DNA of 64,000 bases from NCBI RefSeq assembly GCF_001693515.2, contig NZ_CP042968.1, forward strand, positions 6,200,001 to 6,264,000, read 5' to 3'. How positions within the stretch are numbered: position 1 is the first letter of the stretch; each line of letters opens with the position of its first letter. Position numbers and translations under genes: made by a program. The stretch comes from Bradyrhizobium paxllaeri (GTDB taxonomy: Bacteria; Pseudomonadota; Alphaproteobacteria; Rhizobiales; Xanthobacteraceae). Below are positions 1-64,000 of the stretch, one piece after another. The notes beneath the pieces were generated by a model, which saw only the letters and a list, made by a program, of their open reading frames with translations, had not been told where the DNA came from and searched no databases.

Positions 1-420
1 TCGGGCGCCGTTGAGCGCGACGAAGTCCGCGACGATATCGCTGCCGCTTCGCCGCAGCATGATCCTGTGCGGCCCGCCCCGAAGCGACCGCCCCTCGCTC
101 AAGCCGACGAAGGAGATCACCTCGCCGCGGCCGTCGAACCCGATGGCGTCCTTTGGGCCCGCTCCGTCGAACCGGACCGGCAGCGCCGACCCGACCAGCG
201 CCGCCACGGTCTGGATCGCGGCACTGGTTTCGCTTCCGATTTCGCCGGCGCGATCGGCGCCGAAGGCCCGCCGTGCCATCGACAATCCGCCGGCCAGAAA
301 GCCGGTCAAGATCGCGAGGATGGCAAGCGACAGCAGCAACTCGATCAGCGTCAGCCCCTGCTCACCCTTCCTGCGGGCAGCGACGCGAGAGATCAGCCGG
401 CTGTTCACCGCCCGCATCAT
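1..420 (-). CDS. gspJ: Type II secretion minor pseudopilin GspJ (3' end outside window)
   Basis: This is the N-terminal 140 codons of a GspJ-type minor pseudopilin; the rest lies beyond the window edge. It begins at an ATG at 420 that overlaps the gspI stop in an ATGA, so the two are translationally coupled. A short basic leader ends in a prepilin peptidase site (EQG, then LTLIELLLSLAILAI) with Glu at +5 of the mature protein, followed by the hydrophobic helix. GspJ sits with GspI and GspK at the tip of the periplasmic pseudopilus. It is the fifth gene of the minus-strand order gspE-F-H-I-J. Identity as J rather than another minor pseudopilin rests on gene order as well as sequence. Confidence 0.8.
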   Translation of the reverse strand, partial: MMRAVNSRLISRVAARRKGEQGLTLIELLLSLAILAILTGFLAGGLSMARRAFGADRAGEIGSETSAAIQTVAALVGSALPVRFDGAGPKDAIGFDGRGEVISFVGLSEGRSLRGGPHRIMLRRSGSDIVADFVALNGAR

Positions 421-863
421 TGTCCCGCCTCTGTCGCAAGCTTCAACGCCGCAAGTTTCGTGGCGGCGCCGTCTGGCGCCTCGACGGCGACTTCAACCCA
501 GAACGACTTCAGGGCACCACTTGCGGGGGCCGGCTGGGCGCCCGACGGCGCACGCGTGTCGCCGGCGACACGGACTTCGGTAACGGTCTGCCGCCACCGG
601 AATTTGTTCGCGACCAGGCCTTCGCGGGTGCCCGGCACGAGCATCTCGGAAACGCCGGCGGCTTCGAGGCGGGACTGCGCAACCCGCAGCGCGGTGCGAT
701 TGACCTGCGTGCGCGCATCGGAACGCATCGCCACCACCACGCCCGTCGATATTGCGCCTAACCCCAGCGCCAGGATGACGAAGGCCACGAGGATTTCGAG
801 CAACGCAAATCCGCGCTCGCCCTTGCGCCTCGCCAGCATCCGTCTGGATCGCGCGCCCGTCAC
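417..863 (-). CDS. gspI: Type II secretion minor pseudopilin GspI
   Basis: A 148-residue minor pseudopilin of normal length for GspI. After a basic leader (ARRKGERG) comes the mature start FALLEILVAFVILALG with Glu at +5, the mark of a type IV pilin-like protein processed and N-methylated by the prepilin peptidase. In known systems GspI forms the pseudopilus tip complex with GspJ and GspK. It shares 4-bp ATGA overlaps with gspH upstream and gspJ downstream, so it belongs to one tight operon. No prepilin peptidase gene (gspO) is present in the window, so processing must rely on one encoded elsewhere. Confidence 0.88.
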   Translation of the reverse strand: MTGARSRRMLARRKGERGFALLEILVAFVILALGLGAISTGVVVAMRSDARTQVNRTALRVAQSRLEAAGVSEMLVPGTREGLVANKFRWRQTVTEVRVAGDTRAPSGAQPAPASGALKSFWVEVAVEAPDGAATKLAALKLATEAGQ

Positions 864-1300
864 TGGATCAACCGCGGTTCGCCGGTCAGCCAGTTGACGG
901 CGATCCGCGCCGACCGCCCGTCCAGCGTCAGCGCGATCTCGCCGCCGGACGACTGGCCGTCCGGATAGAATCTGATGCCGCCCGTGTCGCCGGAACGCTC
1001 CGTCTCGGCCACCACCACCGCGGCAGCCATTCCGCGCGGCAGCGCGTGCATCGAGTTCGGCAAGCCGAACCGGCCTTTCTCGACGTCGATCCGGAACAGC
1101 GTTTCGGCATTGCTCGACATCGCCTGCGCGCGGGCGAGCTGAAGCGTTGCGGTGACGGAACGGGCCGTGACCGCGACACGCGTGGCCGCGGCCTTCGGCT
1201 TCGCGGACAGCGTGCCGGCAAGGACAAGGGCGATGATGCCGATGACCACGAGCAGTTCGGCCAGCGTGAACCCGGCTGACGATGATGCGGGGCGCCTCAT
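860..1300 (-). CDS. gspH: Type II secretion minor pseudopilin GspH
   Basis: A 146-residue pseudopilin. The N-terminus reads SSAG then FTLAELLVVIGIIALVLAG, with the G/F processing site and Glu at +5. The C-terminal half (GIRFYPDGQSSGGEIALTLD) matches the small beta-rich globular domain of GspH, which usually contains an F-x-P-x-G-xS-x-G-G-x-I stretch. GspH connects the major pseudopilin GspG to the tip subunits. It overlaps gspF and gspI by ATGA. gspG, normally just before gspH, is not here: gspF is followed directly by gspH. The major pseudopilin must therefore be encoded outside this window. Confidence 0.88.
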   Translation of the reverse strand: MRRPASSSAGFTLAELLVVIGIIALVLAGTLSAKPKAAATRVAVTARSVTATLQLARAQAMSSNAETLFRIDVEKGRFGLPNSMHALPRGMAAAVVVAETERSGDTGGIRFYPDGQSSGGEIALTLDGRSARIAVNWLTGEPRLIQ

Positions 1301-2562
1301 TGGAATGCGAGATTGTTGATCGACAGCACCGCGCTCATCACATGCATGATGAGCCCGCCGATGCTGCCGCCGATCAGAAGCGTCAACGCCGGCGTCAGCA
1401 GGCCGACCATGCGTTCGATGCGCCGCTGCAGGTCGGCCTCGATCACGGTGGCGACCTGAATGAGCATGGGGCCGAGCTGACCGGACTCCTCGCCGACGGC
1501 AACGAGCCGAAGCGATGCGGGTGGCAACAGGCCGTCGCTATCGAAAGCGCGGTGCAGCGGCGTACCTTCCGGAACGCGCTTGATGGCACTCCCGTAGAGC
1601 GCGTTCAGGTGCCGGTTCGTGACGAGCGCCCGCGCGGTCTGCATCGCGGACATCAGCGGCACCCGTGCGACGAGCAGCGTGCCCAGCGCCCGTGCAAAGC
1701 CGCCGGCTTCTCGGCTTTGCACGAGCCGACCAACCACTGGCAGCGAGCATTTCAAACGATCTACACCGAGCATGATCTCGGGGTTTTGTTTCGCCCTGCC
1801 CCACGCCACGAAACCCGCCGCGCCGCAAAGTGCGGCCACAAGCAGAACGATCAGCCAGTTGTCCTGAACTTCCTCGAAGAAATGCAGGACACCCGGCAGC
1901 GGAAGGCCGGCATCGACAAAGATCGGCGAGATGCTCGGTATCAGCACGAAGACGATGACGACGACCGAGACCAGCGACATCAGGATCAGGACCATCGGAT
2001 AGACCAGCGCCGACGTGATCTTGTTGCGGATCTCGAGCCGGCGCGTCAACAGTTCGGCGATCTGCGTCAGCACCTGCCCGGTAACCCCTCCGGCTTCGCC
2101 GGCGGCCAGAATGGCGCGGTAGTCCGAGGGAAACACGTCCGGTCGCTGCGCCATCGCTTCCGAAAGCTGCAATCCGGCCAGCACGTCCTTGAGCAGCCCG
2201 TTGGCAAGACGCGCGGTTTTCGGCGCCGCGCCCGGCCCGGCGATGATGCGGAATGCAGCGTCCAGCGTCAGCCCGGAATTGATCAGCGAAGCCAGCTCGA
2301 CCGTAAAGGCCGTCAGTTCCTTCAGGCTGAAGCGGTTTGATTGAACAACCTCGCGCTTCCAGATCGACTGCTCCGCCTCTTGCGGTGACGCGGATGGCTG
2401 GAGCGCGCGTGCTGGCGCATGGTCGGCGACGCCATAGGTTTCGAACGGGGTCAGCCCCGCGCCATAGAGCGCGTCGATCGCCGCATCGACGCCTTCAGCA
2501 ACGATCGTTCCTGCCGTGATCGCGCCTCGCGCCGTGTAAGCCTTGTAGTGAAAGGTCGCCAA
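1297..2562 (-). CDS. gspF: Type II secretion inner-membrane platform protein GspF
   Basis: A 421-residue polytopic protein of the GspF/PilC family. It opens with the family signature MATFHYKAYTARG and has two repeated cytoplasmic four-helix domains, each followed by membrane segments: a hydrophobic stretch near residues 170-225 (ALVYPMVLILMSLVSVVVIV) and a C-terminal one (LLTPALTLLIGGSIGGLIM). The repeated G-x-L-x(4)-A-F-R type motif is visible as GLTLDAAFRI near residues 98-107. GspF is the inner-membrane core that the ATPase GspE drives. It lies 14 bp after gspE and overlaps gspH by ATGA. Confidence 0.93.
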   Translation of the reverse strand: MATFHYKAYTARGAITAGTIVAEGVDAAIDALYGAGLTPFETYGVADHAPARALQPSASPQEAEQSIWKREVVQSNRFSLKELTAFTVELASLINSGLTLDAAFRIIAGPGAAPKTARLANGLLKDVLAGLQLSEAMAQRPDVFPSDYRAILAAGEAGGVTGQVLTQIAELLTRRLEIRNKITSALVYPMVLILMSLVSVVVIVFVLIPSISPIFVDAGLPLPGVLHFFEEVQDNWLIVLLVAALCGAAGFVAWGRAKQNPEIMLGVDRLKCSLPVVGRLVQSREAGGFARALGTLLVARVPLMSAMQTARALVTNRHLNALYGSAIKRVPEGTPLHRAFDSDGLLPPASLRLVAVGEESGQLGPMLIQVATVIEADLQRRIERMVGLLTPALTLLIGGSIGGLIMHVMSAVLSINNLAFQ

Positions 2563-2576
2563 GGCCGGTGCTCCCT

Positions 2577-4358
2577 TCAGGACGCGCGGGTGACGCGAAG
2601 GACTTCTTCGAGCGAAGTCTCGCCGGCCCCGACCTTGATGAGGCCATCCTCGTAGAGCGTGTGAAAGCCTCCTTCGCGCGCGAGCTGCTCGACCGTGCGC
2701 TGATCCTGGTTCCGCCGGCCGATCGCTTCGCGGATGCTGTCGTCGATGATCAACAGTTCCGATATCGTGGTGCGGCCGCTATAGCCGGTGTTGCCGCAGG
2801 CCTCGCAGCCAACCGGCTCCCGGCTGTGCGACCAGCTCACGTGCGGATGGCCTGCGATCGCCATCTTGAGCTTGCCATGCGCCCGTTCGCTGTCCGTGTG
2901 CGGTCGCGAGCAAACAGTGCAGAGCTTTCTGACGAGGCGCTGCGCCATTACGCCCGCGATTGTCGAGGCGAGAAGGTAACGCTCCAGGCCGATGTCGATC
3001 AGCCGCGTGATCGCGGCAATCGCGCTGTTGGTGTGCAGGGTTGAAAACACCAGATGGCCGGTCAGCGCCGCCTGGATCGCGATACGCGCGGTTTCGAGGT
3101 CGCGGATTTCGCCGATCATGACGATATCCGGGTCCTGGCGCAGGATCGAGCGAAGCGCGGTCGGGAAGTCGAGACCGATCTGCGGCTGGACCTGGATCTG
3201 GTTGATCCCGGAGAGCTGGTATTCGATCGGATCTTCCACCGTGAACAGTTTCAGCTCAGGCCGATTGAGATCCTTTAGGGCAGTATAAAGCGTCGTCGTC
3301 TTGCCGCTGCCGGTCGGGCCGGTGACGAGAATAATGCCATTCGGAAGCGTCATCAGGCGCTGGAGAGATCCTTGCGTCCTGCCGTCGAGCCCGAGCTTGG
3401 TGAAATCCAGCTCCACCCGGGTGCGATCGAGGATTCGCATCACGACGCTTTCGCCGAACGCCGTCGGCAAGGTCGAGACACGGATGTCGATCTCGACGCC
3501 GCGCACCACGGTCTTGATGCGGCCATCCTGCGGCAGCCGACGCTCGGCAATATCAAGCTTGGCCATGATCTTCATGCGCGTCGTCAGCGCGGCCCGCAGC
3601 GGCGCGGGCACGAGACGTTCCTGCTGCAGGAATCCGTCGATACGGTAGCGAACGGCGACGGCATCGCGCCCCGGTTCGACGTGCACGTCGGAAGCGCCGC
3701 GTTCGACGGCGCGCGCGATAATCTGATTCACCAGCCGAATGACCGGCGCTTCGTTGGCGATGTCGCGCAGGCGCTCGACGTCGAATTCGCTGCCGTCATT
3801 GCCGGGAAGCGCGATGCCGTCGGTTTCCTCAGGCTGCATCTCGGGCGCCGCGTCCTGATACAGCGTCCGCAACGCGCGCTCGATTTCCGCCGGAGCGATC
3901 ACGGCGAGATCGACGCGCACGTCGAGCATGTAGCTGATGGCCTTGACCGACTCATCGACGAAGGGATCGGCGGTGGCGACCAACAGGCGCCGGCCGTCGA
4001 ACGAGATCGGCAGGATCCGGTTGGTCTTGAGGAAGGCGAGCTGCAGGCGGTCGGCCAGAACGGGCCGTGCCGGAAGATCCGCCGCCTCGATCAGCGGCAG
4101 GCCGCAATAGGTGGCATAGGCGAGGCAGAGGTCGGCCTCGGAAATCAGTCCGAGCTTGACCAGCACGAGGTCGAAGCGCTCGGAGGCCGCCTCCGCGGCC
4201 CGCCGCGCCCGGCTGATGGCGGCGGCATCGACCAGGTCCTTGTCGAGCAGAAGGTCGGAGAACGCCTGGGCGAAGCCGGCGTCCTTGGGCCCCGGCGGTT
4301 CAGTGGCCCGGCTCAAGGGCGCGGCCGGGCGCAACAATTCCTGGATATCGAATGCCAT
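2577..4358 (-). CDS. gspE: Type II secretion ATPase GspE
   Basis: A 593-residue secretion ATPase. An N-terminal GspE-N domain (about residues 40-165) precedes the RecA-like core. Walker A is GPTGSGKTTT at 347-356. Downstream are the Asp box (FTVEDPIEYQ), Walker B (DPDIVMIGEIRD) and His box (TGHLVFSTLHTN). A four-cysteine zinc element follows (CTVCSRPHTD, then CEACGNTGYSGR), typical of GspE. The protein powers pseudopilus assembly from the cytoplasmic face and works with GspF and GspL. It is the first gene of the minus-strand operon and is divergent from gspK, with 63 bp between them. Length and motifs are complete. Confidence 0.95.
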   Translation of the reverse strand: MAFDIQELLRPAAPLSRATEPPGPKDAGFAQAFSDLLLDKDLVDAAAISRARRAAEAASERFDLVLVKLGLISEADLCLAYATYCGLPLIEAADLPARPVLADRLQLAFLKTNRILPISFDGRRLLVATADPFVDESVKAISYMLDVRVDLAVIAPAEIERALRTLYQDAAPEMQPEETDGIALPGNDGSEFDVERLRDIANEAPVIRLVNQIIARAVERGASDVHVEPGRDAVAVRYRIDGFLQQERLVPAPLRAALTTRMKIMAKLDIAERRLPQDGRIKTVVRGVEIDIRVSTLPTAFGESVVMRILDRTRVELDFTKLGLDGRTQGSLQRLMTLPNGIILVTGPTGSGKTTTLYTALKDLNRPELKLFTVEDPIEYQLSGINQIQVQPQIGLDFPTALRSILRQDPDIVMIGEIRDLETARIAIQAALTGHLVFSTLHTNSAIAAITRLIDIGLERYLLASTIAGVMAQRLVRKLCTVCSRPHTDSERAHGKLKMAIAGHPHVSWSHSREPVGCEACGNTGYSGRTTISELLIIDDSIREAIGRRNQDQRTVEQLAREGGFHTLYEDGLIKVGAGETSLEEVLRVTRAS

Positions 4359-4421
4359 TCGCGCGCTCGGCGTAGGTTTTTCCGTCGGCGCGATTCTAGG
4401 AGGTTTTGATTAACCAAAGCT

Positions 4422-5420
4422 TTGACGCTTTGTTTGCCATTCCTGCGTAAATTTCGGCCGAACATGCAAGGTCAGGCGGCCTGGCCGTCCCAAAGGCTTC
4501 CCGACGTGGCAGACCGGCCAAAAGCTCGAGCGAACCGATTTCCCGCGTCCGGCCGGCCGGAGTGCCCTTCCCTGCCCCGTCGCCAGGCCAGCCAATCGGG
4601 TTTCGCGCTGGTTGCCGTGATCTGGACCTTGGGTCTGATTACGCTGCTTGGAATGGCCGTCATCGTCGGCGCGCGTTACCGCACCAAGACCTCGTCGAAC
4701 TATGCCTCGGTGGCCGCCGCCGAGATGGCGGCGGAGAGCGCCGTCAACCTGGCAATTGCCACGGCGCTGGCCCCGACGCCCGAGCAAGCCAGTAATTTTC
4801 CGCTGCGGTGCTGGCTGCCCGGCGGCGAACGCGCCACCATCACGATCGAGGAAGAGACCGGGAAGATCGATCTGAACACCGCGAGCCCGGCCGCGCTGAC
4901 GCGGTTCTTCACCGCGCTCACGGGCGATCCATCGCGAGGCACCGGCATCGCCTCGCAGATCATCGAATTCCGCAAACCCAAGGCGCAGAGCACGCCAGGC
5001 GCCGGGCCTACCGAAGCCCGCTTCACGACCGTGATGCAGCTCGACCAGATCGACGGCATGTCGCCCCTTCTGTTCCGGACAGCGCTTCGCCATGTCACGG
5101 TTCGCTCCGGACGGCCCGAGCCCGACATCGAGGCCGCCTCTCCCGCTACGCTCAGATTGCTGAATGTCGCGCCGAAGCAGGTGGCCGGCAAGCGAGGGCT
5201 GCCGACAGGCGGCAGCATCACCATCCGCGCGGATATCAGCGCCTCGGACGGTACCCGCTTCATACGCGAGGCGCTGGTCTCGCTGGAAGGCGGCAATGGC
5301 CGTCCCTTCGTCATCCGCGAATGGCGGCGCGGGGATATCGATTCATCAAGCCCGCGGCAAGAACACCCCCAAGGCACGTCGCGCGCGTGCCTGCGCGTTC
5401 GCGAAGCAGCAGCAAGCTGA
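4422..5420 (+). CDS. gspK: Type II secretion minor pseudopilin GspK
   Basis: A 332-codon reading frame with the GspK layout. A long leader ends at SQSG, followed by FALVAVIWTLGLITLLGMAV; position +5 is not Glu, as is usual for GspK. Helix-hairpin-helix-like segments follow (IDLNTASPAALTRFF near residue 150 and FTTVMQLDQIDGMS near 205). A TTG at 4422 opens the frame; an in-frame ATG at 4464 is an equally good start. GspK caps the pseudopilus tip. The last 25-30 residues, after FVIREWRRGD, are low-complexity Arg/Ser-rich and may be read-through into foreign DNA. gspL and gspM, which normally follow, are absent, and an accessory block begins here. Confidence 0.85.
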   Translation: MTLCLPFLRKFRPNMQGQAAWPSQRLPDVADRPKARANRFPASGRPECPSLPRRQASQSGFALVAVIWTLGLITLLGMAVIVGARYRTKTSSNYASVAAAEMAAESAVNLAIATALAPTPEQASNFPLRCWLPGGERATITIEEETGKIDLNTASPAALTRFFTALTGDPSRGTGIASQIIEFRKPKAQSTPGAGPTEARFTTVMQLDQIDGMSPLLFRTALRHVTVRSGRPEPDIEAASPATLRLLNVAPKQVAGKRGLPTGGSITIRADISASDGTRFIREALVSLEGGNGRPFVIREWRRGDIDSSSPRQEHPQGTSRACLRVREAAAS

Positions 5421-5807
5421 CTTGCTGCATCGACGATGAAGCTGCAACAAGGACGCGGATCCATTAGCCCGCAACCAAATTCGGATTGATGCGAGGCGCC
5501 GGTCGTCAACACGGGGAATGCCACGCGGCTTGTTCGGAAGGAACGGCCTGATGGCAACCCATTCAAAGTGCGTCAGTTCATGCCGCATGATTCGAGGCCC
5601 CGATTTGAGCGCTTGAATCACGTCCGAACCGATGCCTTCACCTGGCAAAATCGGACAATCGGCATTTCCGAGATTAACCCCTAACCGGACATGCTGGGGA
5701 CATGCCAAATCGACGCGAATGACCCATTTCGGACATGAGCATAGCCGGACATCGGCCCACAATCCTGCTATATAAACATTTATTTTCCCCGAGCCCGGGG
5801 GTACGTC
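5421..5807. other. Non-coding spacer between gspK and the cyclase-TPR gene
   Basis: No supportable gene. A long minus-strand frame crosses the region but runs antisense through the cyclase gene and has no family features. The distal part holds the GGACAT repeats listed separately. An AT-rich stretch TATATAAAC near 5769-5777 is a plausible -10 region for the gene starting at 5808. Confidence 0.5.
5687..5752. repeat. Cluster of four GGACAT direct repeats
   Basis: GGACAT occurs at 5687-5692, 5698-5703, 5731-5736 and 5747-5752, with a related GGACAA at 5652-5657. Each is part of a slightly longer (C/G)GGACAT(G/C) unit. From memory, short GGACATG-type repeats close to class III cyclase genes recur in Bradyrhizobium genomes; I could not check that here. 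They lie 56-120 bp upstream of the cyclase start, so either a regulatory role or a dispersed repeat remnant is possible. Confidence 0.45.
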
Positions 5808-7544
5808 GTGAGCAGTGAGCACGTGGAGCGGCGTTTGGCGGCTATTCTGGCGGCAGATGTCGTGGGCTCTTGCCGATTGATAGGGATCGACGAAGAAGGC
5901 ACGCTGGCGCAACTGAAAGCTCTTAGAAAGACGCTTTTCGATCCCAAAATCTCTGAGCACCACGGACGTATCGTCAAGAATACAGGCGACGGCGCCCTCG
6001 TTGAGTTCGCCAGTGTGGTCGACGCCGTGCGATGCGCCGATGAAATTCAACGCTGCATGACAGAACGAAATATTGATGTGCCGCGGGACAAGCGGATCGA
6101 ACTCCGCATCGGCATTCACGTCGGTGATATTATCATCGCAGACGATGATATTTTTGGCGATGGGGTCAACATTGCCGTGCGCCTCGAAACCCTCGCCGAG
6201 CCGGGCGGCATCGTGATCTCCGGCCACGCCTATGACTATGTCAGGAACAAGGTCCAGGTTGGGTTCGACGATATCGGCGCTCAAACTCTGAAAAACATCG
6301 CCGATCCGGTGCGGGCTTATCGCATCAGTGGCACGCCGACAGTCGCAATAACCGTAGACCAGACTGCGACAGACAAGCCTTCGGTCGCAGTACTGCCCTT
6401 TGACAACATGGGCAGTGGAGAAGAACAGCAATACCTCTGTGACGGTATCAGTGATGACATCATTACCGAGCTGTCACGATTCCGACAATTGCGTGTTCTG
6501 GCTCGCAATTCCTCGTTCCAATTTCGCGGGCCAAATGTTGATTTTGGTCGCGTCAGCCGAGAACTTGGCGTTCAATACATATTGGAAGGTAGCGTCCGGC
6601 GGCTTGGAGGCCGCGTTCGCATCACTGCTCAACTTATTGATGCGTCAGCAAATCACCATGTGTGGGCAGATCGATTTGATCGGCCTCTAGAAGAGTTATT
6701 CGATGTTCAGGATCAGGTGGTTCGGACAATCGTGGGTACTCTCGTAGGACGGCTGCAAGCCGACCGTGCTGATCGTGCCAAACGCAAGCCACCTACCAGC
6801 CTAGTTGCATACGAATGTGTGCTACGCGGCGATGCCTTGCCCGTATACGACGACGTTAGCGAGGCCGAAGCGCGCCGTCTGTTCAGCCGAGCTATCGAAC
6901 TCGACCCCGGGTACGCAAAAGCTTATGCGCTGCTCGCGTTTGCCGTCTGTCGCGAATGGTACGTCGACATGAGTGGATCCAATGCCGCATTGGATCAAGC
7001 ACTAGTGCTCGCGAAGCGGGCCGTCGAACTCGACGATGGCCAGGAAACGTGTCTGGGGGCTTTGGGTTTTGTGCACTTGTATCGCCATTCGTACGATCTC
7101 GCTGAGCACTATTATGCTAGGGCGCGCGCGCTGAACCCGAACAGCCCGACTGTCTTGGCGAATTTAGGCGACTTGTACGTCCGTCTCGGAGAATCCGAAA
7201 AAGGCATCGCTTACTTGAAGGAAGCGAAAGTCGTCGATCCCTTCTTTGCTCCGAAATGGTATTGGGGGGCGGTGGGCAGAGCGTACTTCGTGACACACCG
7301 GTATGACGACGCCATCGCGGCTTTTGCTCGGTATCCAAGTACAATGTATTGGGGGCAGACATACCTGGCGGCTTGCTATGCTTTGACGGGCAATATTGAT
7401 CGGTCCAAAGATCATGCTGCCGAAATCCTTCACCTCATGCCTGAGTTCTCAATCTCGCGCTTTATGCTGAAGGACGCGTACAGGCTTTCGAGCGATCGTA
7501 AACATCTGACCGATGCTCTCCGCCAAGCTGGGCTGCCGGAATGA
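5808..7544 (+). CDS. Class III adenylate/guanylate cyclase with TolB-like and TPR domains
   Basis: A 578-residue soluble protein. Residues 1-175 form a class III nucleotide cyclase domain: the metal-binding Asp is in AAILAADVVGS, the second acidic site in KNTGDGALVEF, and the transition-state Asn/Arg pair in GDGVNIAVRLE. This suggests an active enzyme making cAMP or cGMP. A TolB-like domain follows (about 190-300, VAVLPFDNMGSGEEQ, DGISDDIITELSR). TPR repeats fill roughly 330-560 (FSRAIELDPGYAKAYALLA; ARALNPNSPTVLANLGDLY). This three-part architecture is very common in Bradyrhizobium. The start is a GTG; no strong Shine-Dalgarno is visible. The gene looks more AT-rich than the gsp genes, consistent with the accessory block. 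Confidence 0.88.
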   Translation: MSSEHVERRLAAILAADVVGSCRLIGIDEEGTLAQLKALRKTLFDPKISEHHGRIVKNTGDGALVEFASVVDAVRCADEIQRCMTERNIDVPRDKRIELRIGIHVGDIIIADDDIFGDGVNIAVRLETLAEPGGIVISGHAYDYVRNKVQVGFDDIGAQTLKNIADPVRAYRISGTPTVAITVDQTATDKPSVAVLPFDNMGSGEEQQYLCDGISDDIITELSRFRQLRVLARNSSFQFRGPNVDFGRVSRELGVQYILEGSVRRLGGRVRITAQLIDASANHHVWADRFDRPLEELFDVQDQVVRTIVGTLVGRLQADRADRAKRKPPTSLVAYECVLRGDALPVYDDVSEAEARRLFSRAIELDPGYAKAYALLAFAVCREWYVDMSGSNAALDQALVLAKRAVELDDGQETCLGALGFVHLYRHSYDLAEHYYARARALNPNSPTVLANLGDLYVRLGESEKGIAYLKEAKVVDPFFAPKWYWGAVGRAYFVTHRYDDAIAAFARYPSTMYWGQTYLAACYALTGNIDRSKDHAAEILHLMPEFSISRFMLKDAYRLSSDRKHLTDALRQAGLPE

Positions 7545-7640
7545 CAGTCGCATCTTCTGCATTGCTCGTGGACTCGTCGGCTTCTGGCCCCAAGCCGCCG
7601 GTAAAGGACGGGCAGAGCATTTCCGCTCTGCCCACCAAGT

Positions 7641-8135
7641 TCAGACGTCTACTTGTTCCGCTATTGCGAGCGCGTCGTCGACCTCAATTCCCAAGTAGCG
7701 GACGGTGCTCTCGATTTTCGTATGCCGCAGAAGAAGCTGCACGGCCCGCAAGTTGCCTGTGCGCCGATAGATGAGGGTCGCCTTTGTTCGACGCAGTGAA
7801 TGCGTTCCGAACAGGTGAGGATCCAAGCCTATACCGGCTAGCCAACCCGACAACAGCCGCGTACTCCCGGTTTTCTTCTGGCGGACGCTTGCCCTGTCGG
7901 CCGCATAACCGCTTGGCGCGACTTCATCGACTTTCAGGGCTACCACATCGCACCCACGAAGCTTGCTGTCGATGGCAATGTTGAACAACGCGAGATCGCG
8001 AATTCGGCCTTCGACCTGGAGCTTCGTCCGGATGGACCAGACGTGCTTCGAGCGGAGTGGCGGCTTCGCGCCCACGATCTTTCCCTTGTTCCACGGGACG
8101 TGCTTGGACTCGCTAGTGCTCGCATCATCGGTCAT
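7641..8135 (-). CDS. Tyrosine recombinase/integrase with internal deletion
   Basis: A 164-residue frame with a good start (GAGGAGG upstream of the ATG at 8135). It resembles a small, catalytic-domain-only tyrosine recombinase common in rhizobia. The first catalytic Arg is in SKLRGCDVVALKV, the beta-hairpin Lys in RQKKTG, the HxxR box in GTHSLRRTKAT, the second His in LLRHTKIEST, and the Tyr in VRYLGIE. About 45-50 residues expected between RQKKTG and the LLSGWLAGIGLDPHLFGTH stretch are missing, without loss of frame. The usual LGH before the second catalytic His reads LRH. All catalytic residues remain, but the fold is probably broken, so this may be a pseudogene. Confidence 0.65.
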   Translation of the reverse strand: MTDDASTSESKHVPWNKGKIVGAKPPLRSKHVWSIRTKLQVEGRIRDLALFNIAIDSKLRGCDVVALKVDEVAPSGYAADRASVRQKKTGSTRLLSGWLAGIGLDPHLFGTHSLRRTKATLIYRRTGNLRAVQLLLRHTKIESTVRYLGIEVDDALAIAEQVDV

Positions 8136-8530
8136 GATGACCTCCTCGGTTAATGAGGCTGGTCAGTCTCTAACCGTTAACCTTGTGAACCCGCGTCGGC
8201 TTTCGGATGATTGGAGACGCACTTAGGGCCAATTCGATGGATCGGAAGGCCGAGTTTGACCCGGAGGAACATCCAACGGTTCTTCCCAAGCGGGCCCGTT
8301 TCCTGAATATCATCTGGTCCGCCGATGGCACGCGGCGATAGGCCGTATCAGAGAAGATCACATCGAGACCGTCGCAGCATATCTAAGCGGAAGCATCAGG
8401 AACTCAGGCTGTTAAACCGCTGCCTGGCAGGCCTCGCTGAAGCTGCGGCAGGAGTCACAGCTCGCCCGGTTCTGGTCGAGCGGCTAGAGCTCGGCCGAAA
8501 GAGCACCCGTGATGCTGTGCTGGACAGAAT
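8136..8530. other. Gene-poor gap between recombinase and SPFH operon
   Basis: I see no supportable gene. A 34-codon frame from 8235 and an 88-codon frame that runs into the end of the SPFH gene on the opposite strand are both unconvincing. The stretch has the look of decayed coding DNA, but no family can be named. Confidence 0.4.
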
Positions 8531-9502
8531 CTACCGGCCTCTCACTCGCAAGTTGAGCGCGGCCTGTCCGTCCTCTGTGCCCAGGATGTAGGATTTCACT
8601 CTGGGCAGAGCCTTCTCCATGGCTTCAAGATAGAGGCGGGTGCGCGTGAGCTCGGGGGCCTTTGCATACTCTTGCTGTAAAGCCTTGAGGCGGGTGGTCG
8701 TGCCTATGGCTTGCGCGATGCGCTGCTCACGCCGGCTCTTCGCTTCCTGGACCAATGTGTGGGCCTCCCCGCGAGCCTTAGGCAGGAGGTTGGCCGCATA
8801 GACCCGCGCCTCGTTGCGTGAGCGCTCGCGATCGGCCATGGCGTCCGCCACGTCTTGAAAGGCCTGTGCCACCGCCGCGTCAAGTGTCATGGCCATGATG
8901 CTGGAAGCCGTGATCTGAACGCCGCTTCGGTAGCCATCGAGGAGCTCCTGCGTCCGTATCTTCACCCTATCCTGGATGGCAAGCCGGCCCGTAGTTAAGA
9001 CCTCATCCACCGGCATGCCGGCCAAAATCTGGGTGAGCACACTTTCGGAAAGCCCGCCGATCAGCGCTCTCGTGTCCTCGACATGCAGCAGGAAGTCGGC
9101 AGGATCGCGTATCACGTATTGTAGCACGAGCGCGATGCTTAGGATGTTCGTGTCCCCAGTCAGCAGCTCCATCCCAATCACGGCCTCCTGCTCGCCCTCG
9201 GGCAAAGCGAAGCCCACGCCAACTTTCGAGACACTTGTGGTCTTAACCACGTCGACCCGGTCGATGGGCCAGGGGAAACGCCAGTGCATGCCGGGGCCCA
9301 GGCGGGCATGGGGCGCGCCGAGGCGGCGCGCCAAAGCTTGCTCGTCCGTTGCGACGAGATGGAAGCCCGTGGCGAAGTAGGCCGCGATCAGCAGGAGCGA
9401 GAAGACGATACCTCCCCGGAGCGCGTGCGCGCGCCAGCGCGGATGTCTGGGGGCGCTTTCCGTGTGGTCCTGCGGCACCACGTGTTCGTGACTGGTCGTC
9501 AT
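8531..9502 (-). CDS. SPFH/band-7 protein, HflK-like (last gene of SPFH operon)
   Basis: A 323-residue HflK-type protein. One membrane anchor lies near residues 28-48 (GGIVFSLLLIAAYFATGFHL), followed by the SPFH core (TDEQALARRLGAP, GPGMHWRFPWPIDRV) and a coiled-coil region (ARVYAANLLPKARGEAHTLVQ). In enteric bacteria HflK pairs with HflC in a large membrane cage around the FtsH protease. Here the operon has two HflK-like and two HflC-like members and no ftsH. It overlaps the HflC-like gene upstream by ATGA (9499-9502). The short N-terminal tail is His/Pro-rich (MTTSHEHVVPQDHTE). Paralogue status relative to a housekeeping hflK cannot be judged from this window. Confidence 0.85.
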   Translation of the reverse strand: MTTSHEHVVPQDHTESAPRHPRWRAHALRGGIVFSLLLIAAYFATGFHLVATDEQALARRLGAPHARLGPGMHWRFPWPIDRVDVVKTTSVSKVGVGFALPEGEQEAVIGMELLTGDTNILSIALVLQYVIRDPADFLLHVEDTRALIGGLSESVLTQILAGMPVDEVLTTGRLAIQDRVKIRTQELLDGYRSGVQITASSIMAMTLDAAVAQAFQDVADAMADRERSRNEARVYAANLLPKARGEAHTLVQEAKSRREQRIAQAIGTTTRLKALQQEYAKAPELTRTRLYLEAMEKALPRVKSYILGTEDGQAALNLRVRGR

Positions 9503-10533
9503 GGCGATTCCCCGCGTGACGGTGGCCGCTGACCTTCGACACCAGCGCCCACGGTCTCACCGTTCCTGGGACGAGCCTTGGGCGGCGGGTTAGGATCCAG
9601 CGCGACCGATGCGCTAGGCTTCAGCATCTGCAGGAGTTCGGACTCGGCCGGCAGGAATAGGGTCGTCTTGTCGTCGAGTATACGATCATAGGCCTCTAGC
9701 GTGCGGACGAGCTTGAAGAAGGGTAGGTCGGCGCCAAACTCGCGCGCGTAGACACGCATCGCCTCAGCGTCGCCTTCGCCGTCGAGTTGCCTTGCATGTT
9801 CGTTGGCCTCGGCGAGGATGCGTGCCTTCTGCCGATCAGCTTCGGCGATGATCCGCTTCGACTCGGCCTTGCCGTCGGAGCGCAGCTGCATGGTGATGCG
9901 GGCCCGCTCCGCTTTCATCCGCTCGAAGACGCTCTGCCGGTTCTGCTGAGGCAGGGCGAGTTCACGCAGACCGAGATCGATCACCTCGATACCGTAGGCG
10001 GGCGCAACAAGAGCCTGAACACCGGCTCGTACCTCCGCGACTATCGCCCCGAAGCGGTTCTCCGAAGCATGCGGCGCGATGAGGGAGGCGAAGCTATGGC
10101 GGCCGAGCACTGCACCGACTTCACCGACGATAGCCTCCGTAAGCCGCTGCTCTGCATCGTCGCGCGTGGCAAGCGTCGCGAGGAAGCGCGTCGGTTCGGC
10201 GATGCGCCAGGTAGCGAGTGTGGCAACGGACACGTTCTTCCTGTCCGCCGTGACGTACTCAACGGGTCGAGTGCTCAAGTATAGGAGGCGCTTGTCGAAC
10301 CGCTGCACACGCTCGAAAGGCAGTTTGAAGCCTAGGCCCGGCTCGTCAACGAGTTGCACGATCCGGCCGAAGCGCGTGACCATCCCGTGCTCAGTGATAT
10401 CTAACGTGAAGAGGCTCGCAAGAGCCGATAGCACCAGCACGGCGATAGCGGCAGGCGTCAGCACCCGGAGCGCTACCCTCCGTCTGCCGCCCGGGCGGCT
10501 CATTCTGCCAACTCCAGAGTGAGCTGCCTTCAT
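9499..10533 (-). CDS. SPFH/band-7 protein, HflC-like
   Basis: A 344-residue HflC-type protein: a basic N-terminus, a membrane helix near 24-47 (LTPAAIAVLVLSALASLF), an SPFH domain starting ITEHGMVTRFGRIVQ with GLGFKLPFERVQRFDKR, and a long Ala/Glu-rich helix (KAESKRIIAEADRQKARILAEAN) like the one that forms the HflKC cage wall. The C-terminal 40 residues are Pro/Arg-rich and extend beyond the usual HflC end. ATGA overlaps with the genes on both sides (10530-10533 and 9499-9502) place it in the middle of a translationally coupled trio. It is the probable partner of the HflK-like product at 8531-9502. Confidence 0.86.
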   Translation of the reverse strand: MKAAHSGVGRMSRPGGRRRVALRVLTPAAIAVLVLSALASLFTLDITEHGMVTRFGRIVQLVDEPGLGFKLPFERVQRFDKRLLYLSTRPVEYVTADRKNVSVATLATWRIAEPTRFLATLATRDDAEQRLTEAIVGEVGAVLGRHSFASLIAPHASENRFGAIVAEVRAGVQALVAPAYGIEVIDLGLRELALPQQNRQSVFERMKAERARITMQLRSDGKAESKRIIAEADRQKARILAEANEHARQLDGEGDAEAMRVYAREFGADLPFFKLVRTLEAYDRILDDKTTLFLPAESELLQMLKPSASVALDPNPPPKARPRNGETVGAGVEGQRPPSRGESP

Positions 10534-12263
10534 CGGTTGCCCCCCGCGCTTATCGGAGGCTCAAGGAGCCAAAGGTCGAAGTCTTTGATCGCACCCGCCT
10601 TGGGCCGAACAAGCTTGTGCACCTTCGGCAACACATCCTCGATCGTCTCGATCTGCAAGCGGAATGCGGCCAATTCGGGCGCTTGCCGAAACGCCTCGAC
10701 CTGTAGGCTGAACGCTAGCGCCTCGCCGCGAGCGCGGCGGACCTGTTCCTCTTGGACGGCCAGGGCACCCTCGACCGTCGCCGCGGCCTCCCCTTTCGCT
10801 TTGTTTACCTCCTCGGCGGCGAACCCCTTGGCGCGGTTGATCGTGCGCAGCTTGTCCTCCTGTGCACTAGCCACGTCCCGCTCGGCGTCGTGTGCCTCCT
10901 GGGGCGAATGCACGTAGACGAAGCGCACCGAGACGAGCGCGATGCCGGCGTTCAGACCGTCTAGGCGCGCTTGAACAAACTCATGCAGTCGCGCCTCAAC
11001 CTCGGCTCTGGCGTTTGTCAGCACCGCGTCGATTCGCTGAGTGGCAATAACGCTACGCAGCGCTGCCCGAGTAACGCTCCGGACGAGCGCCTCAGGCTCC
11101 GCCAGGTTCGTGACGTAGGCTACTGGATCCTTGACGCGGTACTGCACGGTTGACCGAAGATCGATGAGGTTGGCGTCACCGGTCAGGAGGAAGGACTCGC
11201 CCTCCAGCACCTCACGCTGGAACCAGGAGCCCTTGGCCTTGATCGCCTCCGGCACTGGATTGGAGGGGCCGCCTACTGTGAGCCGCTCGCGGGCGAGTGT
11301 GCGCGTTATCAAGCTCTCGTCCGCCTGACTGCGGAAACCGAGCTCTGCACTCCGCGTGCGTTCGGTTTCGACGAGACGGTGCGTCTCGATTGGCCAGGGC
11401 AGGCGGTAGTGTAGGCCTGGGCCGAGATCGGCCGCGACGATGCGAGCAAACCGGAGGCGCAGGCCGATCTCCCCGGACTGGATCGTAAAGAAGCCGCTTG
11501 CGAACCAGAGGAGGACCAGGCCTGCCAATGCCGCGATCTTAACGCGGGTGTCAGTAACAAACACACGGGTAGCGGCCGCAAACCTCTCGCGCAGCCGGGT
11601 CCACTCCGGCGGCGCGTGGGTGTGCGACACGTGCGTGTGGAGCGAGATTTCCCCGGTCCGGAGCTCACACACCGCCTGTCGCAGGATTTGAGCGGATGAC
11701 CACAGGAACAATCCCGCCATGATGGCGGCCACGATCAGGTCGGGCCACTTGGTCGCGGTTGCCCAAACGCCGAGCGCAGCGAGCATCACGGCGACGTTGC
11801 CGATCGCATCGTTACGCGAGCAAAGCCACACGGACCGCACGTTGGCGTCGCCATCCTTGTAGCGCACGAGGATGACGACGCTAGCCACGTTGGCAGCGAG
11901 AGCCAGGAAGCCGATGACGCCCATGATCTCGGCGCGGGGCACACCGAGCACAAGCACGTGATAACCGGTCGTTCCAAACACCCACAAGCCCATCAGCGTG
12001 AGGCTGACGCCTTTTACAAAGGCCGCACGCGCCCGAACCCGAACGGAGGCACCGATAACCGCGAGGCTGATACCGTAGGTCGCCGCGTCGCCCAGAAAGT
12101 CGAGAGCATCGGCCTGCAGCGCTTGCGAGCCGGCGAGTGCGCCGGCTCCCATTTCCACCAGGAACATCGCGGCGTTGATCGCAATGACGATCCAAAGCCG
12201 TCGCTTGTAATCAGCCGACAAGCCTTCGAAGGTGGCGCCTTCTCCGCAACAGGCTACGCCCAT
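10530..12263 (-). CDS. Fusion protein: cation diffusion facilitator-like domain + HflK-like SPFH domain
   Basis: A single 577-residue frame from ATG 12263. The first ~205 residues look like a CDF-type cation transporter: MGVACCGEGATFEGL, then about six hydrophobic segments, with acidic/polar intramembrane motifs ADALDFLGDAATYG and SRNDAIGNVAV where CDF proteins bind metal. A His-rich linker (HTHVSHTHAPPEW) leads to a second membrane helix and a full HflK-type SPFH domain (SGEIGLRLRFARIV, GPGLHYRLPWPIETH) ending in a coiled coil. I chose 12263, not the longer frame to 12380, because the latter overlaps the acetamidase gene and adds 39 residues without family character. ATGA overlap with the HflC-like gene below. 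No frameshift or stop separates the parts. Confidence 0.85.
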   Translation of the reverse strand: MGVACCGEGATFEGLSADYKRRLWIVIAINAAMFLVEMGAGALAGSQALQADALDFLGDAATYGISLAVIGASVRVRARAAFVKGVSLTLMGLWVFGTTGYHVLVLGVPRAEIMGVIGFLALAANVASVVILVRYKDGDANVRSVWLCSRNDAIGNVAVMLAALGVWATATKWPDLIVAAIMAGLFLWSSAQILRQAVCELRTGEISLHTHVSHTHAPPEWTRLRERFAAATRVFVTDTRVKIAALAGLVLLWFASGFFTIQSGEIGLRLRFARIVAADLGPGLHYRLPWPIETHRLVETERTRSAELGFRSQADESLITRTLARERLTVGGPSNPVPEAIKAKGSWFQREVLEGESFLLTGDANLIDLRSTVQYRVKDPVAYVTNLAEPEALVRSVTRAALRSVIATQRIDAVLTNARAEVEARLHEFVQARLDGLNAGIALVSVRFVYVHSPQEAHDAERDVASAQEDKLRTINRAKGFAAEEVNKAKGEAAATVEGALAVQEEQVRRARGEALAFSLQVEAFRQAPELAAFRLQIETIEDVLPKVHKLVRPKAGAIKDFDLWLLEPPISAGGNR

Positions 12264-12306
12264 GTTCAGAGCCCTACGTTTCCTGAAGTCTCCATTCAGT
12301 GCAACC

Positions 12307-13341
12307 TCATCGCGGCAGGTAGCGCTTGTCGAGTTGACAAGCCACGGAGTAATTTGGATCGACAACGTTGGCGATCTCAAGCTGAGCTGCTTGGCCTAGA
12401 AGCTGAACCGCCTCGATCTTGTCGTAGCCGTGATCCTGCACCAGCCAGTTGACGAGATCGACGCAGGCGATCCGCAGCGCATCGATCAACGGCCGCGTGC
12501 TGCCGATCGACATAATCATTCTGTCGTTCTCAAGCCGGGGCCAGTTGATCTTTTTTCCCTTGATGAGATTCACCGTGAAGGTGACGTCAAACGAGGTCTC
12601 AACAGCGGCGCCGTCCACCTCGCCGTCACCCTGCGCTGCGTGCCCGTCACCCAGCATGAAGAGCGCACCCGGCTCGAAAACCGGGAAAGACATCGTCACA
12701 CCCTCAACGACCTCATTGAAGTCCATGTTCGCGCCATGAGGGCCGGGTATCAGCGAGCTGATGCACTCCTTGCCAGCAGGTGCGGTGCCGATTGTTCCGA
12801 AGAATGGCCGCAACGGGACCTCGACTTTGCCGATTTTGCTGTTGGGCAGGTCGAGCACACCGACCATCTTCGATCTGTCGAACCGCCAGATAAAGAGCCG
12901 GTCCGGCACCGGGTCGGTTATCATCGCCGTCTTGTATTCGGGCGCCAATGCTCCGAAGTAGGGGATCGACGCTCCCCAACCCCAGTCTCTGTTGAGGCCG
13001 ATCCTGTCGATACGCACGACGAGCGTATCGCCGGGCTCGGCGCCCTCGATGAAGAATGGCCCCGTTTGCGGATTGACTCTGGTAAGGTCGAGTCTCGGAA
13101 ACACCGTCTTGTCGGTCGGCTGGAAGACGTCGTTCGCCGCGTCCTTGGTCCTTGTGATCACCGTGTCGCCTGGCTTGATGCGGATCGCCGGCGGATGCGC
13201 ATGGCAATAGGTGAAGTAAACAGTGTCTCCTGGGTCATAGCGGACTTCCGCGGCCGAGGCAGGGGCGATCCCAATAACTACGAGTGCCGAAGATAGAGCC
13301 ACGATGGCCGCTCGTGCCGACTGCTCGCTCATTCGAATCAT
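12307..13341 (-). CDS. Exported acetamidase/formamidase family protein
   Basis: A 344-residue protein of the acetamidase/formamidase (FmdA_AmdA) family, which hydrolyses short-chain amides to ammonia and the acid. A signal peptide is visible (ARAAIVALSSALVVIGI, cut after APASA), which is unusual because characterised formamidases are cytoplasmic. Core family stretches are present: GDTVITRTKDAAND, TGPFFIEGAEPGDTL, GPHGANMDFNEV and MLGDGHAAQGDGEVDG. The ATG at 13341 has an excellent AGGAGG 7 bp upstream. It sits between an HflC-like gene (33 bp upstream) and the CDF-HflK fusion (43 bp downstream), all on one strand, so it appears to be an integral member of the operon. Substrate is not predictable. 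Confidence 0.85.
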   Translation of the reverse strand: MIRMSEQSARAAIVALSSALVVIGIAPASAAEVRYDPGDTVYFTYCHAHPPAIRIKPGDTVITRTKDAANDVFQPTDKTVFPRLDLTRVNPQTGPFFIEGAEPGDTLVVRIDRIGLNRDWGWGASIPYFGALAPEYKTAMITDPVPDRLFIWRFDRSKMVGVLDLPNSKIGKVEVPLRPFFGTIGTAPAGKECISSLIPGPHGANMDFNEVVEGVTMSFPVFEPGALFMLGDGHAAQGDGEVDGAAVETSFDVTFTVNLIKGKKINWPRLENDRMIMSIGSTRPLIDALRIACVDLVNWLVQDHGYDKIEAVQLLGQAAQLEIANVVDPNYSVACQLDKRYLPR

Positions 13342-13374
13342 AGATTCCTCCTGTTTTGGCAGCGTAGATTGTTG

Positions 13375-14352
13375 CTATGGGGGCGGCATGAGATCTCCGC
13401 TCGTCATCTTATGGGCGTCCTTTCTCGCACTGTCGGCCAAGCTTGCCGGCGGCTTGGCGCGCTTATGGAAACCGCTGTCGTACAGTAGGCCGAAGAGATC
13501 GGAGTTCGCCGGCAACACCATCGTCGTGCCCTCCTTGACGAACTTGCGCGACGCGTCGAGCGTCCGCCGCAGCGCGTAGAACTGCGGTGCCTCGCTAAGC
13601 GAGTCGGCGTAGATGCGGGCCGCCTCTGCTTCGCCAGCGCCGCGGTGCCACTGGGCGACCTTGAAGGCCTCGGCTAGAATGCTCGTCTTCTCGCCCTGAG
13701 CCGCGGAACGGATCTTGAGGCCTTCCTCCTCACCCTCAGAGCGGTAGCGCATGCTGATTGCGGCGCGCTCGGAGCGCATGCGAGCGTAGACCGTGAGCCG
13801 GTTGCGCTTAGGGAAGTCAAAGCGCAATAGCTGCACGTCAAGGACCTCGATGCCATAGTCTCGAAGCGCAACATTCCGGCACTTTGCGGCGACCTCAACG
13901 AGCACGACCTCTGCTCGATAGGCTTCGGTCGAGACAAAGGCAGCGAGCGGACTTCGGCCGATGGCGGCGCCAAGCTCCCCAGAGAGGATGTCCCCCAAGC
14001 GCGATTCCGCACCCGCCTTGTTGAGAACCGTCTCAAAGAAACGTTTGGGCTCTGATATGCGCCACAAGACGGCGGCCGCTGCCGTCACGGCGGTCTTTTC
14101 AAGCGTCAGGAATTCGTTCAGTGGGGGCTGGTAAACAAAAAGCCGGCCGTCGAACTTGGTCACGCTTTCGTACGGCAGCTTCACGCCAAGACCCGGCGTG
14201 GTGACCACCTGCACCGGCCTGCCGAACGACGTGACAACGGCCCGCTCCCCATCGCCAACGGCGAAAAGACATAACGTGGTCGCCACGACAGCGCCAAGCA
14301 CTCCCGCGGCGCCCAGAATAGCTTGCCTAGGCTTCGAGCTTGAGCGCGCCAT
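13375..14352 (-). CDS. SPFH/band-7 protein, HflC-like (first gene of SPFH operon)
   Basis: A 325-residue HflC-like protein: an N-terminal membrane helix (ILGAAGVLGAVVATTLCLFAV, about 12-32), then an SPFH domain (GERAVVTSFGRPVQ, GLGVKLPYESVTKFDGR), the conserved WRISEPKRFFE stretch and a long helix (RSEGEEEGLKIRSAAQGEKTS). It is the promoter-proximal gene of the five-gene minus-strand cluster and may pair with the CDF-HflK fusion two genes downstream. The C-terminal 45 residues are Lys/Pro-rich and not part of the fold. Classical HflC interacts with FtsH; no ftsH is nearby, so the partner protease, if any, is unknown. Confidence 0.85.
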   Translation of the reverse strand: MARSSSKPRQAILGAAGVLGAVVATTLCLFAVGDGERAVVTSFGRPVQVVTTPGLGVKLPYESVTKFDGRLFVYQPPLNEFLTLEKTAVTAAAAVLWRISEPKRFFETVLNKAGAESRLGDILSGELGAAIGRSPLAAFVSTEAYRAEVVLVEVAAKCRNVALRDYGIEVLDVQLLRFDFPKRNRLTVYARMRSERAAISMRYRSEGEEEGLKIRSAAQGEKTSILAEAFKVAQWHRGAGEAEAARIYADSLSEAPQFYALRRTLDASRKFVKEGTTMVLPANSDLFGLLYDSGFHKRAKPPASLADSARKDAHKMTSGDLMPPP

Positions 14353-15318
14353 GGCTCATTTGCCTAACGAGCTGGGGCTTTTCTCATTCTGTAGGGCGTG
14401 TTTCGGGTGGTCAAGGAATTTGTCTCCGGTGAGCTGCTTGTATGGGCTTCCGTCCGCAGTCCCGCCGGTTGGCTCGGGTCGAGGCCGTCGGTCCCAACGA
14501 GGCCCTTGAGAAGCTGGGCAACTCGCCGCGGGTACCCGGCATGATCAACTGCTAAACCAACGTTCTGAAGGCTTGCAAAGACCGGTCAAGTGTAAACGTT
14601 GGCAGCGAACTCTTCGCGCCTGGAGAATTGTGGCTAGCAGTCAATGACCTCTAAGGCCTTCGTTCCAATAGATGGAACCATCGCCATCGTCCAAGTAAGC
14701 GCGAAACAATCTCCAAGCCTGGAACTTAAGTGGATCGGGGGCAAATCGAGATAGCGCGAAATGGAACCCTCCAGGCGATTGTCCGAGCACATTGAACATA
14801 AGACTCCCGGTCGATCTGTGACGAGGTGGGTGACCGATTGCAGCAGGACTTAGCTCTCGAAGCCTAGCTCTGCCGCCCTACTCGAACGTCTAGTTGATGA
14901 ATTGCGCAAGCAGGAGCGTCGTCTCATTGATGGCGTCGAAAGCTGGCGCTATCGCTGACTGTTTCTTTATCAGGCGATAGTCGCGGCCATGTGAGAGCTT
15001 AAAGAACGCCGTCGCCGCTCTTAACCCGGCGGCGGCTTATTCTGCTAATCTTATCGCTGAGTGCGGATAATGTTGCGCCGGCAAATTAACTGATTTCAGG
15101 CCGAATAATTGATGCGGTGCATCTCTTCTTGGCCCGATTGAGACCTTCCCACCAGCACTGAAGACGCCGCACGCAAGGGCTGACCGGAAGTCTTAGCCAG
15201 GGCCAAACGACACGATTGACTCAGGGAGGACATTGGCCTCTACCGCGGTCCAATGCTCCGCAGCCGACTTCCTGCCATGGCGCGAAACTGAGAATTTGCA
15301 TAAGATTAATGCCCCTCC
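14353..15318. other. 966-bp gap without a supportable gene
   Basis: Only short frames occur on either strand. Two pieces look like decayed coding DNA: near 14480-14552 a plus-strand frame ends at a TAA after PRVPGMINC, and near 14877-14957 a frame reads ALLERLVDELRKQERR. Neither can be assigned. The segment around 15050-15090 (AGTGCGGATAATGTTGCGCC) looks to me like the end of a rhizobial insertion element, but I cannot pair it with another end. The promoters for the SPFH operon (leftward) and the GAF-cyclase (rightward) must lie here. Confidence 0.4.
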
Positions 15319-16746
15319 TTGTCCTGGCCCACCCGAGGGAGCGAGATGCGAGAACGCGGTGGAAGCAAACAACCGGTCAAAGGTCGGCGCGCGAATAGGG
15401 CTCACAAAGTGTCCATGGCCGCCGCATCCATCGCCGACCTACAGAATCAGGTAGGCGCTCTCGCTGGCGAACTGAAAGAGGCGCTTGAGCAGCAGACGGC
15501 TACCGCGGAGATTCTCCGCCTGATCAGCGCCGTGCCGGCCGATCCGCAGCCGGTATTCGAGTTGATCGTGCGCCGCGCCGTCGCGCTTTGCGGCAGTTTG
15601 TTCGCGAACGTGTTCCGCTTTGATGGAGACCTCATCCATTTCGTCGCCAGTCACAACGTCGGGCCGAGCTACGTCGATATGCTTCGAGCGACGTACCCGA
15701 TGCGGCCCGATCATTCTCAGGTATCCGGACGCGTACTGCTTAATCAATCAGTGGTCCGGCTGGCCGATGCGCTTTCCGATCCAGACTACGATCAGCGGTT
15801 TCCCCGCGCCATGGGTTGGCGTCGCATGCTGGGAATGCCTATAATGCGCGATCGCGATGCGCTCGGCGTCATCGTGGTGGGCTGGGCCGAGGCCGGACCT
15901 GTCGCTAAGGCCCAGGAGGATCTTCTGAAGACCTTCGCGGACCAGGCGGTAATCGCGATCGAGAATGCCAGGCTGTTGAATGAATTACGCGAGCGCAACG
16001 AGGAGATCGCCGGCTGGAACCGCGATCTGAAAGCGCGGGTCAAGGAGCAGGTTGAGGAGCTGGGCCGCGTTGGGCGGCTGAAGCGGTTCCTTGCGCCACA
16101 GCTTGCCGAAATGATCGTCTCGCAGGGCAATGAAAAGATCCTAGAGAGTCATCGCCGTGAGATCGTTGTCGTATTCTGCGATCTTCGCGGCTACACCGCC
16201 TTCACCGAGGCCGCCGAGCCCGAGGAGGTTTTGGATTTCCTGCGCGAGTATCACGGCGAGCTGGGGCGTCTAATCAGCCAGTTCGAGGGGACGCTCGACC
16301 AATTCTCGGGTGATGGGATCATGGTGTTCTTCAACGACCCCGTGCCTGTCCCCAACCCGGCCGAACGTGCGGTCAAGATGGCCGTTGCGATGCGCGAGGC
16401 TGTGTCGACGCTGATCGCCGCGTGGCGCGAGCGAGGTCGCGAGTTGGGCTTTGGTGCTGGCATCGCCCAGGGTTACGCGACCTTGGGCCAGATCGGATAT
16501 TCCGAGCGCTCCGGATACACTGCGATAGGCACAGTGTGCAATGTTGCGGCACGGCTCTGCGGCGAGGCTAAGGACGGCCAAATTCTGATCAGTAAGCGCG
16601 TAAACGTGGCGCTCAACGGAAGCGTAGCGACTGAACAAATTGGCGCTCTCGCATTGAAGGGTCTCACCCAGCCGGTTGTCACCTACAACGTTCCGCTCAC
16701 CGCTAGTCAACCGACTCTCCGCGTTATAGACGGAGGTAATCACTAG
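15319..16746 (+). CDS. GAF-domain class III adenylate/guanylate cyclase
   Basis: Up to 475 residues. A coiled-coil lead-in (LQNQVGALAGELKEALEQQ) precedes a GAF domain (about residues 70-220, ILRLISAVPADPQPVFELI to DQAVIAIENARLL), then a short coiled coil and a class III cyclase domain from about 275. The metal Asp is in VVVFCDLRGYTAFTE, the second acidic site in QFSGDGIMVFF and the Asn/Arg pair in GTVCNVAARLCG, so it should be active. A TTG opens the frame at 15319; ATG 15346 and ATG 15415 (MAAASIADLQ) are alternatives, and 15415 fits the domain start best. No membrane segment is seen. It probably senses a small ligand through GAF. It is divergent from the SPFH operon. Confidence 0.85.
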   Translation: MSWPTRGSEMRERGGSKQPVKGRRANRAHKVSMAAASIADLQNQVGALAGELKEALEQQTATAEILRLISAVPADPQPVFELIVRRAVALCGSLFANVFRFDGDLIHFVASHNVGPSYVDMLRATYPMRPDHSQVSGRVLLNQSVVRLADALSDPDYDQRFPRAMGWRRMLGMPIMRDRDALGVIVVGWAEAGPVAKAQEDLLKTFADQAVIAIENARLLNELRERNEEIAGWNRDLKARVKEQVEELGRVGRLKRFLAPQLAEMIVSQGNEKILESHRREIVVVFCDLRGYTAFTEAAEPEEVLDFLREYHGELGRLISQFEGTLDQFSGDGIMVFFNDPVPVPNPAERAVKMAVAMREAVSTLIAAWRERGRELGFGAGIAQGYATLGQIGYSERSGYTAIGTVCNVAARLCGEAKDGQILISKRVNVALNGSVATEQIGALALKGLTQPVVTYNVPLTASQPTLRVIDGGNH

Positions 16747-17116
16747 ACAGCCCGTCAGCGAATGGAGTCCGGTTGTGTGAAGGGTTTCGGATGCCGGCCG
16801 CTTGAGGGACGGCGCCGCGTGCTCGGCGGCCGGCGTCCGAAAGCCTCCAAGGGAGGAAACCGCGCTTAAGGGAACGTACGGCGGTGCGGCAGGCGCTATG
16901 GGAATTTGAGTGCCGCGGGCGCGCTGGCTGATTGGGATCGAGCCGAAGCAACGCGTTGTGCGACGGTGAAGCGGCTGACGAACGAGCGGCGGATGACGCT
17001 GAACTGCATAAGCTGTCCGACGATTTGCGACGGTGGGCAGAGAGCTGGGCGCGCTCTGCCGTGGCTGGCGGAGGGGCAGCGGGCGCGACGCGCAGATTTG
17101 CGGGATTGTAACGCGG
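16747..17116. other. Non-coding flank downstream of the IS91 transposase
   Basis: No gene is supportable; frames through here are short or antisense to neighbours. It contains the two hairpins described separately and probably the terminal sequence of the IS91 element. Confidence 0.45.
16785..16842. terminator. Long stem-loop after the GAF-cyclase gene
   Basis: A 17-bp inverted repeat (TTTCGGATGCCGGCCGC at 16785-16801 against GCGGCCGGCGTCCGAAA at 16826-16842) with one G-U pair and a 24-nt loop, starting 38 bp after the cyclase stop. A second small hairpin (CCTCC/GGAGG, 16844-16856) follows. There is no T-tract, so intrinsic termination is uncertain. An alternative is that this is the subterminal hairpin at one end of the neighbouring IS91-type element. 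Confidence 0.5.
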
Positions 17117-18316
17117 TCATGAGGTGTCGATCCTGATGACGGTCGCTGGAGCTGTCGGCCGATGCCGTGGCGTTGCGCCGCGTTCGAAGACCTCAATGAT
17201 GATCATACGACCGCCGCAGCATGGACAGCTCGGCTTTTTGGGATCGACGGCGGCAGCGGTAGGCTGGTCGTCAGGTTTTGCAACGGCGAGCAGTTCACGG
17301 GCGCGGGCGATGTTGTCGGCACAAGCGCCTTTGGCGAACAGGCCGTAGTGGCGGATGCGGTGCAAGCCTTTGGGCAGGACGTGGATGAGGAAGCGACGGA
17401 TGAACTCGTCGGTGGTGAGCGTCATGTGCTTGTATCGATCGCGGCCCTCGCTGCGGTAGTCCTTCCACTTGAAGGTGACGCCGCGATCGTCGAAGGCAAT
17501 CAAGCGGCTGTTGGCGATGGCAACGCGGTGGGTGTAGCGCGACAGATAGGCCAGCACCGCCTCGGGTCCGCCGAACGGGCGCTTGGCGTAGACGATCCAC
17601 TCGGCCTTGCGCAGCGGGGCGAGATAGGCCGCGAAGGATCGCGCATCGGCCAGATGGATGTTCTCGCCGAAGAAGCTGAGGCGGCCGGTCTGGTGGGCGG
17701 CGATGAGCTTCTCCAGGAACAATCGGCGGAACAGGCGGGAGAGCACGCGCACCGGGAGGAAGAAGCCCGGCCGGCAGGACACCCAGCGCTGGCCGTCGGG
17801 CGAGATGCCGCCACCCGGGACGATCATGTGCACATGCGGGTGATGGGTGAGCGCCGAGCCCCAGGTATGCAGCACGGAGGTGATGCCGATCTTGGCGCCC
17901 AGATGCTTCGGATCAGCGGCGATCGTCAGCATGGTCTCGGCCGAGACCTTGAACAGCAGGTCGTAGATCACGGCCTTGTTCTGGTAGGCGATGTCGGCGA
18001 TGGCCGCCGGCAGCGTGAACACCACGTGATAGTACGGCACCGGCAACAGCTCGGTCTCGCGGTCGGCAAGCCAGTCTTTCGCGGCGGCGCCTTGGCACTT
18101 CGGGCAATGCCGGTTGCGGCAGGAGTTGTAGGCGATCGTCGTATAGGCGCAGTCCGCGCAGCGCGCGACATGGCCGCCCAGCGCCGCCGTGCGACAGCGC
18201 TCGATCGCCGACATCACCTTCAACTGATCGAGGCTGACATGGCCGGCATGGGCTTGACGCCATGCCGGGCCATGGTTGCGGAAGATATCCGCAACCTCCA
18301 AGGCCGGGCGCGACAC
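17117..18316 (-). CDS. IS91 family transposase (HUH-type)
   Basis: A 399-residue transposase starting at GTG 18316 (VSRPALEVADIFRNHG), 14 bp after the recombinase gene. An N-terminal zinc-binding region carries CADC and CRNRHCPKCQ. The HUH motif that coordinates the metal is in LTHHPHVHMIVPGG, and the catalytic Tyr region is in LSRYTHRVAIANSR. A C-terminal CPCCGG is typical. HUH transposases move a single strand by rolling circle. The frame stays open to 18661, but that extra 115-residue Arg/Ala-rich part overlaps the recombinase on the same strand in another frame, so I reject it. No internal stop or shift is seen, so the enzyme looks intact. Confidence 0.92.
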   Translation of the reverse strand: MSRPALEVADIFRNHGPAWRQAHAGHVSLDQLKVMSAIERCRTAALGGHVARCADCAYTTIAYNSCRNRHCPKCQGAAAKDWLADRETELLPVPYYHVVFTLPAAIADIAYQNKAVIYDLLFKVSAETMLTIAADPKHLGAKIGITSVLHTWGSALTHHPHVHMIVPGGGISPDGQRWVSCRPGFFLPVRVLSRLFRRLFLEKLIAAHQTGRLSFFGENIHLADARSFAAYLAPLRKAEWIVYAKRPFGGPEAVLAYLSRYTHRVAIANSRLIAFDDRGVTFKWKDYRSEGRDRYKHMTLTTDEFIRRFLIHVLPKGLHRIRHYGLFAKGACADNIARARELLAVAKPDDQPTAAAVDPKKPSCPCCGGRMIIIEVFERGATPRHRPTAPATVIRIDTS

Positions 18317-18330
18317 GAGCGGCCTGCGCG

Positions 18331-19206
18331 TCAGCTGGGCGGTCGGCTCTCCTTGAGCTTGAGCGCGATATGCTCCAGCGGGCTCATGACCTCGCTGATC
18401 GTCTTGGTGGCGACGCGGGTATAGAGCGCCGTGGTGTCGAGCTTGGCGTGACCGAGCAGCACCTGGATGACGCGGACATCGATGTTCTGCTCGAGCAGGT
18501 GGGTGGCGAAGCTGTGCCGCAAGGTGTGCAGCGAGACGCGCTTGCTGATCTCCGCCATCTGCGCGGCGGCATGACAGGCACGATTGAGCTGGCGCGTGGT
18601 CATCGGCTGCGCCGGATCGCGGCCCGGGAACAGCCAGCCCTGTGGGCGCGCCGCCTTCCACCAGGTCCGCAGCAGGTCGAGCAAGCTCGGCGACAGCATG
18701 ACATTACGGTCCTTGCCGCCTTTGCCCTGCTCGACGCGGATGATCATGCGCTTGCTGTCGATGTCGGAGACCTTGAGCGAGACCACCTCGGTGGCGCGCA
18801 GACCGGCGCCGTAGGCCACGCTCAGTGCCGCCTTGCATTTGAGCCCCGGTGCAGCATCGAGTAGCCGCGCCACCTCCTCGACGCTAAGCACCACAGGGAG
18901 CTTGCGCGGCTCGTGAATGATATGGGTATGTTCGACGATCTCGTGCCGCTTCAGCGTGACCCGGAACAAGAACCGCAAGGTCGAGACGGTCTGGTTGATC
19001 GTCGGCACGCCAACACCGCTCGCCGTCAGGTGAAGTTGGTAGCGGCGGACATCCTCGAAGCTCGCCGTATCGGGTGATCGCCCGAGAAACGCAGCGAAGT
19101 TCTTGATTCTTTGCACGTAGTCATGTTGGGTCTTCGGCGCGAACTTGCGGATCGTCATGTCTTCGATCATGCGCCGGCGCAACGGGCTCACTGCCTCGTC
19201 GGTCAT
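18331..19206 (-). CDS. Tyrosine recombinase of the IS91-type element
   Basis: A 291-residue XerC/D-like recombinase. A SAM-like N-terminal DNA-binding domain covers about residues 10-95 (MIEDMTIRKFAPKTQHDYV). The catalytic domain has the first Arg in GAGLRATEVVSLKV, Lys in VEQGKGGKDR, HxxR in LHTLRHSFATHLLEQ, the second His in VLLGHAKLDTT and Tyr in ALYTRVA. All residues are present. Such a gene precedes the transposase in many rhizobial IS91 elements. Its role in transposition is not established; resolution of intermediates is a guess. ATG 19206 follows a short GGAGCATCCCC leader. Confidence 0.92.
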   Translation of the reverse strand: MTDEAVSPLRRRMIEDMTIRKFAPKTQHDYVQRIKNFAAFLGRSPDTASFEDVRRYQLHLTASGVGVPTINQTVSTLRFLFRVTLKRHEIVEHTHIIHEPRKLPVVLSVEEVARLLDAAPGLKCKAALSVAYGAGLRATEVVSLKVSDIDSKRMIIRVEQGKGGKDRNVMLSPSLLDLLRTWWKAARPQGWLFPGRDPAQPMTTRQLNRACHAAAQMAEISKRVSLHTLRHSFATHLLEQNIDVRVIQVLLGHAKLDTTALYTRVATKTISEVMSPLEHIALKLKESRPPS

Positions 19207-19427
19207 GGGGATGCTCCTGTCTTGAGTGAGGTTGTCGAACCCCTCGATCTCAAGGCAGGACGCCCCGTTGCGCTATCCTCTTGGCTCCGTCGCCAGCCGC
19301 GGCGCCCTACCGCGCGAGCGGTTTAGTCCTTTGGCCCTTTTCGGACCTCACGCAATATAAGACTTGAGTCCGGTATGCGCACCAAAGCGGACGTCGGCCG
19401 AGCACTCTGATCTTATGGGTTCACGCC

Positions 19428-19886
19428 CTAGCCTTTTGAATTGAGCACGACCGGCGGCGGCATAGGTGGCACGGGCGGAGGCGGTGGCGGACGGACCGAG
19501 CCTTCGAGCTTCAGCCGCTCCTCGACAACGGCAGGGCCCGGCTCCATCACGGTGCAGCCCTTGTAGCGCTGCAAATCCGCCAGCGCGTCGAGCCGCCTGC
19601 GTTCATCGATGAGCTGCTTGGGCGCATCGAGCGGGTAGCGTTCGTAGCCGTAGCCCGCCAGCGGCCCGACCGCCAGCCAATATTCCAGCCGGGCGGCCCG
19701 CCGCGCCGCGTAACGGAACGACGCCGCGATGCCGCTGCAGCTCATGGATTCATCGACCGGCAGGACAGCATAGGGCGGCGGTGGTTCGACGATCGGATAG
19801 GCATAAGTGACGCAGCCGGCCAGCGAGCAGGTCAGGCTCGCCGACAGCGAGAAATTCCTCAACCAGGCTGCGGCTCGCTTCGTCAC
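19428..19886 (-). CDS. Small lipoprotein coupled to gspD
   Basis: A 152-residue protein with a lipoprotein signal peptide (FSLSASLTCSLAGC, lipobox LAGC, Cys at about residue 25). The mature part has an Ala/Arg-rich helix and a very proline-rich tail (SVRPPPPPPVPPMPPP). It overlaps the gspD stop by ATGA, so it is translated with the secretin. No family is recognised. Position and lipidation suggest a pilotin-like or periplasmic assembly partner of the secretin, but this is inference only. The proline tail could span the periplasm or touch peptidoglycan. Confidence 0.75.
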   Translation of the reverse strand: MTKRAAAWLRNFSLSASLTCSLAGCVTYAYPIVEPPPPYAVLPVDESMSCSGIAASFRYAARRAARLEYWLAVGPLAGYGYERYPLDAPKQLIDERRRLDALADLQRYKGCTVMEPGPAVVEERLKLEGSVRPPPPPPVPPMPPPVVLNSKG

Positions 19887-22162
19887 TGTGACGTTATCCG
19901 CTGAAAGGTGTTGGCCGGTGTCCGCTCGCGCGACGTCGTGTGCGGCATGTAGACATGCATCTTGCGCCGGTACTCTTCGGTCACGAGACGGCTTTCGGTG
20001 CCGTCGCGGACCACCTTGGGCGTGATCAGGATGACGAGCTCGGTCTTCTGAACCTGATCGCCCCGGTTGGAGAACGCAGCGCCGAGCCCGGGAATGTCGC
20101 CGAGCAGCGGGATCTGGTTGCTGGACTTGTGGGCCTGCTCCTGGATCATGCCGCCGAGCGCCAGCACCTCGCCATCGTTGACGACGACGGTGGTCTTGAC
20201 GCGGCGCTGCTGGATGGTCGGCGAGTCGATTCCGGATGACGTGGTCTTCACGACCGCGCTGACTTCCTGCTCGATCTCGAGCTGCACCCTGCCGCTCTCA
20301 TTGATGCGCGGCGTCACCGAAAGGATCACGCCGGTGTCCTGCATGGTGATCGAATTGACGATCGCCGTTTGCGCCGTCACGACGCTGGTCGCGGTCTGCG
20401 TGGTGATCGGCACCTGATCGCCGATCTGCAAGCGGGCCGTCTTGTTGTCGAGAACCATCAGCGAGGGTGTCGAAATAACGTTGACGCGCGTGAGCGCGTT
20501 CAATGCGCTGAGCGTTGACGCTATGTTGGCAGCGTTGACGGCATAGTTGAAGCCGGGGAAGACGGATGCGACGCCGCCGGTCAGCGCATTCGTAAATGTA
20601 GCAGTCGGCGTACGATTTTTCTGTAGCTGCCATTGCACGCCATATTGTAGCTTGTCGTTAAGCGTCACTTCGGCGATGACGGCTTCGATCAAAACCTGAC
20701 TGGCGACGACATCCAGCCCCTGGATCACGCGAAGCACGCGCTGGTAATCCCGGTCATTGGCCATGATGAGAAGCGAGTTCTTGGTCTCGTCGGCCACGAT
20801 CTTGAGCGGCGGCTCGGCGTCCGGTGCACTACCGCTGGACGACGGCGGCCGCTCCATCGGATCCTGCGCCACTGCGTCCGGCTCGTTGTTCAGCGCACGC
20901 TGCAGGCTCTGCAGATCATTGTTGCCGGGATTGACACCACCCCGGAGCAGCCCGGCCGCCGCGTTCTGATCCATATCCGTCACCGAGCCGCCCGGTCCGG
21001 GCGACCTGGCCGAGAAGCTGGCCTGCTTCGAGCGCGGTGAAACGCTGCGCGTCGGCTGCTTCACCACTTTCATTTCGTTCGAGAACATCGACTGCAGCAC
21101 GCTGGCGAGCTCGGCGACGGGCCGGTTCTGCACCTGATAGACGTGAAGCTGCCGCTCGGAGCCGGCGGCCTTGGCATCGAGCCGCCTGATCCAGGTCTGC
21201 GCGCGCGGCAGGTAGCTCGGCTGCGACGTCACGACCAGGATGGCGCCAAGCCGGGTGTTGGCGATGAACCGCACGCGCCCCTTGAGTGGCCCTTCCTTTT
21301 CGGCGGCGAAGATCGCTTTCAATTCGTCGACCATCTTTTCCGGCTGCGAGGTTTTCACCGGAACGACGGCGAACGACATGCCCTTCATGACGTCGACATC
21401 GAATACCGAAATCGAGTCGAGCATGCTTTCGATCTCCGCCGGAGAGCCCTTCAGCGCGAGAATGTTGCGCTGGTCGTCGGCCTGTACGATGGCGCCTTTC
21501 GGCACCATCGGCTCGAGCACGCGGGCGACTTCGGTGGCGGAAACGTATTTCAGGGAAACCACGCGAATGCCGTTGCCGGCGATGGCGCTGTCGGCCGGAC
21601 CGTCGCCGGTCGCGATCGCGCCCGTCGCGGCCTGGTCGGACGGCGCAATCCGGTAGGTGCCGCGGCTTTGGACCAGCACCGCGCCGATCGGCACCAGCGC
21701 GGTCTGGAACATCTCCAGCGCTTCGGCCTTGCTGACCGGACGCGTCGTTTGCACGGAAATGACGCCGTCGACGCGGGGATCGACGACGTAGTTCACGCCG
21801 ATCATGTCGCCGAGGACGGTCTTGGCGGCTTGCTGAAGCGGAACACTCGCCAGATTGAGAACCACGTTGCCGTCGGCGCCGGCCGCCTTCCGCTTCGAAT
21901 AGGTCCCGCCGATCATGCTGCCGCTGCCGCCGTCCATGACGGCAACCGCCTGCGACGAGGGTGACGGAAGCGGCACGGCCCCGGTCGGACCGCCGGCCTG
22001 GGCATAGGTTTCATCCAGAGACACCGGCTGCCCTGAAGTCAATCTCGGTTGCGACACCGTCGTCAGGGGCGTCGCGATGGGGGTGGTGGTGCAGCCCGAA
22101 ACAACGAGTATGGCCGCCCCACAGGCGGCTAACCTCGTCGCACGGCTACGAGAAAACGACAA
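19883..22162 (-). CDS. gspD: Type II secretion outer-membrane secretin GspD
   Basis: A 759-residue secretin. A lipobox-like LVVSGC at about residues 19-24 suggests that the secretin itself is lipidated. N-domains follow (ASVPLQQAAKTVLGDMIGV; VVSLKYVSATEVARVLEPM; VYQVQNRPVAELASVL), with a Pro/Ser-rich insert near 380-450. The secretin domain begins near 470 (VLIEAVIAEVTLNDKLQYG) and holds the conserved ALNALTRVNVISTPSLMVL, VPITT and LPLLGDIPGLGAAF-like stretches (here IPLLGDIPGLGAAFS). It forms the outer-membrane channel for folded exoproteins. It is separated from gspE-K by about 14 kb of accessory DNA. gspC is not adjacent. Confidence 0.95.
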   Translation of the reverse strand: MSFSRSRATRLAACGAAILVVSGCTTTPIATPLTTVSQPRLTSGQPVSLDETYAQAGGPTGAVPLPSPSSQAVAVMDGGSGSMIGGTYSKRKAAGADGNVVLNLASVPLQQAAKTVLGDMIGVNYVVDPRVDGVISVQTTRPVSKAEALEMFQTALVPIGAVLVQSRGTYRIAPSDQAATGAIATGDGPADSAIAGNGIRVVSLKYVSATEVARVLEPMVPKGAIVQADDQRNILALKGSPAEIESMLDSISVFDVDVMKGMSFAVVPVKTSQPEKMVDELKAIFAAEKEGPLKGRVRFIANTRLGAILVVTSQPSYLPRAQTWIRRLDAKAAGSERQLHVYQVQNRPVAELASVLQSMFSNEMKVVKQPTRSVSPRSKQASFSARSPGPGGSVTDMDQNAAAGLLRGGVNPGNNDLQSLQRALNNEPDAVAQDPMERPPSSSGSAPDAEPPLKIVADETKNSLLIMANDRDYQRVLRVIQGLDVVASQVLIEAVIAEVTLNDKLQYGVQWQLQKNRTPTATFTNALTGGVASVFPGFNYAVNAANIASTLSALNALTRVNVISTPSLMVLDNKTARLQIGDQVPITTQTATSVVTAQTAIVNSITMQDTGVILSVTPRINESGRVQLEIEQEVSAVVKTTSSGIDSPTIQQRRVKTTVVVNDGEVLALGGMIQEQAHKSSNQIPLLGDIPGLGAAFSNRGDQVQKTELVILITPKVVRDGTESRLVTEEYRRKMHVYMPHTTSRERTPANTFQRITSQ

Positions 22163-22472
22163 AGAAAACCCCCAAACAAACTTCGCGCCCTGAAATAAAT
22201 TGGCACGTAAATAATCGGTAAAACATCATGGTTAATCGACAGTAAATCGGACCGCGCCCGCGGGAGAGGCGCGAAGCTGCGGCGTTTCGAAAGCAGCTTT
22301 GTGGGGAGAAAAATCAGGGGAGCAATGGGCCCGTTTCGGACCGTTTAATATTCATCCAAGGTAGAGTGAATATCGCTAGTTTGACCTGGGCGGGTGCCGG
22401 CAAAGCTGGCTGGATCAGGACGAAGCTGCTACATTTAATTTCGGCTTTTGCCTGAATGTCTGGGATGACCGT
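22163..22472. other. Upstream region of gspD
   Basis: About 310 bp without a gene. The part next to gspD is AT-rich (AAATAATCGGTAAAACATC) and should contain its promoter. No clear operator is seen. Confidence 0.4.
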
Positions 22473-22640
22473 ATGACGAACCTTGTCGCAGCTCCCGTGA
22501 GCGATACCTTCTCGATCGTTGGAACGTGCATCAACTGCACCGCTCCGGCCAGCCTGCTGGCGACCATGACCATCATCGCCATCGGCGTTACGCTGGCACT
22601 TCGCGCCGAGCGGCGCAGCGGCACTTCCCGCAAGGCCTGA
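22473..22640 (+). CDS. Small predicted membrane protein, 55 residues
   Basis: A 55-codon frame, ATG 22473 to TGA 22640. It opens MTNLVAAPVSDTFSIVGTC, has a Cys-x-x-Cys (CINC), then one clear membrane helix (ASLLATMTIIAIGVTLAL) and a basic tail (RAERRSGTSRKA). That is the layout expected of a genuine single-span small protein with a positive cytoplasmic end. No family is recognised. It converges on the 66-residue gene to its right. Support is composition only, so confidence is modest. Confidence 0.4.
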   Translation: MTNLVAAPVSDTFSIVGTCINCTAPASLLATMTIIAIGVTLALRAERRSGTSRKA

Positions 22641-22656
22641 GCGATCGACCAATCCA

Positions 22657-22857
22657 TCAAGTGAGGTCGTCGGGCTCGTATTCGACGAACTTCTTGTAGA
22701 TCCAACGCCTGCCGTCGTGCCGGCGCCATACCTTGCCCCACAACAGCCGCCCGGTAATCGAGCGCCTTGGCATCAAGACCGTCCAGAGATGCCAGGTATC
22801 GGCCCACGCCCGCTCCGGGCTGAGTGACGTGCTCTGAAACAGATTGTAGCGGCTCAT
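22657..22857 (-). CDS. Hypothetical protein, 66 residues
   Basis: A small basic, tryptophan-rich protein from ATG 22857 (MSRYNLFQSTSLSPERAWAD). It has six Trp (AWADTWHLWTVLM, LLWGKVWRRHDGRRWIYKK) and an acidic end (VEYEPDDLT). The frame is open further upstream, but the added residues are low-complexity and overlap the end of the next small gene. I recognise no domain. Its composition resembles short conserved hypothetical proteins of Bradyrhizobium. It lies 55 bp downstream of the 54-residue gene and may be co-transcribed with it. Confidence 0.5.
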   Translation of the reverse strand: MSRYNLFQSTSLSPERAWADTWHLWTVLMPRRSITGRLLWGKVWRRHDGRRWIYKKFVEYEPDDLT

Positions 22858-22912
22858 CGGACTAACTCCGGCACAAAAGTGCTGGTCGCGCCGGCGCGGG
22901 GCGACGGCGTGT

Positions 22913-23077
22913 TCACATCTCAACTTGTCTGGAACGAAGGGAAGCCACCGCGGCTGTAATACATTCGAGTTTGCGCCGCAGCTCGCACACCTCCCGATAT
23001 TTTTTCGCTAGATCCTCGGGCCGAGCCCGCGATTTACGTTTTATGACAACCTTCTGTTGCGGGCGATTTCGCTTCAT
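22913..23077 (-). CDS. Small basic coiled-coil protein, 54 residues
   Basis: Reading from ATG 23077 to TGA at 22913 gives a 54-residue protein. The N-terminus is strongly basic (MKRNRPQQKVVIKRKSRARP), and the rest is one predicted amphipathic helix with heptad-like Leu/Val/Cys (LAKKYREVCELRRKLECI, then AAVASLRSRQVEM). A GGAG about 12 bp upstream could serve as ribosome site. No family is recognised. It is the first of two same-strand small genes (22657-23077) and is divergent from rfbF. A nucleic-acid binding role is suggested only by charge. Confidence 0.45.
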   Translation of the reverse strand: MKRNRPQQKVVIKRKSRARPEDLAKKYREVCELRRKLECITAAVASLRSRQVEM

Positions 23078-23345
23078 GCTTCATCATAGCTCCGTCCGCG
23101 AACGGTTCAATTAAAGCCGCAGATTAAGCTAACCCATCAACCTTACTCAACCATATTCAACCTCAACGCGCACGATCCGCGGCATCGATTTTCAAGCCCG
23201 TTCCCGCAGGGGAACCCGTAAATTGACCGACGAAATCAAATAAACCATTCTGTCACGAAATGACGGTGCGGCCTCGCGCCCCTTCCCCATTTCATGTAGT
23301 GATACCGGTAAACCTATTAATCTCAACGAATTGAATGGCAAATTA

Positions 23346-24116
23346 ATGCGCGCAGTATTGCTGGCCGGTGGCCTGGGAACCCGCTTTGCCGAGGAAACCG
23401 ACGTCCGTCCCAAGCCGATGATCGAAATCGGCGGCAAGCCGATCCTGTGGCACATCATGAAGATCTACTCCAGCCACGGCATCAACGACTTCATCATCTG
23501 CCTTGGCTACAAGGGCTACGTCATCAAGGAATATTTTTCCAACTACTTCCTGCATCAGTCGAACGTCACGTTCGACCTTCGCGAAAACAGGATGGAGGTT
23601 CTGCAGAAGCACGCCGAGCCGTGGCGGGTGACGTTGATCGACACCGGCGAAGAGACCATGATCGGCGGCCGCATCAAGCGGATCCTCCCCTATATCGGCG
23701 ATGACGACGCGTTCTGCCTGACCTACGGTGACGGCGTGGCCGATATCGACATCACCGAAAGCATCGCCTTCCATCGCCGCGAAGGACGGCTTGCGACCGT
23801 GACCGGCACGCAGCCGCCCGGCCGCTTTGGCGCCATCAACCATCAGGGCCCCCGCGTTACCGGCTTCCAGGAAAAGCCGCGCGGCGACGGCAACTGGATC
23901 AATGGCGGCTTCTTCGTGCTGTCGCCCAAGGTCGGCGACTACATCGAAGGCGACGCGACCGTGTGGGAAAAGGAACCGATGACGAAGCTGGCGGAAGAAG
24001 GCCAGCTCAGCGTGTTCCTCCACGACGGATTCTGGCACCCGATGGATACGTTGCGGGACAAGCGATATTTGGAAGATCTTTGGTCAAGCAATAAGGCTCC
24101 CTGGAAAAAATGGTAA
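23346..24116 (+). CDS. rfbF: Glucose-1-phosphate cytidylyltransferase
   Basis: A 256-residue nucleotidyltransferase that makes CDP-glucose from CTP and glucose-1-phosphate, the first step toward CDP-linked deoxysugars. The N-terminal signature AVLLAGGLGTRFAEETD and KPMIEIGGKPILWHIM are diagnostic for RfbF. TYGDGVADID and GFWHPMDTLRDK are further family blocks. I start at ATG 23346; an upstream TTG at 23331 would add five residues. It heads a four-gene operon (23346-26684), overlapping the next gene by 7 bp. The usual partner RfbG (CDP-glucose 4,6-dehydratase) is not recognisable by name here; one of the two SDR genes may fill that step. Confidence 0.93.
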   Translation: MRAVLLAGGLGTRFAEETDVRPKPMIEIGGKPILWHIMKIYSSHGINDFIICLGYKGYVIKEYFSNYFLHQSNVTFDLRENRMEVLQKHAEPWRVTLIDTGEETMIGGRIKRILPYIGDDDAFCLTYGDGVADIDITESIAFHRREGRLATVTGTQPPGRFGAINHQGPRVTGFQEKPRGDGNWINGGFFVLSPKVGDYIEGDATVWEKEPMTKLAEEGQLSVFLHDGFWHPMDTLRDKRYLEDLWSSNKAPWKKW

Positions 24117-25174
24117 CGAAGAAAGATTCCATGCGTATTCTTATTACCGGTTCGATGGGCTATGTCGGCCCCATCCTGACGCGTCACCTCCGGCAGAAAT
24201 TTCCGGACGCCGAACTGATCGGCTTCGATACCGCATTCTTTGCCCACAATCTTACCGGAACGACCAGGCTGCCCGAGTCGCTGCTGGATCGCGTGCATTT
24301 CGGCGATATCCGCAACTTCCCGCCGGAGCTACTCGATGACGTCGACGTCGTCGTCCATCTGGCGGCGATTTCGAACGACCCGATGGGGAAGGAATTCGAA
24401 GGCGTCACTGAAGCGATCAACGAAAAGGCCAGCGTCGCGCTTGCGCAGATGGCCGAGCAGCGCGGCGTCGGCCGCTTCGTGTTCGCCTCGAGCTGCAGCA
24501 TTTACGGCGCCGCCGAAGGCCGCCCCAAACGCGAAAGCGATTCGCTCAATCCCCTCACCGCCTACGCACGGTCCAAGGTCGCGATGGAAAACGCGCTTCG
24601 CGCCAGCAACGCGGGCGAGATGACCGTCACGTGCCTGAGGTTTGCGACCGCTTGCGGCATGTCGGACCGTCTGCGGCTGGATCTGGTCCTGAACGACTTT
24701 GTCGCCAGCGCGCTGGCGACCGGCGAGATCACCGTGCTCAGCGACGGAACGCCATGGCGGCCGCTGATCGATGTGGCCGATATGGCCCGGGCCATTGAAT
24801 GGGCGATCGGACGCGATGCCGACCAGGGCGGGCGGGTCCTCGTGGTCAACGCCGGCAGTAACAAGGGAAATTATCAGGTCCGCGACCTGGCGGAGGTCGT
24901 GGCCGAGCAGTTGCCCGGCACAAGGGTCAGCATCAACACGGCGGCGCCGCCGGATTTGCGTTCCTATCAGGTTGATTTTTCGCTTTTTGCCGAACTGGCT
25001 CCGGCGCATCTTCCCGCGGTCCCGCTCGCCCAGTCGGTCCGAAATCTCCATGCCGGACTGAACGGCATGAAGTTCTCGGACAAGGAATTCCGCACATCCG
25101 CGCTGATGCGACTGAAGACGCTCAAGGACCACATTGCAGTGGGTCGCCTGTCCACCGATCTCCGCTGGCAATAA
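24110..25174 (+). CDS. NAD-dependent epimerase/dehydratase (extended SDR)
   Basis: A 354-residue extended SDR enzyme. The nucleotide-binding turn is ILITGSMGYVG (GxxGxxG), the active-site serine region is VFASSCSIYG and the catalytic pair is in YARSK. WRPLIDVADMARAIEW is the usual late block of sugar epimerases. It probably acts on a nucleotide-sugar made by the upstream cytidylyltransferase, but substrate and whether it epimerises or dehydrates cannot be read from sequence. ATG 24110 overlaps rfbF; ATG 24131 (MRILITGS), with a GAAGAAAG just upstream, is an equally likely start. The gene is followed 20 bp later by an rfbC-like gene. Confidence 0.88.
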   Translation: MVTKKDSMRILITGSMGYVGPILTRHLRQKFPDAELIGFDTAFFAHNLTGTTRLPESLLDRVHFGDIRNFPPELLDDVDVVVHLAAISNDPMGKEFEGVTEAINEKASVALAQMAEQRGVGRFVFASSCSIYGAAEGRPKRESDSLNPLTAYARSKVAMENALRASNAGEMTVTCLRFATACGMSDRLRLDLVLNDFVASALATGEITVLSDGTPWRPLIDVADMARAIEWAIGRDADQGGRVLVVNAGSNKGNYQVRDLAEVVAEQLPGTRVSINTAAPPDLRSYQVDFSLFAELAPAHLPAVPLAQSVRNLHAGLNGMKFSDKEFRTSALMRLKTLKDHIAVGRLSTDLRWQ

Positions 25175-25194
25175 TCCTCGAAAGGCCTGACATC

Positions 25195-25761
25195 GTGAAG
25201 TTTCACCCTACGCCGCTTCATGGCGCCTACACGATCGAACTCGAAAAGCGCGGTGACGACCGGGGCTTTTTCGCGCGCTTCTTTTGCCAGAAGGAATTTG
25301 AAGCAGCCGGCGTGCCCATGCCGATCGTCCAGATCAATAACTCCCTGAGCGCGAAAGCCGGCACCCTGCGCGGGATGCACTATCAACTCGCGCCGGCCGC
25401 GGAGATCAAGGTAGTGCGCTGTATCCGCGGCGCGCTCTACGACGCCATCGTCGATCTGCGTCCGGACTCCCCGACCTTCGGCAAATGGTTCGGCGCCGAG
25501 CTCACCGCGGAAAACCGAACGATGATCTTCGTTCCGCAGGGCTTTGCACACGGCCTCATGACGCTCACCGACGACACCGAAGCGTTCTACCTGGTGAACG
25601 CGTTCTACGCTCCCGAACAGGAACGCGGCCTGCGCTTCGACGATCCGCGGTTTGGCATTGAGTGGCCGCGGCAGCCCGCGGAAATTTCGCCCAAAGACCA
25701 GAGCTGGCCAGACTTCGACCCCGTCTTTCATGGCATCGAATCCCTGCGAGGCCTGACGTGA
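25195..25761 (+). CDS. dTDP-4-dehydrorhamnose 3,5-epimerase family protein (RfbC-like)
   Basis: A 188-residue cupin of the RmlC/RfbC family. Catalytic His lies in GTLRGMHYQLAP. VRCIRGALYDAIVDLRPDSP, VPQGFAHGLMTLTDDTE and LRFDDPRFGIEWP are the standard family blocks. RmlC inverts C3 and C5 of a 4-keto-6-deoxy sugar. Next to a CDP-glucose synthase rather than rmlA/B/D, it more likely acts on a CDP-4-keto-6-deoxyhexose than on the rhamnose precursor, so I withhold a gene symbol. Start is an ATG or GTG cluster at 25195 (GTGAAGTTTCACCC). It overlaps the following SDR gene by GTGA. Confidence 0.9.
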   Translation: MKFHPTPLHGAYTIELEKRGDDRGFFARFFCQKEFEAAGVPMPIVQINNSLSAKAGTLRGMHYQLAPAAEIKVVRCIRGALYDAIVDLRPDSPTFGKWFGAELTAENRTMIFVPQGFAHGLMTLTDDTEAFYLVNAFYAPEQERGLRFDDPRFGIEWPRQPAEISPKDQSWPDFDPVFHGIESLRGLT

Positions 25762-26684
25762 GAATCCTTCTGACCGGAGGCAGCTCGTTCACCGGTCTGT
25801 GGTTTGCGCGCAGCCTTGCCACGAAAGGCCATACCGTCATCGCCCCCCTCAGGGGCAGCGACTATTCGGGGCTGCGCGGCAATCGCGTTGCCGAGCTTCG
25901 CCGTGTTGCCGAGGTCGTCGAGGACTGTCCCCTTGGCTCGGACCGCTTTCTCGATCTCGCTAGCACCGGCTCATGGGACCTGTTGTGTCAGCATGCGGCT
26001 CAAACAGGCGACTACCGCAATCCGGACTTTGACGTCATCGGCGCCGTCGCCGACAACACGAAAAATCTTGTCGCGGTCCTGAAGAAGATGATGGATCGTG
26101 GCCCGGTGGCCGTTGTGCTTACCGGCTCGGTCTTCGAGCAGGACGAGGGTGCGGGAGATGCGCCGCTCAGGGCTTTCTCGCCCTACGGACTGTCGAAGGG
26201 CCTCACCTGGCAACACTATCGCTTCCTGAGCGAGACCCAGAACTTCAATCTCGGAAAGTTCGTGATCGCGAACCCCATTGGCCCGTTCGAGGAGCCGCGG
26301 TTCTGCAACTATCTGATACGCTCCTGGTTCAAGGGCGAGGTGCCGGCGGTACGAACTCCCCTGTACGTGCGGGACAACATTCATGTTGATTTGCTGGCAC
26401 AAGCCTACGCGAACTTTGCGGAGAGCGTGCCTCAGCGTCAGGGCATAACGAAGCTCAATCCGAGTTTCTATGTCGAGAGCCAGGGCGCCTTCGCCCAACG
26501 CTTCGCCGCCGAGATGTCATCCCGCCTTGGGATCCCCTGCCCCGTCACGTTGCTGCAGCAGCAGGAATTCACCGAACCGATGGTCCGGATCAATACCGAT
26601 CGGATTGACGGGGCGGATTTCGGCTGGAGCGAAGCATCGGCCTGGGACGCCGAGGCTGAATTCTACAGGCAGGCCGCAAAATAG
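25758..26684 (+). CDS. NAD(P)-dependent SDR oxidoreductase, sugar-nucleotide type
   Basis: A 308-residue extended SDR protein starting at GTG 25758, which overlaps the preceding stop (GTGA). The cofactor-binding turn is ILLTGGSSFTGLWFA, the Ser region is VVLTGSVFEQ and the catalytic Tyr/Lys are in FSPYGLSKGLTW. Late blocks: YVRDNIHVDLLAQAY. It resembles reductases or epimerases that finish nucleotide-deoxysugars, but the product is unknown. The frame is open for 32 more codons upstream inside the rfbC-like gene; that part has no SDR character. It is last in the rfbF operon. Confidence 0.85.
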   Translation: MRILLTGGSSFTGLWFARSLATKGHTVIAPLRGSDYSGLRGNRVAELRRVAEVVEDCPLGSDRFLDLASTGSWDLLCQHAAQTGDYRNPDFDVIGAVADNTKNLVAVLKKMMDRGPVAVVLTGSVFEQDEGAGDAPLRAFSPYGLSKGLTWQHYRFLSETQNFNLGKFVIANPIGPFEEPRFCNYLIRSWFKGEVPAVRTPLYVRDNIHVDLLAQAYANFAESVPQRQGITKLNPSFYVESQGAFAQRFAAEMSSRLGIPCPVTLLQQQEFTEPMVRINTDRIDGADFGWSEASAWDAEAEFYRQAAK

Positions 26685-26730
26685 TTGCGGACGTCACATT
26701 CGCTCCGGCGATGGCGTTGCGACAAACCTG

Positions 26731-26973
26731 TTACCTGCTCCGGCAGCTTTGCCTGCAGGTTTGGGCCTGGCTGTCACAAGCGCTCTGGCAGGGCGCACCG
26801 AGCGTGGTCGGACATACGCGCTTGCAGGCATCATTCTGGCTGGCGCAGTTGGCAAAGCAGGCGTCACTGGCGGCATCGGCCAGGCGCAATTTACCGATCG
26901 AGACGTTGCTTTGGCCTGCAGCGGCGGTTCCAATCAGCAGCAGGGACAACGCTGCACAGAGCGCGAGCTTCAT
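26731..26973 (-). CDS. Small secreted cysteine-rich protein
   Basis: An 80-residue protein from ATG 26973. A clear signal peptide (MKLALCAALSLLLIGTAAAG) precedes a mature part with eight cysteines, spaced as C-x3-C-x6-C-x3-C and then C-x3-C-x6-C-x3-C (DACFANCASQNDACKRVC; APCQSACDSQAQTCRQSC). The two halves are a tandem repeat of the same C-x3-C-x6-C-x3-C unit. Disulphide pairing in the periplasm is likely. No named family is recognised. It converges on the rfbF operon and is downstream of the H-NS-like gene. Confidence 0.65.
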   Translation of the reverse strand: MKLALCAALSLLLIGTAAAGQSNVSIGKLRLADAASDACFANCASQNDACKRVCPTTLGAPCQSACDSQAQTCRQSCRSR

Positions 26974-27016
26974 GGAGACCCCCCGATGATCCGGCGTGCG
27001 CGGCCGCCAAAGACGC

Positions 27017-27394
27017 CTATGCGCGGCGGCGGCGAGAACTTTCGCCGCTGCCTTCCGGCTTGCCAATCACGAATTCCTCGATCTTGTGACCGGTCTTGAG
27101 GGCGGCCGTAAGCCAGCGAGGCTGTTTGCCGCGACCCGACCAGGTTTCGGAAGGCTCGTCCGGATTTCGATATTTCGGGAATACACGGGGATACTTCCGG
27201 CGCTCGCGCGGCGCACTTCGCGCCTCCGCTGATTCCGGCTGGCGCATTTCCTTCTCGCGCCGAAGTTGCGCCAACCGTTTTTCAAGCTCGCGCTTCTCGG
27301 ACGTCAACCGAACGGACAACACCTGACTGAGCTCCTCATGGAGCTGCCACAACTCGTCTACCGACATTCCATCGAAATTTGGCTTCTTGTTCAT
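27017..27394 (-). CDS. H-NS family DNA-binding protein
   Basis: About 125 residues from ATG 27394 (MNKKPNFDGMSVDELWQLH), preceded by GAGCGGG; a GTG/ATG pair 15-18 bp upstream is an alternative. The N-terminal half is the coiled-coil oligomerisation domain of H-NS/HvrA proteins (SVDELWQLHEELSQVLSVRL, EKRELEKRLAQLRREK). The C-terminal half has the DNA-binding loop in the form PKYRNPDEPSETWSGRGKQP, followed by WLTAALKTGHKIEEF. Such proteins silence AT-rich or horizontally acquired DNA. It sits between two surface-glycan gene groups, but targets are unknown. The C-terminal tail is basic. Confidence 0.88.
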   Translation of the reverse strand: MNKKPNFDGMSVDELWQLHEELSQVLSVRLTSEKRELEKRLAQLRREKEMRQPESAEARSAPRERRKYPRVFPKYRNPDEPSETWSGRGKQPRWLTAALKTGHKIEEFVIGKPEGSGESSRRRRA

Positions 27395-27694
27395 CCCGCT
27401 CGCGACCATCACGATTCGTAATGAACTATAAGTCCAGCGCCGGGCCTTTCCAGCAAAAATGTAGATTCGGCAGAAAATCTCCGCAGAACGCGAATTTACC
27501 GAGCGTCAAACCTAAGTGGTTCAAATATCTCTCAAATCGCGATCTGTGTCGGGATCGTTGCTTAAGATTTTCCTCAATTTTTGCAAGCGGACCGATAGTC
27601 ACTAGACCGCAGGTGGCAAAGTTCCCTTTCGCTATCAGGCGGAACCAGTCAGTGTTTGGAAAGTCGCCAGCGAGCGCCGGCCACCTCGTTTCGA
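27395..27694. other. Intergenic region between the H-NS-like and sugar-transferase genes
   Basis: About 300 bp with no supportable gene. It should contain the promoter of the H-NS-like gene and the end of the sugar-transferase transcript. AT content is visibly higher than in the flanks. Confidence 0.4.
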
Positions 27695-29218
27695 TTAGTA
27701 AGCGTTGCGCTTACGCAATACTTCGAAAAAGGTCTTGATCACGATCTGGATGTCCAGCCACAGGCTCCAGTTGTTGATGTACCAGAGATCTAGTTTTACG
27801 CGTTCGGAGATGTGCTCGATCGTAGGTGTGCCGCCGCGCGCTCCGTTGCATTGCGCCCAACCGGTCATGCCAGGCTTGACGTGATGCCGGAAAGCATACT
27901 CGCTCAACACTGTCTCGAAATAATTGTCGTGGGCCAGCGCGTGTGGTCGCGGACCGATCAGGGACATGTCTCCCTTGAGGACATTCAATAACTGCGGCAG
28001 TTCATCGATGCTTGCCGATCGCAACAGACGGCCAATGGATGTCACCCGGGGGTCGTCGCGCGTAGCCTGCACGACGGCGGGCCCGTTTTCCTGCACGATC
28101 ATGGTGCGGAATTTGAACATCATGAACTGCTTGCCGTTAAATCCCTTTCGGAACTGCCGGAAAATAACCGGGCCAGGACTGTCAAGCTTGATGGCGATCG
28201 CCGTGAGCGCCATGATGGGCAGAAAGAACACGAGCGCCAGCGATGCGATGACAATGTCCATCACGCGCTTGACGAAGCGCTCCGCGGCGCTGAGCGGCGC
28301 GCGTTGAATTTCGATGGCAAGGACGCGCTGGCGCGCCGATGACGCATAATTCGTCAACGTCCGAACCCGGATGTCGGGCAACAGCCGTACCGCAACCGGA
28401 AGCATCTTGACGTGCTCGCGGACGAACTCCAGCCGGCCCGCGTCCTCCCAGGGCACGGCGAGCATAACTTCCCGGCAATTGTTGCGCCTGACGAAATTTG
28501 CGGCTGCGTTGATGACGTTGACGTCGGTCGACTCGCGCGTCTCGTGGTCGTCGTCCGAACTGAGCGTGAAGCGGCTGACTTCAGACGTCCCGAAGAAGAC
28601 CAGGAGATCCCGGGGCTCCAATGCGGCGATCTCCTCGAAATCGCCGATCAGCACGATGTCCCGTCGGCCGATCACGCCGCGTGACACGGCGGCCGCCAGG
28701 GCCAACTTGGTCCCCTTCCTGACCGCGAGCAATCCCGCCGGCGCGACAAAATAAAACACCACAAAGGCGCCGCGGGAATAATCGACACCGATCTTGAGCA
28801 GAAACGCAAAGAACGCGAGCAGCAAACCAGTCGTGAACCAGCAAATCAGTATCTCGCCGATCTCGACGCGCGGTTTGGCGCTGTCAGGAAAATCGTAATA
28901 GCCGTTTCCGCTCATGCGCAGGATGTGAATGAAGCTCGCCAACAACCCGACTGCGCAATGCGGGAGAATGTTCGGCACCGAGTTTCCGACGGAAAGCTGA
29001 TAGCCGATGCCTCCTGCCACACTGGACAGCAGGATCACGAAGGCATCTGCTGTCGACAAGAGATAGGGGACGGCGTTGCTGGAGAAACGAGTCGGAGGAC
29101 CGCCAGCGGATTGGTCGAGTTGGCCCACCTTGTTGCCGATATCCGCTCCAATCGACATACGAAAATGCCCGCGCAGTATTACTGAAACCAACTGCCTGAT
29201 TATCGGCTGGGAGCCCAT
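27695..29218 (-). CDS. Undecaprenyl-phosphate sugar phosphotransferase (exopolysaccharide initiation)
   Basis: Up to 507 residues (ATG 29158, MSIGADIGNK, is a likely alternative start). The N-terminal half has four or five membrane segments (YLLSTADAFVILLSSVAG; FTTGLLLAFFAFLLKIGV; VVFYFVAPAGLLAV), then a CoA-binding-like cytoplasmic domain and the bacterial sugar transferase domain from about residue 315: RVMDIVIASLALVFFLP, KLDSPGPVIFRQFRKG, FKFRTM, SIDELPQLLNVLKGDMSLIGPRPH and MTGWAQCNGARG. This is the WbaP/ExoY/GumD type that moves a hexose-1-phosphate to the lipid carrier to start a polysaccharide repeat. It stands alone on the minus strand. Confidence 0.92.
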   Translation of the reverse strand: MGSQPIIRQLVSVILRGHFRMSIGADIGNKVGQLDQSAGGPPTRFSSNAVPYLLSTADAFVILLSSVAGGIGYQLSVGNSVPNILPHCAVGLLASFIHILRMSGNGYYDFPDSAKPRVEIGEILICWFTTGLLLAFFAFLLKIGVDYSRGAFVVFYFVAPAGLLAVRKGTKLALAAAVSRGVIGRRDIVLIGDFEEIAALEPRDLLVFFGTSEVSRFTLSSDDDHETRESTDVNVINAAANFVRRNNCREVMLAVPWEDAGRLEFVREHVKMLPVAVRLLPDIRVRTLTNYASSARQRVLAIEIQRAPLSAAERFVKRVMDIVIASLALVFFLPIMALTAIAIKLDSPGPVIFRQFRKGFNGKQFMMFKFRTMIVQENGPAVVQATRDDPRVTSIGRLLRSASIDELPQLLNVLKGDMSLIGPRPHALAHDNYFETVLSEYAFRHHVKPGMTGWAQCNGARGGTPTIEHISERVKLDLWYINNWSLWLDIQIVIKTFFEVLRKRNAY

Positions 29219-29349
29219 AAATCCGACAGACCTTCAAAGGTCTAAGTAACTCTTCGTTAATACCGGTGACCATACACTCGGCCGGAGTGCAACGCAACAT
29301 TTAATCGGTTTGAATGCGCCTTTAACCGTTTTACGGAGCAAGTTGACAA

Positions 29350-29613
29350 ATGTTGCCCATCCTCGCCTGCGTTGCCGGCATCTATGTGGGCCTTCATTTT
29401 AATATTCTGGCGCTGCTTCCACTCACTGTATTAGGCGCCGCCGCGTATATCGTCTCGGCCTGGGCCAACGGCCAAGGTTTGCTGGACAGTATAACCGCGG
29501 TGCTGCTTCCAATACTCACCGTTCAGGTGGGGTATTTTCTGGGGCTGACCAGTCGGCCGGCATATTTCCATTTGCGATCCCGGCTCAATATTTGGCACTC
29601 AGAGCGGGTATAA
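29350..29613 (+). CDS. Small integral membrane protein, 87 residues
   Basis: An 87-residue very hydrophobic protein with three likely membrane spans (MLPILACVAGIYVGLHF; LLPLTVLGAAAYIVSAW; AVLLPILTVQVGYFLGL) and a short basic tail (RLNIWHSERV). It starts at ATG 29350 and is divergent from the sugar transferase gene. Length and topology recall ExoX-like exopolysaccharide regulators, which also sit next to ExoY-type transferases, but I see no diagnostic ExoX motif; treat that as a hypothesis. Confidence 0.6.
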   Translation: MLPILACVAGIYVGLHFNILALLPLTVLGAAAYIVSAWANGQGLLDSITAVLLPILTVQVGYFLGLTSRPAYFHLRSRLNIWHSERV

Positions 29614-29668
29614 TTCCGGGACTGCGATTTAAAGGCGGATTATCAGGCATTTTCCGCAGCAGGCGGGC

Positions 29669-30016
29669 CTATCGCACCTTGCCGGCGAAATACTGGTTGA
29701 AGGCTTCCTGGACGGCGCCCAGGCCCCCCAGTTGACGATCGAGTTCTTGCGTGCGCTTTTCTCCGGTCGCCATCTGCTGTTCGTATTCCTTGATCCTGGC
29801 CGCATCCTTGGCGTCGCGCGTCAGATATTCGTCGTAGTCGGTACCGGTGGCAAAGGCAGCCTGATCGCGCGCCGCATCGACGCGCGCACGCAAGGCATCC
29901 CTCTCCTTCCGGATTGAAGCAACCGCGGCCTCGATCGCCGCCGAAATCGAGCCGAGCCGTTCGCTGTCGGTTTGAGCGTCGCGCTCTGCGGAACGAACCT
30001 TGAAAGCCCATGCCAT
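29669..30016 (-). CDS. Predicted coiled-coil protein, 115 residues
   Basis: Starts at ATG 30016 (MAWAFKVRSAERDAQ) with a good AAGGAG upstream. The 115-residue product is almost wholly alpha-helical and charged (AVASIRKERDALRARVDAA; LTRDAKDAARIKEYEQQM; ATGEKRTQELDRQLGGL), suggesting a coiled coil, and has no signal peptide. No family is recognised. The open frame extends 18 codons upstream, but the Shine-Dalgarno supports the shorter form. Confidence 0.6.
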   Translation of the reverse strand: MAWAFKVRSAERDAQTDSERLGSISAAIEAAVASIRKERDALRARVDAARDQAAFATGTDYDEYLTRDAKDAARIKEYEQQMATGEKRTQELDRQLGGLGAVQEAFNQYFAGKVR

Positions 30017-30262
30017 ATCGAGTCTCCTTAGGCTTAACCGGTTTCGCAGCACTGCTCGCCGGACTGGCAAGACCGCGAGACCAACGTTGGAAAAGAAGTT
30101 ATGTGCAGCCTACCGAACTGATGCCCAATCAACAACGTTGCTTTTTCCGGGAGAAACGAAAGGCTAGACTCCCGGATGATTCGGATTTCCGGATTAGCGA
30201 CGAGCGTGCAAGCGTGTAGGATTGCCAAGCATATGCCGAGGTGACGACCGGACCGACGCAAG

Positions 30263-30703
30263 ATGAGATTTCGAGACACATTGAAATTTGCTCTCGAACT
30301 GTTCGTGCCTGAAAGGCTCATGCACCCAGGCGGGAGCCTTGCGTCCGATCCGAAGCACGAAGCCTTGCAAGACGCTACACCGACTCCCGCGGAACGCGCA
30401 CCGAATGGAAAGGCCCGCCGGATCATCGAGGAGCTGGACCATGGGAAATTCGGTGGTCCCTCGTTTGGTCCGCAAACGATCGAACTGATGTCGAAAGCTC
30501 TGGAGGATGTCGAGGCTTCATTGCCGCAACCGGCATCGGTCCAGCAGCTTCGCCTGATCGCCGCGACCATTTTGGAGGTAGCCGGCGACGGCGAACGCGA
30601 TCCGATCCGGCTGAAGGCGGCGGCAATGTCCGCCCTCAAGCCGGACATTGGCGACGTGGATGGAGCGCCGCCACCGACGACTGACAGCGAGCGCTCGCTG
30701 TAA
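30263..30703 (+). CDS. Hypothetical protein, 146 residues
   Basis: A 146-residue soluble protein starting at ATG 30263 (MRFRDTLKFALELF). The middle part is helical (ARRIIEELDHGKFGGPSF; IELMSKALEDVEASL; QQLRLIAATILEVAGDGE) and the end is Pro/Asp-rich (VDGAPPPTTDSERSL). No domain is recognised. The codon pattern looks like the surrounding chromosomal genes. It lies 130 bp upstream of the membrane cyclase-like gene and points the same way, so they could be co-transcribed. Confidence 0.5.
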   Translation: MRFRDTLKFALELFVPERLMHPGGSLASDPKHEALQDATPTPAERAPNGKARRIIEELDHGKFGGPSFGPQTIELMSKALEDVEASLPQPASVQQLRLIAATILEVAGDGERDPIRLKAAAMSALKPDIGDVDGAPPPTTDSERSL

Positions 30704-30832
30704 GCTGGCTAGGCAGATTGCTGGTCCTGCGCCTGTTTAAGCGAGTGATTTGCCACTCAAGCGGATGGCAAGCTATAAGCTGACCGGGCGGCTGCCTGAG
30801 CGTCTCGCCCGCTCGGCCTGGGGACAATCAAA

Positions 30833-31849
30833 GTGGTTCATCGTGAAGCTCCTAAATCGATCCTGGTTCACGTGCTTTTTGGACTGAGGAAACTTCTGGG
30901 CATTGCAACCTTTGCCCTGATCATCGTTCTGCTCGGCCCGAAGCTGTTTGTCCTGTTCGACAATCCAAAGAACGCAACGGTTCCAGCCAAACTGTTCGAG
31001 GCGCGCGAGTACATCCTCAGTAAATCGGCGCCAGTACTACATCGCTATGTGCCGACCAACATTGCCGGCAGCGATCGCTCGGACTGGATCCTGATCGGTC
31101 TCGCCATTGTCGTTACCATTTTTTCCGGCGCCGTCGCGCAGCGCTCGCAGACCGCGCAGAACCGGCGGCTGCTGCGAAAGTCGGCCCAGGCGTGGCGCCG
31201 GAAAGAGGGCGTGAAGCCGGGCTCCAGGCTCGACGCCGAACTGGAAACGACGCTGCGAATGGCGGAAAGCGACAAGGCTGTGAACCGTCAGGAGCTGTTG
31301 CGGGTGTTCGCCGAAACCAAGAAGAAGCTCGATACGTTCGGCCGCGAAGTCGCTTTCCTTGCCATCGACGTGGTCGGCTCGGCGGGGATGAAGGCCGGCG
31401 AGGATCCCGCTTCCATTCAGTATGACTTCGAGGAGTATCGAAAGCTCGTCGAGCGCATCTTCCGCGCCAGGGGCGTGTTGAAAACGGCGTGGACGCCCGA
31501 CGGCGTGATGGCATGCTTCGCCCATGTGGAAGACGCCTGCCAGTCAGGCAAGGACGTCATCAAGAGTCTCAAGGTGTTCAACAGCGAGGTAAAGCTGTCG
31601 AAAGCCGATTTCTCCGTTCGCTGCGGCGTGAACGCGGGCCTGGTCTACTTCGACGATTCCACGCCGCTCGAGACGATCTCGGACCGCGTCATCGACGTCG
31701 CCGGGCACATGCAGAAGAATGCCGAGCCGAACACCGTGCTGGTGGCGCGCAAGATCATTGAGCCGTTGCGTCAGCTCGAGGAGTTCACCCACACCTCGCA
31801 AGTCATCGACGGCTACGAAGCCAGCGTCTGGCGGAATACCGGCTCTTAG
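30833..31849 (+). CDS. Membrane-anchored class III cyclase-like protein with altered catalytic residues
   Basis: A 338-residue protein. Two membrane helices (LLGIATFALIIVLLGPKLFV near 20-42; WILIGLAIVVTIFSGAV near 86-103) flank a periplasmic loop. A helical linker (about 105-175) leads to a class III cyclase-like domain: REVAFLAIDVVGSAGM holds the first metal Asp and KTAWTPDGVMACF the second. The block that normally carries the transition-state Asn and Arg (V-N-x-A-x-R) reads VIDVAGHMQ, that is Asp and His in those places. It may be a low-activity cyclase or a nucleotide sensor. Start is GTG 30833. It is followed by a stem-loop at 31895-31914. Confidence 0.75.
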   Translation: MVHREAPKSILVHVLFGLRKLLGIATFALIIVLLGPKLFVLFDNPKNATVPAKLFEAREYILSKSAPVLHRYVPTNIAGSDRSDWILIGLAIVVTIFSGAVAQRSQTAQNRRLLRKSAQAWRRKEGVKPGSRLDAELETTLRMAESDKAVNRQELLRVFAETKKKLDTFGREVAFLAIDVVGSAGMKAGEDPASIQYDFEEYRKLVERIFRARGVLKTAWTPDGVMACFAHVEDACQSGKDVIKSLKVFNSEVKLSKADFSVRCGVNAGLVYFDDSTPLETISDRVIDVAGHMQKNAEPNTVLVARKIIEPLRQLEEFTHTSQVIDGYEASVWRNTGS

Positions 31850-31894
31850 GCCGCGCTCCCCCTCCCCACAATTTCAGTTCTTTGAACGGACAGA

Positions 31895-31914
31895 GGCCGC
31901 CAACTGAGGCGGCC
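31895..31914. terminator. Stem-loop between convergent genes
   Basis: GGCCGCC-AACTGA-GGCGGCC, a perfect 7-bp stem with a 6-nt loop, lies between the convergent cyclase-like gene (stop 31849) and PEP-CTERM gene (stop 31943). It could serve as a bidirectional terminator, although no T-tract follows on either side. Confidence 0.4.
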
Positions 31915-31942
31915 CCTCGATCTCAAATCAGGGCTGACTGGA

Positions 31943-32662
31943 TTAGGCGGCGCGAAGCGCGGCGTTGTTCCTGCGGCGATAAGCCATAAAGCCGACACCA
32001 GCGAAGCCGAGGATCATCATCGCCCACGTCGAGGGTTCGGGGACAGCGCTTGTGAACGTCGCCGAGAAGGTGGCATCGAAATGATTGGCTGAAGACCAAG
32101 CACTTTGAGTTTGACCAGGCGTTGGGAGCGGCACGGTGTCGGCGAAGATAGTGCTCCACACCAAAGTGCCAAGATAGGGGTTAGAGTTAACGTTGTTGCA
32201 GCCACTAAAGCTTAAACACGAACCAAAGCTTGCTGTGCCGGAGTTACCAGCGATTCCGTACGTACTCAGGAACGCCACGTATTTCTGGCCCTGCGTGACG
32301 TTGAGCCCAATGGGCGAGAAGTCGAGCAGACCGACTCCATTTCCGGATATCACCGGGCTCTGCCAGAGCATTGTGGTCGGCTTGGAGCCATCCCACGCGT
32401 ACACTGCCCCATATAAGGAAGTGATGGTCGAGTTACTCAGGGTAAACTGAAAGTTAGTAAGCGCCCCCGTGATAGGAGCGGTGAACGTCTCACCCATGAA
32501 TTGGGTTTGCTGACCACCAATCAGAGCGCCGGAAAGAGGGCCGTTGGGGTAACTATTTACTGGATTGCTGACGACAACAGCTGACGCGGGGGATGCACTT
32601 AGCGCCGCGATGCAGGTTATCGCGGCCACGGCCACGGCCGCGGCTGTCTTGATTTTGTTCAT
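31943..32662 (-). CDS. PEP-CTERM (PEPxxWAMM) sorted surface protein
   Basis: A 239-residue secreted protein from ATG 32662 (MNKIKTAAAVAVAAITC), with an AGGAAG ribosome site. A signal peptide ends near ASPASA. The body is rich in Ser, Asn, Thr and Gly and beta-strand-like. The C-terminus is a textbook PEP-CTERM sorting signal: VPEPSTWAMMILGFAGVGFMAYRRRN, i.e. PEPxxWAMM, a membrane helix and an Arg cluster. Such proteins are cut and anchored or released by an exosortase, usually in exopolysaccharide-producing bacteria. No exosortase gene is in this window. The body matches no fold I can name. Confidence 0.85.
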   Translation of the reverse strand: MNKIKTAAAVAVAAITCIAALSASPASAVVVSNPVNSYPNGPLSGALIGGQQTQFMGETFTAPITGALTNFQFTLSNSTITSLYGAVYAWDGSKPTTMLWQSPVISGNGVGLLDFSPIGLNVTQGQKYVAFLSTYGIAGNSGTASFGSCLSFSGCNNVNSNPYLGTLVWSTIFADTVPLPTPGQTQSAWSSANHFDATFSATFTSAVPEPSTWAMMILGFAGVGFMAYRRRNNAALRAA

Positions 32663-33268
32663 AGTACTTCCTTGATTTGCTAAGCTTAGCCTCGCCTCAG
32701 ACAAGGCTTTCCTGGCCGCTGTGGCATGGCGGCAATTTACCGTCGTTTACCAGTATTAAATCGCTGTGACAGTTGCGTAACATTCCGGTTTTATTCCGGA
32801 CCGCTGCTGCGCAAGTAAATGCGCCGCCAGATCAAAGCGGGCATCAGCGTCGGTTCGTCACGCTATCGCTTCCATGAGTGATGCGAGCTTTGTCGGGCAA
32901 TGCCAACATCAACGTTTGCGCCAGCTTAAAGGCCGCCGCCAAGACATCGCTGCAGCCGTATGAAGCAACCGTCACACGAAGTTCTTCAGTCCATAATGCC
33001 GATAGCCGATGTTTGGATTTTTCAATTGGCAACGTGCAATGTGGGTCACGCCGGCCGCATGATGGACAGCCATTGCAAAAACGTGATGACAGGTTCGGGT
33101 CGGTTTCGCCCCGTCAAGCGGCCATCAGATAATGAGCAAATGGCGACGGCCCGGGGTTTTACGGGGTTAAGCTCCTAAAATCGCTCAAGACTTTCAATTG
33201 CCCCGCATTGACCGCCACAATATTATATTCTAGCTTTAATCTTTAATTGTTTAATTCTGTTTCCAGCG
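32663..33268. other. 606-bp gap, no supportable gene
   Basis: Several 60-85 codon frames occur, but none has a ribosome site, domain or consistent codon pattern. The segment next to 32662 should hold the promoter of the PEP-CTERM gene. AT-rich stretches are present near 33215-33255. Confidence 0.4.
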
Positions 33269-33478
33269 GTGGCGGCCGTGGATACCAAACTCAGTTCCGA
33301 TTTGAGGCGATTGCGATACGCCCTTGAGGCAGTTTCAGCGGATTTGGACGCCATTGAACAACGCCCACATGCTTCGTTGCGCCTGGCCGCCGAAAACCTC
33401 GAGGGAAACCGGCGCGACGGGCTTGAGACATTCGTCAACCACTTTGTCTTCGCGGTAAAAAGCGGCGTCCTGCGGTAA
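33269..33478 (+). CDS. Possible small helical protein, 69 residues
   Basis: A 69-codon frame from GTG 33269 (MAAVDTKLSSDLRRLRYALE). The product is helical with an acidic/basic pattern (LEAVSADLDAIEQRPHASL; AAENLEGNRRDGLETFV). No family is recognised. The start is uncertain: the second GTG, at 33278, is also possible. Listed because the amino-acid composition is protein-like and it lies in a gap that is otherwise empty. Confidence 0.35.
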   Translation: MAAVDTKLSSDLRRLRYALEAVSADLDAIEQRPHASLRLAAENLEGNRRDGLETFVNHFVFAVKSGVLR

Positions 33479-33661
33479 ACCACCGGCAGCCAGCCAAGCA
33501 TCAATCCTTCCACCGCCATCGCGCAAGCGGCGAAAATCCCGGCAAGCCCATTTGCAAGCCCATTTGTATGGCATGGCCCCGCTAGGCCATTATCGGCTTC
33601 CTGATTGCGTTGAGACCCGGCCAAGGGGGGCGGGTCCAGGCTGTTCGGTTGAGATCACCTT

Positions 33662-33856
33662 ATGCCGGTCGATATTGTAAATACCTATCTGGAGGTTCAG
33701 CAGCTTCGCAAAGCTGTCCGCAAGGCGGAACTTGACCTCATGATTTCTCTCGCGCGTCCCTCGAACCGCTCGCTCAGCACCGGGCGTGTGGATATCGGCG
33801 GCTCGCAGATGACCGATTCACAAATGCTTCTTTTAAAGCGGCTCAGGATTAACTGA
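33662..33856 (+). CDS. Possible small protein, 64 residues
   Basis: A 64-codon frame from ATG 33662 (MPVDIVNTYLEVQQLRKAVR). The first half is an amphipathic helix (YLEVQQLRKAVRKAELDLM); the second half is Ser/Gly-rich and ends QMLLLKRLRIN. No domain is recognised. A GAGATCACC before the start gives a weak ribosome site. Plausible but unproven. Confidence 0.4.
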   Translation: MPVDIVNTYLEVQQLRKAVRKAELDLMISLARPSNRSLSTGRVDIGGSQMTDSQMLLLKRLRIN

Positions 33857-34162
33857 TCGAGCTTGGTGTGAGATCCGCCCCACCGCTCCGAACTCGGCGA
33901 TCTTCAGCCGCAAAAAATCGCTTCCGGGTTGATGGTTAAACATTATGCCCGGCGCGCGGACATTTACCATGCGTCCAAGTCTAAGCTCCGCATTTCCACG
34001 GTAATGTCCGAAAATCCATTTAAATCAATTGTCTAATTTAGGGGCGCGGGCTAAATTGCCGCCGATTTCTAATCGTGCCGTCCGGGCAGGGATGATGGGG
34101 CGGGGTATTTCGGTTGGTGGTTCGTATCGTGGGGACGATGCGATGTTTTTTGAAAGCAAGGC
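33857..34162. other. Upstream region of the UDP-GlcNAc 2-epimerase gene
   Basis: About 306 bp without a supportable gene. AT-rich stretches near 34000-34035 (TCCATTTAAATCAATTG) are likely promoter DNA for the wecB-glycosyltransferase pair. Confidence 0.4.
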
Positions 34163-35350
34163 ATGCATCACCCTCGCAGAGAGCATTTCAGCAACTCGAC
34201 CCCTGTCCGCACCTTTGTCTTCGTCGTTGGTACCCGCCCGGAAGTCATCAAGGTAGCCCCCATCGTCCGCAGGCTGCGCGAAGCCGAATGGGCGGTCGTT
34301 CGGGTCGTGACATCAGGCCAGCAGAGCGATCTCCTCGACAGCACCCTTGCCGAATTCGACCTCCGCCCGGACCTCTCGATCCGGCATCGCAGCAATTGTC
34401 ACACGCCGGCGGCTCTCGCCAGCCTGCTCATTCGCCGCCTGGATCGCTATTTCGGGCAGGTTCGCCCCGATTGCGTTCTCGCCCAGGGCGACACGACGAC
34501 CGCCTATGCGTCGTCGATCGCGGCGTTCTACCGCAAGATCGCCTTTGTGCATGTGGAAGCCGGACTGCGCACGCCAAGCCTTGATGCGCCCTTCCCCGAA
34601 GAATTTCACCGCCGTTCGATCGCCGTATCCACATCCCTTCACTGCGCGCCCACATCGGCCGCGGCACAGAACCTTGTGCGGGAGAACATTGCGCGGGAGA
34701 AGATCATCGTTTCCGGAAATACGGTGATCGACTCCCTGCTCGAAGTCGCGGCTTCAAAACCGGCGCTGCCCGCCGACTTTCCGAGGTTGCGGACCATCCT
34801 TCTCACAGCGCATCGGCGGGAGAATTTTGGCGAGCCGCTGCGCGATGCGTTCACCGCGATCAAGGCCTTCGTCGACCTCAATCCCGATGTCGCCGTGTAT
34901 TTTCCGGTTCATCCCAATCCAAACGCACGCGAAACGGCGATCGAGATCCTTTCGGGTCATCCGCGGGTCAGGCTGGTCGATCCGCTCGGCTACCGCGATG
35001 TCGTCGCCGCAATACAGAATGCCTGGTGCGTGGTGACCGATAGCGGCGGCCTTCAGGAAGAGGCGCCCGCGCTTGGCAAGCCCGTTCTGGTGTTGCGCGA
35101 CGTGACCGAGAGGCCTGAGGCGGTAGCATCAGGGGTTGTCGAACTGGTCGGAACCTCTCGCGAGGCGGTATTCGGCGCGTTGTCCGAGTTGAACAAGAAC
35201 AACGCGAAATATACCCGCATGGCCCGGCCGGTATTTCCCTATGGGGACGGCCACGCCAGCAAGCGGATCGTCGAGGCCCTCTACCGGCAATTCGTCCTGC
35301 CGCCGCAAATGCGCTCCGCCGAAATCGTTCAGCTTCACCACGCGTCCTGA
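34163..35350 (+). CDS. wecB: UDP-N-acetylglucosamine 2-epimerase (non-hydrolysing)
   Basis: A 395-residue WecB/MnaA-type enzyme that interconverts UDP-GlcNAc and UDP-ManNAc, feeding surface polysaccharide. Family blocks: FVVGTRPEVIKVAPIV at the N-terminus, AQGDTTTAYAS, FVHVEAGLRT, PFPEEFHRR, LLTAHRRENFGEPL, YFPVHPNPNAR and DSGGLQEEAPALGKPVLVLR. The acidic and His residues known from the E. coli enzyme (in GDTTTA, VEAGLRT, PEE, TAHRREN) are all present, so it should be active. It ends 3 bp before the glycosyltransferase gene, with which it forms an operon. The first 15 residues are not conserved, so an internal start is possible. Confidence 0.92.
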   Translation: MHHPRREHFSNSTPVRTFVFVVGTRPEVIKVAPIVRRLREAEWAVVRVVTSGQQSDLLDSTLAEFDLRPDLSIRHRSNCHTPAALASLLIRRLDRYFGQVRPDCVLAQGDTTTAYASSIAAFYRKIAFVHVEAGLRTPSLDAPFPEEFHRRSIAVSTSLHCAPTSAAAQNLVRENIAREKIIVSGNTVIDSLLEVAASKPALPADFPRLRTILLTAHRRENFGEPLRDAFTAIKAFVDLNPDVAVYFPVHPNPNARETAIEILSGHPRVRLVDPLGYRDVVAAIQNAWCVVTDSGGLQEEAPALGKPVLVLRDVTERPEAVASGVVELVGTSREAVFGALSELNKNNAKYTRMARPVFPYGDGHASKRIVEALYRQFVLPPQMRSAEIVQLHHAS

Positions 35351-35353
35351 GAA

Positions 35354-36853
35354 ATGACACAAGCCCCCGCCTTCATCTTCCAATACCTCTATGTCGTCGA
35401 GATTCTGATGCTGATCGCGGCTGTGATCATCACGATCTCCAGCTTCGACGATCTGTTTGTGGACCTGCTGTACTGGACCAGCCGGCTGATGGGCACGGCG
35501 GATGCCAAGTCCAAGGAATTGCCTAGCGTTGAGATCCTCGAGCAAATCCCCGAGCGCCCGATCGCCATCATGGTGCCGTGCTGGAAGGAGCACGACGTCA
35601 TCTTTTCGATGCTGTCATCGAACTCCCGGCTCGTGCGCTACGAGCGCGCGCATTACTTCGTCGGCGTCTATCTGAACGATCCCCTCACCCAGGCCGAGGT
35701 GCGCAAGGCGCAGGGGCTGTACAAAAACATCCACATGGTACTGGTGCCGCATGACGGCCCGACCAGCAAGGCCGACTGCCTGAACCAGACGATCTCCGAC
35801 ATCTTCATGTTCGAGGCCGAGCATAACATCCAGTTTGCGGGAATCGTGATGCACGATTCCGAGGACCTCATTCATCCGCTGGAGCTCAAGCTCTTCAACA
35901 AGCTGGTCGACGTCTACGACTTCATCCAGTTGCCGGTCTACTCGTTCTCCCGGCCGATCACTTCGCTCATCGCGGGCCTCTATATGGACGAGTTCGCCGA
36001 GATGCACACCAAGGACCTCGAGGTCCGCCAGCGCATCAGCGGCGTCATTCCCTGCGCCGGCGTTTCCGCATGCTTCAGCCGGGAGGCGATCCAGCATCTC
36101 AACGATCAGAATCAGGGCGAGGCCTTCCGTACATCGTCGTTCACGGAAGACTACGACATCGCGTTCCGCGTCTCGGAGCTCGGATTCAAGTCAGCGTTCA
36201 TCGCCTATCCGGCCAGCTATGCGATCGACATCGATATCGACAGTGGCAACCCCGGCATTCTGCACCGAACCCTTCCGGTGGCGACCCGCGAATTCTTTCC
36301 GTCAGGCCTCGAGGCTGCCTATCGCCAGCGCGCACGCTGGTTGCTCGGCATCGTGTTCCAGGGCGCGCAGGAGCACGGTTGGAAAGGCTCGCTCGGGACC
36401 AAATATTTCCTGGCGCGGGACAGAAAGGGCGTGATCACCAGCCCAGCCGTCATGCTGGCCTATTTTGCGCTCGCCAATCTGACCATATTCGAACTCTATC
36501 GGGCGGTTTTCGATCCCGAAAGGCAGTTTGTTTATTCGCTGTTGAACCAGAACTGGGCGATGTGGCTGTTCTTTGTGAACTTCCTGTTTCTGATCTGGCG
36601 CCTGTTCAACCGAATGACGTTCACGGGCATGATCTACAATTTACGTCACGCCCTGATGGCGGCGCCGCGACTGGTCGTCGGAAATTTTGTCAACTTCTTC
36701 GCAACCTGGCGCGCCGTGCGCATCTATATGAGTCACCGGATATCCGGCACAGCGCTGGTGTGGGACAAGACCTCCCACTCCTACCCGGTGCACATGGGCG
36801 ACCTCACCCTGCCCCGGCCGGCCGTGGCTGCTGATAGCGCCGGAGCCGAATAG
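35354..36853 (+). CDS. Membrane glycosyltransferase family 2, NfrB-like
   Basis: A 499-residue membrane glycosyltransferase. An N-terminal helix (YLYVVEILMLIAAVIITIS) precedes the GT-2 catalytic domain: IAIMVPCWKEHDVI, the metal-binding acidic motif in VMHDSEDLIHP (DSED), the TED motif in SFTEDYDIAFRV and the Q-x-x-R-W acceptor motif in RQRARWLLG. Three or four C-terminal helices follow (VMLAYFALANLTIFELY; WAMWLFFVNFLFLIW). This is the layout of processive polysaccharide synthases and of the N-terminal part of NfrB. With WecB just upstream it may polymerise or transfer an N-acetylhexosamine, but the sugar is inference. Confidence 0.87.
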   Translation: MTQAPAFIFQYLYVVEILMLIAAVIITISSFDDLFVDLLYWTSRLMGTADAKSKELPSVEILEQIPERPIAIMVPCWKEHDVIFSMLSSNSRLVRYERAHYFVGVYLNDPLTQAEVRKAQGLYKNIHMVLVPHDGPTSKADCLNQTISDIFMFEAEHNIQFAGIVMHDSEDLIHPLELKLFNKLVDVYDFIQLPVYSFSRPITSLIAGLYMDEFAEMHTKDLEVRQRISGVIPCAGVSACFSREAIQHLNDQNQGEAFRTSSFTEDYDIAFRVSELGFKSAFIAYPASYAIDIDIDSGNPGILHRTLPVATREFFPSGLEAAYRQRARWLLGIVFQGAQEHGWKGSLGTKYFLARDRKGVITSPAVMLAYFALANLTIFELYRAVFDPERQFVYSLLNQNWAMWLFFVNFLFLIWRLFNRMTFTGMIYNLRHALMAAPRLVVGNFVNFFATWRAVRIYMSHRISGTALVWDKTSHSYPVHMGDLTLPRPAVAADSAGAE

Positions 36854-36854
36854 C

Positions 36855-37160
36855 CTAAGCCGCCAGCAGCGGTTTACCTTCGCGCTGCTGCGCAGCGGCC
36901 GGGCTTGGACCAAGGATGAGACGCGCGAACGAACGCATTCCCAGGAGAGCTGCGCAGACCGCGAATGCAACGAGCTGGAGGCTGGGGTAGAAAACAACCG
37001 CGCCGAGAACCAGCCAGCCTGCGGCGATGGCAAGGAAGTCGGTCAGCCCAGAGCTTTTCCCGTTGGCGGAATCCAGGCCCTGATCGAGCGCATTGGCGAT
37101 CGCATCAAAGCCTTCAATCGCATCCCTGCTGGTCGGACCGGCCAGATCACGTGAAAACAT
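36855..37160 (-). CDS. Hypothetical membrane protein, 101 residues
   Basis: A 101-residue protein converging on the glycosyltransferase gene. The N-terminal 38 residues are soluble (MFSRDLAGPTSRDAIEGFDA), followed by two membrane helices (FLAIAAGWLVLGAVVFY; LQLVAFAVCAALLGMRSF) and a Pro/Ala/Gln-rich tail. No family is recognised. The stop lies 1 bp after the neighbour's stop on the other strand, a very tight convergence. Confidence 0.5.
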   Translation of the reverse strand: MFSRDLAGPTSRDAIEGFDAIANALDQGLDSANGKSSGLTDFLAIAAGWLVLGAVVFYPSLQLVAFAVCAALLGMRSFARLILGPSPAAAQQREGKPLLAA

Positions 37161-37474
37161 CAGACACCCCCAAAGAGCCTCTCGCGGGCTCTCAGGGGAT
37201 TTGGCGGGATGACTATTGCCCGCCGCTCAAACTGACCGTTACAGTTTTATCCATATGGCTTTTTCGCGTGCGAAGGCGCTGCGCCTCCCGGGGCATGAAT
37301 AATTCCAGCCCAACGCATTCGTTAGGATTTTAATAATGGCCTCCTGGAGAGGACCCACCTGATGCTCCTGGGCTTCGCCGGTGTTGGCTTCGCATATCGC
37401 CGCCGATCCAGGCTTGCCGCCGCGGCAGCCTGAGTTCCGGCTGCCTGGACTTGCGTTGATCCTGGCAGCCATCG
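37161..37474. other. Gap holding a PEP-CTERM gene remnant
   Basis: No intact gene. The plus strand at 37362-37433 encodes only the tail of a PEP-CTERM protein (listed separately). The rest shows no feature. Confidence 0.5.
37362..37433 (+). pseudogene. Orphan C-terminal tail of a PEP-CTERM protein
   Basis: The frame ATG 37362 to TGA 37433 reads MLLGFAGVGFAYRRRSRLAA and ends in alanines. This is the membrane helix and Arg cluster of a PEP-CTERM sorting tail, very like ILGFAGVGFMAYRRRN at the end of the intact protein at 31943-32662. The codons upstream do not encode PEPxxWAM or any body, so only the last ~24 codons of a lost gene remain. It could be a deletion scar. Confidence 0.55.
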
Positions 37475-39388
37475 TCAGCGGGCCAATTGCCGGTAGATCG
37501 CCGGAAGCGCCGCCGGCAAGCGGCTGATGTTGCCGACGATGGCGTAGCCGCCGCGTCCGAACAGGGCGGGAAAGTAGGATTGGGCGCCGGCGTCGACCGT
37601 GACGCCGAACACCGCAACGCCTAGCCGCCGGGCCTCGCGCACCGCCTTGCGGGTATCTTCCACCGCAAAGCGGCCTTCATAGTGATCGACGTCGTTCGGC
37701 TTGCCGTCCGTCAGCACCAGCAGCAGCTTCTTGCGCTGCGGTTGGCCGGCAAGCTCGGCGGCGGCATGGCGGATGGCCGGGCCGATGCGCGTATAGTAGC
37801 CCGGCTTGAGCGCACCGATCCGTCGCTCAACGGCAGCTCCCATCGGCTCCTCGAACGACTTGACGGCCTCGATGCGTATCCAGGATCGCCGCCGCGATGT
37901 GAAGGTCAGGATGCTGTGATGGTCCCCGCAGGCGGAAAGCCCATGCGCCAGGATGAGCAGCGCTTCCTTCTCCACGTCGAGAACGCGGTGACCATCGACC
38001 CACGCATCCGTGGAAAGCGAGACATCGACCAACAACGTTGCCGCGAGGTCGTGTCGCTGCGGACGCATCGCCAGATGGACCCGATCGATCGATCCGCTGC
38101 CCGCCCGCAGATCGCATCGAGCGCGGACGAGCGCATCGATATCCAGGTCGAACCCGTCTGCCTGGCCGCGCATCACCTCGTGCTGCGGCCGCAGCGCCTC
38201 GAAGCGCCGCCGCACATGACGGACGTGCCGCAGAATGTTTGCATCCGGCGTCCAGCTTTCGCCGATCTCCGGCGCCTGCCCCGTCAACACCCGGCAACAA
38301 TCTGGCAGATAGACACCGGCGCGATAGTCCCATTCCGGATAAAGACGACCGGCGTCGAGGCGCGTGACATCGATGGTTTGCGGCGGCAGATCCAGGTCGA
38401 ATTTCAGCCTTGTGGCAGGCTTGCCGCTGCGGCGGCCGATCGCGAGTTCGTCGAGGTCGTCGGCCGCCTTGCGCGCATCTTCGTCCTCACCATCGTCCGA
38501 AGGGCGGTCGACATTCACCATTTCCGCCATCGCGAGTATCTTCTCGAAGCGGTTCAGGATGAACGGATCGCGCTTTCCGCCGTCGTCGGCCTCGCGGACA
38601 GCCCTGCGCTTGCGCGTATCGGGCAAGTCGGTCTCATCGCCTGGCACAGGCGCATCGTCATCCTCGACCTTTGCAGGAACGGTCGCGCGTATCCAGCAAT
38701 CTCCCCACAGCGGACAAGGCAGCATTGATCGATATCCGGGCGGCGCTTTTGCCGGCAGATCGCCGGTGCCGATCACGACTGGCCACAGCCGGCCTTGCGG
38801 AGGCGCATCGGCTCCGAGCAGCGCCCGCACGATGCGCTCGACCTCCTGCTCTGCCCGAGGCAGGGGTCTGCGGGGGCGCGCTTGCGCGATTGCCGCCGCC
38901 AGACGCTCGTATGAAAGGATCAGGCCAGGAAACAGCACCTTTACTTTTTCGACCGTCTCGCGGGCGCGCCGCAAGGTCAGGAGATCGCGCCGCAGCGGAT
39001 CGGTCTCGTCGATCGTCATCACCGGCGCTGTGGCAAACCACGCCGCCAGCCAGCGATAGAGCAAGGCGTTGAGCTCGCGATTCGGAAACAGGGCGATGCG
39101 CTCAGGCAGAAAGACGGTCGCCCGATCGCGGCCGGGATGATCGAGATTCTCGTCGCCAAGGCCGATGCGTTGCCGCCAGCCGAGCCGATGGCCAGACTTT
39201 CGCGACTTGGCGCCGGCGATCTGCACGCCCGCCTCCCCGCCCAGCGCGCGGAACATGACGGCAATCTGTCCCTGCACTTCCGCAAGCGTCGCGGCTTCCC
39301 CGGCATAAACGAGATAGCTCGCCGTAGCGCCCACCAGCCGATGCCAGACGCGGCCAACCGTCTCCTCAAGTTCGAGGAAATCGAGCAT
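37475..39388 (-). CDS. norD: Nitric oxide reductase activation protein NorD
   Basis: A 637-residue protein, normal for NorD. The C-terminal third is a von Willebrand A domain with a complete MIDAS: LLVDVSLSTDAWV (DxSxS), and the late block KKLLLVLTDGKPNDVDHY. The N-terminal part is helical with Asp/Arg-rich linkers. NorD works with the AAA+ ATPase NorQ to mature the haem/non-haem iron centre of NorCB. It lies 3 bp after norQ and closes the nor operon. No signal peptide or membrane helix, in keeping with a cytoplasmic chaperone. Confidence 0.93.
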   Translation of the reverse strand: MLDFLELEETVGRVWHRLVGATASYLVYAGEAATLAEVQGQIAVMFRALGGEAGVQIAGAKSRKSGHRLGWRQRIGLGDENLDHPGRDRATVFLPERIALFPNRELNALLYRWLAAWFATAPVMTIDETDPLRRDLLTLRRARETVEKVKVLFPGLILSYERLAAAIAQARPRRPLPRAEQEVERIVRALLGADAPPQGRLWPVVIGTGDLPAKAPPGYRSMLPCPLWGDCWIRATVPAKVEDDDAPVPGDETDLPDTRKRRAVREADDGGKRDPFILNRFEKILAMAEMVNVDRPSDDGEDEDARKAADDLDELAIGRRSGKPATRLKFDLDLPPQTIDVTRLDAGRLYPEWDYRAGVYLPDCCRVLTGQAPEIGESWTPDANILRHVRHVRRRFEALRPQHEVMRGQADGFDLDIDALVRARCDLRAGSGSIDRVHLAMRPQRHDLAATLLVDVSLSTDAWVDGHRVLDVEKEALLILAHGLSACGDHHSILTFTSRRRSWIRIEAVKSFEEPMGAAVERRIGALKPGYYTRIGPAIRHAAAELAGQPQRKKLLLVLTDGKPNDVDHYEGRFAVEDTRKAVREARRLGVAVFGVTVDAGAQSYFPALFGRGGYAIVGNISRLPAALPAIYRQLAR

Positions 39389-39391
39389 GTC

Positions 39392-40201
<810 letters not shown>

Positions 40202-40259
40202 ATCAAATCTCCAGCATTAGAGCGGCGGCCGGCCGCGTCGATGACCGGCCGCCTGAAGC

Positions 40260-41606
40260 CTATTCGGCGGGTTGGAGTGCGCCGGGCGCGACCACCGGGC
40301 GTTCGCGGCCCGGCACCAGAACCGCCCACACGAACATCAAGGCCGAGATCAGAACGAACACGCCGGAGCCGAGCCGGACCCAGTAGAATACCGCAAGCTG
40401 GTCCTGCACCTCCATGAAGCCCTGACCCAGCACGCGTTGCAGATGAACCTGGATCACGCCGGCGAAGGTCAGCGCAAAGGTCATCGTCATCATGGCGGTG
40501 CACATGATCCAGAAGCTCGCCATGCTGAGCCACTGATTGTACGGCGCTCTCTGGCGCAGTTGCGGGATCGCGTAGGCCATGACGGCAAGGTTCAGCATCA
40601 CGTAGGCACCGAAGAACGCAAGGTGTCCGTGCGCCGCCGTCACCTGCGTGCCGTGCGTGTAGTAGTTTACCGAGGACAAAGTGTGCAGGAAGCCCCACAC
40701 GCCGGCGCCGAGGAATGCCATCACGGAGCAGCCGACCGACCAGAGCAGCGCAGCCCGGTTCGGATGTTTGCGACCTGCCTTCCAGGTCATCTGCACGGTG
40801 AAGATGACCATGGTGAAGAACGGGGCGACCTCGAGCGTGGAGAACAGCGAACCGATCCACTGCCAGTAGCCGGGCGCGCCGATCCAGTAGAAGTGGTGGC
40901 CGGTACCGAGGATTCCGGAGAACAGCGCAAGGCCAATGATGACGTAGAGCCACTTCTCGACCACTTCGCGATCGATTCCGTTGAGCTTGATCATCAGGAA
41001 GGCCAGCACGGAAGCCATGATGAGCTCCCAGACGCCTTCGACCCAGAGATGCACGATGTACCACCAGTACATCTTGTCGACCGCAAGATTCTTCGGAGTA
41101 TAGAACGCAAACAGGAAGAAGATCGCGACGCCCCAGAGGCCGAACAACAGGATGTTGGTGACTGTCGTCTTTCTTCCCTTCAAGGCCGTCATCGTCACGT
41201 TGAAGAGGAACATGAGACAGACGACGACGATCCCGATCTTGATAACGAACGGCTGTTCGAGGAATTCGCGGCCCTCGTGGTAATGGAAGAGATAGCCGAC
41301 CACGGCGGCGCCGGCAGCGCCGAAGAACATCCAGAACTGGATCTTCGCCAGCAACGGGCTATACAGTTCGGTCTCGGTCTCCTCCGGCAGAAGATAGTAT
41401 GTCGCTCCCATGAAACCGATGAGTGACCACACGATCAACGCGTTGGTATGTATCATCCTGACGATGTTGAACGGCAGGAGAACGGACAGGGTGTTCGGAA
41501 GGACGTAGATGGTGCCGGCCAAAACGCCGAACAGCACCTGAGCGAGGAAAAGCGTCAGCGCGCCGTAGAAATACAGCATCGCAACTTTCTGGGTTTCGTA
41601 TCTCAT
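40260..41606 (-). CDS. norB: Nitric oxide reductase large subunit NorB (cNOR)
   Basis: A 448-residue, 12-helix haem-copper oxidase-superfamily protein that reduces 2 NO to N2O in the inner membrane. Ligands visible: low-spin haem His in IVRMIHTNALIVWS; non-haem FeB His and the nearby glutamate in YIVHLWVEGVWE; the His pair in LGTGHHFYWIG; haem b3 and b His in TAAHGHLAFFG. Absence of a long N-terminal extension makes it the cytochrome-c-dependent type (cNOR), consistent with norC beside it. It lies 34 bp downstream of norC in the same operon. Confidence 0.96.
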   Translation of the reverse strand: MRYETQKVAMLYFYGALTLFLAQVLFGVLAGTIYVLPNTLSVLLPFNIVRMIHTNALIVWSLIGFMGATYYLLPEETETELYSPLLAKIQFWMFFGAAGAAVVGYLFHYHEGREFLEQPFVIKIGIVVVCLMFLFNVTMTALKGRKTTVTNILLFGLWGVAIFFLFAFYTPKNLAVDKMYWWYIVHLWVEGVWELIMASVLAFLMIKLNGIDREVVEKWLYVIIGLALFSGILGTGHHFYWIGAPGYWQWIGSLFSTLEVAPFFTMVIFTVQMTWKAGRKHPNRAALLWSVGCSVMAFLGAGVWGFLHTLSSVNYYTHGTQVTAAHGHLAFFGAYVMLNLAVMAYAIPQLRQRAPYNQWLSMASFWIMCTAMMTMTFALTFAGVIQVHLQRVLGQGFMEVQDQLAVFYWVRLGSGVFVLISALMFVWAVLVPGRERPVVAPGALQPAE

Positions 41607-41640
41607 CGTGAGGTTTCCTACGGGCTGTCGGGTGGGATAC

Positions 41641-42093
41641 TCAGCCGGCCTTGTTCGGCGGCCAGTTCTGCGTCTTGATCTTGTTGGTCCATTGCAGGAA
41701 ATCGGCGAGATCGTTGAGTTCCTGATCGGTGAGGTTGAACTGCGGCATCTGCCGGCGGCCGGGCGCGCCCGATGGCTGCGCCTGCATCCACGACTTCAGG
41801 ATTTCCTTGGCGGTGGCGGGATCCTCATTGCCGCCCCAGCGATCCCAGACGTTGCCGATCTCAGGCGCGAAATACGCGCCCTCGCCCAGCAAGGTATGGC
41901 AGTTGATGCAGGAGTGTTTCTCCCAGACGTGCTTGCCGCGCGCCACGGAGTCAGTCAGCGTCTTCTCGTCCGTCGACGTGGTGACCATGTAGTAGTGGCT
42001 GTGCGCCGTCAGCCCGAGGAAGATCGCGAAGAAAAAGGCCGATCCGCCGTAGAAGACGTTGCGAGCCGCCGACTTGGTAAGGCGTTCAGCCAT
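41641..42093 (-). CDS. norC: Nitric oxide reductase cytochrome c subunit NorC
   Basis: A 150-residue membrane-anchored cytochrome c. One helix (NVFYGGSAFFFAIFLGLTA, about 12-30), then the haem c site CINCH near residue 62-66 and the axial Met in GRRQMPQFNLTDQEL. It passes electrons from periplasmic cytochrome c or pseudoazurin to NorB. A near-consensus FNR/NnrR palindrome (42168-42181) lies 75 bp upstream of its ATG at 42093, so norCBQD probably has its own promoter within the larger cluster. Confidence 0.95.
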   Translation of the reverse strand: MAERLTKSAARNVFYGGSAFFFAIFLGLTAHSHYYMVTTSTDEKTLTDSVARGKHVWEKHSCINCHTLLGEGAYFAPEIGNVWDRWGGNEDPATAKEILKSWMQAQPSGAPGRRQMPQFNLTDQELNDLADFLQWTNKIKTQNWPPNKAG

Positions 42094-42167
42094 TACGGGT
42101 CCTTTCCGGTTGGTGTGCTGAATAGTTGAGCGGTCGCGTCAATCTATTCACCCGCGTCCGGCGCTCT

Positions 42168-42181
42168 TTGTGCCGGCGCAA
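42168..42181. promoter_or_regulatory. FNR/NnrR-type palindrome upstream of norC
   Basis: TTGTGCCGGCGCAA fits the FNR/FixK/NnrR half-site pattern TTG(A/C)-N6-(T/G)CAA with one mismatch in the left arm. It is 75 bp from the norC start. The left flank GGCGCTCT is shared with the sites at 49236 and 51243. NnrR encoded at 50448 is the obvious candidate regulator. Confidence 0.65.
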
Positions 42182-42220
42182 GGATCCCGACGATCCCGAG
42201 CCGTTCGCGGGATTTCTCAA

Positions 42221-42493
42221 TCAGGACAACAGGACGGAGACGGCGGAGACCGACCAGGCGAAGCCGACGATGAGCATCAGCCAGGCGGTTATTAGCCCGC
42301 GCCAGATCGGCGGTGCGGTCCGTAAATCGAGATAATCGAGCAGGATTCTCCGGCCCTTGATTGCCGCAATGGCGAGAACGGTTCCATTGGCGAGCGGCAG
42401 GCCGTGGGCAGCGCCAGTGAGTGCCATGGTAGTGCCGGCGAGCGCGATCAGCGCAAGCAACGTGAGGTCCATACGGTCGGGCTGATATCGCAT
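42221..42493 (-). CDS. norF: Nitric oxide reductase accessory membrane protein NorF
   Basis: A 90-residue membrane protein with three hydrophobic stretches (LTLLALIALAGTTMALTG; LANGTVLAIAAIKG; AWLMLIVGFAWSVSAVSVLL), like the cytochrome oxidase subunit IV-related NorF. The start is ATG 42493 or ATG 42472 (MDLTLLALIAL). It directly follows norE (3 bp), as norF does in other denitrifiers, where it supports full NO reductase activity. The assignment leans on position as much as on sequence. Confidence 0.75.
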   Translation of the reverse strand: MRYQPDRMDLTLLALIALAGTTMALTGAAHGLPLANGTVLAIAAIKGRRILLDYLDLRTAPPIWRGLITAWLMLIVGFAWSVSAVSVLLS

Positions 42494-42496
42494 GCT

Positions 42497-43072
42497 TCAG
42501 CGCACCAGGTAGACGATCGGAAACATCACGATCCAGACCAGATCGACCATGTGCCAGAAAATCGTTCCCGTCTCCACATGGACCGGATCGGCTTGGCGGC
42601 ACACAACCGCAAGGATGATGATTCCGAGGCAGACGTGCAGCAGGTGAAAGCCGGTCAGGAGGAAGTACAATGTGAAGAATACGCTTGTCTCGAGGCCGAT
42701 ACCGCTGCCGATCTCGCGCGCATATTCGACAAGCTTGATCGTCACGAAGGCGCCGCCCAGCGCCATCGCGAGAAGCAGCCAAAGTCGCGCATGGCGGCGT
42801 GCATTCGCGCGCGCCGATGACACCCCCTTTGCCGCCGCCCACCCGCTCGTCACCAGGACAATCGTGTTGTATCCGGCAAGCGTCGCATCGAGTGAGGTCT
42901 GGCCCGAGGCGAAGATGGCAGGCTTGACCGCATGGGCGACGATGAACGCGCCGAGGAAGAGACCGAAGGCCACGAGTTCGCTGAAGACGAGGACCCACAT
43001 CATCGGGTCGCCCGGGAGTCCTTCAAAGACACCCCAGCCCGCCTCTTCCTGTTCGCAATCCGCAATAGACAT
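42497..43072 (-). CDS. norE: Nitric oxide reductase accessory protein NorE (cytochrome oxidase subunit III-like)
   Basis: A 191-residue five-helix protein of the cytochrome c oxidase subunit III family: WVLVFSELVAFGLFLGAFI, NTIVLVTSGWAAAKGV, HARLWLLLAMALGGAFVTIK, FFTLYFLLTGFHLLHVCLG and FWHMVDLVWIVMFPIVYL. The short length and position in a nor cluster identify NorE rather than a true oxidase subunit. It is the first gene of the norEFCBQD series. A perfect FixK/NnrR palindrome lies 93 bp upstream (43165-43178). Confidence 0.9.
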   Translation of the reverse strand: MSIADCEQEEAGWGVFEGLPGDPMMWVLVFSELVAFGLFLGAFIVAHAVKPAIFASGQTSLDATLAGYNTIVLVTSGWAAAKGVSSARANARRHARLWLLLAMALGGAFVTIKLVEYAREIGSGIGLETSVFFTLYFLLTGFHLLHVCLGIIILAVVCRQADPVHVETGTIFWHMVDLVWIVMFPIVYLVR

Positions 43073-43164
43073 TCGATCTCCCGATCGACGCCTATCACGT
43101 CAGGCAGAACGGGTTCTTTGTCGCCGAGCAAACACGGGGACGGGCACCGCCATCGCAACGCTCC

Positions 43165-43178
43165 TTGCGGGAGCGCAA
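43165..43178. promoter_or_regulatory. FixK/NnrR-type palindrome between norE and a divergent small gene
   Basis: TTGCGGGAGCGCAA fully matches TTG(A/C)-N6-(T/G)CAA. It is 93 bp from the norE ATG (minus strand) and 63 bp from the ATG of the 51-residue membrane protein at 43241 (plus strand), so it could control both. Confidence 0.7.
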
Positions 43179-43240
43179 CGTCAACGGCCCGTCATGGCCG
43201 CTAGATACGGCGACTTTTGAAACAATGAGGACGGAGCGCC

Positions 43241-43396
43241 ATGAGCGACGCACAACTGAGCCTGCTGACCGCCACCCCCATCATCATCGCCTTTGCCGGC
43301 GCGCTCAGGGCGATGGGCGTCCTGTCCACGACGGCGACCGCATCCGCCGTCGGGCTGTCGATCGCCATCGCGGTGGTGTTGTTCACGACGCAGTAG
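43241..43396 (+). CDS. Small membrane protein, 51 residues, divergent from norE
   Basis: ATG 43241 to TAG 43396, 51 residues: MSDAQLSLLTATPIIIAF, then AVGLSIAIAVVLFTTQ at the end. Two hydrophobic segments cover most of the protein. A GAGGACGGAGCGCC upstream gives a ribosome site (GGAG). It lies between two denitrification operons, 7 bp before the convergent PCuAC-like gene, and shares the 43165 palindrome with norE. No family is recognised; a small accessory of NO metabolism is a hypothesis from context alone. Confidence 0.6.
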   Translation: MSDAQLSLLTATPIIIAFAGALRAMGVLSTTATASAVGLSIAIAVVLFTTQ

Positions 43397-43403
43397 CGTC
43401 ATG

Positions 43404-44249
43404 TCACTCGATAAGTATCGGGGCTGCGATGTCGACCCGGTCGTCCGTCGCAAGGTCGATGCCGAGCGACAGTGACCACTTCCCGCTCGCCGCGGCTGTC
43501 AGGCGGACGCGCCAGCTATCGGCCGCCACGCGCTCGGCCGCCGCGGTGACGGGCGCGAGCTTCTTGTCGGGATTGGACAGCGTCACGGAAAGCGCATCCA
43601 CCGCGAGAGGTTTCTCTTCGCTATCTTCGAGCTGCACCAGGACCTCGATCGGCCCGCTGCGGCCAGGTGAGACCGTGACGTTGGCCATCACGCGCGTTCC
43701 GCAGATATGGGTGAAGAAAGGTTCGTCGGTTGCCGCGGCCGGCGCGCGAGACGCTGCTGGCGCGGCAGGCTCCGTCGAGGCGACCTGCAATCGGGGCCCC
43801 TTGGCACCGACGCTGCCGACCTCGAAGCTCGCATCGATCTTGCCGGCGCGCTCGAAATTGAGCGAAACGGGGACGCGTTGCCCTTCCTCCAACGGTGCGA
43901 TCAGCCCGACGAACATGACGTGATCTCCTCCCGGCGCGAGCGTCACCGTGGCGTCAGGAGGAATCACCAGGCCGTCGTCGAGAGCCCGCATCGTCATGAT
44001 GCCGTCCTGCAGGGCCATCTGATGGATCTCGACCTTGGCGGCTGCGTTGCTCGAAGCCGAAAGCAGCCGATCAGGCTGGATTCCGCGGTTCTCGATCGAG
44101 AGGTACCCGCCCGCGACTTTCGCCCCTTTCGGCGTCGCGCGGCTCCAGGCCTGCTTCACAGCGATGTCGTGGGCGGCAGCCGGCGAAGAGCCGACGAACG
44201 TCGTCAGAGCGGCGGCGATCAGCGCGATTTTGCTGAACCGGTAAAGCAT
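43404..44249 (-). CDS. PCuAC-type copper chaperone with extra C-terminal domain
   Basis: A 281-residue exported protein from ATG 44249 (MLYRFSKIALIAAALTTF, cut near SPAAA). Residues ~25-150 are a PCuAC (DUF461) domain: IAVKQAWSRATPKGAKVAGG, and the copper ligands in VEIHQMALQDGIMTM and APGGDHVMFVGL (H-x-M and M, H-x-M). An Ala/Pro linker leads to a second beta-rich domain (MANVTVSPGRSGPIEVLVQL; SDPKK-like NPDKKLAPV) resembling YtkA/CopC-type folds. PCuAC loads copper into periplasmic sites such as CuA. With nirK, pseudoazurin and ccoG nearby, supply of copper to denitrification enzymes is a fair inference. It is last in the nnrS operon. Confidence 0.78.
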   Translation of the reverse strand: MLYRFSKIALIAAALTTFVGSSPAAAHDIAVKQAWSRATPKGAKVAGGYLSIENRGIQPDRLLSASSNAAAKVEIHQMALQDGIMTMRALDDGLVIPPDATVTLAPGGDHVMFVGLIAPLEEGQRVPVSLNFERAGKIDASFEVGSVGAKGPRLQVASTEPAAPAASRAPAAATDEPFFTHICGTRVMANVTVSPGRSGPIEVLVQLEDSEEKPLAVDALSVTLSNPDKKLAPVTAAAERVAADSWRVRLTAAASGKWSLSLGIDLATDDRVDIAAPILIE

Positions 44250-44381
44250 GGCGGAACCTCCGATCAGGCCGGGATACTGCGCAAACATGGCAAATCCCGG
44301 CGTCCCTCACTTTGATCGGGCGCAAGCTGCACGGCGACAATCGCAGCGACGTTGCGTCTGCCTCACACACCCGGCCACGCT

Positions 44382-45809
44382 TCAACGTTCGACGAACCGG
44401 TCTTTCGCGGAGAGAATCGTTGTGCCGGTCTCATCGCGCGCGGTGAACACCACGTCGGCTTCCCGCGGGTTCATGGCAGTAAGCGTGACCCGGACCGCTT
44501 CGGAACCGTCGGCGGGCACCTCGATCGGAGCGAGGCTCTCATTGCCGATGATGACCATCTTGGCATCCACGCCGCTGACCGAAAGCGTGTAGGCGTGCGC
44601 GGCCGACGACTTGTTCAGAAGCTTGACCGTGTAGCCATTGCGCACTGATCCGTCCGAGAGCCGGACCGCCAGGGGATCGCGATCGTGTTGGACCGACAAC
44701 GTGGCGTCGGTCTTCGCCATGAATGAAAAGACGATCGCGGCCGTCAACACCAGGCACGCCGCCGTCAGCCCGATGGTCTTCGGGCGCACCAGCCGGTTGA
44801 CCGGCGCCTCGCCGCGGCGGCCGCGCTCGATATTGCTCCAGCTTTCGTAGTCGATCAGGCCGCGCGGGCGGCCAAGCTTCGACATCACGCTGTCGCAGGC
44901 ATCGACGCACAGCCCGCAATTGATGCAGGCAAAGTTCGGTCCTTCACGGATGTCGATGCCGATCGGGCACACCGTGACGCACTGATGGCAATCGACGCAG
45001 TCCCCCGCCGGCTTGCCCTGCAGGCGGAGTTCGGCCGCCTTCTTGGCCGACATCCGCTGCTCGCCGCGATAGTCCCGGTAGTTGACCGTGAAAGCTTCCG
45101 GGTCCCAGATCGCGCCTTGCAGGCGCGGCCATGGGCACATGAAGGTGCAGACCTGTTCGCGCGCAAAGCCTGCCAGACCATAAGTGGTGCCGGCGAAGAC
45201 GGCGATCCAGCCAAGCGCATTGGCCGAGACATCGCCGCGCGCAAAGCTTCGCAGGAGGTCCGGCGCGTCGGTAAAATAGAAGATCAGTGTGCCGCCGGTC
45301 GCGAATGAGATCAGGAGCCAGGCAGAATGCTTTGCGACGATCTGCATCGCCCGCTTGACGCCAAGCGGCGCGTCCAGGTTCTTCAGGCGCTGGCGCCTGT
45401 CGCCTTCGATCAGCCGTTCGACGAGCAGAAACAAATCCGTCCAGACCGTCTGCGGGCAGGCAAAGCCGCACCACAGCCGCCCCGCCAGCGCGTTGGTCAG
45501 GATCAGGATGGTCGAGGCAAGAACGAGCAGCCCCGTGACCAGATAGAGGTCCTGCGGCCAGATCTCGACAAAGAAGAAGTAGAGCCGTCCATGCGCGAAA
45601 TCGAGCAGCACCGCCTGATCCGGCGCGTTCGGGCCGCGGTCCCAGCGCAGGAACGGCGTGACGTAGTAGATCGAGAGTGTCAGCAGCAGGACGATCCACT
45701 TGATGCGACGAATCCGTCCCTTGACGGCCTGCGGCACGACCGGTTGGCCCGTTGCGGCTGCGGCGACCCTGCGCGTCTTCGCGTGGTCGATCTCGATAGT
45801 AAGCGCCAT
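44382..45809 (-). CDS. ccoG: Cytochrome c oxidase accessory protein CcoG (RdxA/FixG family)
   Basis: A 475-residue membrane iron-sulphur protein from ATG 45809 (MALTIEIDHAKTRRVA). N-terminal membrane helices (IKWIVLLLTLSIYYVTPFL; LVTGLLVLASTILILTN) carry CGFACPQTVWTD. Two 4Fe-4S clusters are set by CVDCHQCVTVCP and CINCGLCVDACD. A C-terminal helix precedes an Ig-like periplasmic domain (SVRNGYTVKLLNKSSAAH). CcoG reduces copper for cbb3 oxidase assembly. Here there are no ccoNOP genes; it lies in the nnrS operon, so it may serve copper enzymes of denitrification. The frame is open to 45983, but that part overlaps the upstream gene. Confidence 0.9.
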   Translation of the reverse strand: MALTIEIDHAKTRRVAAAATGQPVVPQAVKGRIRRIKWIVLLLTLSIYYVTPFLRWDRGPNAPDQAVLLDFAHGRLYFFFVEIWPQDLYLVTGLLVLASTILILTNALAGRLWCGFACPQTVWTDLFLLVERLIEGDRRQRLKNLDAPLGVKRAMQIVAKHSAWLLISFATGGTLIFYFTDAPDLLRSFARGDVSANALGWIAVFAGTTYGLAGFAREQVCTFMCPWPRLQGAIWDPEAFTVNYRDYRGEQRMSAKKAAELRLQGKPAGDCVDCHQCVTVCPIGIDIREGPNFACINCGLCVDACDSVMSKLGRPRGLIDYESWSNIERGRRGEAPVNRLVRPKTIGLTAACLVLTAAIVFSFMAKTDATLSVQHDRDPLAVRLSDGSVRNGYTVKLLNKSSAAHAYTLSVSGVDAKMVIIGNESLAPIEVPADGSEAVRVTLTAMNPREADVVFTARDETGTTILSAKDRFVER

Positions 45810-45820
45810 TTTTTCGGACT

Positions 45821-46135
45821 TCAGTTGACTGCGGCAAAGCCGAGCGAGGCGCGGATCACCGGCTCGATGCGCGAGGGTGCCCAAGGCGGATCGAACGTCA
45901 TCACGATGTCGATGGAGCGGACGCCCGGCACCCGTACGACAGCGCTCGCTACGCCCTCTTTCAGGAAATGAACCGCAGGGCATCCCGGCGTAGTCGCAGT
46001 CATCGTGATGCGAACAGCGCCGTCGACGACCGAGATGTCGTAGACGAAGCCGAGATCGACGATGTTGTAACCGAGTTCGGGATCGATCACGACACGCATC
46101 GCGTCGCGGATCTGCTCAACGAGTTGATCCGTCAT
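45821..46135 (-). CDS. MIP18/DUF59 family metal-sulphur cluster assembly protein
   Basis: A 104-residue protein of the MIP18/PaaD-like family: IDPELGYNIVDLGFVYDISV, TMTATTPGCPAVHFLKEGV with the conserved Cys, and VMTFDPPWAPSRIEP. Relatives assist iron-sulphur cluster insertion. It overlaps the DUF2249 gene by ATGA (46132-46135) and is followed 11 bp later by ccoG, whose clusters it could help to load; that link is inference. Confidence 0.85.
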   Translation of the reverse strand: MTDQLVEQIRDAMRVVIDPELGYNIVDLGFVYDISVVDGAVRITMTATTPGCPAVHFLKEGVASAVVRVPGVRSIDIVMTFDPPWAPSRIEPVIRASLGFAAVN

Positions 46136-46635
46136 GACGGCGCCCTGACAGTCAGTTCGTATGTCGTGCCATCCGGCGAGAACCCGCCAAGCCAGCGATA
46201 TCCGCGCTTCTCGAGCTGGGGGAACAGGAACACAGGCTCGCGCCGCAGCAGCGCCGACAGCGTTTCACCCGGCGCCAGTTTCTCGGCAGCCGCGAGAATC
46301 CGGACCATCGGCTCCGGCGGCTCGAGGTCGCGATTATCGAGCTGGACCGTCGGTTCGGGCCAGGTATCGAAGGTCGCTGCTCGGGGGACGAACGCAGTCT
46401 GTTTTGTTTCCGCGGGCGTGAACAGCACTTCCCACTCGCCGGCATCGAGCGCTTGCGCGGCATGCGCGAAACCCTTGTCCGCCATCACGGCGAACAACGG
46501 CACTGGCTTGAACGTGGCGTAGAGGCGAAGTCCCTGCCCGGGTTCGAGCCGTTCGAGCGCGGACATGATGACCGAGAACGGCTCGCCACCTGCGCGCAGG
46601 ATCGGACGGACGTCGACATCGATATATTCGATCAT
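46132..46635 (-). CDS. DUF2249 protein with two tandem domains
   Basis: A 167-residue protein from ATG 46635 (MIEYIDVDVRPILRAGGEPF). It contains two copies of the DUF2249 fold: residues ~5-75 (DVRPILRAGGEPFSVIMSAL, GQGLRLYATFKPVPLFAVM) and ~95-165 (LDNRDLEPPEPMVRILAAA, GETLSALLRREPVFLFPQL). DUF2249 proteins are frequent neighbours of NO and nitrite reductase genes and resemble TusA-like folds; their role is unknown. Its position in the nnrS operon supports a denitrification link. The stop overlaps the next start. Confidence 0.85.
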   Translation of the reverse strand: MIEYIDVDVRPILRAGGEPFSVIMSALERLEPGQGLRLYATFKPVPLFAVMADKGFAHAAQALDAGEWEVLFTPAETKQTAFVPRAATFDTWPEPTVQLDNRDLEPPEPMVRILAAAEKLAPGETLSALLRREPVFLFPQLEKRGYRWLGGFSPDGTTYELTVRAPS

Positions 46636-46657
46636 GCTTGCTCCTTTCGTTTGATCG

Positions 46658-47995
46658 TCAACTTCTGGCAAACAGCAGATGCGGCGCGCAGGCGCCGTCC
46701 GGCAATCGCAACGGGCTCTGGACGTCCGCAAGCTGGCGCGTCCGGATCACTTCGCGGATGATGCCGACGATGCCGATCATCATCATCGCAGCGGCCGCGC
46801 GGAATGCCGAGGGTTGATCAGCGAGCAGCATCGCCGTGCCGAACCACACGGCCATGTGGTAGATCACGAACCACTTCGATGCCCTCGCCTCCGCAACCAA
46901 ATCCTGAACGCGCGGTGTCGGCGCGCGTCCCATCACGGGCCCGTAGGTCTCGAGCCAGGTCAGGAACGCCACGATCTTGTAGAGCTTGGCGAGGACGAGA
47001 CCCGACAACCAGCCAAAGATAACGAGAAAGACGAAAGCGCCGAGCTGCGCGGCGAAAGCGCCGGTGAGGACGAGCATCACACCCAGCAAGCCCGACGCCG
47101 CGAGGCTGGCAAAGGACAATACCGCCATCCGAGTGTTGAGTTCGAGCTGACGCCGCTTGCGGCTGCGGAATATCTCGATCACATCGCGCCCATACAGAAT
47201 AGTCGTCGCGAGGCCGAGGACGGCAACCACCGACAATACGGCGTTCAATCCGGAAGAGAGCCAGATCGCGAAGGTGCCTCCGACCACCGCGATGGAGATG
47301 GCGAGCGCGCCGGCTGCCAGCGTCATGCTGCTCTTCCGGTCGTCGACATCGCGCGCGAGCATGAACATGGATAGCAGCCGGTAGCTCACACCCATGGCGG
47401 TCAGCGTCAGCCAGCCGCCAAGGCCGGCGATCGCATGCAGCGGAACCCCGCTCGTTAAAATCGACGCCCCGATCGATCCCGCCCACCCCGCATGCGCAAA
47501 TGCGAAGATCGCGCCGAAGGTGACGGTGGCACAAAGCGAAGCCAGCCCTGCCAGGACAAAGCGTGCCGGGCCGGTCGGCCGCTGCCATGCCGTCAATCCG
47601 AGATCGATAACGATCAGGCCGAACCCGGCCGTCAGCAGGACTGCGCCGAGCGGAAGAAGCCAGAGCCAGGCGGGAAGCCGGCCGCCCAATCCCAGGAAGC
47701 CCGCGAGCAGCGCGACCAGACCTGCAGTCAACAGGGCAAGCGCAGGCAATGCCCACTTCTCCGAATACAGCGGCTTTGCCACGAGCACGGGCACGAACTG
47801 CAGCAGCGCACCGCACATCGCCACGCTGAGCCAGCCGATGCAGACCACGTGTACCAGAACGAGCGTATCGGGCGATGCCAGATGCGCCGCCGGAAAGCCG
47901 ACGCGCGCGACCATCAGCGCCAGCGCCACGAACAACCACGCGAGCGCCATCGCGAAGTAGCTCATCGTCCATCGTGATATGCTGGCGCCGATCAT
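46658..47995 (-). CDS. Polytopic membrane protein of the nnrS operon
   Basis: A 445-residue protein with about 12 membrane helices (MSYFAMALAWLFVALALMV; LPALALLTAGLVALLAGF; FGLIVIDLGLTAW; FVFLVIFGWLSGLVLAKLY). His residues occur in or next to helices (LVLVHVVCIGWLSVAMCG; VPLHAIAGLGGWLTLTAMG), which recalls haem- or metal-binding oxidase-like proteins. It lies 9 bp downstream of nnrS and 22 bp upstream of the DUF2249 gene. I cannot name it with confidence; relatives are annotated as hypothetical in denitrification loci. Confidence 0.7.
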   Translation of the reverse strand: MIGASISRWTMSYFAMALAWLFVALALMVARVGFPAAHLASPDTLVLVHVVCIGWLSVAMCGALLQFVPVLVAKPLYSEKWALPALALLTAGLVALLAGFLGLGGRLPAWLWLLPLGAVLLTAGFGLIVIDLGLTAWQRPTGPARFVLAGLASLCATVTFGAIFAFAHAGWAGSIGASILTSGVPLHAIAGLGGWLTLTAMGVSYRLLSMFMLARDVDDRKSSMTLAAGALAISIAVVGGTFAIWLSSGLNAVLSVVAVLGLATTILYGRDVIEIFRSRKRRQLELNTRMAVLSFASLAASGLLGVMLVLTGAFAAQLGAFVFLVIFGWLSGLVLAKLYKIVAFLTWLETYGPVMGRAPTPRVQDLVAEARASKWFVIYHMAVWFGTAMLLADQPSAFRAAAAMMMIGIVGIIREVIRTRQLADVQSPLRLPDGACAPHLLFARS

Positions 47996-48004
47996 CGTAT
48001 CCCT

Positions 48005-49183
48005 TCAGAACTTGCGCGCGCGGCACAACAGCGGCGCGTAGACGACCGCGAAGCCGAGAAACGCCCCCGCCCAGGCCACACCCGCGACCATCAAAAGCGG
48101 AATCGCATGGCTCGGTTCGAGCGCCGCACATATCCGCGCCAGCGCGGCGACGACGATCGATGCATAGACAAGCTGGGTAGCGACAGATGCCGAAAGCGCC
48201 TGGCCCGTGTGGCCGAGCGATGCACGCGTCATCACCGCGATCGTCATCGAGCCGATTGCGCCGCCGGTCCAGGCATGGATCCCGGCGCTCGGGGCGACGA
48301 GGTCCACGGCGGCCAGCGCCGTGAGAAGGAAGCCGGCCGGCACGAATGCGTAAGCCACATGAAGGATCAGCACGAGGCGGTCTGACACGGTCCGATGGCC
48401 GGCCCAGCGCGCCAGGCGCACGAGGTGGAGCAAACCGGCAACGCCGAGCGCGGCTGCGACGAAACGGTTCGCAGGCGCCGCGACCCACGCGATCATGGCG
48501 CAGACGCCGACAACCATCGTGATTGCATCGAAGCGACCGAAGGGCACGGGCAGCCGTCCCGGTTCGCGGCGCGCCAGCCAGTTGCGCGTAAAACTCGGAA
48601 CGATCCGCCCGCCGATCACGCAGACCAGCGTGACCACGAGGCCGACACCGAGGCGCGCGGAATATTCCGCCACGCCACCGAGATGCGCCTCGACATGAAA
48701 CGCGATGTTGACGATGGCCAGCAGCGAGATGATGCCGACCACCATCAGATTATTCCACTTGCGGCCGGCGACGATCTCGCGGGCGGCTGCGCCAGCGAGC
48801 AACGTGAGAAAGGCAGCGTCGACCGCCAGCGCGACTTCCCAGCCGATGAACCCGGAGAATGTCACGGCCAGCCGTCCGGCGAGCCAGGTGGCGAACAGGA
48901 TCGCGAGCGGAACACCCTGGATCGGAAGCCGGCCCGTCCAGTTCGGCACCGCCGTCAGGAGAAAGCCCGCAATCACGGCGCTGACATAACCGAACAGCAT
49001 CTCATGGACATGCCAGTCCCGCGGCGTGAATGCGCTAGGCAATGAGACATGACCGGCGAATACCGCAAGCCACAGCGAAACCGTCGCGCCGGCATAGATG
49101 GCGCCGAACAGAAAGAACGGCCGGAAGCCGTAGGAAAACAGCGCCGGTCCCTGATAGGCCCTCAATTTTTGCATCGTCGCCAT
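48005..49183 (-). CDS. nnrS: NnrS family haem-copper membrane protein
   Basis: A 392-residue, 12-helix protein of the NnrS family, starting at ATG 49183 (MATMQKLRAYQGPALFSYGF). Signature blocks: YGFRPFFLFGAIYAG, DWHVHEMLFGYVSAVIAGFLLTAVPNWTGR, GRIVPSFTRNWL, VMTRASLGHTGQAL. The His of WHVHEM and HTG are the probable metal or haem ligands. NnrS proteins protect cells against NO-derived nitrosative stress and occur in NnrR regulons. It leads a six-gene minus-strand operon ending at 43404. A palindrome at 49236-49249 lies 53 bp upstream. An open stretch to 49288 before the ATG has no family character. Confidence 0.92.
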   Translation of the reverse strand: MATMQKLRAYQGPALFSYGFRPFFLFGAIYAGATVSLWLAVFAGHVSLPSAFTPRDWHVHEMLFGYVSAVIAGFLLTAVPNWTGRLPIQGVPLAILFATWLAGRLAVTFSGFIGWEVALAVDAAFLTLLAGAAAREIVAGRKWNNLMVVGIISLLAIVNIAFHVEAHLGGVAEYSARLGVGLVVTLVCVIGGRIVPSFTRNWLARREPGRLPVPFGRFDAITMVVGVCAMIAWVAAPANRFVAAALGVAGLLHLVRLARWAGHRTVSDRLVLILHVAYAFVPAGFLLTALAAVDLVAPSAGIHAWTGGAIGSMTIAVMTRASLGHTGQALSASVATQLVYASIVVAALARICAALEPSHAIPLLMVAGVAWAGAFLGFAVVYAPLLCRARKF

Positions 49184-49235
49184 GGGTGATCCCTGTTCAT
49201 TCGCCGTGATCATAAGCCGTTCCGGCCGGCGCTCT

Positions 49236-49249
49236 TTGTCGAAGCACAA
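49236..49249. promoter_or_regulatory. FNR/NnrR-type palindrome between nnrS and a divergent small gene
   Basis: TTGTCGAAGCACAA is a TTGT-N6-ACAA palindrome of the FNR family, with the same GGCGCTCT left flank as the norC site. It is 53 bp from the nnrS ATG (minus) and 94 bp from the small gene at 49343 (plus). Confidence 0.65.
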
Positions 49250-49342
49250 ATTGCAGCATCGTTCGGTGGGGCGTTTGATCTCCGACAAAGACCGTGCTGC
49301 TTCCCGGCTGCATTGTTGGTTCCACCATCAACGGAGGATGCA

Positions 49343-49528
49343 ATGCGGATTTTCGAGAGATTGCGAGGGCGAAGCCGGGGCGATAGCGCCATCGAACGCA
49401 GGCTTGTCGAGGCCATCACCGACGACCTTCTCCGGAAGCTGGAGGACGAAACCTCGATTCCGCCCCTTGCCGAGAGCAAAGCTGACTGTTGTTCCTGCTG
49501 CTCGGCCGAAACGAGGCCATCCCAATAG
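49343..49528 (+). CDS. Small cysteine-cluster protein, 61 residues
   Basis: From ATG 49343 (MRIFERLRGRSRGDSAIERR), 61 residues. An amphipathic helical part (RLVEAITDDLLRKLEDET) ends in a cysteine cluster (KADCCSCCSAETRPSQ), a possible metal-binding site. GGAGGATGCA just upstream supports the start. It is divergent from nnrS across the 49236 palindrome. No family is recognised. A role in metal or NO sensing is speculation from the CC-x-CC motif and context. Confidence 0.5.
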   Translation: MRIFERLRGRSRGDSAIERRLVEAITDDLLRKLEDETSIPPLAESKADCCSCCSAETRPSQ

Positions 49529-49534
49529 ACGACC

Positions 49535-49548
49535 TTGCGCTAGATCAA
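49535..49548 (+). promoter_or_regulatory. FixK-type palindrome before a broken small gene
   Basis: TTGCGCTAGATCAA matches TTG(A/C)-N6-(T/G)CAA. It lies 6 bp after the stop of the 61-residue gene and 35 bp before ATG 49584. That spacing is short for an activator, so it may be fortuitous or repressive. Confidence 0.45.
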
Positions 49549-49583
49549 GGTGCGCCCGCTGCTTCGGCGACAGATCATCGCCA

Positions 49584-49782
49584 ATGCGCAGCGCTGCTTC
49601 GCGCGACGGTTGGCTTCCGATTGCGCTTTCCCCCGATGACTGCGACCTCGAACTCGGCCAGATGTGCATGGTTGGGATCGAGGCGCTGCGCTTTCCGTGC
49701 CGACCAGGTCAGGCGTCCGGTATAATGTCTGGATGGACGAGCCCCTGCTCATCCACCCACCCACTGGAGAAGCTGGCGCTAG
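49584..49782 (+). pseudogene. Possible frameshifted remnant of a small conserved gene
   Basis: Frame 1 from ATG 49584 reads MRSAASRDGWLPIALSPDD, then CDLELGQM and EALRFPCR. A second frame continues SGVRYNVWMDEPLLIHPP, and a third ends PPTHWRSWR and stop at 49780-49782. Read together, these resemble a short Bradyrhizobium hypothetical family with a GWxPI-DxDLE-ALVFPCR-PTHWR pattern that I recall but cannot check. Two single-base shifts would be needed, so it would be inactive. Confidence 0.35.
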
Positions 49783-49789
49783 AACGCCG

Positions 49790-50248
49790 CTATCTGGAGG
49801 CTGTCTTGCTGGCCTCGAGCGTGTCGAAGAGCTTCGCAAACACCTGCTTTGCCTTGCCGACCTGCGGAACAGCCTTGGCCTGATCGACGTTGCCGGGTTT
49901 ACCGACCACGATCAACGCAACCATTCCCATGCCGTAGTGAGGCAGGCACTTGATGCCGTAGACGCCCTCCTGATCGAACTTGACGGCAATATCCTCGTTG
50001 TTCTTGCCGACGAATGGCGCGGCGCCCTCGGGCAGCATGCCCTTGATGGACTCTGCGTTGTGTCCCTTGTCCGTGGACACGAACTTGACGGTGTCGCCGG
50101 GCGCGACCTTCACGAAAGCCGGCTCGAACACCATCACGGCGCCGTCGCTTCCCTTGTTGAGAAGCTTGATTTCGACCTCCGCCGCCCGGGCGTTCCCGGT
50201 CAGAACCAGAGCAGCCGCAGCCGCGGCCAGCATCGCAATCTTTCTCAT
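49790..50248 (-). CDS. Pseudoazurin (type 1 blue copper protein)
   Basis: A 152-residue periplasmic cupredoxin. Signal peptide MRKIAMLAAAAAALVLTG is cleaved near ARA. The four copper ligands are His in DKGHNAESIKGM and Cys, His and Met in GIKCLPHYGMGMVAL, the pseudoazurin spacing. It carries electrons to copper nitrite reductase and can serve NorC. It is divergent from nnrR across a perfect TTGCG-N4-CGCAA palindrome (50340-50353), 92 bp from its start. The C-terminal tail (AKAVPQVGKAKQVFAKLFD) is the usual helical end. Confidence 0.92.
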   Translation of the reverse strand: MRKIAMLAAAAAALVLTGNARAAEVEIKLLNKGSDGAVMVFEPAFVKVAPGDTVKFVSTDKGHNAESIKGMLPEGAAPFVGKNNEDIAVKFDQEGVYGIKCLPHYGMGMVALIVVGKPGNVDQAKAVPQVGKAKQVFAKLFDTLEASKTASR

Positions 50249-50339
50249 GTTTTCCCGTTTCTTTCCCGTTTTCCTGGAACCTGGCCCGGCCTCTACCGGG
50301 CTCCCGGGGATCAGATATCGCCGCCTGATCTTGCCGATA

Positions 50340-50353
50340 TTGCGCTAGCGCAA
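50340..50353. promoter_or_regulatory. Perfect FixK/NnrR palindrome between pseudoazurin and nnrR
   Basis: TTGCGCTAGCGCAA is a perfect palindrome matching TTG(A/C)-N6-(T/G)CAA. It is 92 bp upstream of the pseudoazurin gene and 95 bp upstream of nnrR ATG 50448, near mid-way, so both divergent promoters could use it. This would make nnrR autoregulated or controlled by another FNR-family protein such as FixK. Confidence 0.72.
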
Positions 50354-50447
50354 TCTTCGCGCCGAATCCTGCATTAAGAGAGTGGCAAGCCGTTGAGGCT
50401 TGCCGCGGCCGCGGATACTCTCCGCAGGCATTGAAACGAGGATATCG

Positions 50448-51170
50448 ATGGCCTCCGTCGACCGCTCCCTGGTCGCCAACCTGCCGATGTTCGCCGGCCT
50501 TGCGCCCGCGGAACAGGACGAGTTGCTGCGCGAAGCGCGCTCGACTCGATATCCGAAGGGAAGCGCCGTGTTCGATCAGGGCGCGAAAGCCGATCACTTC
50601 TACCTCCTGCTTCACGGCCATCTTCGCGTCGAGAAGGTCACGCCGCAGGGACACCAGTCCGTCGTGCGCTATGTCTCGGCCGGCGAACTGTTCGGTGTCG
50701 CCCAGGCCATGAACCTGACGCACTATCCGGCAACCGCCGTTGCCGCCGTCGACAGCATCGCGCTCGCCTGGCCCTCATCGTCCTGGAATCGCCTGCTCGC
50801 CAAATATCCGAGCCTCGCCGCAAGCGCGCTGCAGACCGTCGGCAGCCGTCTGCAGGATACGCAGGCCCGCGTCATGGAGATATCGAGCGAGCAGGTCGAG
50901 CAGCGCGTCGCCCATGCGCTGCTTCGGCTCGCCAAGCAGGCAGGAAGGAAAGTCGATGCCGGCGTCGAGATCGACTTTCCGATCAGCCGGCAGGACGTCG
51001 CCGAGATGACGGGGACCACGCTGCACACCGTCAGCCGGATTCTCAGCGCATGGGAGCAACAAGGATTGGTCGAGGGCGGCAGGCAGCGCATCGTGCTGCG
51101 CGACGCGAACAGACTGCATGGCCTCGCCGAAGGTGATGAAGGCGCTCTGAATCGTAAACCCAATCCATAA
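50448..51170 (+). CDS. nnrR: Crp/Fnr family regulator, NnrR type
   Basis: A 240-residue regulator from ATG 50448 (MASVDRSLVANLPMFAGL). An N-terminal cNMP-like effector domain (KGSAVFDQGAKADHFYLLL, VRYVSAGELFGVAQAM) is followed by a dimer helix and the winged helix: ISRQDVAEMTGTTLHTVSRILSAW. The recognition helix reads HTVSR, the NnrR/DNR-like form, in place of the E-x-x-SR of FNR and FixK. The cysteines that hold the FNR iron-sulphur cluster are missing from the N-terminus, so oxygen is not sensed directly. It lies between the pseudoazurin gene and nirK. NO sensing through haem is known for relatives but not visible here. Confidence 0.85.
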   Translation: MASVDRSLVANLPMFAGLAPAEQDELLREARSTRYPKGSAVFDQGAKADHFYLLLHGHLRVEKVTPQGHQSVVRYVSAGELFGVAQAMNLTHYPATAVAAVDSIALAWPSSSWNRLLAKYPSLAASALQTVGSRLQDTQARVMEISSEQVEQRVAHALLRLAKQAGRKVDAGVEIDFPISRQDVAEMTGTTLHTVSRILSAWEQQGLVEGGRQRIVLRDANRLHGLAEGDEGALNRKPNP

Positions 51171-51242
51171 GCCGGCGCTTCACCTCGAGCCTCGACAGCC
51201 TTTCCCATCGAACGACCGTAACCCGACAACTTCCAGCGCTCT

Positions 51243-51256
51243 TTGCTCCCGCGCAA
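51243..51256 (+). promoter_or_regulatory. FixK/NnrR palindrome upstream of nirK
   Basis: TTGCTCCCGCGCAA matches TTG(A/C)-N6-(T/G)CAA. It is 126 bp before nirK ATG 51383. The left flank AGCGCTCT repeats the extended motif seen at norC and nnrS. Confidence 0.72.
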
Positions 51257-51382
51257 ATTTTCGAACGATCCGCTTCGTCTGCCAATAAAGCGTTTCTCGT
51301 TGTTCCAGAGCAAAGAGACTCGCGGCCACATCGCTCATGATGCATCCATCGAATTGGGACGCACAAAGCGATGGAGAGCATC

Positions 51383-52510
51383 ATGCTGACGAGAAGGACT
51401 GCATTAATGGGTGCCGCGGTCGCGGCGCTGATGATGGCCGCACCGGCCGTGGCGGGACCGGCAGACGATCTGAAGCTGCCGCGCCAGAAGGTCGAACTGG
51501 TGGCTCCGCCCTTCGTCCACGCGCATGAACAGGCGACCAAGGCGGGACCGAAGATCGTCGAGTTCAAGCTGACGATCCGCGAGCAGGAAGTCGTCATCGA
51601 CGATGCCGGCACGAAATTCCACGCGATGACGTTCGACGGATCGATGCCGGGACCGATGATGGTGCTCCACGAAGGCGACTACATGGAGCTCACGCTGGTC
51701 AACCCCGCCTCCAACAGCATGCCGCACAACATCGACCTGCATTCGGCGACAGGCGCCCTGGGCGGCGGCGCGTTGACCCATGTCAATCCCGGCGAACAGG
51801 TGGTGCTGCGCTGGAAGGCGACGCGCCCCGGCGTCTTCGTCTATCACTGCGCCCCCGAAGGCATGATCCCCTGGCACGTCGTCTCCGGCATGCACGGCAC
51901 GGTGATGGTGCTGCCGCGCGACGGCCTGAAGGACGCCGAAGGCAAGGCGCTGCGCTACGACAAGATCTTCTACATCGGCGAGAATGACCTCTACGTGCCG
52001 AAGGACGCGAACGGCAAGTACAAGACCTACGAGACCGTCGGCGAATCCTTTGCCGACACGACCGAGGTCATGCGCAAGCTGATCCCGACCCACGTGGTGT
52101 TCAACGGACGGGTCGGATCGCTCACCGGTAAAAACGCCATGACCGCGAAGGTCGGCGAGACCGTCATGCTCGTGCATTCGCAGGCCAACCGCGATACCCG
52201 GCCTCACCTGATCGGCGGGCATGGCGACCACGTCTGGGAGGCCGGCAAGTTCAACAACCCGCCGCAGAAGGACCTCGAGACCTGGTTCATTCGTGGCGGC
52301 TCGGCGGGTGCCGCCCTCTACACCTTCCGCGAGCCCGGCATCTACGCCTACGTCAACCACAACCTGATCGAGGCGGTCGAACTCGGTGCAAGCGCGCATA
52401 TCAAGGTAGAGGGCAAATGGAACGATGACCTGATGAAACAGGTCTCCCCTCCCGGCCCGATCCCGCCTGACAGAATCGGCGCCGCCGACCCGGTGGCCGT
52501 CACCCGCTAG
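51383..52510 (+). CDS. nirK: Copper-containing nitrite reductase NirK
   Basis: A 375-residue periplasmic enzyme that reduces nitrite to NO. ATG 51383 follows GGAGAGC. A Tat-type signal ([16 protein letters not shown]) is visible. Type 1 copper ligands: His in [12 protein letters not shown], Cys and His in [20 protein letters not shown] with the Met. Type 2 copper His: [15 protein letters not shown] and, in the second cupredoxin domain, [13 protein letters not shown]. The catalytic Asp/His pair (in HNIDLH and GGHGDH) is complete. It is followed by a stem-loop and nirV. Confidence 0.96.
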
Positions 52511-52524
52511 GTAGCGCCGAAAAT

Positions 52525-52554
52525 GACGGCCCGCGGTTATCGCCGCGGGCCGTC
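52525..52554 (+). terminator. Strong stem-loop between nirK and nirV
   Basis: GACGGCCCGCGG, loop TTATCG, CCGCGGGCCGTC: a perfect 12-bp stem 14 bp after the nirK stop and 21 bp before the nirV start. There is no T-tract, so it could be a partial terminator or an mRNA stabiliser that lets nirK be made in excess of nirV. Confidence 0.6.
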
Positions 52555-52575
52555 GCACGAAGAGGAGGTTATGTC

Positions 52576-53442
52576 ATGCTCATCGTGATGAAAGTGAAGA
52601 TGGCGATGCTGGTAGGCGCGCTGGCCGCGCCGATTGTGGCGACCACCTTTGCGCTCACCCCTCCTCCACCCAGCCAGGACAGAGCCCAGCGCCTGGTATC
52701 TACATCCTTCAGCTACCGCGCCGCCGGCGATTTCTCGCGGAACGGCCGGCCGGTCGAAGGGCCGTTGCGCGAACTCCGTCTGCCCGCCGATCTCGTCATC
52801 ATGAAGCGGCAAGTCACGGCCGCCGAATACGCGCGCTGTGTCGACGAAGGGGCCTGCCTGCGCGTCAGCACTTCCGCTGGTGCGCCGAATCTTCCCGTCG
52901 TCGGCGTCAGCTGGCACGATGCCTCGGCTTACGCCGCCTGGCTGTCGCGCAAGACCGGTGTCAACTATCGTCTGCCGACCGACGAAGAATGGACATTCGC
53001 GGCCGCCGAGAAGTCGCGCGACGAAGCTATGCCTCTGGTGGATCCCACTGATCCCGCGCAGGCCTGGATCGCCCGCTATGAGACCGAATCCGCCCGCGAC
53101 AGGCCGGCCGCAACGGCCGCGCAACCTGGTGGCACGTTCGGCACCAACAGTAACGGACTGGACGATCTCGCCGGCAATGTCTGGGAGTGGACGAACAGCT
53201 GCTTCGTTCGCGTTTCACTCGACGGTAGGCAGGAGCGGACCACCAACACCAATTGCGGCGTCCGCGTCGTGCAAGGCGCCCATCGCTCCTACATGACCGA
53301 CTTCATCCGCGATCCAAGATCCGGCGGCTGCGCAGCGGGCGTCCCGCCGGCCAATCTCGGCTTCAGGCTCGTTATGGAACCGTCTCAGCCGATCGTGACC
53401 GCGGCCGCCCGCAACATCGCGAAGCTGCTGCGGCGGAGCTAG
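52576..53442 (+). CDS. nirV: NirV, formylglycine-generating-enzyme-like protein of the nirK locus
   Basis: A 288-residue exported protein with an N-terminal hydrophobic signal (VKMAMLVGALAAPIVATTF) and a SUMF1/FGE-type fold: MKRQVTAAEYARCVDEGACL, PVVGVSWHDASAYAAWLSRKTG, YRLPTDEEWTFAA, LDDLAGNVWEWTNSC and NLGFRLVME. NirV accompanies nirK in many denitrifiers; its function is unproven. GAGGAGG lies 8 bp before ATG 52576. It is separated from nirK by the stem-loop at 52525. Confidence 0.92.
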   Translation: MLIVMKVKMAMLVGALAAPIVATTFALTPPPPSQDRAQRLVSTSFSYRAAGDFSRNGRPVEGPLRELRLPADLVIMKRQVTAAEYARCVDEGACLRVSTSAGAPNLPVVGVSWHDASAYAAWLSRKTGVNYRLPTDEEWTFAAAEKSRDEAMPLVDPTDPAQAWIARYETESARDRPAATAAQPGGTFGTNSNGLDDLAGNVWEWTNSCFVRVSLDGRQERTTNTNCGVRVVQGAHRSYMTDFIRDPRSGGCAAGVPPANLGFRLVMEPSQPIVTAAARNIAKLLRRS

Positions 53443-53465
53443 CGGTTTGGCGACAGACCAGCGGG

Positions 53466-53479
53466 TTGAGCTAGAACAA
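53466..53479 (+). promoter_or_regulatory. FNR-like palindrome upstream of hemN
   Basis: TTGAGCTAGAACAA: the left half TTGA matches FNR/FixK exactly and the right half ACAA is one base off. It lies 54 bp before the hemN ATG at 53534. Oxygen-independent hemN genes are FixK2 targets in Bradyrhizobium, which agrees with this placement. Confidence 0.5.
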
Positions 53480-53533
53480 AGTCCTTCCGCGCCAAGTCCG
53501 GTAGTTGATCTGAAGACGGAAGGAGAACAGCAG

Positions 53534-54886
53534 ATGCGATCGGACTTGGCGCAATCCTACGGGCAGGACAGGCTGCCGCGCTACACCAGCTATCCGACGG
53601 CCCCGCATTTCTCGCCGGCGATCGGCGAGGACAATTACCGAAAGTGGCTGAAGTCGGTGCCGGTCCAGCAGCCCGCCTCGATCTATTTGCATGTGCCGTT
53701 CTGCCGGTCCATGTGCTGGTATTGCGGTTGCCACACGTCAGTCACCAAGCGCGACGATCCGATCGCAACCTATACAGCAGGCCTGCGCACTGAAGTACGG
53801 CTTGTCGCGGAGGCGATCGGTCAGAGAATGCCCATCTCGCACGTTCACTTTGGCGGCGGCACGCCGACGATCATGCCGCCCGAAACCTTCGTGGATCTCG
53901 TCGGCGCGCTACGCTATTCGTTCTTCGTTCTCCCCGATGCCGAGATCGCCGTCGAGATCGACCCGCGCACGCTGACGGAACCGATGACGGAGGCGCTCGG
54001 CTATAGCGGCGTCAACCGCGCGAGCCTGGGTGTCCAGAGTTTCGATCCCGCCGTGCAGCGGGCCATCAACCGGCTACAAAGCTTCGAACAAACCGCAAGC
54101 TCCGTCGAACGTCTGCGTCGGGCGGGCGTCGGCCGTATCAATTTCGACCTGCTCTACGGTCTCCCGCTGCAAACGGTCGATTCGTGCCTCGACACCGTTG
54201 CCAAATGCGTCGAGCTCCGACCGGACCGTTTTTCGGTGTTCGGCTATGCCCATGTTCCCACGTTCAAGAAGCATCAGCGCAAGATTGCCGAAGACTCTTT
54301 GCCCGACAGCATCGAGCGGCACCTTCAATCCGAAACGATCGCCGAAGCTTTGCTCGACGCAGGCTACGTCCGCATCGGCCTCGATCACTTCGCACTTCCG
54401 GGCGATAGCCTGGCCCTCGCCAAGCAGGACGGCAGGCTGAAGCGCAACTTCCAGGGCTATACCGACGATTCCGCCGACACATTGATCGGCCTCGGCGCCA
54501 GCGCCATCGGCCGCATGCAGCAAGGCTTCGTACAGAACGTGGTTTCGACCCGCGACTACCTCGCGCGCATTGCCGAAAGCCGGTTCGCCACCGCCAAGGG
54601 ATATGCATTCACCAACGAAGATCGCTTCCGCGCCGACATCATCGAGCGGATCATGTGCGACCTTGCCGTCGATCTACCCCTCGTATCCCGGTTGCACGAC
54701 CGGGACCTGCGATCCGCGATCGTCGATCGGTCGCGGATCGAGGGCCTGATCGCCGACGGCGTTGTGACGATGATCGACGACCGGCTCTCCATCAGCGATG
54801 GCGCGGAATTCCTGGTGCGGAGCGTTGCATCGGCGTTCGATGCCCATCTCGCACCTTCCGCGGCAACGCATAGCCGCGCGGTCTGA
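53534..54886 (+). CDS. hemN: Oxygen-independent coproporphyrinogen III oxidase HemN
   Basis: A 450-residue radical-SAM enzyme from ATG 53534 (MRSDLAQSYGQDRLPRYTSY), with AAGGAG 9 bp upstream; a longer frame to 53447 lacks such a site. The HemN signature YLHVPFCRSMCWYCGCHT binds the 4Fe-4S cluster. SAM-binding GGGTP follows (HVHFGGGTPTIM), then ASLGVQSFDPAVQRAINR and FGYAHVPTFKKHQRKI. It converts coproporphyrinogen III to protoporphyrinogen IX without oxygen, supplying haem for NorCB and other respiratory cytochromes during denitrification. Confidence 0.94.
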   Translation: MRSDLAQSYGQDRLPRYTSYPTAPHFSPAIGEDNYRKWLKSVPVQQPASIYLHVPFCRSMCWYCGCHTSVTKRDDPIATYTAGLRTEVRLVAEAIGQRMPISHVHFGGGTPTIMPPETFVDLVGALRYSFFVLPDAEIAVEIDPRTLTEPMTEALGYSGVNRASLGVQSFDPAVQRAINRLQSFEQTASSVERLRRAGVGRINFDLLYGLPLQTVDSCLDTVAKCVELRPDRFSVFGYAHVPTFKKHQRKIAEDSLPDSIERHLQSETIAEALLDAGYVRIGLDHFALPGDSLALAKQDGRLKRNFQGYTDDSADTLIGLGASAIGRMQQGFVQNVVSTRDYLARIAESRFATAKGYAFTNEDRFRADIIERIMCDLAVDLPLVSRLHDRDLRSAIVDRSRIEGLIADGVVTMIDDRLSISDGAEFLVRSVASAFDAHLAPSAATHSRAV

Positions 54887-54918
54887 TCCGGGCATTCCCA
54901 TGGCGCTTGCGGGCGCAT

Positions 54919-55683
54919 TCACTCGACCCGCCCGAACGCCTCCTGCGGAACGGCTGCTGACCCCGGCCACATCTCGAACGGCAATCCAAGCGATGGCCGT
55001 TCTTCTGTTCTCTCATCAACGTCGGTTCTGACCGTTGTGGCCTCAAAACCGGCGCTGACAAGCATCCGCGCAAGTTGCTTGCGTGCGTAGAACATCCGGC
55101 TCTTTACGGTGGCACAGGGAATGCCGACGATCCGGCTGGCTTCGGCGACGGAATGTTCGTGATAATAGATCAGTTCGATGATTTCGCGTTGCGCCGGAGA
55201 CAGTTGGTCGATGCATGAACGTAGCATCGCACTCGTTTTCTTGCGATCGAGCGCGGCTTCTGGCGTATCCAAGGCATCGGCAATCCCGACGACATCGTCT
55301 TGATCGATATCCTCATGCTTTCGTTCCCGCAGGGAGTACAATGCCTTGAGGCGGGCGATCGAGAATAGCCACGTGGTAACCCGCGCGCGGTTTTCGAACC
55401 TGTTTGCGGATCGCCAGACATCGAGAAACACCTGGCTGACGAGATCTTCGGCAATGGCCGCATTCCGAACGATCCTCTGAATGAAGCGAAACACCTTTGT
55501 GCGGTGACGGGCGAACATGATGTGCATCGACGCCTTGTCGCCTTCCGCAACCCCCTTCAGAAGCATTTCGTCGGAAACACCCTCCTCCGCTTCCGTCGCG
55601 CTGCCGACAGCATAGGCCAGCTTGTCTCGGCGCCGAACCGGTAATCGATCCGGCCTCGCCGCCCCCTGTCGACACTCGCGCAT
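54919..55683 (-). CDS. ECF-family RNA polymerase sigma factor
   Basis: A 254-residue sigma factor from ATG 55683 (preceded by GGGAGAGAG). Region 2 reads MHIMFARHRTKVFRFIQRIV to EDLVSQVFLDVWRSANRF and TTWLFSIARLKALYSLR; region 4 reads LSPAQREIIELIYYHEHSV to GIPCATVKSRMFYARKQL. A 35-residue C-terminal tail and a 45-residue basic N-terminal tail extend beyond the sigma core. No anti-sigma gene is visible next to it, so how it is held inactive is unclear. It is divergent from the catalase gene (279 bp between), a pairing that suggests stress control. Confidence 0.9.
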   Translation of the reverse strand: MRECRQGAARPDRLPVRRRDKLAYAVGSATEAEEGVSDEMLLKGVAEGDKASMHIMFARHRTKVFRFIQRIVRNAAIAEDLVSQVFLDVWRSANRFENRARVTTWLFSIARLKALYSLRERKHEDIDQDDVVGIADALDTPEAALDRKKTSAMLRSCIDQLSPAQREIIELIYYHEHSVAEASRIVGIPCATVKSRMFYARKQLARMLVSAGFEATTVRTDVDERTEERPSLGLPFEMWPGSAAVPQEAFGRVE

Positions 55684-55962
55684 CTCTCTCTCCCACTTCC
55701 ATTGACGAGATTGCGCCAAGGATGCGTCGCGCGGCGTGGTCCGGGGTATCCTACGGGAGGATCGCATTTCTAATCCGCTGGTCTAGGGTGAATAGCCTGT
55801 GGGTGGAAAGGCGGATTCGCTACCGGGGGTAGCGGCGGCGCATGGTGCCTCGCGGATGGGCAGCTGGCAGCAGGATCGGACAAGGCCTGATCGTTTTGAG
55901 GAAGACACCGGATCTGTCCGGCGCCAAAACGCACACAGAACGCTCACGCTCAAGATTTCAGC

Positions 55963-56883
55963 ATGCCCGAATTCCCAACCGGCACCGCCACGCCCGCCTC
56001 CATCGTCGACGCCCTGAAAGGGGTAGCCGGCGATCCGAAGGCGCGCGCGAGCTTTGTCAAAGGCCGGTGCGTTCGCGGCACCTATGCCGCCTCGGAGCGG
56101 GCGAAAGAGATTACAAAGTCCCGCAGCTTCACCAGACCATCGCGCGTACTGGCGCGCTTTTCGGTGGGCGGCAGCGATCCGCACGTGGCCGATACCGACA
56201 GATTCGTGCCGCGCGGCTTCAGCTTCAGGCTCGGCAACGAAGCCCATCGCTCGGACATTCTCCTGCAGAGCGTACCGGTGCATTTTGCGAGGACGCCCGA
56301 CCAGATGCTGGCCTTCCTCAAGGCGCGCATGGTGGGGACGAACGGCAAGCCGGATACGGCGAACATCATGGCATTCTCCGCCGCCAATCCCGAAACGTTG
56401 CATCAGGCGAACTACATCGCCACGCATCCGCTGCCGGCGAGTTTTGCGGCCACCACATATTGGGGCGTACATTCGTTTCCCGCGACGAATGCAAAGGGCG
56501 AAACGCGGTTCATCAAGTTCAAGGCCGTCCCGGTGGGCGAAGGCGTCACGCTCACCGATGAGGAAGCGAGGGCAAAGCCTGTTGACTTCCTGCATGACGA
56601 CCTCGAAAGCCGGATCGCTGCAGGCGATGCCCGATTCAATGTGATGGCGCTGCTCGACCGTCCCGGCGATCCCACCATGGACGTGACCGCCCGATGGCCG
56701 GATGAGGACAGTCGCGACACGGTGCGGCTGGGAACGATCGTCATCACCGGTGTTGAAGCGGATGACGCCTGCGACGCGTCCGTCTTCGATCCGGCAAATC
56801 TCGCCGAAGGCATCGGTCATCCGCCAGACGAGATCTTTGCGCTACGCCGGGCCGTCTATGCCATTTCCCGGCATCGTCCATAG
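55963..56883 (+). CDS. Small catalase-family peroxidase (SrpA-like)
   Basis: A 306-residue protein of the catalase superfamily, shorter than true catalases and of the SrpA type. Blocks: VKGRCVRGTYAASERAK, RVLARFSVGGSDPHVADTD, PRGFSFRLGN, DILLQSVPVHFARTPDQML, ATTYWGVHSFPATN and ARFNVMALLDRPGDPTMD. No signal peptide is seen, unlike some SrpA relatives. These haem proteins act mainly as organic or H2O2 peroxidases. It is divergent from the ECF sigma factor, which may control it. The C-terminal region keeps the DPANLAEGIGHPPDEIF segment typical of the family. Confidence 0.88.
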   Translation: MPEFPTGTATPASIVDALKGVAGDPKARASFVKGRCVRGTYAASERAKEITKSRSFTRPSRVLARFSVGGSDPHVADTDRFVPRGFSFRLGNEAHRSDILLQSVPVHFARTPDQMLAFLKARMVGTNGKPDTANIMAFSAANPETLHQANYIATHPLPASFAATTYWGVHSFPATNAKGETRFIKFKAVPVGEGVTLTDEEARAKPVDFLHDDLESRIAAGDARFNVMALLDRPGDPTMDVTARWPDEDSRDTVRLGTIVITGVEADDACDASVFDPANLAEGIGHPPDEIFALRRAVYAISRHRP

Positions 56884-56916
56884 CGATTTCGAGAGAAACG
56901 CGCCAACAAATCCGGA

Positions 56917-57912
56917 TCACGTGTCGCTTTCCGGACCACCCTGCGTTTCGCGGCGCCATGCTCCCGGGCTGACGCCGACCACGGCCGAGAACACCCGCGT
57001 AAAATGGCTTTGATTGGCGAACCCGGCCGAGATCGCAATTTCAGATAGCGGCAGATCGCGGACAGTCATCAACTGCTTGGCCGTCTTCACGCGCTGGCGA
57101 AGCAGCCATTGGTGCGGTGGCAAGCCGGTGGAAGTTCGAAATGCGCGTGAAAAATGGCTGACCGAGAGGCCAAATTCGGCCGCAATCTGCTCCAGCGAAA
57201 GCTTTCCGCCGAGGTCTGCCTCGAGCCTTTCGCAGGCCTGCTTCGCTTGCCACGGCGCAAGGCCACCGCGGTTCGGTTTATTGTCGGGACGTAGTCCGCC
57301 ATAGGCCTGCGCGACATGCGCAGTGAGCGCGAGCATCATATGGTCGATGAAAAGCTGGTTGGTCTCGTCCGGCCGACGTAGCCCCTGCTGCAGCGTCGCG
57401 CCGATATGACGGACGACTGAATCGTCATGGCCTACGCCGAGCTCACAGGCGAGTTGACCGATGCGCGGCGTGCGGGACTGTTCGGTGAGGCCATCGAGCG
57501 CCGAGCGCGGCAGATAGAAAAACAGGGAGTGGAACGGCTTGTTGATCACGTAGCGCGGATCGGTCTTGAGGTCGTACAGATAGGTTGCGCCCGCCGGGAC
57601 ATCGGCTTTCATCACGCACTTGCCGTTCTCCCAGAGTTCGCAGTCCGGGTAATCGTGCAGTTTCAGGCTGACGAGAAAGGCATCCTCTGGGGTAAACGAG
57701 CCGGAAAGACCGGGCACGGGGTTGTCATCCCGGGTTTCGGTGACCGCGAGTTCGGTGCTGCGCAATGAACGCGTAACCAGCGAGGGCGGCGCATCCTTCA
57801 GGTGCAAGAATTGCCCGAGCCTTCGTCCAAAGACGCCCGCTTGTGTCATTTGAATCGGCAGTCCCTGGAGTTGCAGCGGGCAATCGTCAATCGCCCTCAA
57901 GTCTTCCCACAT
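56917..57912 (-). CDS. AraC family transcriptional regulator
   Basis: A 331-residue regulator with the AraC/XylS double helix-turn-helix at the C-terminus (about 230-320): LSLEQIAAEFGLSVSHFSRAF, TGLPPHQWLLRQRV, DLPLSEIAISAGFANQSHFTRVF and VGVSPGAWRR. The N-terminal 220 residues form an unassigned effector domain. ATG 57849 (MTQAGVFGRRL) is an alternative start. It converges on the catalase gene, 33 bp between stops, and is divergent from the response regulator at 58231. No operator can be assigned. Confidence 0.9.
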   Translation of the reverse strand: MWEDLRAIDDCPLQLQGLPIQMTQAGVFGRRLGQFLHLKDAPPSLVTRSLRSTELAVTETRDDNPVPGLSGSFTPEDAFLVSLKLHDYPDCELWENGKCVMKADVPAGATYLYDLKTDPRYVINKPFHSLFFYLPRSALDGLTEQSRTPRIGQLACELGVGHDDSVVRHIGATLQQGLRRPDETNQLFIDHMMLALTAHVAQAYGGLRPDNKPNRGGLAPWQAKQACERLEADLGGKLSLEQIAAEFGLSVSHFSRAFRTSTGLPPHQWLLRQRVKTAKQLMTVRDLPLSEIAISAGFANQSHFTRVFSAVVGVSPGAWRRETQGGPESDT

Positions 57913-58230
57913 TATCTGTTAGCGGCGAGCGACCGTCCAGCCTTGCTCGCGAAGCGCGAAGCTGTCGTGACAAGCAATCGACGCCTTTGGCGCCAACTCG
58001 ATTTTCAAAGCTATTTCAACATGATCCGCCCACCGGATCATCCGGTCACAGCTTGGTGCAGCTAGGTAGTTCGTATCACAATCACGCGCTTGGAGCAGGT
58101 TCCGACAAAGTATGGCGGCTTTAGGAAAGACGTCGGAACCGGACAGCGACTAGAACGCGCACCGAACGCTCAACCCTTGGTGAACAACCGCGCCGGACGC
58201 GGAGCAGAAGCGATCAGAGGAGGTCACACC
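57913..58230. other. Divergent promoter region (AraC regulator / response regulator)
   Basis: About 318 bp without a gene. A short palindrome CCGGATCATCCGG at 58033-58045 lies mid-way and could be an operator for either gene. GGAGG at 58219-58223 is the ribosome site of the response regulator. Confidence 0.45.
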
Positions 58231-58960
58231 ATGATTGGGACAACTGCACTCGCCGGCTCATTTGCTTCACCACCCTTGCCCCGCCTTCCCATGAGTATAG
58301 CTGCCGACACTGCGGACCGCCCACTCGTCTTGATCGTGGACGATGACGAGGACGTCCGATCCGCGCTTGAAGAACTTCTCATGTCGGTGGGAATCGACGC
58401 ATGCAGTTTTGGATCGACGCAGGAGTTGTTGCAGGCCGATCTTCCGGAACGGCCCGGCTGCCTGATCCTCGATGTTCGCCTGCCCGGCGCAAGCGGCCTG
58501 GATCTCCAGCACCATCTCGCGTCGAACGGCAATACGCGACCGATCATCTTCCTCACCGGCCATGGCGATATCGCCATGACGGTGCAGGCAATGAAGGCGG
58601 GCGCCATCGACTTCCTGACCAAGCCGGTCAGGGACCAGACGCTGCTTGATGCGGTTACGGAGGCCATCGAGAAGGACATTTCGCTGCGAACCGCGGCCCG
58701 GCACGTCAAGCAACATATCGACCGCTACGCAAGATTGACGCCGCGGGAACGCCAAGTCCTGCGCGAAGTGGCGAAGGGCCGCCTCAACAAGCAGATCGCC
58801 TTCGATCTCGGCATCAGCGAGATCACCGTCAAGCTGCACCGCGGCAACGTGACCAGGAAGATGCAGGCAACCTCCGTCGGTCAACTCATTCGCATCTGGG
58901 AACTCCTGCCTGCGGAACTTCGAGAGCAAACATCATCCTAGACCGAAGGATGTTACGATC
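58222..58960 (+). repeat. Duplicated segment, copy 1 (pairs with 63199-63937)
   Basis: The sequence from GGTCAC at 58222 through and slightly past the stop codon recurs at 63199, offset 4977 bp, with only scattered substitutions. Similarity covers the whole response-regulator gene and about 20 bp of 3' flank (AAGGATG and TTACGAT blocks), and fades upstream of GGTCAC. Confidence 0.85.
58231..58941 (+). CDS. FixJ/NarL-type response regulator, copy 1
   Basis: A 236-residue response regulator from ATG 58231, with GGAGG upstream. A 30-residue lead (MIGTTALAGSFASPPLPRLP) precedes the receiver domain: acidic pocket VDDDEDVR (37-39), phosphoacceptor Asp at about 81 in LILDVRLPG, Thr in IIFLTGHGD and Lys in DFLTKPVRD. 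The LuxR-type HTH is at 175-230 (LTPRERQVLREVAKGRLNKQ, FDLGISEITVKLHRGNVTRKM). No sensor kinase gene is adjacent. It is nearly identical to the gene at 63193-63918. Confidence 0.92.
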   Translation: MIGTTALAGSFASPPLPRLPMSIAADTADRPLVLIVDDDEDVRSALEELLMSVGIDACSFGSTQELLQADLPERPGCLILDVRLPGASGLDLQHHLASNGNTRPIIFLTGHGDIAMTVQAMKAGAIDFLTKPVRDQTLLDAVTEAIEKDISLRTAARHVKQHIDRYARLTPRERQVLREVAKGRLNKQIAFDLGISEITVKLHRGNVTRKMQATSVGQLIRIWELLPAELREQTSS

Positions 58961-59083
58961 AGGCACGTGCCTGAGACCTGTCCAGATTACGCACATGTCC
59001 GGCCTGCGATGGACCGTGGAATTGACCGATTCCATCGTGCGTGGTAGTCCGTCCTCCTTCGGTCTCAACGAGGCGAGCCAAAA

Positions 59084-62020
59084 ATGGCACCCGCTATCAG
59101 AGGCGACCGTGATCCTCCTTTGCCCGTGACGGAAGCTAACGGACGCAATAGCACAAGAGCGTCCGTCGAGCTTACCTTCACCTTTGGCCCATTCCGCCTT
59201 TTCCCGCGACAGTTACTACTGCTTCAAGGCGAAAATCCGATTCCGCTCGGAAGTCGAGCCTTTGAAATTCTCGTCACCCTGATTGAGCGCGCCGGCGAGT
59301 TGGTCGACAAGGATGAACTCATCGCTCGCGTGTGGTCCGGCCTCACCGTCGAAGAATCGAATCTCCGAGCCCAAATCAACGCCGTGCGGCGTGCTCTTGC
59401 GGAAGGCGGGACCGGCGAGAATTACATCGTTACGGTGCCTGGTCGAGGGTATCGCTTCGTTGCGACGGTTGTACGGTTGACAGGTGACGCAACCCAAGCT
59501 CTCCCCGCCACCGCCCACAAAGGGCACAACTTCCCCGATCGCCTCACCCGACCGATCGGCCGCGCTGACATCGTTGCCATGGTGAGCAGTCGATTGCAGC
59601 GAGGCCGCTTCGTCACGATTGTCGGACCGGGCGGGATCGGAAAGACCACGGTTGCCCTGGCGGTCACCGACCAGCTGATTGCCTCCTACAGGGATGGTGG
59701 ACGGTTTGTCGATCTTGCCCCGCTCAACGATCCCCAGCTTGTGCCAAGCGCGCTCGCTTCTGTGCTTGGCGTTGCCATCCGCTCGGAGAATCCATATCCC
59801 GCACTGGCCTCCCTTCTGAAGGACAAGCAGATGCTGCTGCTGTTCGACAACTGCGAGCACGTCTTGCTGGCAGCCGCAGCGCTGGCTGAAGAGCTTTTGA
59901 AAGCGGCACCGGGTGTTCACATTCTTGCCACCAGTCGAGAACCTTTACGCGCCGAAGATGAGCGCGTGCAGCGCCTCCCGCCACTGGAAACCGCTCCTGC
60001 CGAGGCAGGACTTACAGTTATGGAAGCGCTCAGCTACCCGGCGGTACAACTCTTCGTCGAACGCGCGGCAGCGAGCGCCGGCGGATACGAACTCAGGGAT
60101 GACGATGTCCCGGTTGTCGCGCAAATCTGCCGTCGGCTCGACGGAATCGCACTAGCAATAGAGCTTGCTGCATGTCGCGTTGACGCGTTTGGGGTTCGCG
60201 GAGTGGCCAGCCGCCTGGACGATCGATTTCATCTGTTGACACGCGGTCGGCGCACCGCCCTGCCACGGCATCAGACGCTTCGTGCAGCCTTTGATTGGAG
60301 CTACGAATTACTCTCCGAAATCGAACGCGTCGTCATGCGTCGCCTGGGTATTTTTGCCGGCCGCTTTACGATGGAGGCAGCGAGCGCCATCGCTGGCGAC
60401 ACCAAAATTATCCCCTCCGAGGTAGATGGGGTCGTTGCCGACCTTGTCGAGAAGTCGCTTGTCGTCGCGGATGTGGGGGCTGCGACCGTATATTATCGCC
60501 TAACCGATACGGCGCGAGCTTACGCCCTGAAAAGGCTGACCGAGGATGATGAAACACAGGCTGTGAGGAAGCGACACGCGCTCTACCAGCTCGACCGGAT
60601 CGAGCGTGCCCATGCCGAGTGGGAGACGCAACCCACGACCGAGTGGTTGACCGCCCATGCTCCCAAGATCGACGATATTCGCAGTGCGCTCGATTGGGCC
60701 TTTTCATCGAGTGGCGATGTTGGCATCGGCGTAGAGTTGACGGTCGCGGCGGTGCCGCTTTGGTTCGAGATGTCGCTGATGGAGGAATGTCGCACGCGGG
60801 CCGAGCGTGCGCTGGCTGCCCTAGAAGACAGCGCGACGAAGGACGACCGTCGCCGGATGCACCTCTATGCCGCGGTTGCCTGGTCGCAGATGTACACAAC
60901 GGCAGCAGCCCGAGACACTGGAGCGGCGTGGGCGACCGCGTTCGAAATCGCGGAAGGGTTGGACGATACTGATTACCGTTTACGGGCACTCTGGGGAATG
61001 TGGGCTTCGCGAGTTAATCGGGGAGAGTTTCGCGAAGCTCTGGCCCTCGCAGGGCGCTTTTCTTCCGTTGCCGAGAAGACGGCGGACATCAATGATCAAT
61101 TGCTCGGCGACCGATTGACAGGTGCGACGCTGCATTTCCTGGGCAAGCAAGCGAGTGCGAGACAGCACATTGAGCGTATGCTGGCGCGCTACGTAACTCC
61201 GGTCCGTCGATCACATGCGGTGCGCTTCCAATTCGATCAACGGGTGACAGCCCGCATCACGCTCGCGCGGGTGTTATGGTTGCAAGGGTTTGCCAATCAG
61301 GCGTTACATTGCGTCGAGATCAATGTCAGTGAGGCTCTTTCGCTCAATCACAAGCTTTCGCTTTGCAACGCGCTTGCTCAAGCAGCGTGCCCGGTCGCGC
61401 TCATGTCCGGCGATTTGCTGGCCGCGGAACGCTACACAAGGATGCTGCTCAATCAGACGGCAAGCGATGGGCTCGATATCTGGCGCGCTTACGGGCGCTG
61501 CTTCGAAGGAGAACTGCACGTCCGGCGCGGCGATCTCGCTGCCGGATTGCAGCAGCTGAAAGCCGGCATCGACGAACTCCGTCGAGCCAGATTCGTCCAG
61601 TATCTCACGACCTTCCTGGGCGTGCTGGCGGAGGGACTGGCGGTCGCCGGCGATGCCGCGCAGGCGAAGGCCACGATCGATGAAGCGATCGTACGAAGCA
61701 AGCAAAGCGAAGAGCGCTGGTGCAGCCCGGAGCTGTTGCGGATCAACGGTGTCGTCGTTTTGCAGCGGGACGCCAATCAGGGCGCAGGCAAGGCCGAGGA
61801 AGATTTTCTGGGATCGATTGAGTTAGCCCGAACGCAGGAGGCCCTCGCGTGGGAGCTTCGCACCGCAACTGGCCTGGCGCGACTGCGGCGGGATCAGGGA
61901 AGAGCCGGCGAAGCATACGAGTTGCTCTCGCCGATCTATAGCCGCTTCAACGAGGGATACGAAACCAACGATCTCAAGGTCGCAAAGAGCCTGTTGGATG
62001 AACTCTCGGAGCATCGCTAG
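59084..62020 (+). CDS. Large winged-helix / STAND-type ATPase / TPR regulator
   Basis: A 978-residue protein. Residues ~30-130 form an OmpR/PhoB-type winged helix (GENPIPLGSRAFEILVTLIE, VTVPGRGYRFVA). A STAND-like ATPase domain follows: Walker A GPGGIGKTTVA at 181-191, Walker B KQMLLLFDNCEHV near 243-255, and ILATSREPLRAEDERV and LPPLETAPAEAG as in AfsR/NB-ARC-like regulators. The last ~450 residues are helical and TPR-like. Such proteins bind DNA and switch with ATP and an unknown ligand. It lies between the two FixJ-type copies and just upstream of the hydrolase, so it may control that neighbourhood. Confidence 0.88.
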   Translation: MAPAIRGDRDPPLPVTEANGRNSTRASVELTFTFGPFRLFPRQLLLLQGENPIPLGSRAFEILVTLIERAGELVDKDELIARVWSGLTVEESNLRAQINAVRRALAEGGTGENYIVTVPGRGYRFVATVVRLTGDATQALPATAHKGHNFPDRLTRPIGRADIVAMVSSRLQRGRFVTIVGPGGIGKTTVALAVTDQLIASYRDGGRFVDLAPLNDPQLVPSALASVLGVAIRSENPYPALASLLKDKQMLLLFDNCEHVLLAAAALAEELLKAAPGVHILATSREPLRAEDERVQRLPPLETAPAEAGLTVMEALSYPAVQLFVERAAASAGGYELRDDDVPVVAQICRRLDGIALAIELAACRVDAFGVRGVASRLDDRFHLLTRGRRTALPRHQTLRAAFDWSYELLSEIERVVMRRLGIFAGRFTMEAASAIAGDTKIIPSEVDGVVADLVEKSLVVADVGAATVYYRLTDTARAYALKRLTEDDETQAVRKRHALYQLDRIERAHAEWETQPTTEWLTAHAPKIDDIRSALDWAFSSSGDVGIGVELTVAAVPLWFEMSLMEECRTRAERALAALEDSATKDDRRRMHLYAAVAWSQMYTTAAARDTGAAWATAFEIAEGLDDTDYRLRALWGMWASRVNRGEFREALALAGRFSSVAEKTADINDQLLGDRLTGATLHFLGKQASARQHIERMLARYVTPVRRSHAVRFQFDQRVTARITLARVLWLQGFANQALHCVEINVSEALSLNHKLSLCNALAQAACPVALMSGDLLAAERYTRMLLNQTASDGLDIWRAYGRCFEGELHVRRGDLAAGLQQLKAGIDELRRARFVQYLTTFLGVLAEGLAVAGDAAQAKATIDEAIVRSKQSEERWCSPELLRINGVVVLQRDANQGAGKAEEDFLGSIELARTQEALAWELRTATGLARLRRDQGRAGEAYELLSPIYSRFNEGYETNDLKVAKSLLDELSEHR

Positions 62021-62206
62021 CCCAGACCGGCTCCAAAGCCGGCGGCTTCACATCTCCTGTTGAGATTTCACGAAAATTCACAAGGCTTCATGGGGAGGAT
62101 TCACGCCCTCCATCCGGATTTTACGAGATTTCACAAGTTTTGGTTAGAGGCTTATCGCGCGCGCGCGCATGATGCACGTCGACCGCTCCTTTTCGGATGG
62201 ATATCG

Positions 62207-63181
62207 ATGCTTGAGAATGCAGCACCGGCAAATATCCCCGACACAGCGTTGCTGGAGCCTCTGACGCAGCAGTTCGTCGATACGATCGCTGACGGCCCTA
62301 TGATGCGCGGACCATCTCCCGAAGACGCGCGAAGATTTCTGGCGGGTATCCAATCAGGCGTGATCGGCAAGCCAGCCGTGCGGTTTGAGGACATGATAGC
62401 CCCTACCGGCCCCACCGGAGCCGTGCCGGTTCGCATCGTCCGACCGGAGAGAGCAAGTGAAACGCTCCCAGCATTGGTGTATGTCCATGGTGGCTGGACT
62501 TTCGGAGACAAAGAGACGCACGACCGCTTGATCCGCGAAATCGCGGTCGGTGCGCAAGTTGCGTTGTTTTTCGTGGATTACGACCGCACGCCGGAAGCCA
62601 AATACCCCGTGGCAATCGAACAAGTCTATGCCGTTACCAAATACCTGATGGAACATGCCAACCATCTAGGGATCGATTCCACGCGCCTGGCCATCGTTGG
62701 CGACGGCGTCGGCGGCAACATGGCGGCCGCTGTCACTCTCATGGCGAAAGAGCGGCGCGGCCCCAAGATAGATGTGCAGGTGCTGTTCTATCCCGCCCTC
62801 AGTCCAATGTTCGACACCGTGTCTTATGCCTCGTTCGCAGATGGTCCGTGGCTGACCAGGCAAGCGATGGAATCGTTCTGGAACGCCTATCTTCCGGACG
62901 TCGCCGCGCGCAAACAGATCACCGCGGCGCCACTCAACGCCTCGATTGATCAACTTACTGGCCTTCCGGACGCACTTATCATCGTTGCCGAGAACGACGT
63001 GCTCCGTGATGAGGGTGAGAGCTACGCGCGCAAACTGGTTCGCGCGGGGGTGCGCGTCACCTCTACGAGATACAACGGCACCATTCATGATTTCGTCATG
63101 CTCAACGCATTGGCCGATACGCCCGCGGCCCGCGGCGCTATTGCGCAAACCAACGCCCTTCTCCGGTCCATTCTTGAGTGA
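62207..63181 (+). CDS. Alpha/beta hydrolase (hormone-sensitive lipase family) lacking the nucleophile serine
   Basis: A 324-residue protein from ATG 62207 (MLENAAPANIPDTALLEPL); the frame is open from 62060, but that part has no family character. Oxyanion motif VYVHGGWTFG at ~92-100, catalytic Asp in AENDVLRDEG (~264) and His in GTIHDFVML (~294) are present. The usual nucleophile elbow G-D-S-x-G-G reads GDGVGG (165-170), with codon GGC at 62705-62707 where Ser is expected. By homology it should not be an active esterase unless the base is a variant or error. Its stop overlaps the region of the second response regulator's alternative GTG. Confidence 0.82.
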   Translation: MLENAAPANIPDTALLEPLTQQFVDTIADGPMMRGPSPEDARRFLAGIQSGVIGKPAVRFEDMIAPTGPTGAVPVRIVRPERASETLPALVYVHGGWTFGDKETHDRLIREIAVGAQVALFFVDYDRTPEAKYPVAIEQVYAVTKYLMEHANHLGIDSTRLAIVGDGVGGNMAAAVTLMAKERRGPKIDVQVLFYPALSPMFDTVSYASFADGPWLTRQAMESFWNAYLPDVAARKQITAAPLNASIDQLTGLPDALIIVAENDVLRDEGESYARKLVRAGVRVTSTRYNGTIHDFVMLNALADTPAARGAIAQTNALLRSILE

Positions 63182-63192
63182 AGGATTTAGTC

Positions 63193-63918
63193 ATGCACGG
63201 TCACGCCATGATTGGGACAGCTGCACTCGCCGGCTCATTTGCTTCACCACCCTTGCCCCGCCTTCCCATGAGTATAGCCGCCGACACTGCGGACCGCCCA
63301 CTCGTCTTGATTGTGGACGATGACGAGGACGTCCGATCCGCGCTTGAAGAACTTCTCATGTCGGTGGGAATCGACGCATGCAGTTTTGGATCGACGCAGG
63401 AGTTGTTGCAGGCCGATCTTCCGGAACGGCCCGGCTGCCTGATCCTCGATGTTCGCATGCCCGGCGCAAGCGGCCTGGATCTCCAGCACCATCTCGCCTC
63501 GAACGGCAATACGCGACCGATCATCTTCCTCACCGGCCATGGCGATATCGCCATGACCGTGCAGGCGATGAAGGCGGGCGCCGTCGACTTCCTGACCAAG
63601 CCGGTCAGGGACCAGACGCTGCTTGATGCGGTTACGGGGGCAATCGAGAAGGACATTTCGCTGCGAACCGCGGCCCGGCACATCAAGCAACATATCGATC
63701 GCTATGCAAAACTGACGCCGCGGGAACGCGAAGTCCTGTGCGAAGTGGCGAAGGGCCGCCTCAACAAGCAGATCGCCTTCGATCTCGGCATCAGCGAGAT
63801 CACCGTCAAGCTGCACCGCGGCAACGTGACCAGGAAGATGCAGGCGACCTCGGTCGCTCAACTCATTCGCATCTGGGAACTCTTGCCTGCGGAGGTTCGG
63901 GAGAAAAAGTCACCCTAG
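63193..63918 (+). CDS. FixJ/NarL-type response regulator, copy 2
   Basis: A 241-residue response regulator from ATG 63193 (MHGHAMIGTAALAGSF), with AAGGA 8 bp upstream; GTG 63178 and ATG 63208 are alternatives. Receiver pocket VDDDEDVR, phosphoacceptor in LILDVRMPG, Lys in DFLTKPVRD and LuxR HTH (LTPREREVLCEVAKGRLNKQ) are all intact. About a dozen residues differ from copy 1, several in the HTH region (RQVLRE versus REVLCE) and the C-terminus (REKKSP versus REQTSS). It lies 11 bp after the hydrolase stop, so it is likely in the same transcript. Confidence 0.92.
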   Translation: MHGHAMIGTAALAGSFASPPLPRLPMSIAADTADRPLVLIVDDDEDVRSALEELLMSVGIDACSFGSTQELLQADLPERPGCLILDVRMPGASGLDLQHHLASNGNTRPIIFLTGHGDIAMTVQAMKAGAVDFLTKPVRDQTLLDAVTGAIEKDISLRTAARHIKQHIDRYAKLTPREREVLCEVAKGRLNKQIAFDLGISEITVKLHRGNVTRKMQATSVAQLIRIWELLPAEVREKKSP

Positions 63919-63937
63919 ACCAAAGGATGGTTACGAT
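63199..63937 (+). repeat. Duplicated segment, copy 2 (pairs with 58222-58960)
   Basis: Second copy of the response-regulator segment, offset 4977 bp from the first, in direct orientation. The two copies flank the 978-residue regulator and the hydrolase and could recombine to delete or amplify that interval. Confidence 0.85.
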
Positions 63938-64000
63938 CCGGCCGCCAGCGGGTCAGATGAGGGAGACGGCCATCCGGCCGTGAGAGCGAAGAGTCATCCG

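Follow-up and report, generated by a model that had tools for sequence, protein, structure and literature searches.

The window, a stretch of 64,000 nucleotides of Bradyrhizobium paxllaeri NZ_CP042968.1 (positions 6,200,001 to 6,264,000), carries on its minus strand a gene (10530..12263) whose single open frame of 577 codons encodes a six-helix CDF cation transporter domain that is followed by a linker, by a seventh membrane helix and finally by an HflK-type SPFH domain. The CDF domain (residues 1-205; 11649..12263, minus strand) is recognised by PF01545 (48.8 bits for a Pfam cut-off of 26.6), while the seventh helix, which begins the SPFH half at residue 238, and the SPFH domain (residues 238-577; 10530..11552, minus strand) are recognised by PF01145 and by the HflK profile TIGR01933. 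On this last profile, the fusion scores 165.6 bits, just over the cut-off of 159.4; on the CDF profile TIGR01297, its 68.4 bits stay below the cut-off of 82.35. In a predicted structure, residues 15-205 match residues 7-211 of YiiP and the other half, an SPFH fold with a long C-terminal helix, matches HflK (7vhq_E). The fusion proposed in the original prediction is therefore confirmed, since one frame contains both domains according to Pfam and is also present in other genomes.

The residues expected at a CDF metal site are found in this protein as D55xxxD59 in TM2 (12087..12101, minus strand) and as C148xxxD152 in TM5 (CSRND; 11808..11822, minus strand), and they are kept in 16/16 and 17/17, respectively, of the window-type rows of alignment A3 that cover each motif. 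The polar motifs that had been highlighted earlier thus do retain site residues, but NDAIGN holds only the last Asp of the TM5 motif. The two motifs align with the HxxxD/HxxxD motifs seen in 41/42 rows of a distant type of CDF fusion; the Cys found in TM5 of the window type in place of this His, together with the loss of both site Asp residues in one distant fusion (P0153), counts against the exporter function proposed below. The fold and the TM2/TM5 motif places are shared with YiiP and ZnT (CDF / SLC30), which have a cytosolic C-terminal domain, a common but not universal part of CDF proteins. At that place, the fusion has its linker and SPFH part instead: the last CDF helix (ending at 203) and the helix at 238 are only 34 residues apart, so that the cytosolic CDF domain is absent. 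Free CDFs of about 210 aa from the same genus are 67-75% identical to the CDF domain in 18 loci and display the site motifs in 18/18 of them, but they have no SPFH part.

The same single frame occurs in independent genomes and in metagenome clusters, which rules out that a sequencing error or a chimera joined two genes, and a full-length CDF fusion was detected in 7/265 genomes of the genus. One relative (L009) lacks a single codon within the linker with its frame intact, and a scan of internal start codons close to the linker, made in 5 sequences, found no Shine-Dalgarno-like motif preceding any of them. Against the single-frame case, third-position bias is weak over the 34 linker codons (7, 6 and 10 variable sites at the three positions; residue changes in 12 codons and silent changes in 4), indicating that the linker is under little constraint. 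This linker (residues 204-237; 11553..11654, minus strand) is His-rich in the window, as originally noted, but it is variable among relatives and the His residues are not essential, considering that P0016 has one and P0017 none.

The fusion gene belongs to a cassette of genes on the minus strand that starts with an HflC-like gene (HflC1; 13375..14352; TIGR01932 152.0 bits, cut-off 134.4). The DNA upstream of HflC1 is conserved near the gene in a footprint of four loci, which revealed no recognisable regulator motif. An acetamidase/formamidase-like gene (FmdA_AmdA; 12307..13341; PF03069 118.1 bits, cut-off 27; PDB 5ubu, E 1.3e-60) follows, located 43 nt upstream of the fusion gene and encoding an N-terminus that looks like a signal peptide when judged by eye. 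Downstream, a second HflC-like gene (HflC2; 9499..10533; TIGR01932 168.2 bits, cut-off 134.4) shares 4 nt with the fusion gene and another 4 nt with an HflK-like gene (HflK2; 8531..9502; TIGR01933 195.2 bits, cut-off 159.4) of the HflK-b type, which groups in the tree with the HflK-b proteins of other cassettes. An HflC gene adjoins the fusion in 30/30 distinct cassette-holding loci, and every distinct locus that contains the cassette in full (30/30) has the order fusion-HflC-HflK. The original prediction had dealt with one protein; the operon, the class of fusions and the neighbouring metalloenzyme genes lay beyond its view.

The SPFH lineage of the window is also fused to SO_0444-type Cu/Zn permeases, to heavy-metal P-type ATPases and to a distant CDF subfamily. 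Among 120 homologues listed of 540, 18 had a CDF domain, 86 a PF03773 permease, 5 P-type ATPase domains and 11 Band_7 only; a second listing (120 of 143) included 95 with CDF, 9 with P-type ATPase domains, 2 with a permease, 1 with EamA and 13 with Band_7 only. NCBIfam cut-offs were passed for SO_0444 Cu/Zn efflux by 4/4 permease fusions tested, for the heavy-metal P-type ATPase by P0074 and for CDF by L053. All 56 fused SPFH rows formed one clade in the tree (support 99/90), within which the transporter changed at least seven times; the CDF of the window would most simply have replaced a permease. The fused rows do not group with canonical HflK but form their own clade next to HflK-b, and these two lie together apart from the 13 canonical rows, with moderate support for the joining branch (84/96). 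This careful tree left out nine rows: L133_Kb, P0234 and seven others that had been flagged for long branches. The fused clade of the first tree, of 99 rows, had an SH-aLRT support of 93 and also included L130_Kb. A single origin of all CDF fusions was rejected on the 99-row tree (AU p 1.6e-4, in tests made after the tree had been seen). On these comparisons, the CDF-SPFH fusion is one case of a class of metal transporter::SPFH fusions. The initial idea that transporters are built into an SPFH ring gains from this, since unrelated metal transporters are fused to the same SPFH lineage within one conserved gene order. None of the three findings that would have contradicted the original prediction was made: the frame is no artefact of sequencing, relatives share the fusion, and the CDF site residues are retained.

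Considering the single frame, the modelled folds, the kept sites, the gene order, the exchange of transporters and the metal-related neighbours of several cassettes, we propose, with a probability of about 60%, that the fusion is one of the subunits of a dedicated HflK/C-like dome in the periplasm, with an exchangeable metal exporter in the dome wall and metal handled beneath it. We infer its assembly into a ring, its topology, its transport activity and direction, the metal and the clients as follows. A dome in which the fusion assembles with the HflC-like and HflK-like products of its operon would sit on the periplasmic side of the inner membrane, where the N-terminal CDF part, likely a metal-exporting pump, would lie in the membrane at the dome wall and move zinc or a similar transition metal out of the cytoplasm. 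The SPFH ring would presumably substitute for the missing CDF C-terminal domain in assembly, and the exporter would be an exchangeable module, with an SO_0444-type permease, a heavy-metal P-type ATPase or another CDF taking its place in relatives. The fusion and its relatives thus point to an undescribed metal-handling chamber, which would most likely serve to supply or to confine the exported metal. Several findings count against this dome reading: the predicted model is that of a monomer with a low pTM (0.52), which concerns ring assembly as well as the relative placing of the two halves; one relative (P0240) carries an EamA transporter; and other relatives have a multi-helix part without a recognised family. 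EamA transporters are not known to export metals.

If the protein simply acted as HflK on FtsH, its CDF part would be a passive anchor or a regulated cargo; a TIGR01933 equivalog score just over the cut-off and the HflK fold of the model are what one would expect in that case. The genome nevertheless has another HflK-like gene (6435835-6436683), next to a weaker match that we took for HflC, the fused clade and HflK-b lie apart from canonical HflK, and a passive anchor would need neither kept metal-site residues nor a swap for other metal transporters, making such a role very unlikely.

Secreted hydrolases that depend on a metal, a zinc importer or metal ATPases are encoded next to several cassettes. 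FmdA genes are found in the cassettes of the window and of L036-L042, L044, L045, L047-L049 and L111; a cyclase gene adjoins the L112 cassette on the same strand, with another two on the opposite strand at a distance of 5-8 kb; and metallophosphoesterase genes lie beside L131, L132, L134, L136 and L137. Within 5 kb of 8 cassettes, 7 metallophosphoesterases were observed for 0.12 expected, a comparison made once the neighbours were already known. In a Pfam tally of 78 neighbours of 13 cassettes (out of 106, the near-duplicates L044, L045, L050, L131, L136 and L138 being left out), PF00149 came first (5) and PF03069 joint second with Response_reg (4), while the top 25 families among 90 neighbours (out of 132; L056, L061, L062, L065, L068, L070 and L074 left out) taken from 16 canonical HflK/C loci included neither, so that each may have up to 2 members in this control. 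Neighbours were called by a simple open-frame script, with possible errors in G+C-rich DNA, and the signal peptides of the hydrolases were judged by eye.

These hydrolases (FmdA, cyclases, metallophosphoesterases) need a metal and are candidate clients of the putative dome. In the boldest reading, exporters in the dome wall would fill the space beneath with metal, and secreted apo-metallohydrolases would be metallated there before their release into the periplasm. The tally and the enrichment argue for such a chamber, but its evidence comes entirely from gene neighbourhood: the FmdA loci go back to a single ancestral cassette and represent one association, L134, L135 and L136/L137 likewise fall into one clade of the tree, and the enrichment is post hoc. 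L128 and L130 have metal transport genes in place of hydrolases, and the absence of a secreted hydrolase among the neighbours scanned or inspected at L133 and L135, the latter with an MgtE gene nearby, also counts against the dome reading. We consider metallation inside the dome to be unlikely, and it is rather doubtful that the system is a new class of machine, in which a periplasmic SPFH dome with covalent and interchangeable metal transporters would form a chamber that concentrates metal and loads secreted metalloenzymes.

None of the open-access PMC papers listed by the literature searches describes such a fusion in its title or in the opening of its abstract, but parts of the architecture have known counterparts. 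The E. coli HflK/HflC dome around FtsH (7vhq, 7wi3, 9cz2; PMC12048511) shares the SPFH fold and the HflK/HflC pairing, but it acts with FtsH and has no transporter in its chain; canonical HflK rows fall outside the fused clade, the tree rows not including E. coli HflK itself. A human stomatin dome encloses aquaporin-1 or the urea transporter UT-B, according to a preprint (PMC12407830), and thus resembles the proposed dome in having transporters in its membrane patch; these are separate proteins for water or urea, whereas the CDF of the window is fused and of a metal-transporter family. In Pseudomonas aeruginosa, PA2434-PA2439 (hmtA locus) are Zur-bound and induced by zinc depletion (PMC4542158, PMC8531726, PMC11761036), a published zinc regulation that speaks for the metal-handling dome. 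Like L130, this locus has HflK/HflC-like genes together with a metal P-type ATPase, but the ATPase is a separate gene and the N-terminal part of the SPFH protein is not recognised as a transporter. A P. aeruginosa protein related to the SPFH protein of L130 (P0295, probably PA2439) has a multi-helix N-terminal part. In the same reports, HmtA is described as an importer and one study found no zinc repression of hmtA itself, both of which count against the dome-exporter reading.

The contents and roles of SPFH domes are an open question, and so, largely, is the metal supply to bacterial periplasmic metalloenzymes. Here, the partner is encoded in the same chain: the dome cargo would be a metal transporter whose type was swapped several times on a dome part that stayed in place, which makes its function testable on a single protein and offers a clean case for structural work. 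Genes annotated only as HflK, FtsH modulator, can thus belong to metal-handling systems.

The fusion has a patchy distribution. In the genus, permease fusions were found in 5/265 genomes, and 38/265 matched solely as a free CDF at the cut-off used; in the family of the window, profile A2, whose true matches score 350 to 569 bits and are in several cases themselves rows of the profile, matched 6/391 genomes (four CDF and two permease fusions). When 289 genomes were drawn evenly from the class, the genome of the window was the sole one to score above canonical HflK (523.8 bits, the next at 276.8), so that the fusion is rare, which counts against the dome-exporter reading. A2 also matched 7/95 genomes of the phylum of G272, 5/5 of that of G271 and, at 1e-90, 2/395 of that of G265, one of which (L109, 305.5 bits) is canonical. 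Since G814 and G770 in this last draw carry distant CDF fusions missed by A2 at 1e-90, the A2 draws count the branch of the window and understate the class. In the order of G265, 8/85 genomes matched at 1e-40: seven carry fused frames, at eight loci in all, and the remaining one a short fragment; a P0215 search of 249 genomes of the phylum gave no match, a result that shows nothing taken alone.

Such patchiness would suit a metal resistance system in which the dome clusters and stabilises exporters that just remove excess metal, as would the fact that the named partners, except EamA, are metal-transporter families. A conjugative plasmid of Aquibium oceanicum also carries a CDF::HflK-HflC-HflK cassette near heavy-metal P-type ATPase, PCu(A)C, SCO and CopD genes. 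We find this explanation possible but not probable, considering that the Pseudomonas relative responds to zinc depletion rather than excess, that no outer-membrane or RND gene lies inside the window cassette, and that related CDFs exist in the genus without SPFH. Among plasmid records, one covers 80% of P0167, and none covers 80% of the window fusion or of P0116.

L109 (G775) had appeared to provide a new N-terminal partner of about 550 aa, but Pfam gives only Band_7 and we rejected it as an ordinary HflK with a chance upstream open frame. The start of L117/L138 (833 aa) is probably overextended in much the same way.

The window fusion joins a transporter domain to an SPFH domain in one chain. 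Used as a query, it matched 540 proteins; among the best 120 of these, 86 carried a PF03773 permease and a Band_7 domain, 18 a CDF and a Band_7 domain, five a Band_7 domain with P-type ATPase domains, and 11 Band_7 alone. Another query, the fusion from the deltaproteobacterial MAG locus L053, matched 143 proteins, of which the best 120 included 95 with CDF and Band_7, nine with P-type ATPase domains, two with the permease, one with EamA and 13 with Band_7 alone. One protein, P0240 (803 aa), joins its SPFH domain to an EamA-type transporter, a partner beyond the known metal exporters. The N-terminal parts of P0235, P0238, P0239 and the L130 SPFH protein (5368-7518) appeared multi-helix by eye and were left unnamed by Pfam.

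All 56 transporter-fused rows of a 90-row SPFH tree (nine of the initial 99 rows were removed, seven of these flagged as long branches) formed a single clade (bootstrap 99, SH-aLRT 90), which adjoined the HflK-b proteins of the cassettes (81/74) and was separate from the canonical HflK rows. The type of transporter switched at least seven times within this clade. The four window-type rows made up a clade of their own (100/100) that was nested among permease fusions, inside a 14-row clade (99/99) that also enclosed three P-type ATPase fusions; given this nesting, the CDF domain most simply took the place of a permease in the window lineage. A single origin was rejected for all CDF fusions (AU p 1.6e-4) and for all permease fusions (AU p 2.8e-72), both on the 99-row quick tree and tested after the tree had been seen. 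Furthermore, the window-type CDF domain shared 67-75% identity with 18 free CDFs from Bradyrhizobium, compared with 20-30% for the distant CDF fusions of alignment A3, so that, judging from these identities, it is a new recruit to the SPFH part.

In the same alignment, D55 and D59 of TM2 and C148 and D152 of TM5 fell on the paired HxxxD motifs that the distant CDF fusions carry. The TM2 motif of the window type was retained in 16/16 window-type rows covering it and the TM5 motif in 17/17, the same motifs were visible in all 18 free CDFs of Bradyrhizobium, and HxxxD/HxxxD was retained in 41/42 rows of the distant type. A cysteine in TM5 of a CDF is unusual, and the metal of the window fusion may therefore be other than zinc. 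Both metal-site aspartates are gone from P0153, a distant-type CDF::HflK, in which transport may be inactive.

The fusion gene (10530-12263) is the third of five genes on the minus strand: HflC1 (13375-14352) comes first, the FmdA-like gene (12307-13341) follows after 33 nt, and the fusion after another 43 nt; HflC2 (9499-10533) then overlaps the fusion by 4 nt, and HflK2 (8531-9502) overlaps HflC2 by 4 nt. Identical overlaps were found at loci L036 and L038. Upstream, on the plus strand, lies a gene for a GAF and guanylate/adenylate cyclase protein (15319-16746). Elsewhere, the window's genome has another HflK-like gene (6435835-6436683), adjoined by a weaker match (6434924-6435484) that we took for HflC.

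The order fusion, HflC, HflK was found in 58 of the 60 locus rows of the class (repeats of the same place included), the remaining two (L048 and L108) stopping within the fusion. It was also found in 30/30 distinct places holding all three genes at length (the window, L036-L047, L049-L052, L054, L111, L112, which is the place of L053, L128, L130 and L131-L138), among which the fusion was truncated by a contig end in L043, L046 and L051, its frame was broken in L047, and the N-terminal part was without a recognised transporter in L130. The broken frame (L047:2714-4876, from an alphaproteobacterial MAG) is a permease::HflK interrupted inside its SPFH part. In the small, phylum-level G271 group (L113-L117), an HflK-a match was seen in 5/5 genomes and a permease fusion in four, L116 being cut at a contig end.

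Within Bradyrhizobium, 50/265 genomes matched the window fusion at 1e-60 or better: seven held the full fusion (94-100% identity), five matched its HflK part within open frames of 736-813 aa encoding PF03773 permease::HflK, and 38 matched as a free CDF only. At L036, L037 and L038, most of the frames flanking the cassette lacked a counterpart in the 17 further loci of the comparison, and a few had one in one or two of them. Since the flanks are mostly unshared and a phage-type integrase remnant (PF00589; 7641-8135, minus strand) lies just downstream of the window cassette, this cassette is probably mobile. The database record P0022 of Bradyrhizobium archetypum is a 332-aa HflK and the full 577-codon frame is open at L038, from the same species; the fusion seems to be masked by the start codon chosen in this record. 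Two other short records, P0020 and P0021, resemble it.

CDF proteins have both termini in the cytoplasm; HflK starts in the cytoplasm and has its SPFH part in the periplasm. The topology of a CDF::HflK chain is thus consistent. The window CDF is without a C-terminal domain of its own, and the SPFH ring could stand in for the assembly role of that domain; taken with the topology, this would place the fusion protein as a subunit in the wall of a dome that handles metal. That transporters can sit inside SPFH domes is shown by stomatin domes enclosing aquaporin-1 or UT-B (PMC12407830), and a dome is also described for E. coli HflK/C (PMC12048511). The component parts are known families. We found no description of their covalent union, of transporter exchange within one SPFH lineage or of the cassette in the open-access PMC literature and, as far as that literature goes, we call the system a variant of SPFH domes not described before.

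Among the fused transporters, the permease passed the SO_0444 Cu/Zn efflux model in 4/4 fusions tested (356-383 bits, cut-off 300), P0074 passed the heavy-metal P-type ATPase model (583 bits, cut-off 346) and the L053 fusion the CDF model (88.4 bits, cut-off 82.35). The proposed dome might remove excess metal, a function that we hold to be somewhat unlikely. That it supplies secreted enzymes with metal is a separate claim, which we consider unlikely; both functions together are possible. Metallophosphoesterases with N-termini that look signal-peptide-like by eye neighbour the cassettes at L131, L132, L134, L136 and L137. In seven genomes, seven of 37 PF00149 matches lay within 5 kb of one of eight cassettes (expected 0.12), and three of six lineages had one near a cassette (chance 6e-5); the test was post hoc, and three of the six lineages form one tree clade. 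No secreted hydrolase was found among the neighbours examined at L133 and L135, the latter having MgtE as a neighbour. At L138, a ZIP zinc transporter directly follows HflK-b and is followed by an M1 peptidase, and the opposite flank carries an Fe/Mn superoxide dismutase; N-termini at the ZIP position of L050 and L052 resemble that of L138 by eye, and L050 also has an Fe/Mn superoxide dismutase. FmdA accompanies the window's branch of cassettes, and at L112 a Cyclase-domain gene precedes the cassette on the same strand, two further ones lying 5-8 kb away on the opposite strand. On a conjugative plasmid of Aquibium oceanicum, a CDF::HflK annotated as HflK only, and whose CDF we confirmed, has genes for a P-type ATPase and for PCu(A)C, SCO and CopD in its vicinity. 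A P-type ATPase also follows the three SPFH genes of L130, on a Rhizobium plasmid.

In Pseudomonas aeruginosa, the PA2434-PA2439 locus encodes the P-type ATPase HmtA along with three HflK/HflC-like proteins, and deletion of znuA is reported to raise PA2437 14.4-fold, PA2438 10.6-fold and PA2439 9.0-fold (PMC4542158). The PA2437-PA2439 proteins were higher upon zinc depletion (PMC11761036), an increase that the text of that paper calls significant for PA2439 and, with one of the methods, for PA2438, while its table lists PA2439 p-values of 0.184 and 0.065. Zur bound the PA2439 promoter in vitro (PMC8531726), and N-acetylcysteine, as a zinc chelator, slightly raised PA2437-PA2439 (PMC9431628). 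Two findings complicate this picture: HmtA is reported to be an importer (PMC4542158), and in one study zinc did not repress hmtA itself (PMC8531726). The SPFH protein of L130 has many relatives in Pseudomonas and Rhizobium; P. aeruginosa P0295, 45% identical to it, is taken here as the putative PA2439. In the alignment, P0295 displays an apparent tandem duplication of ~50 residues.
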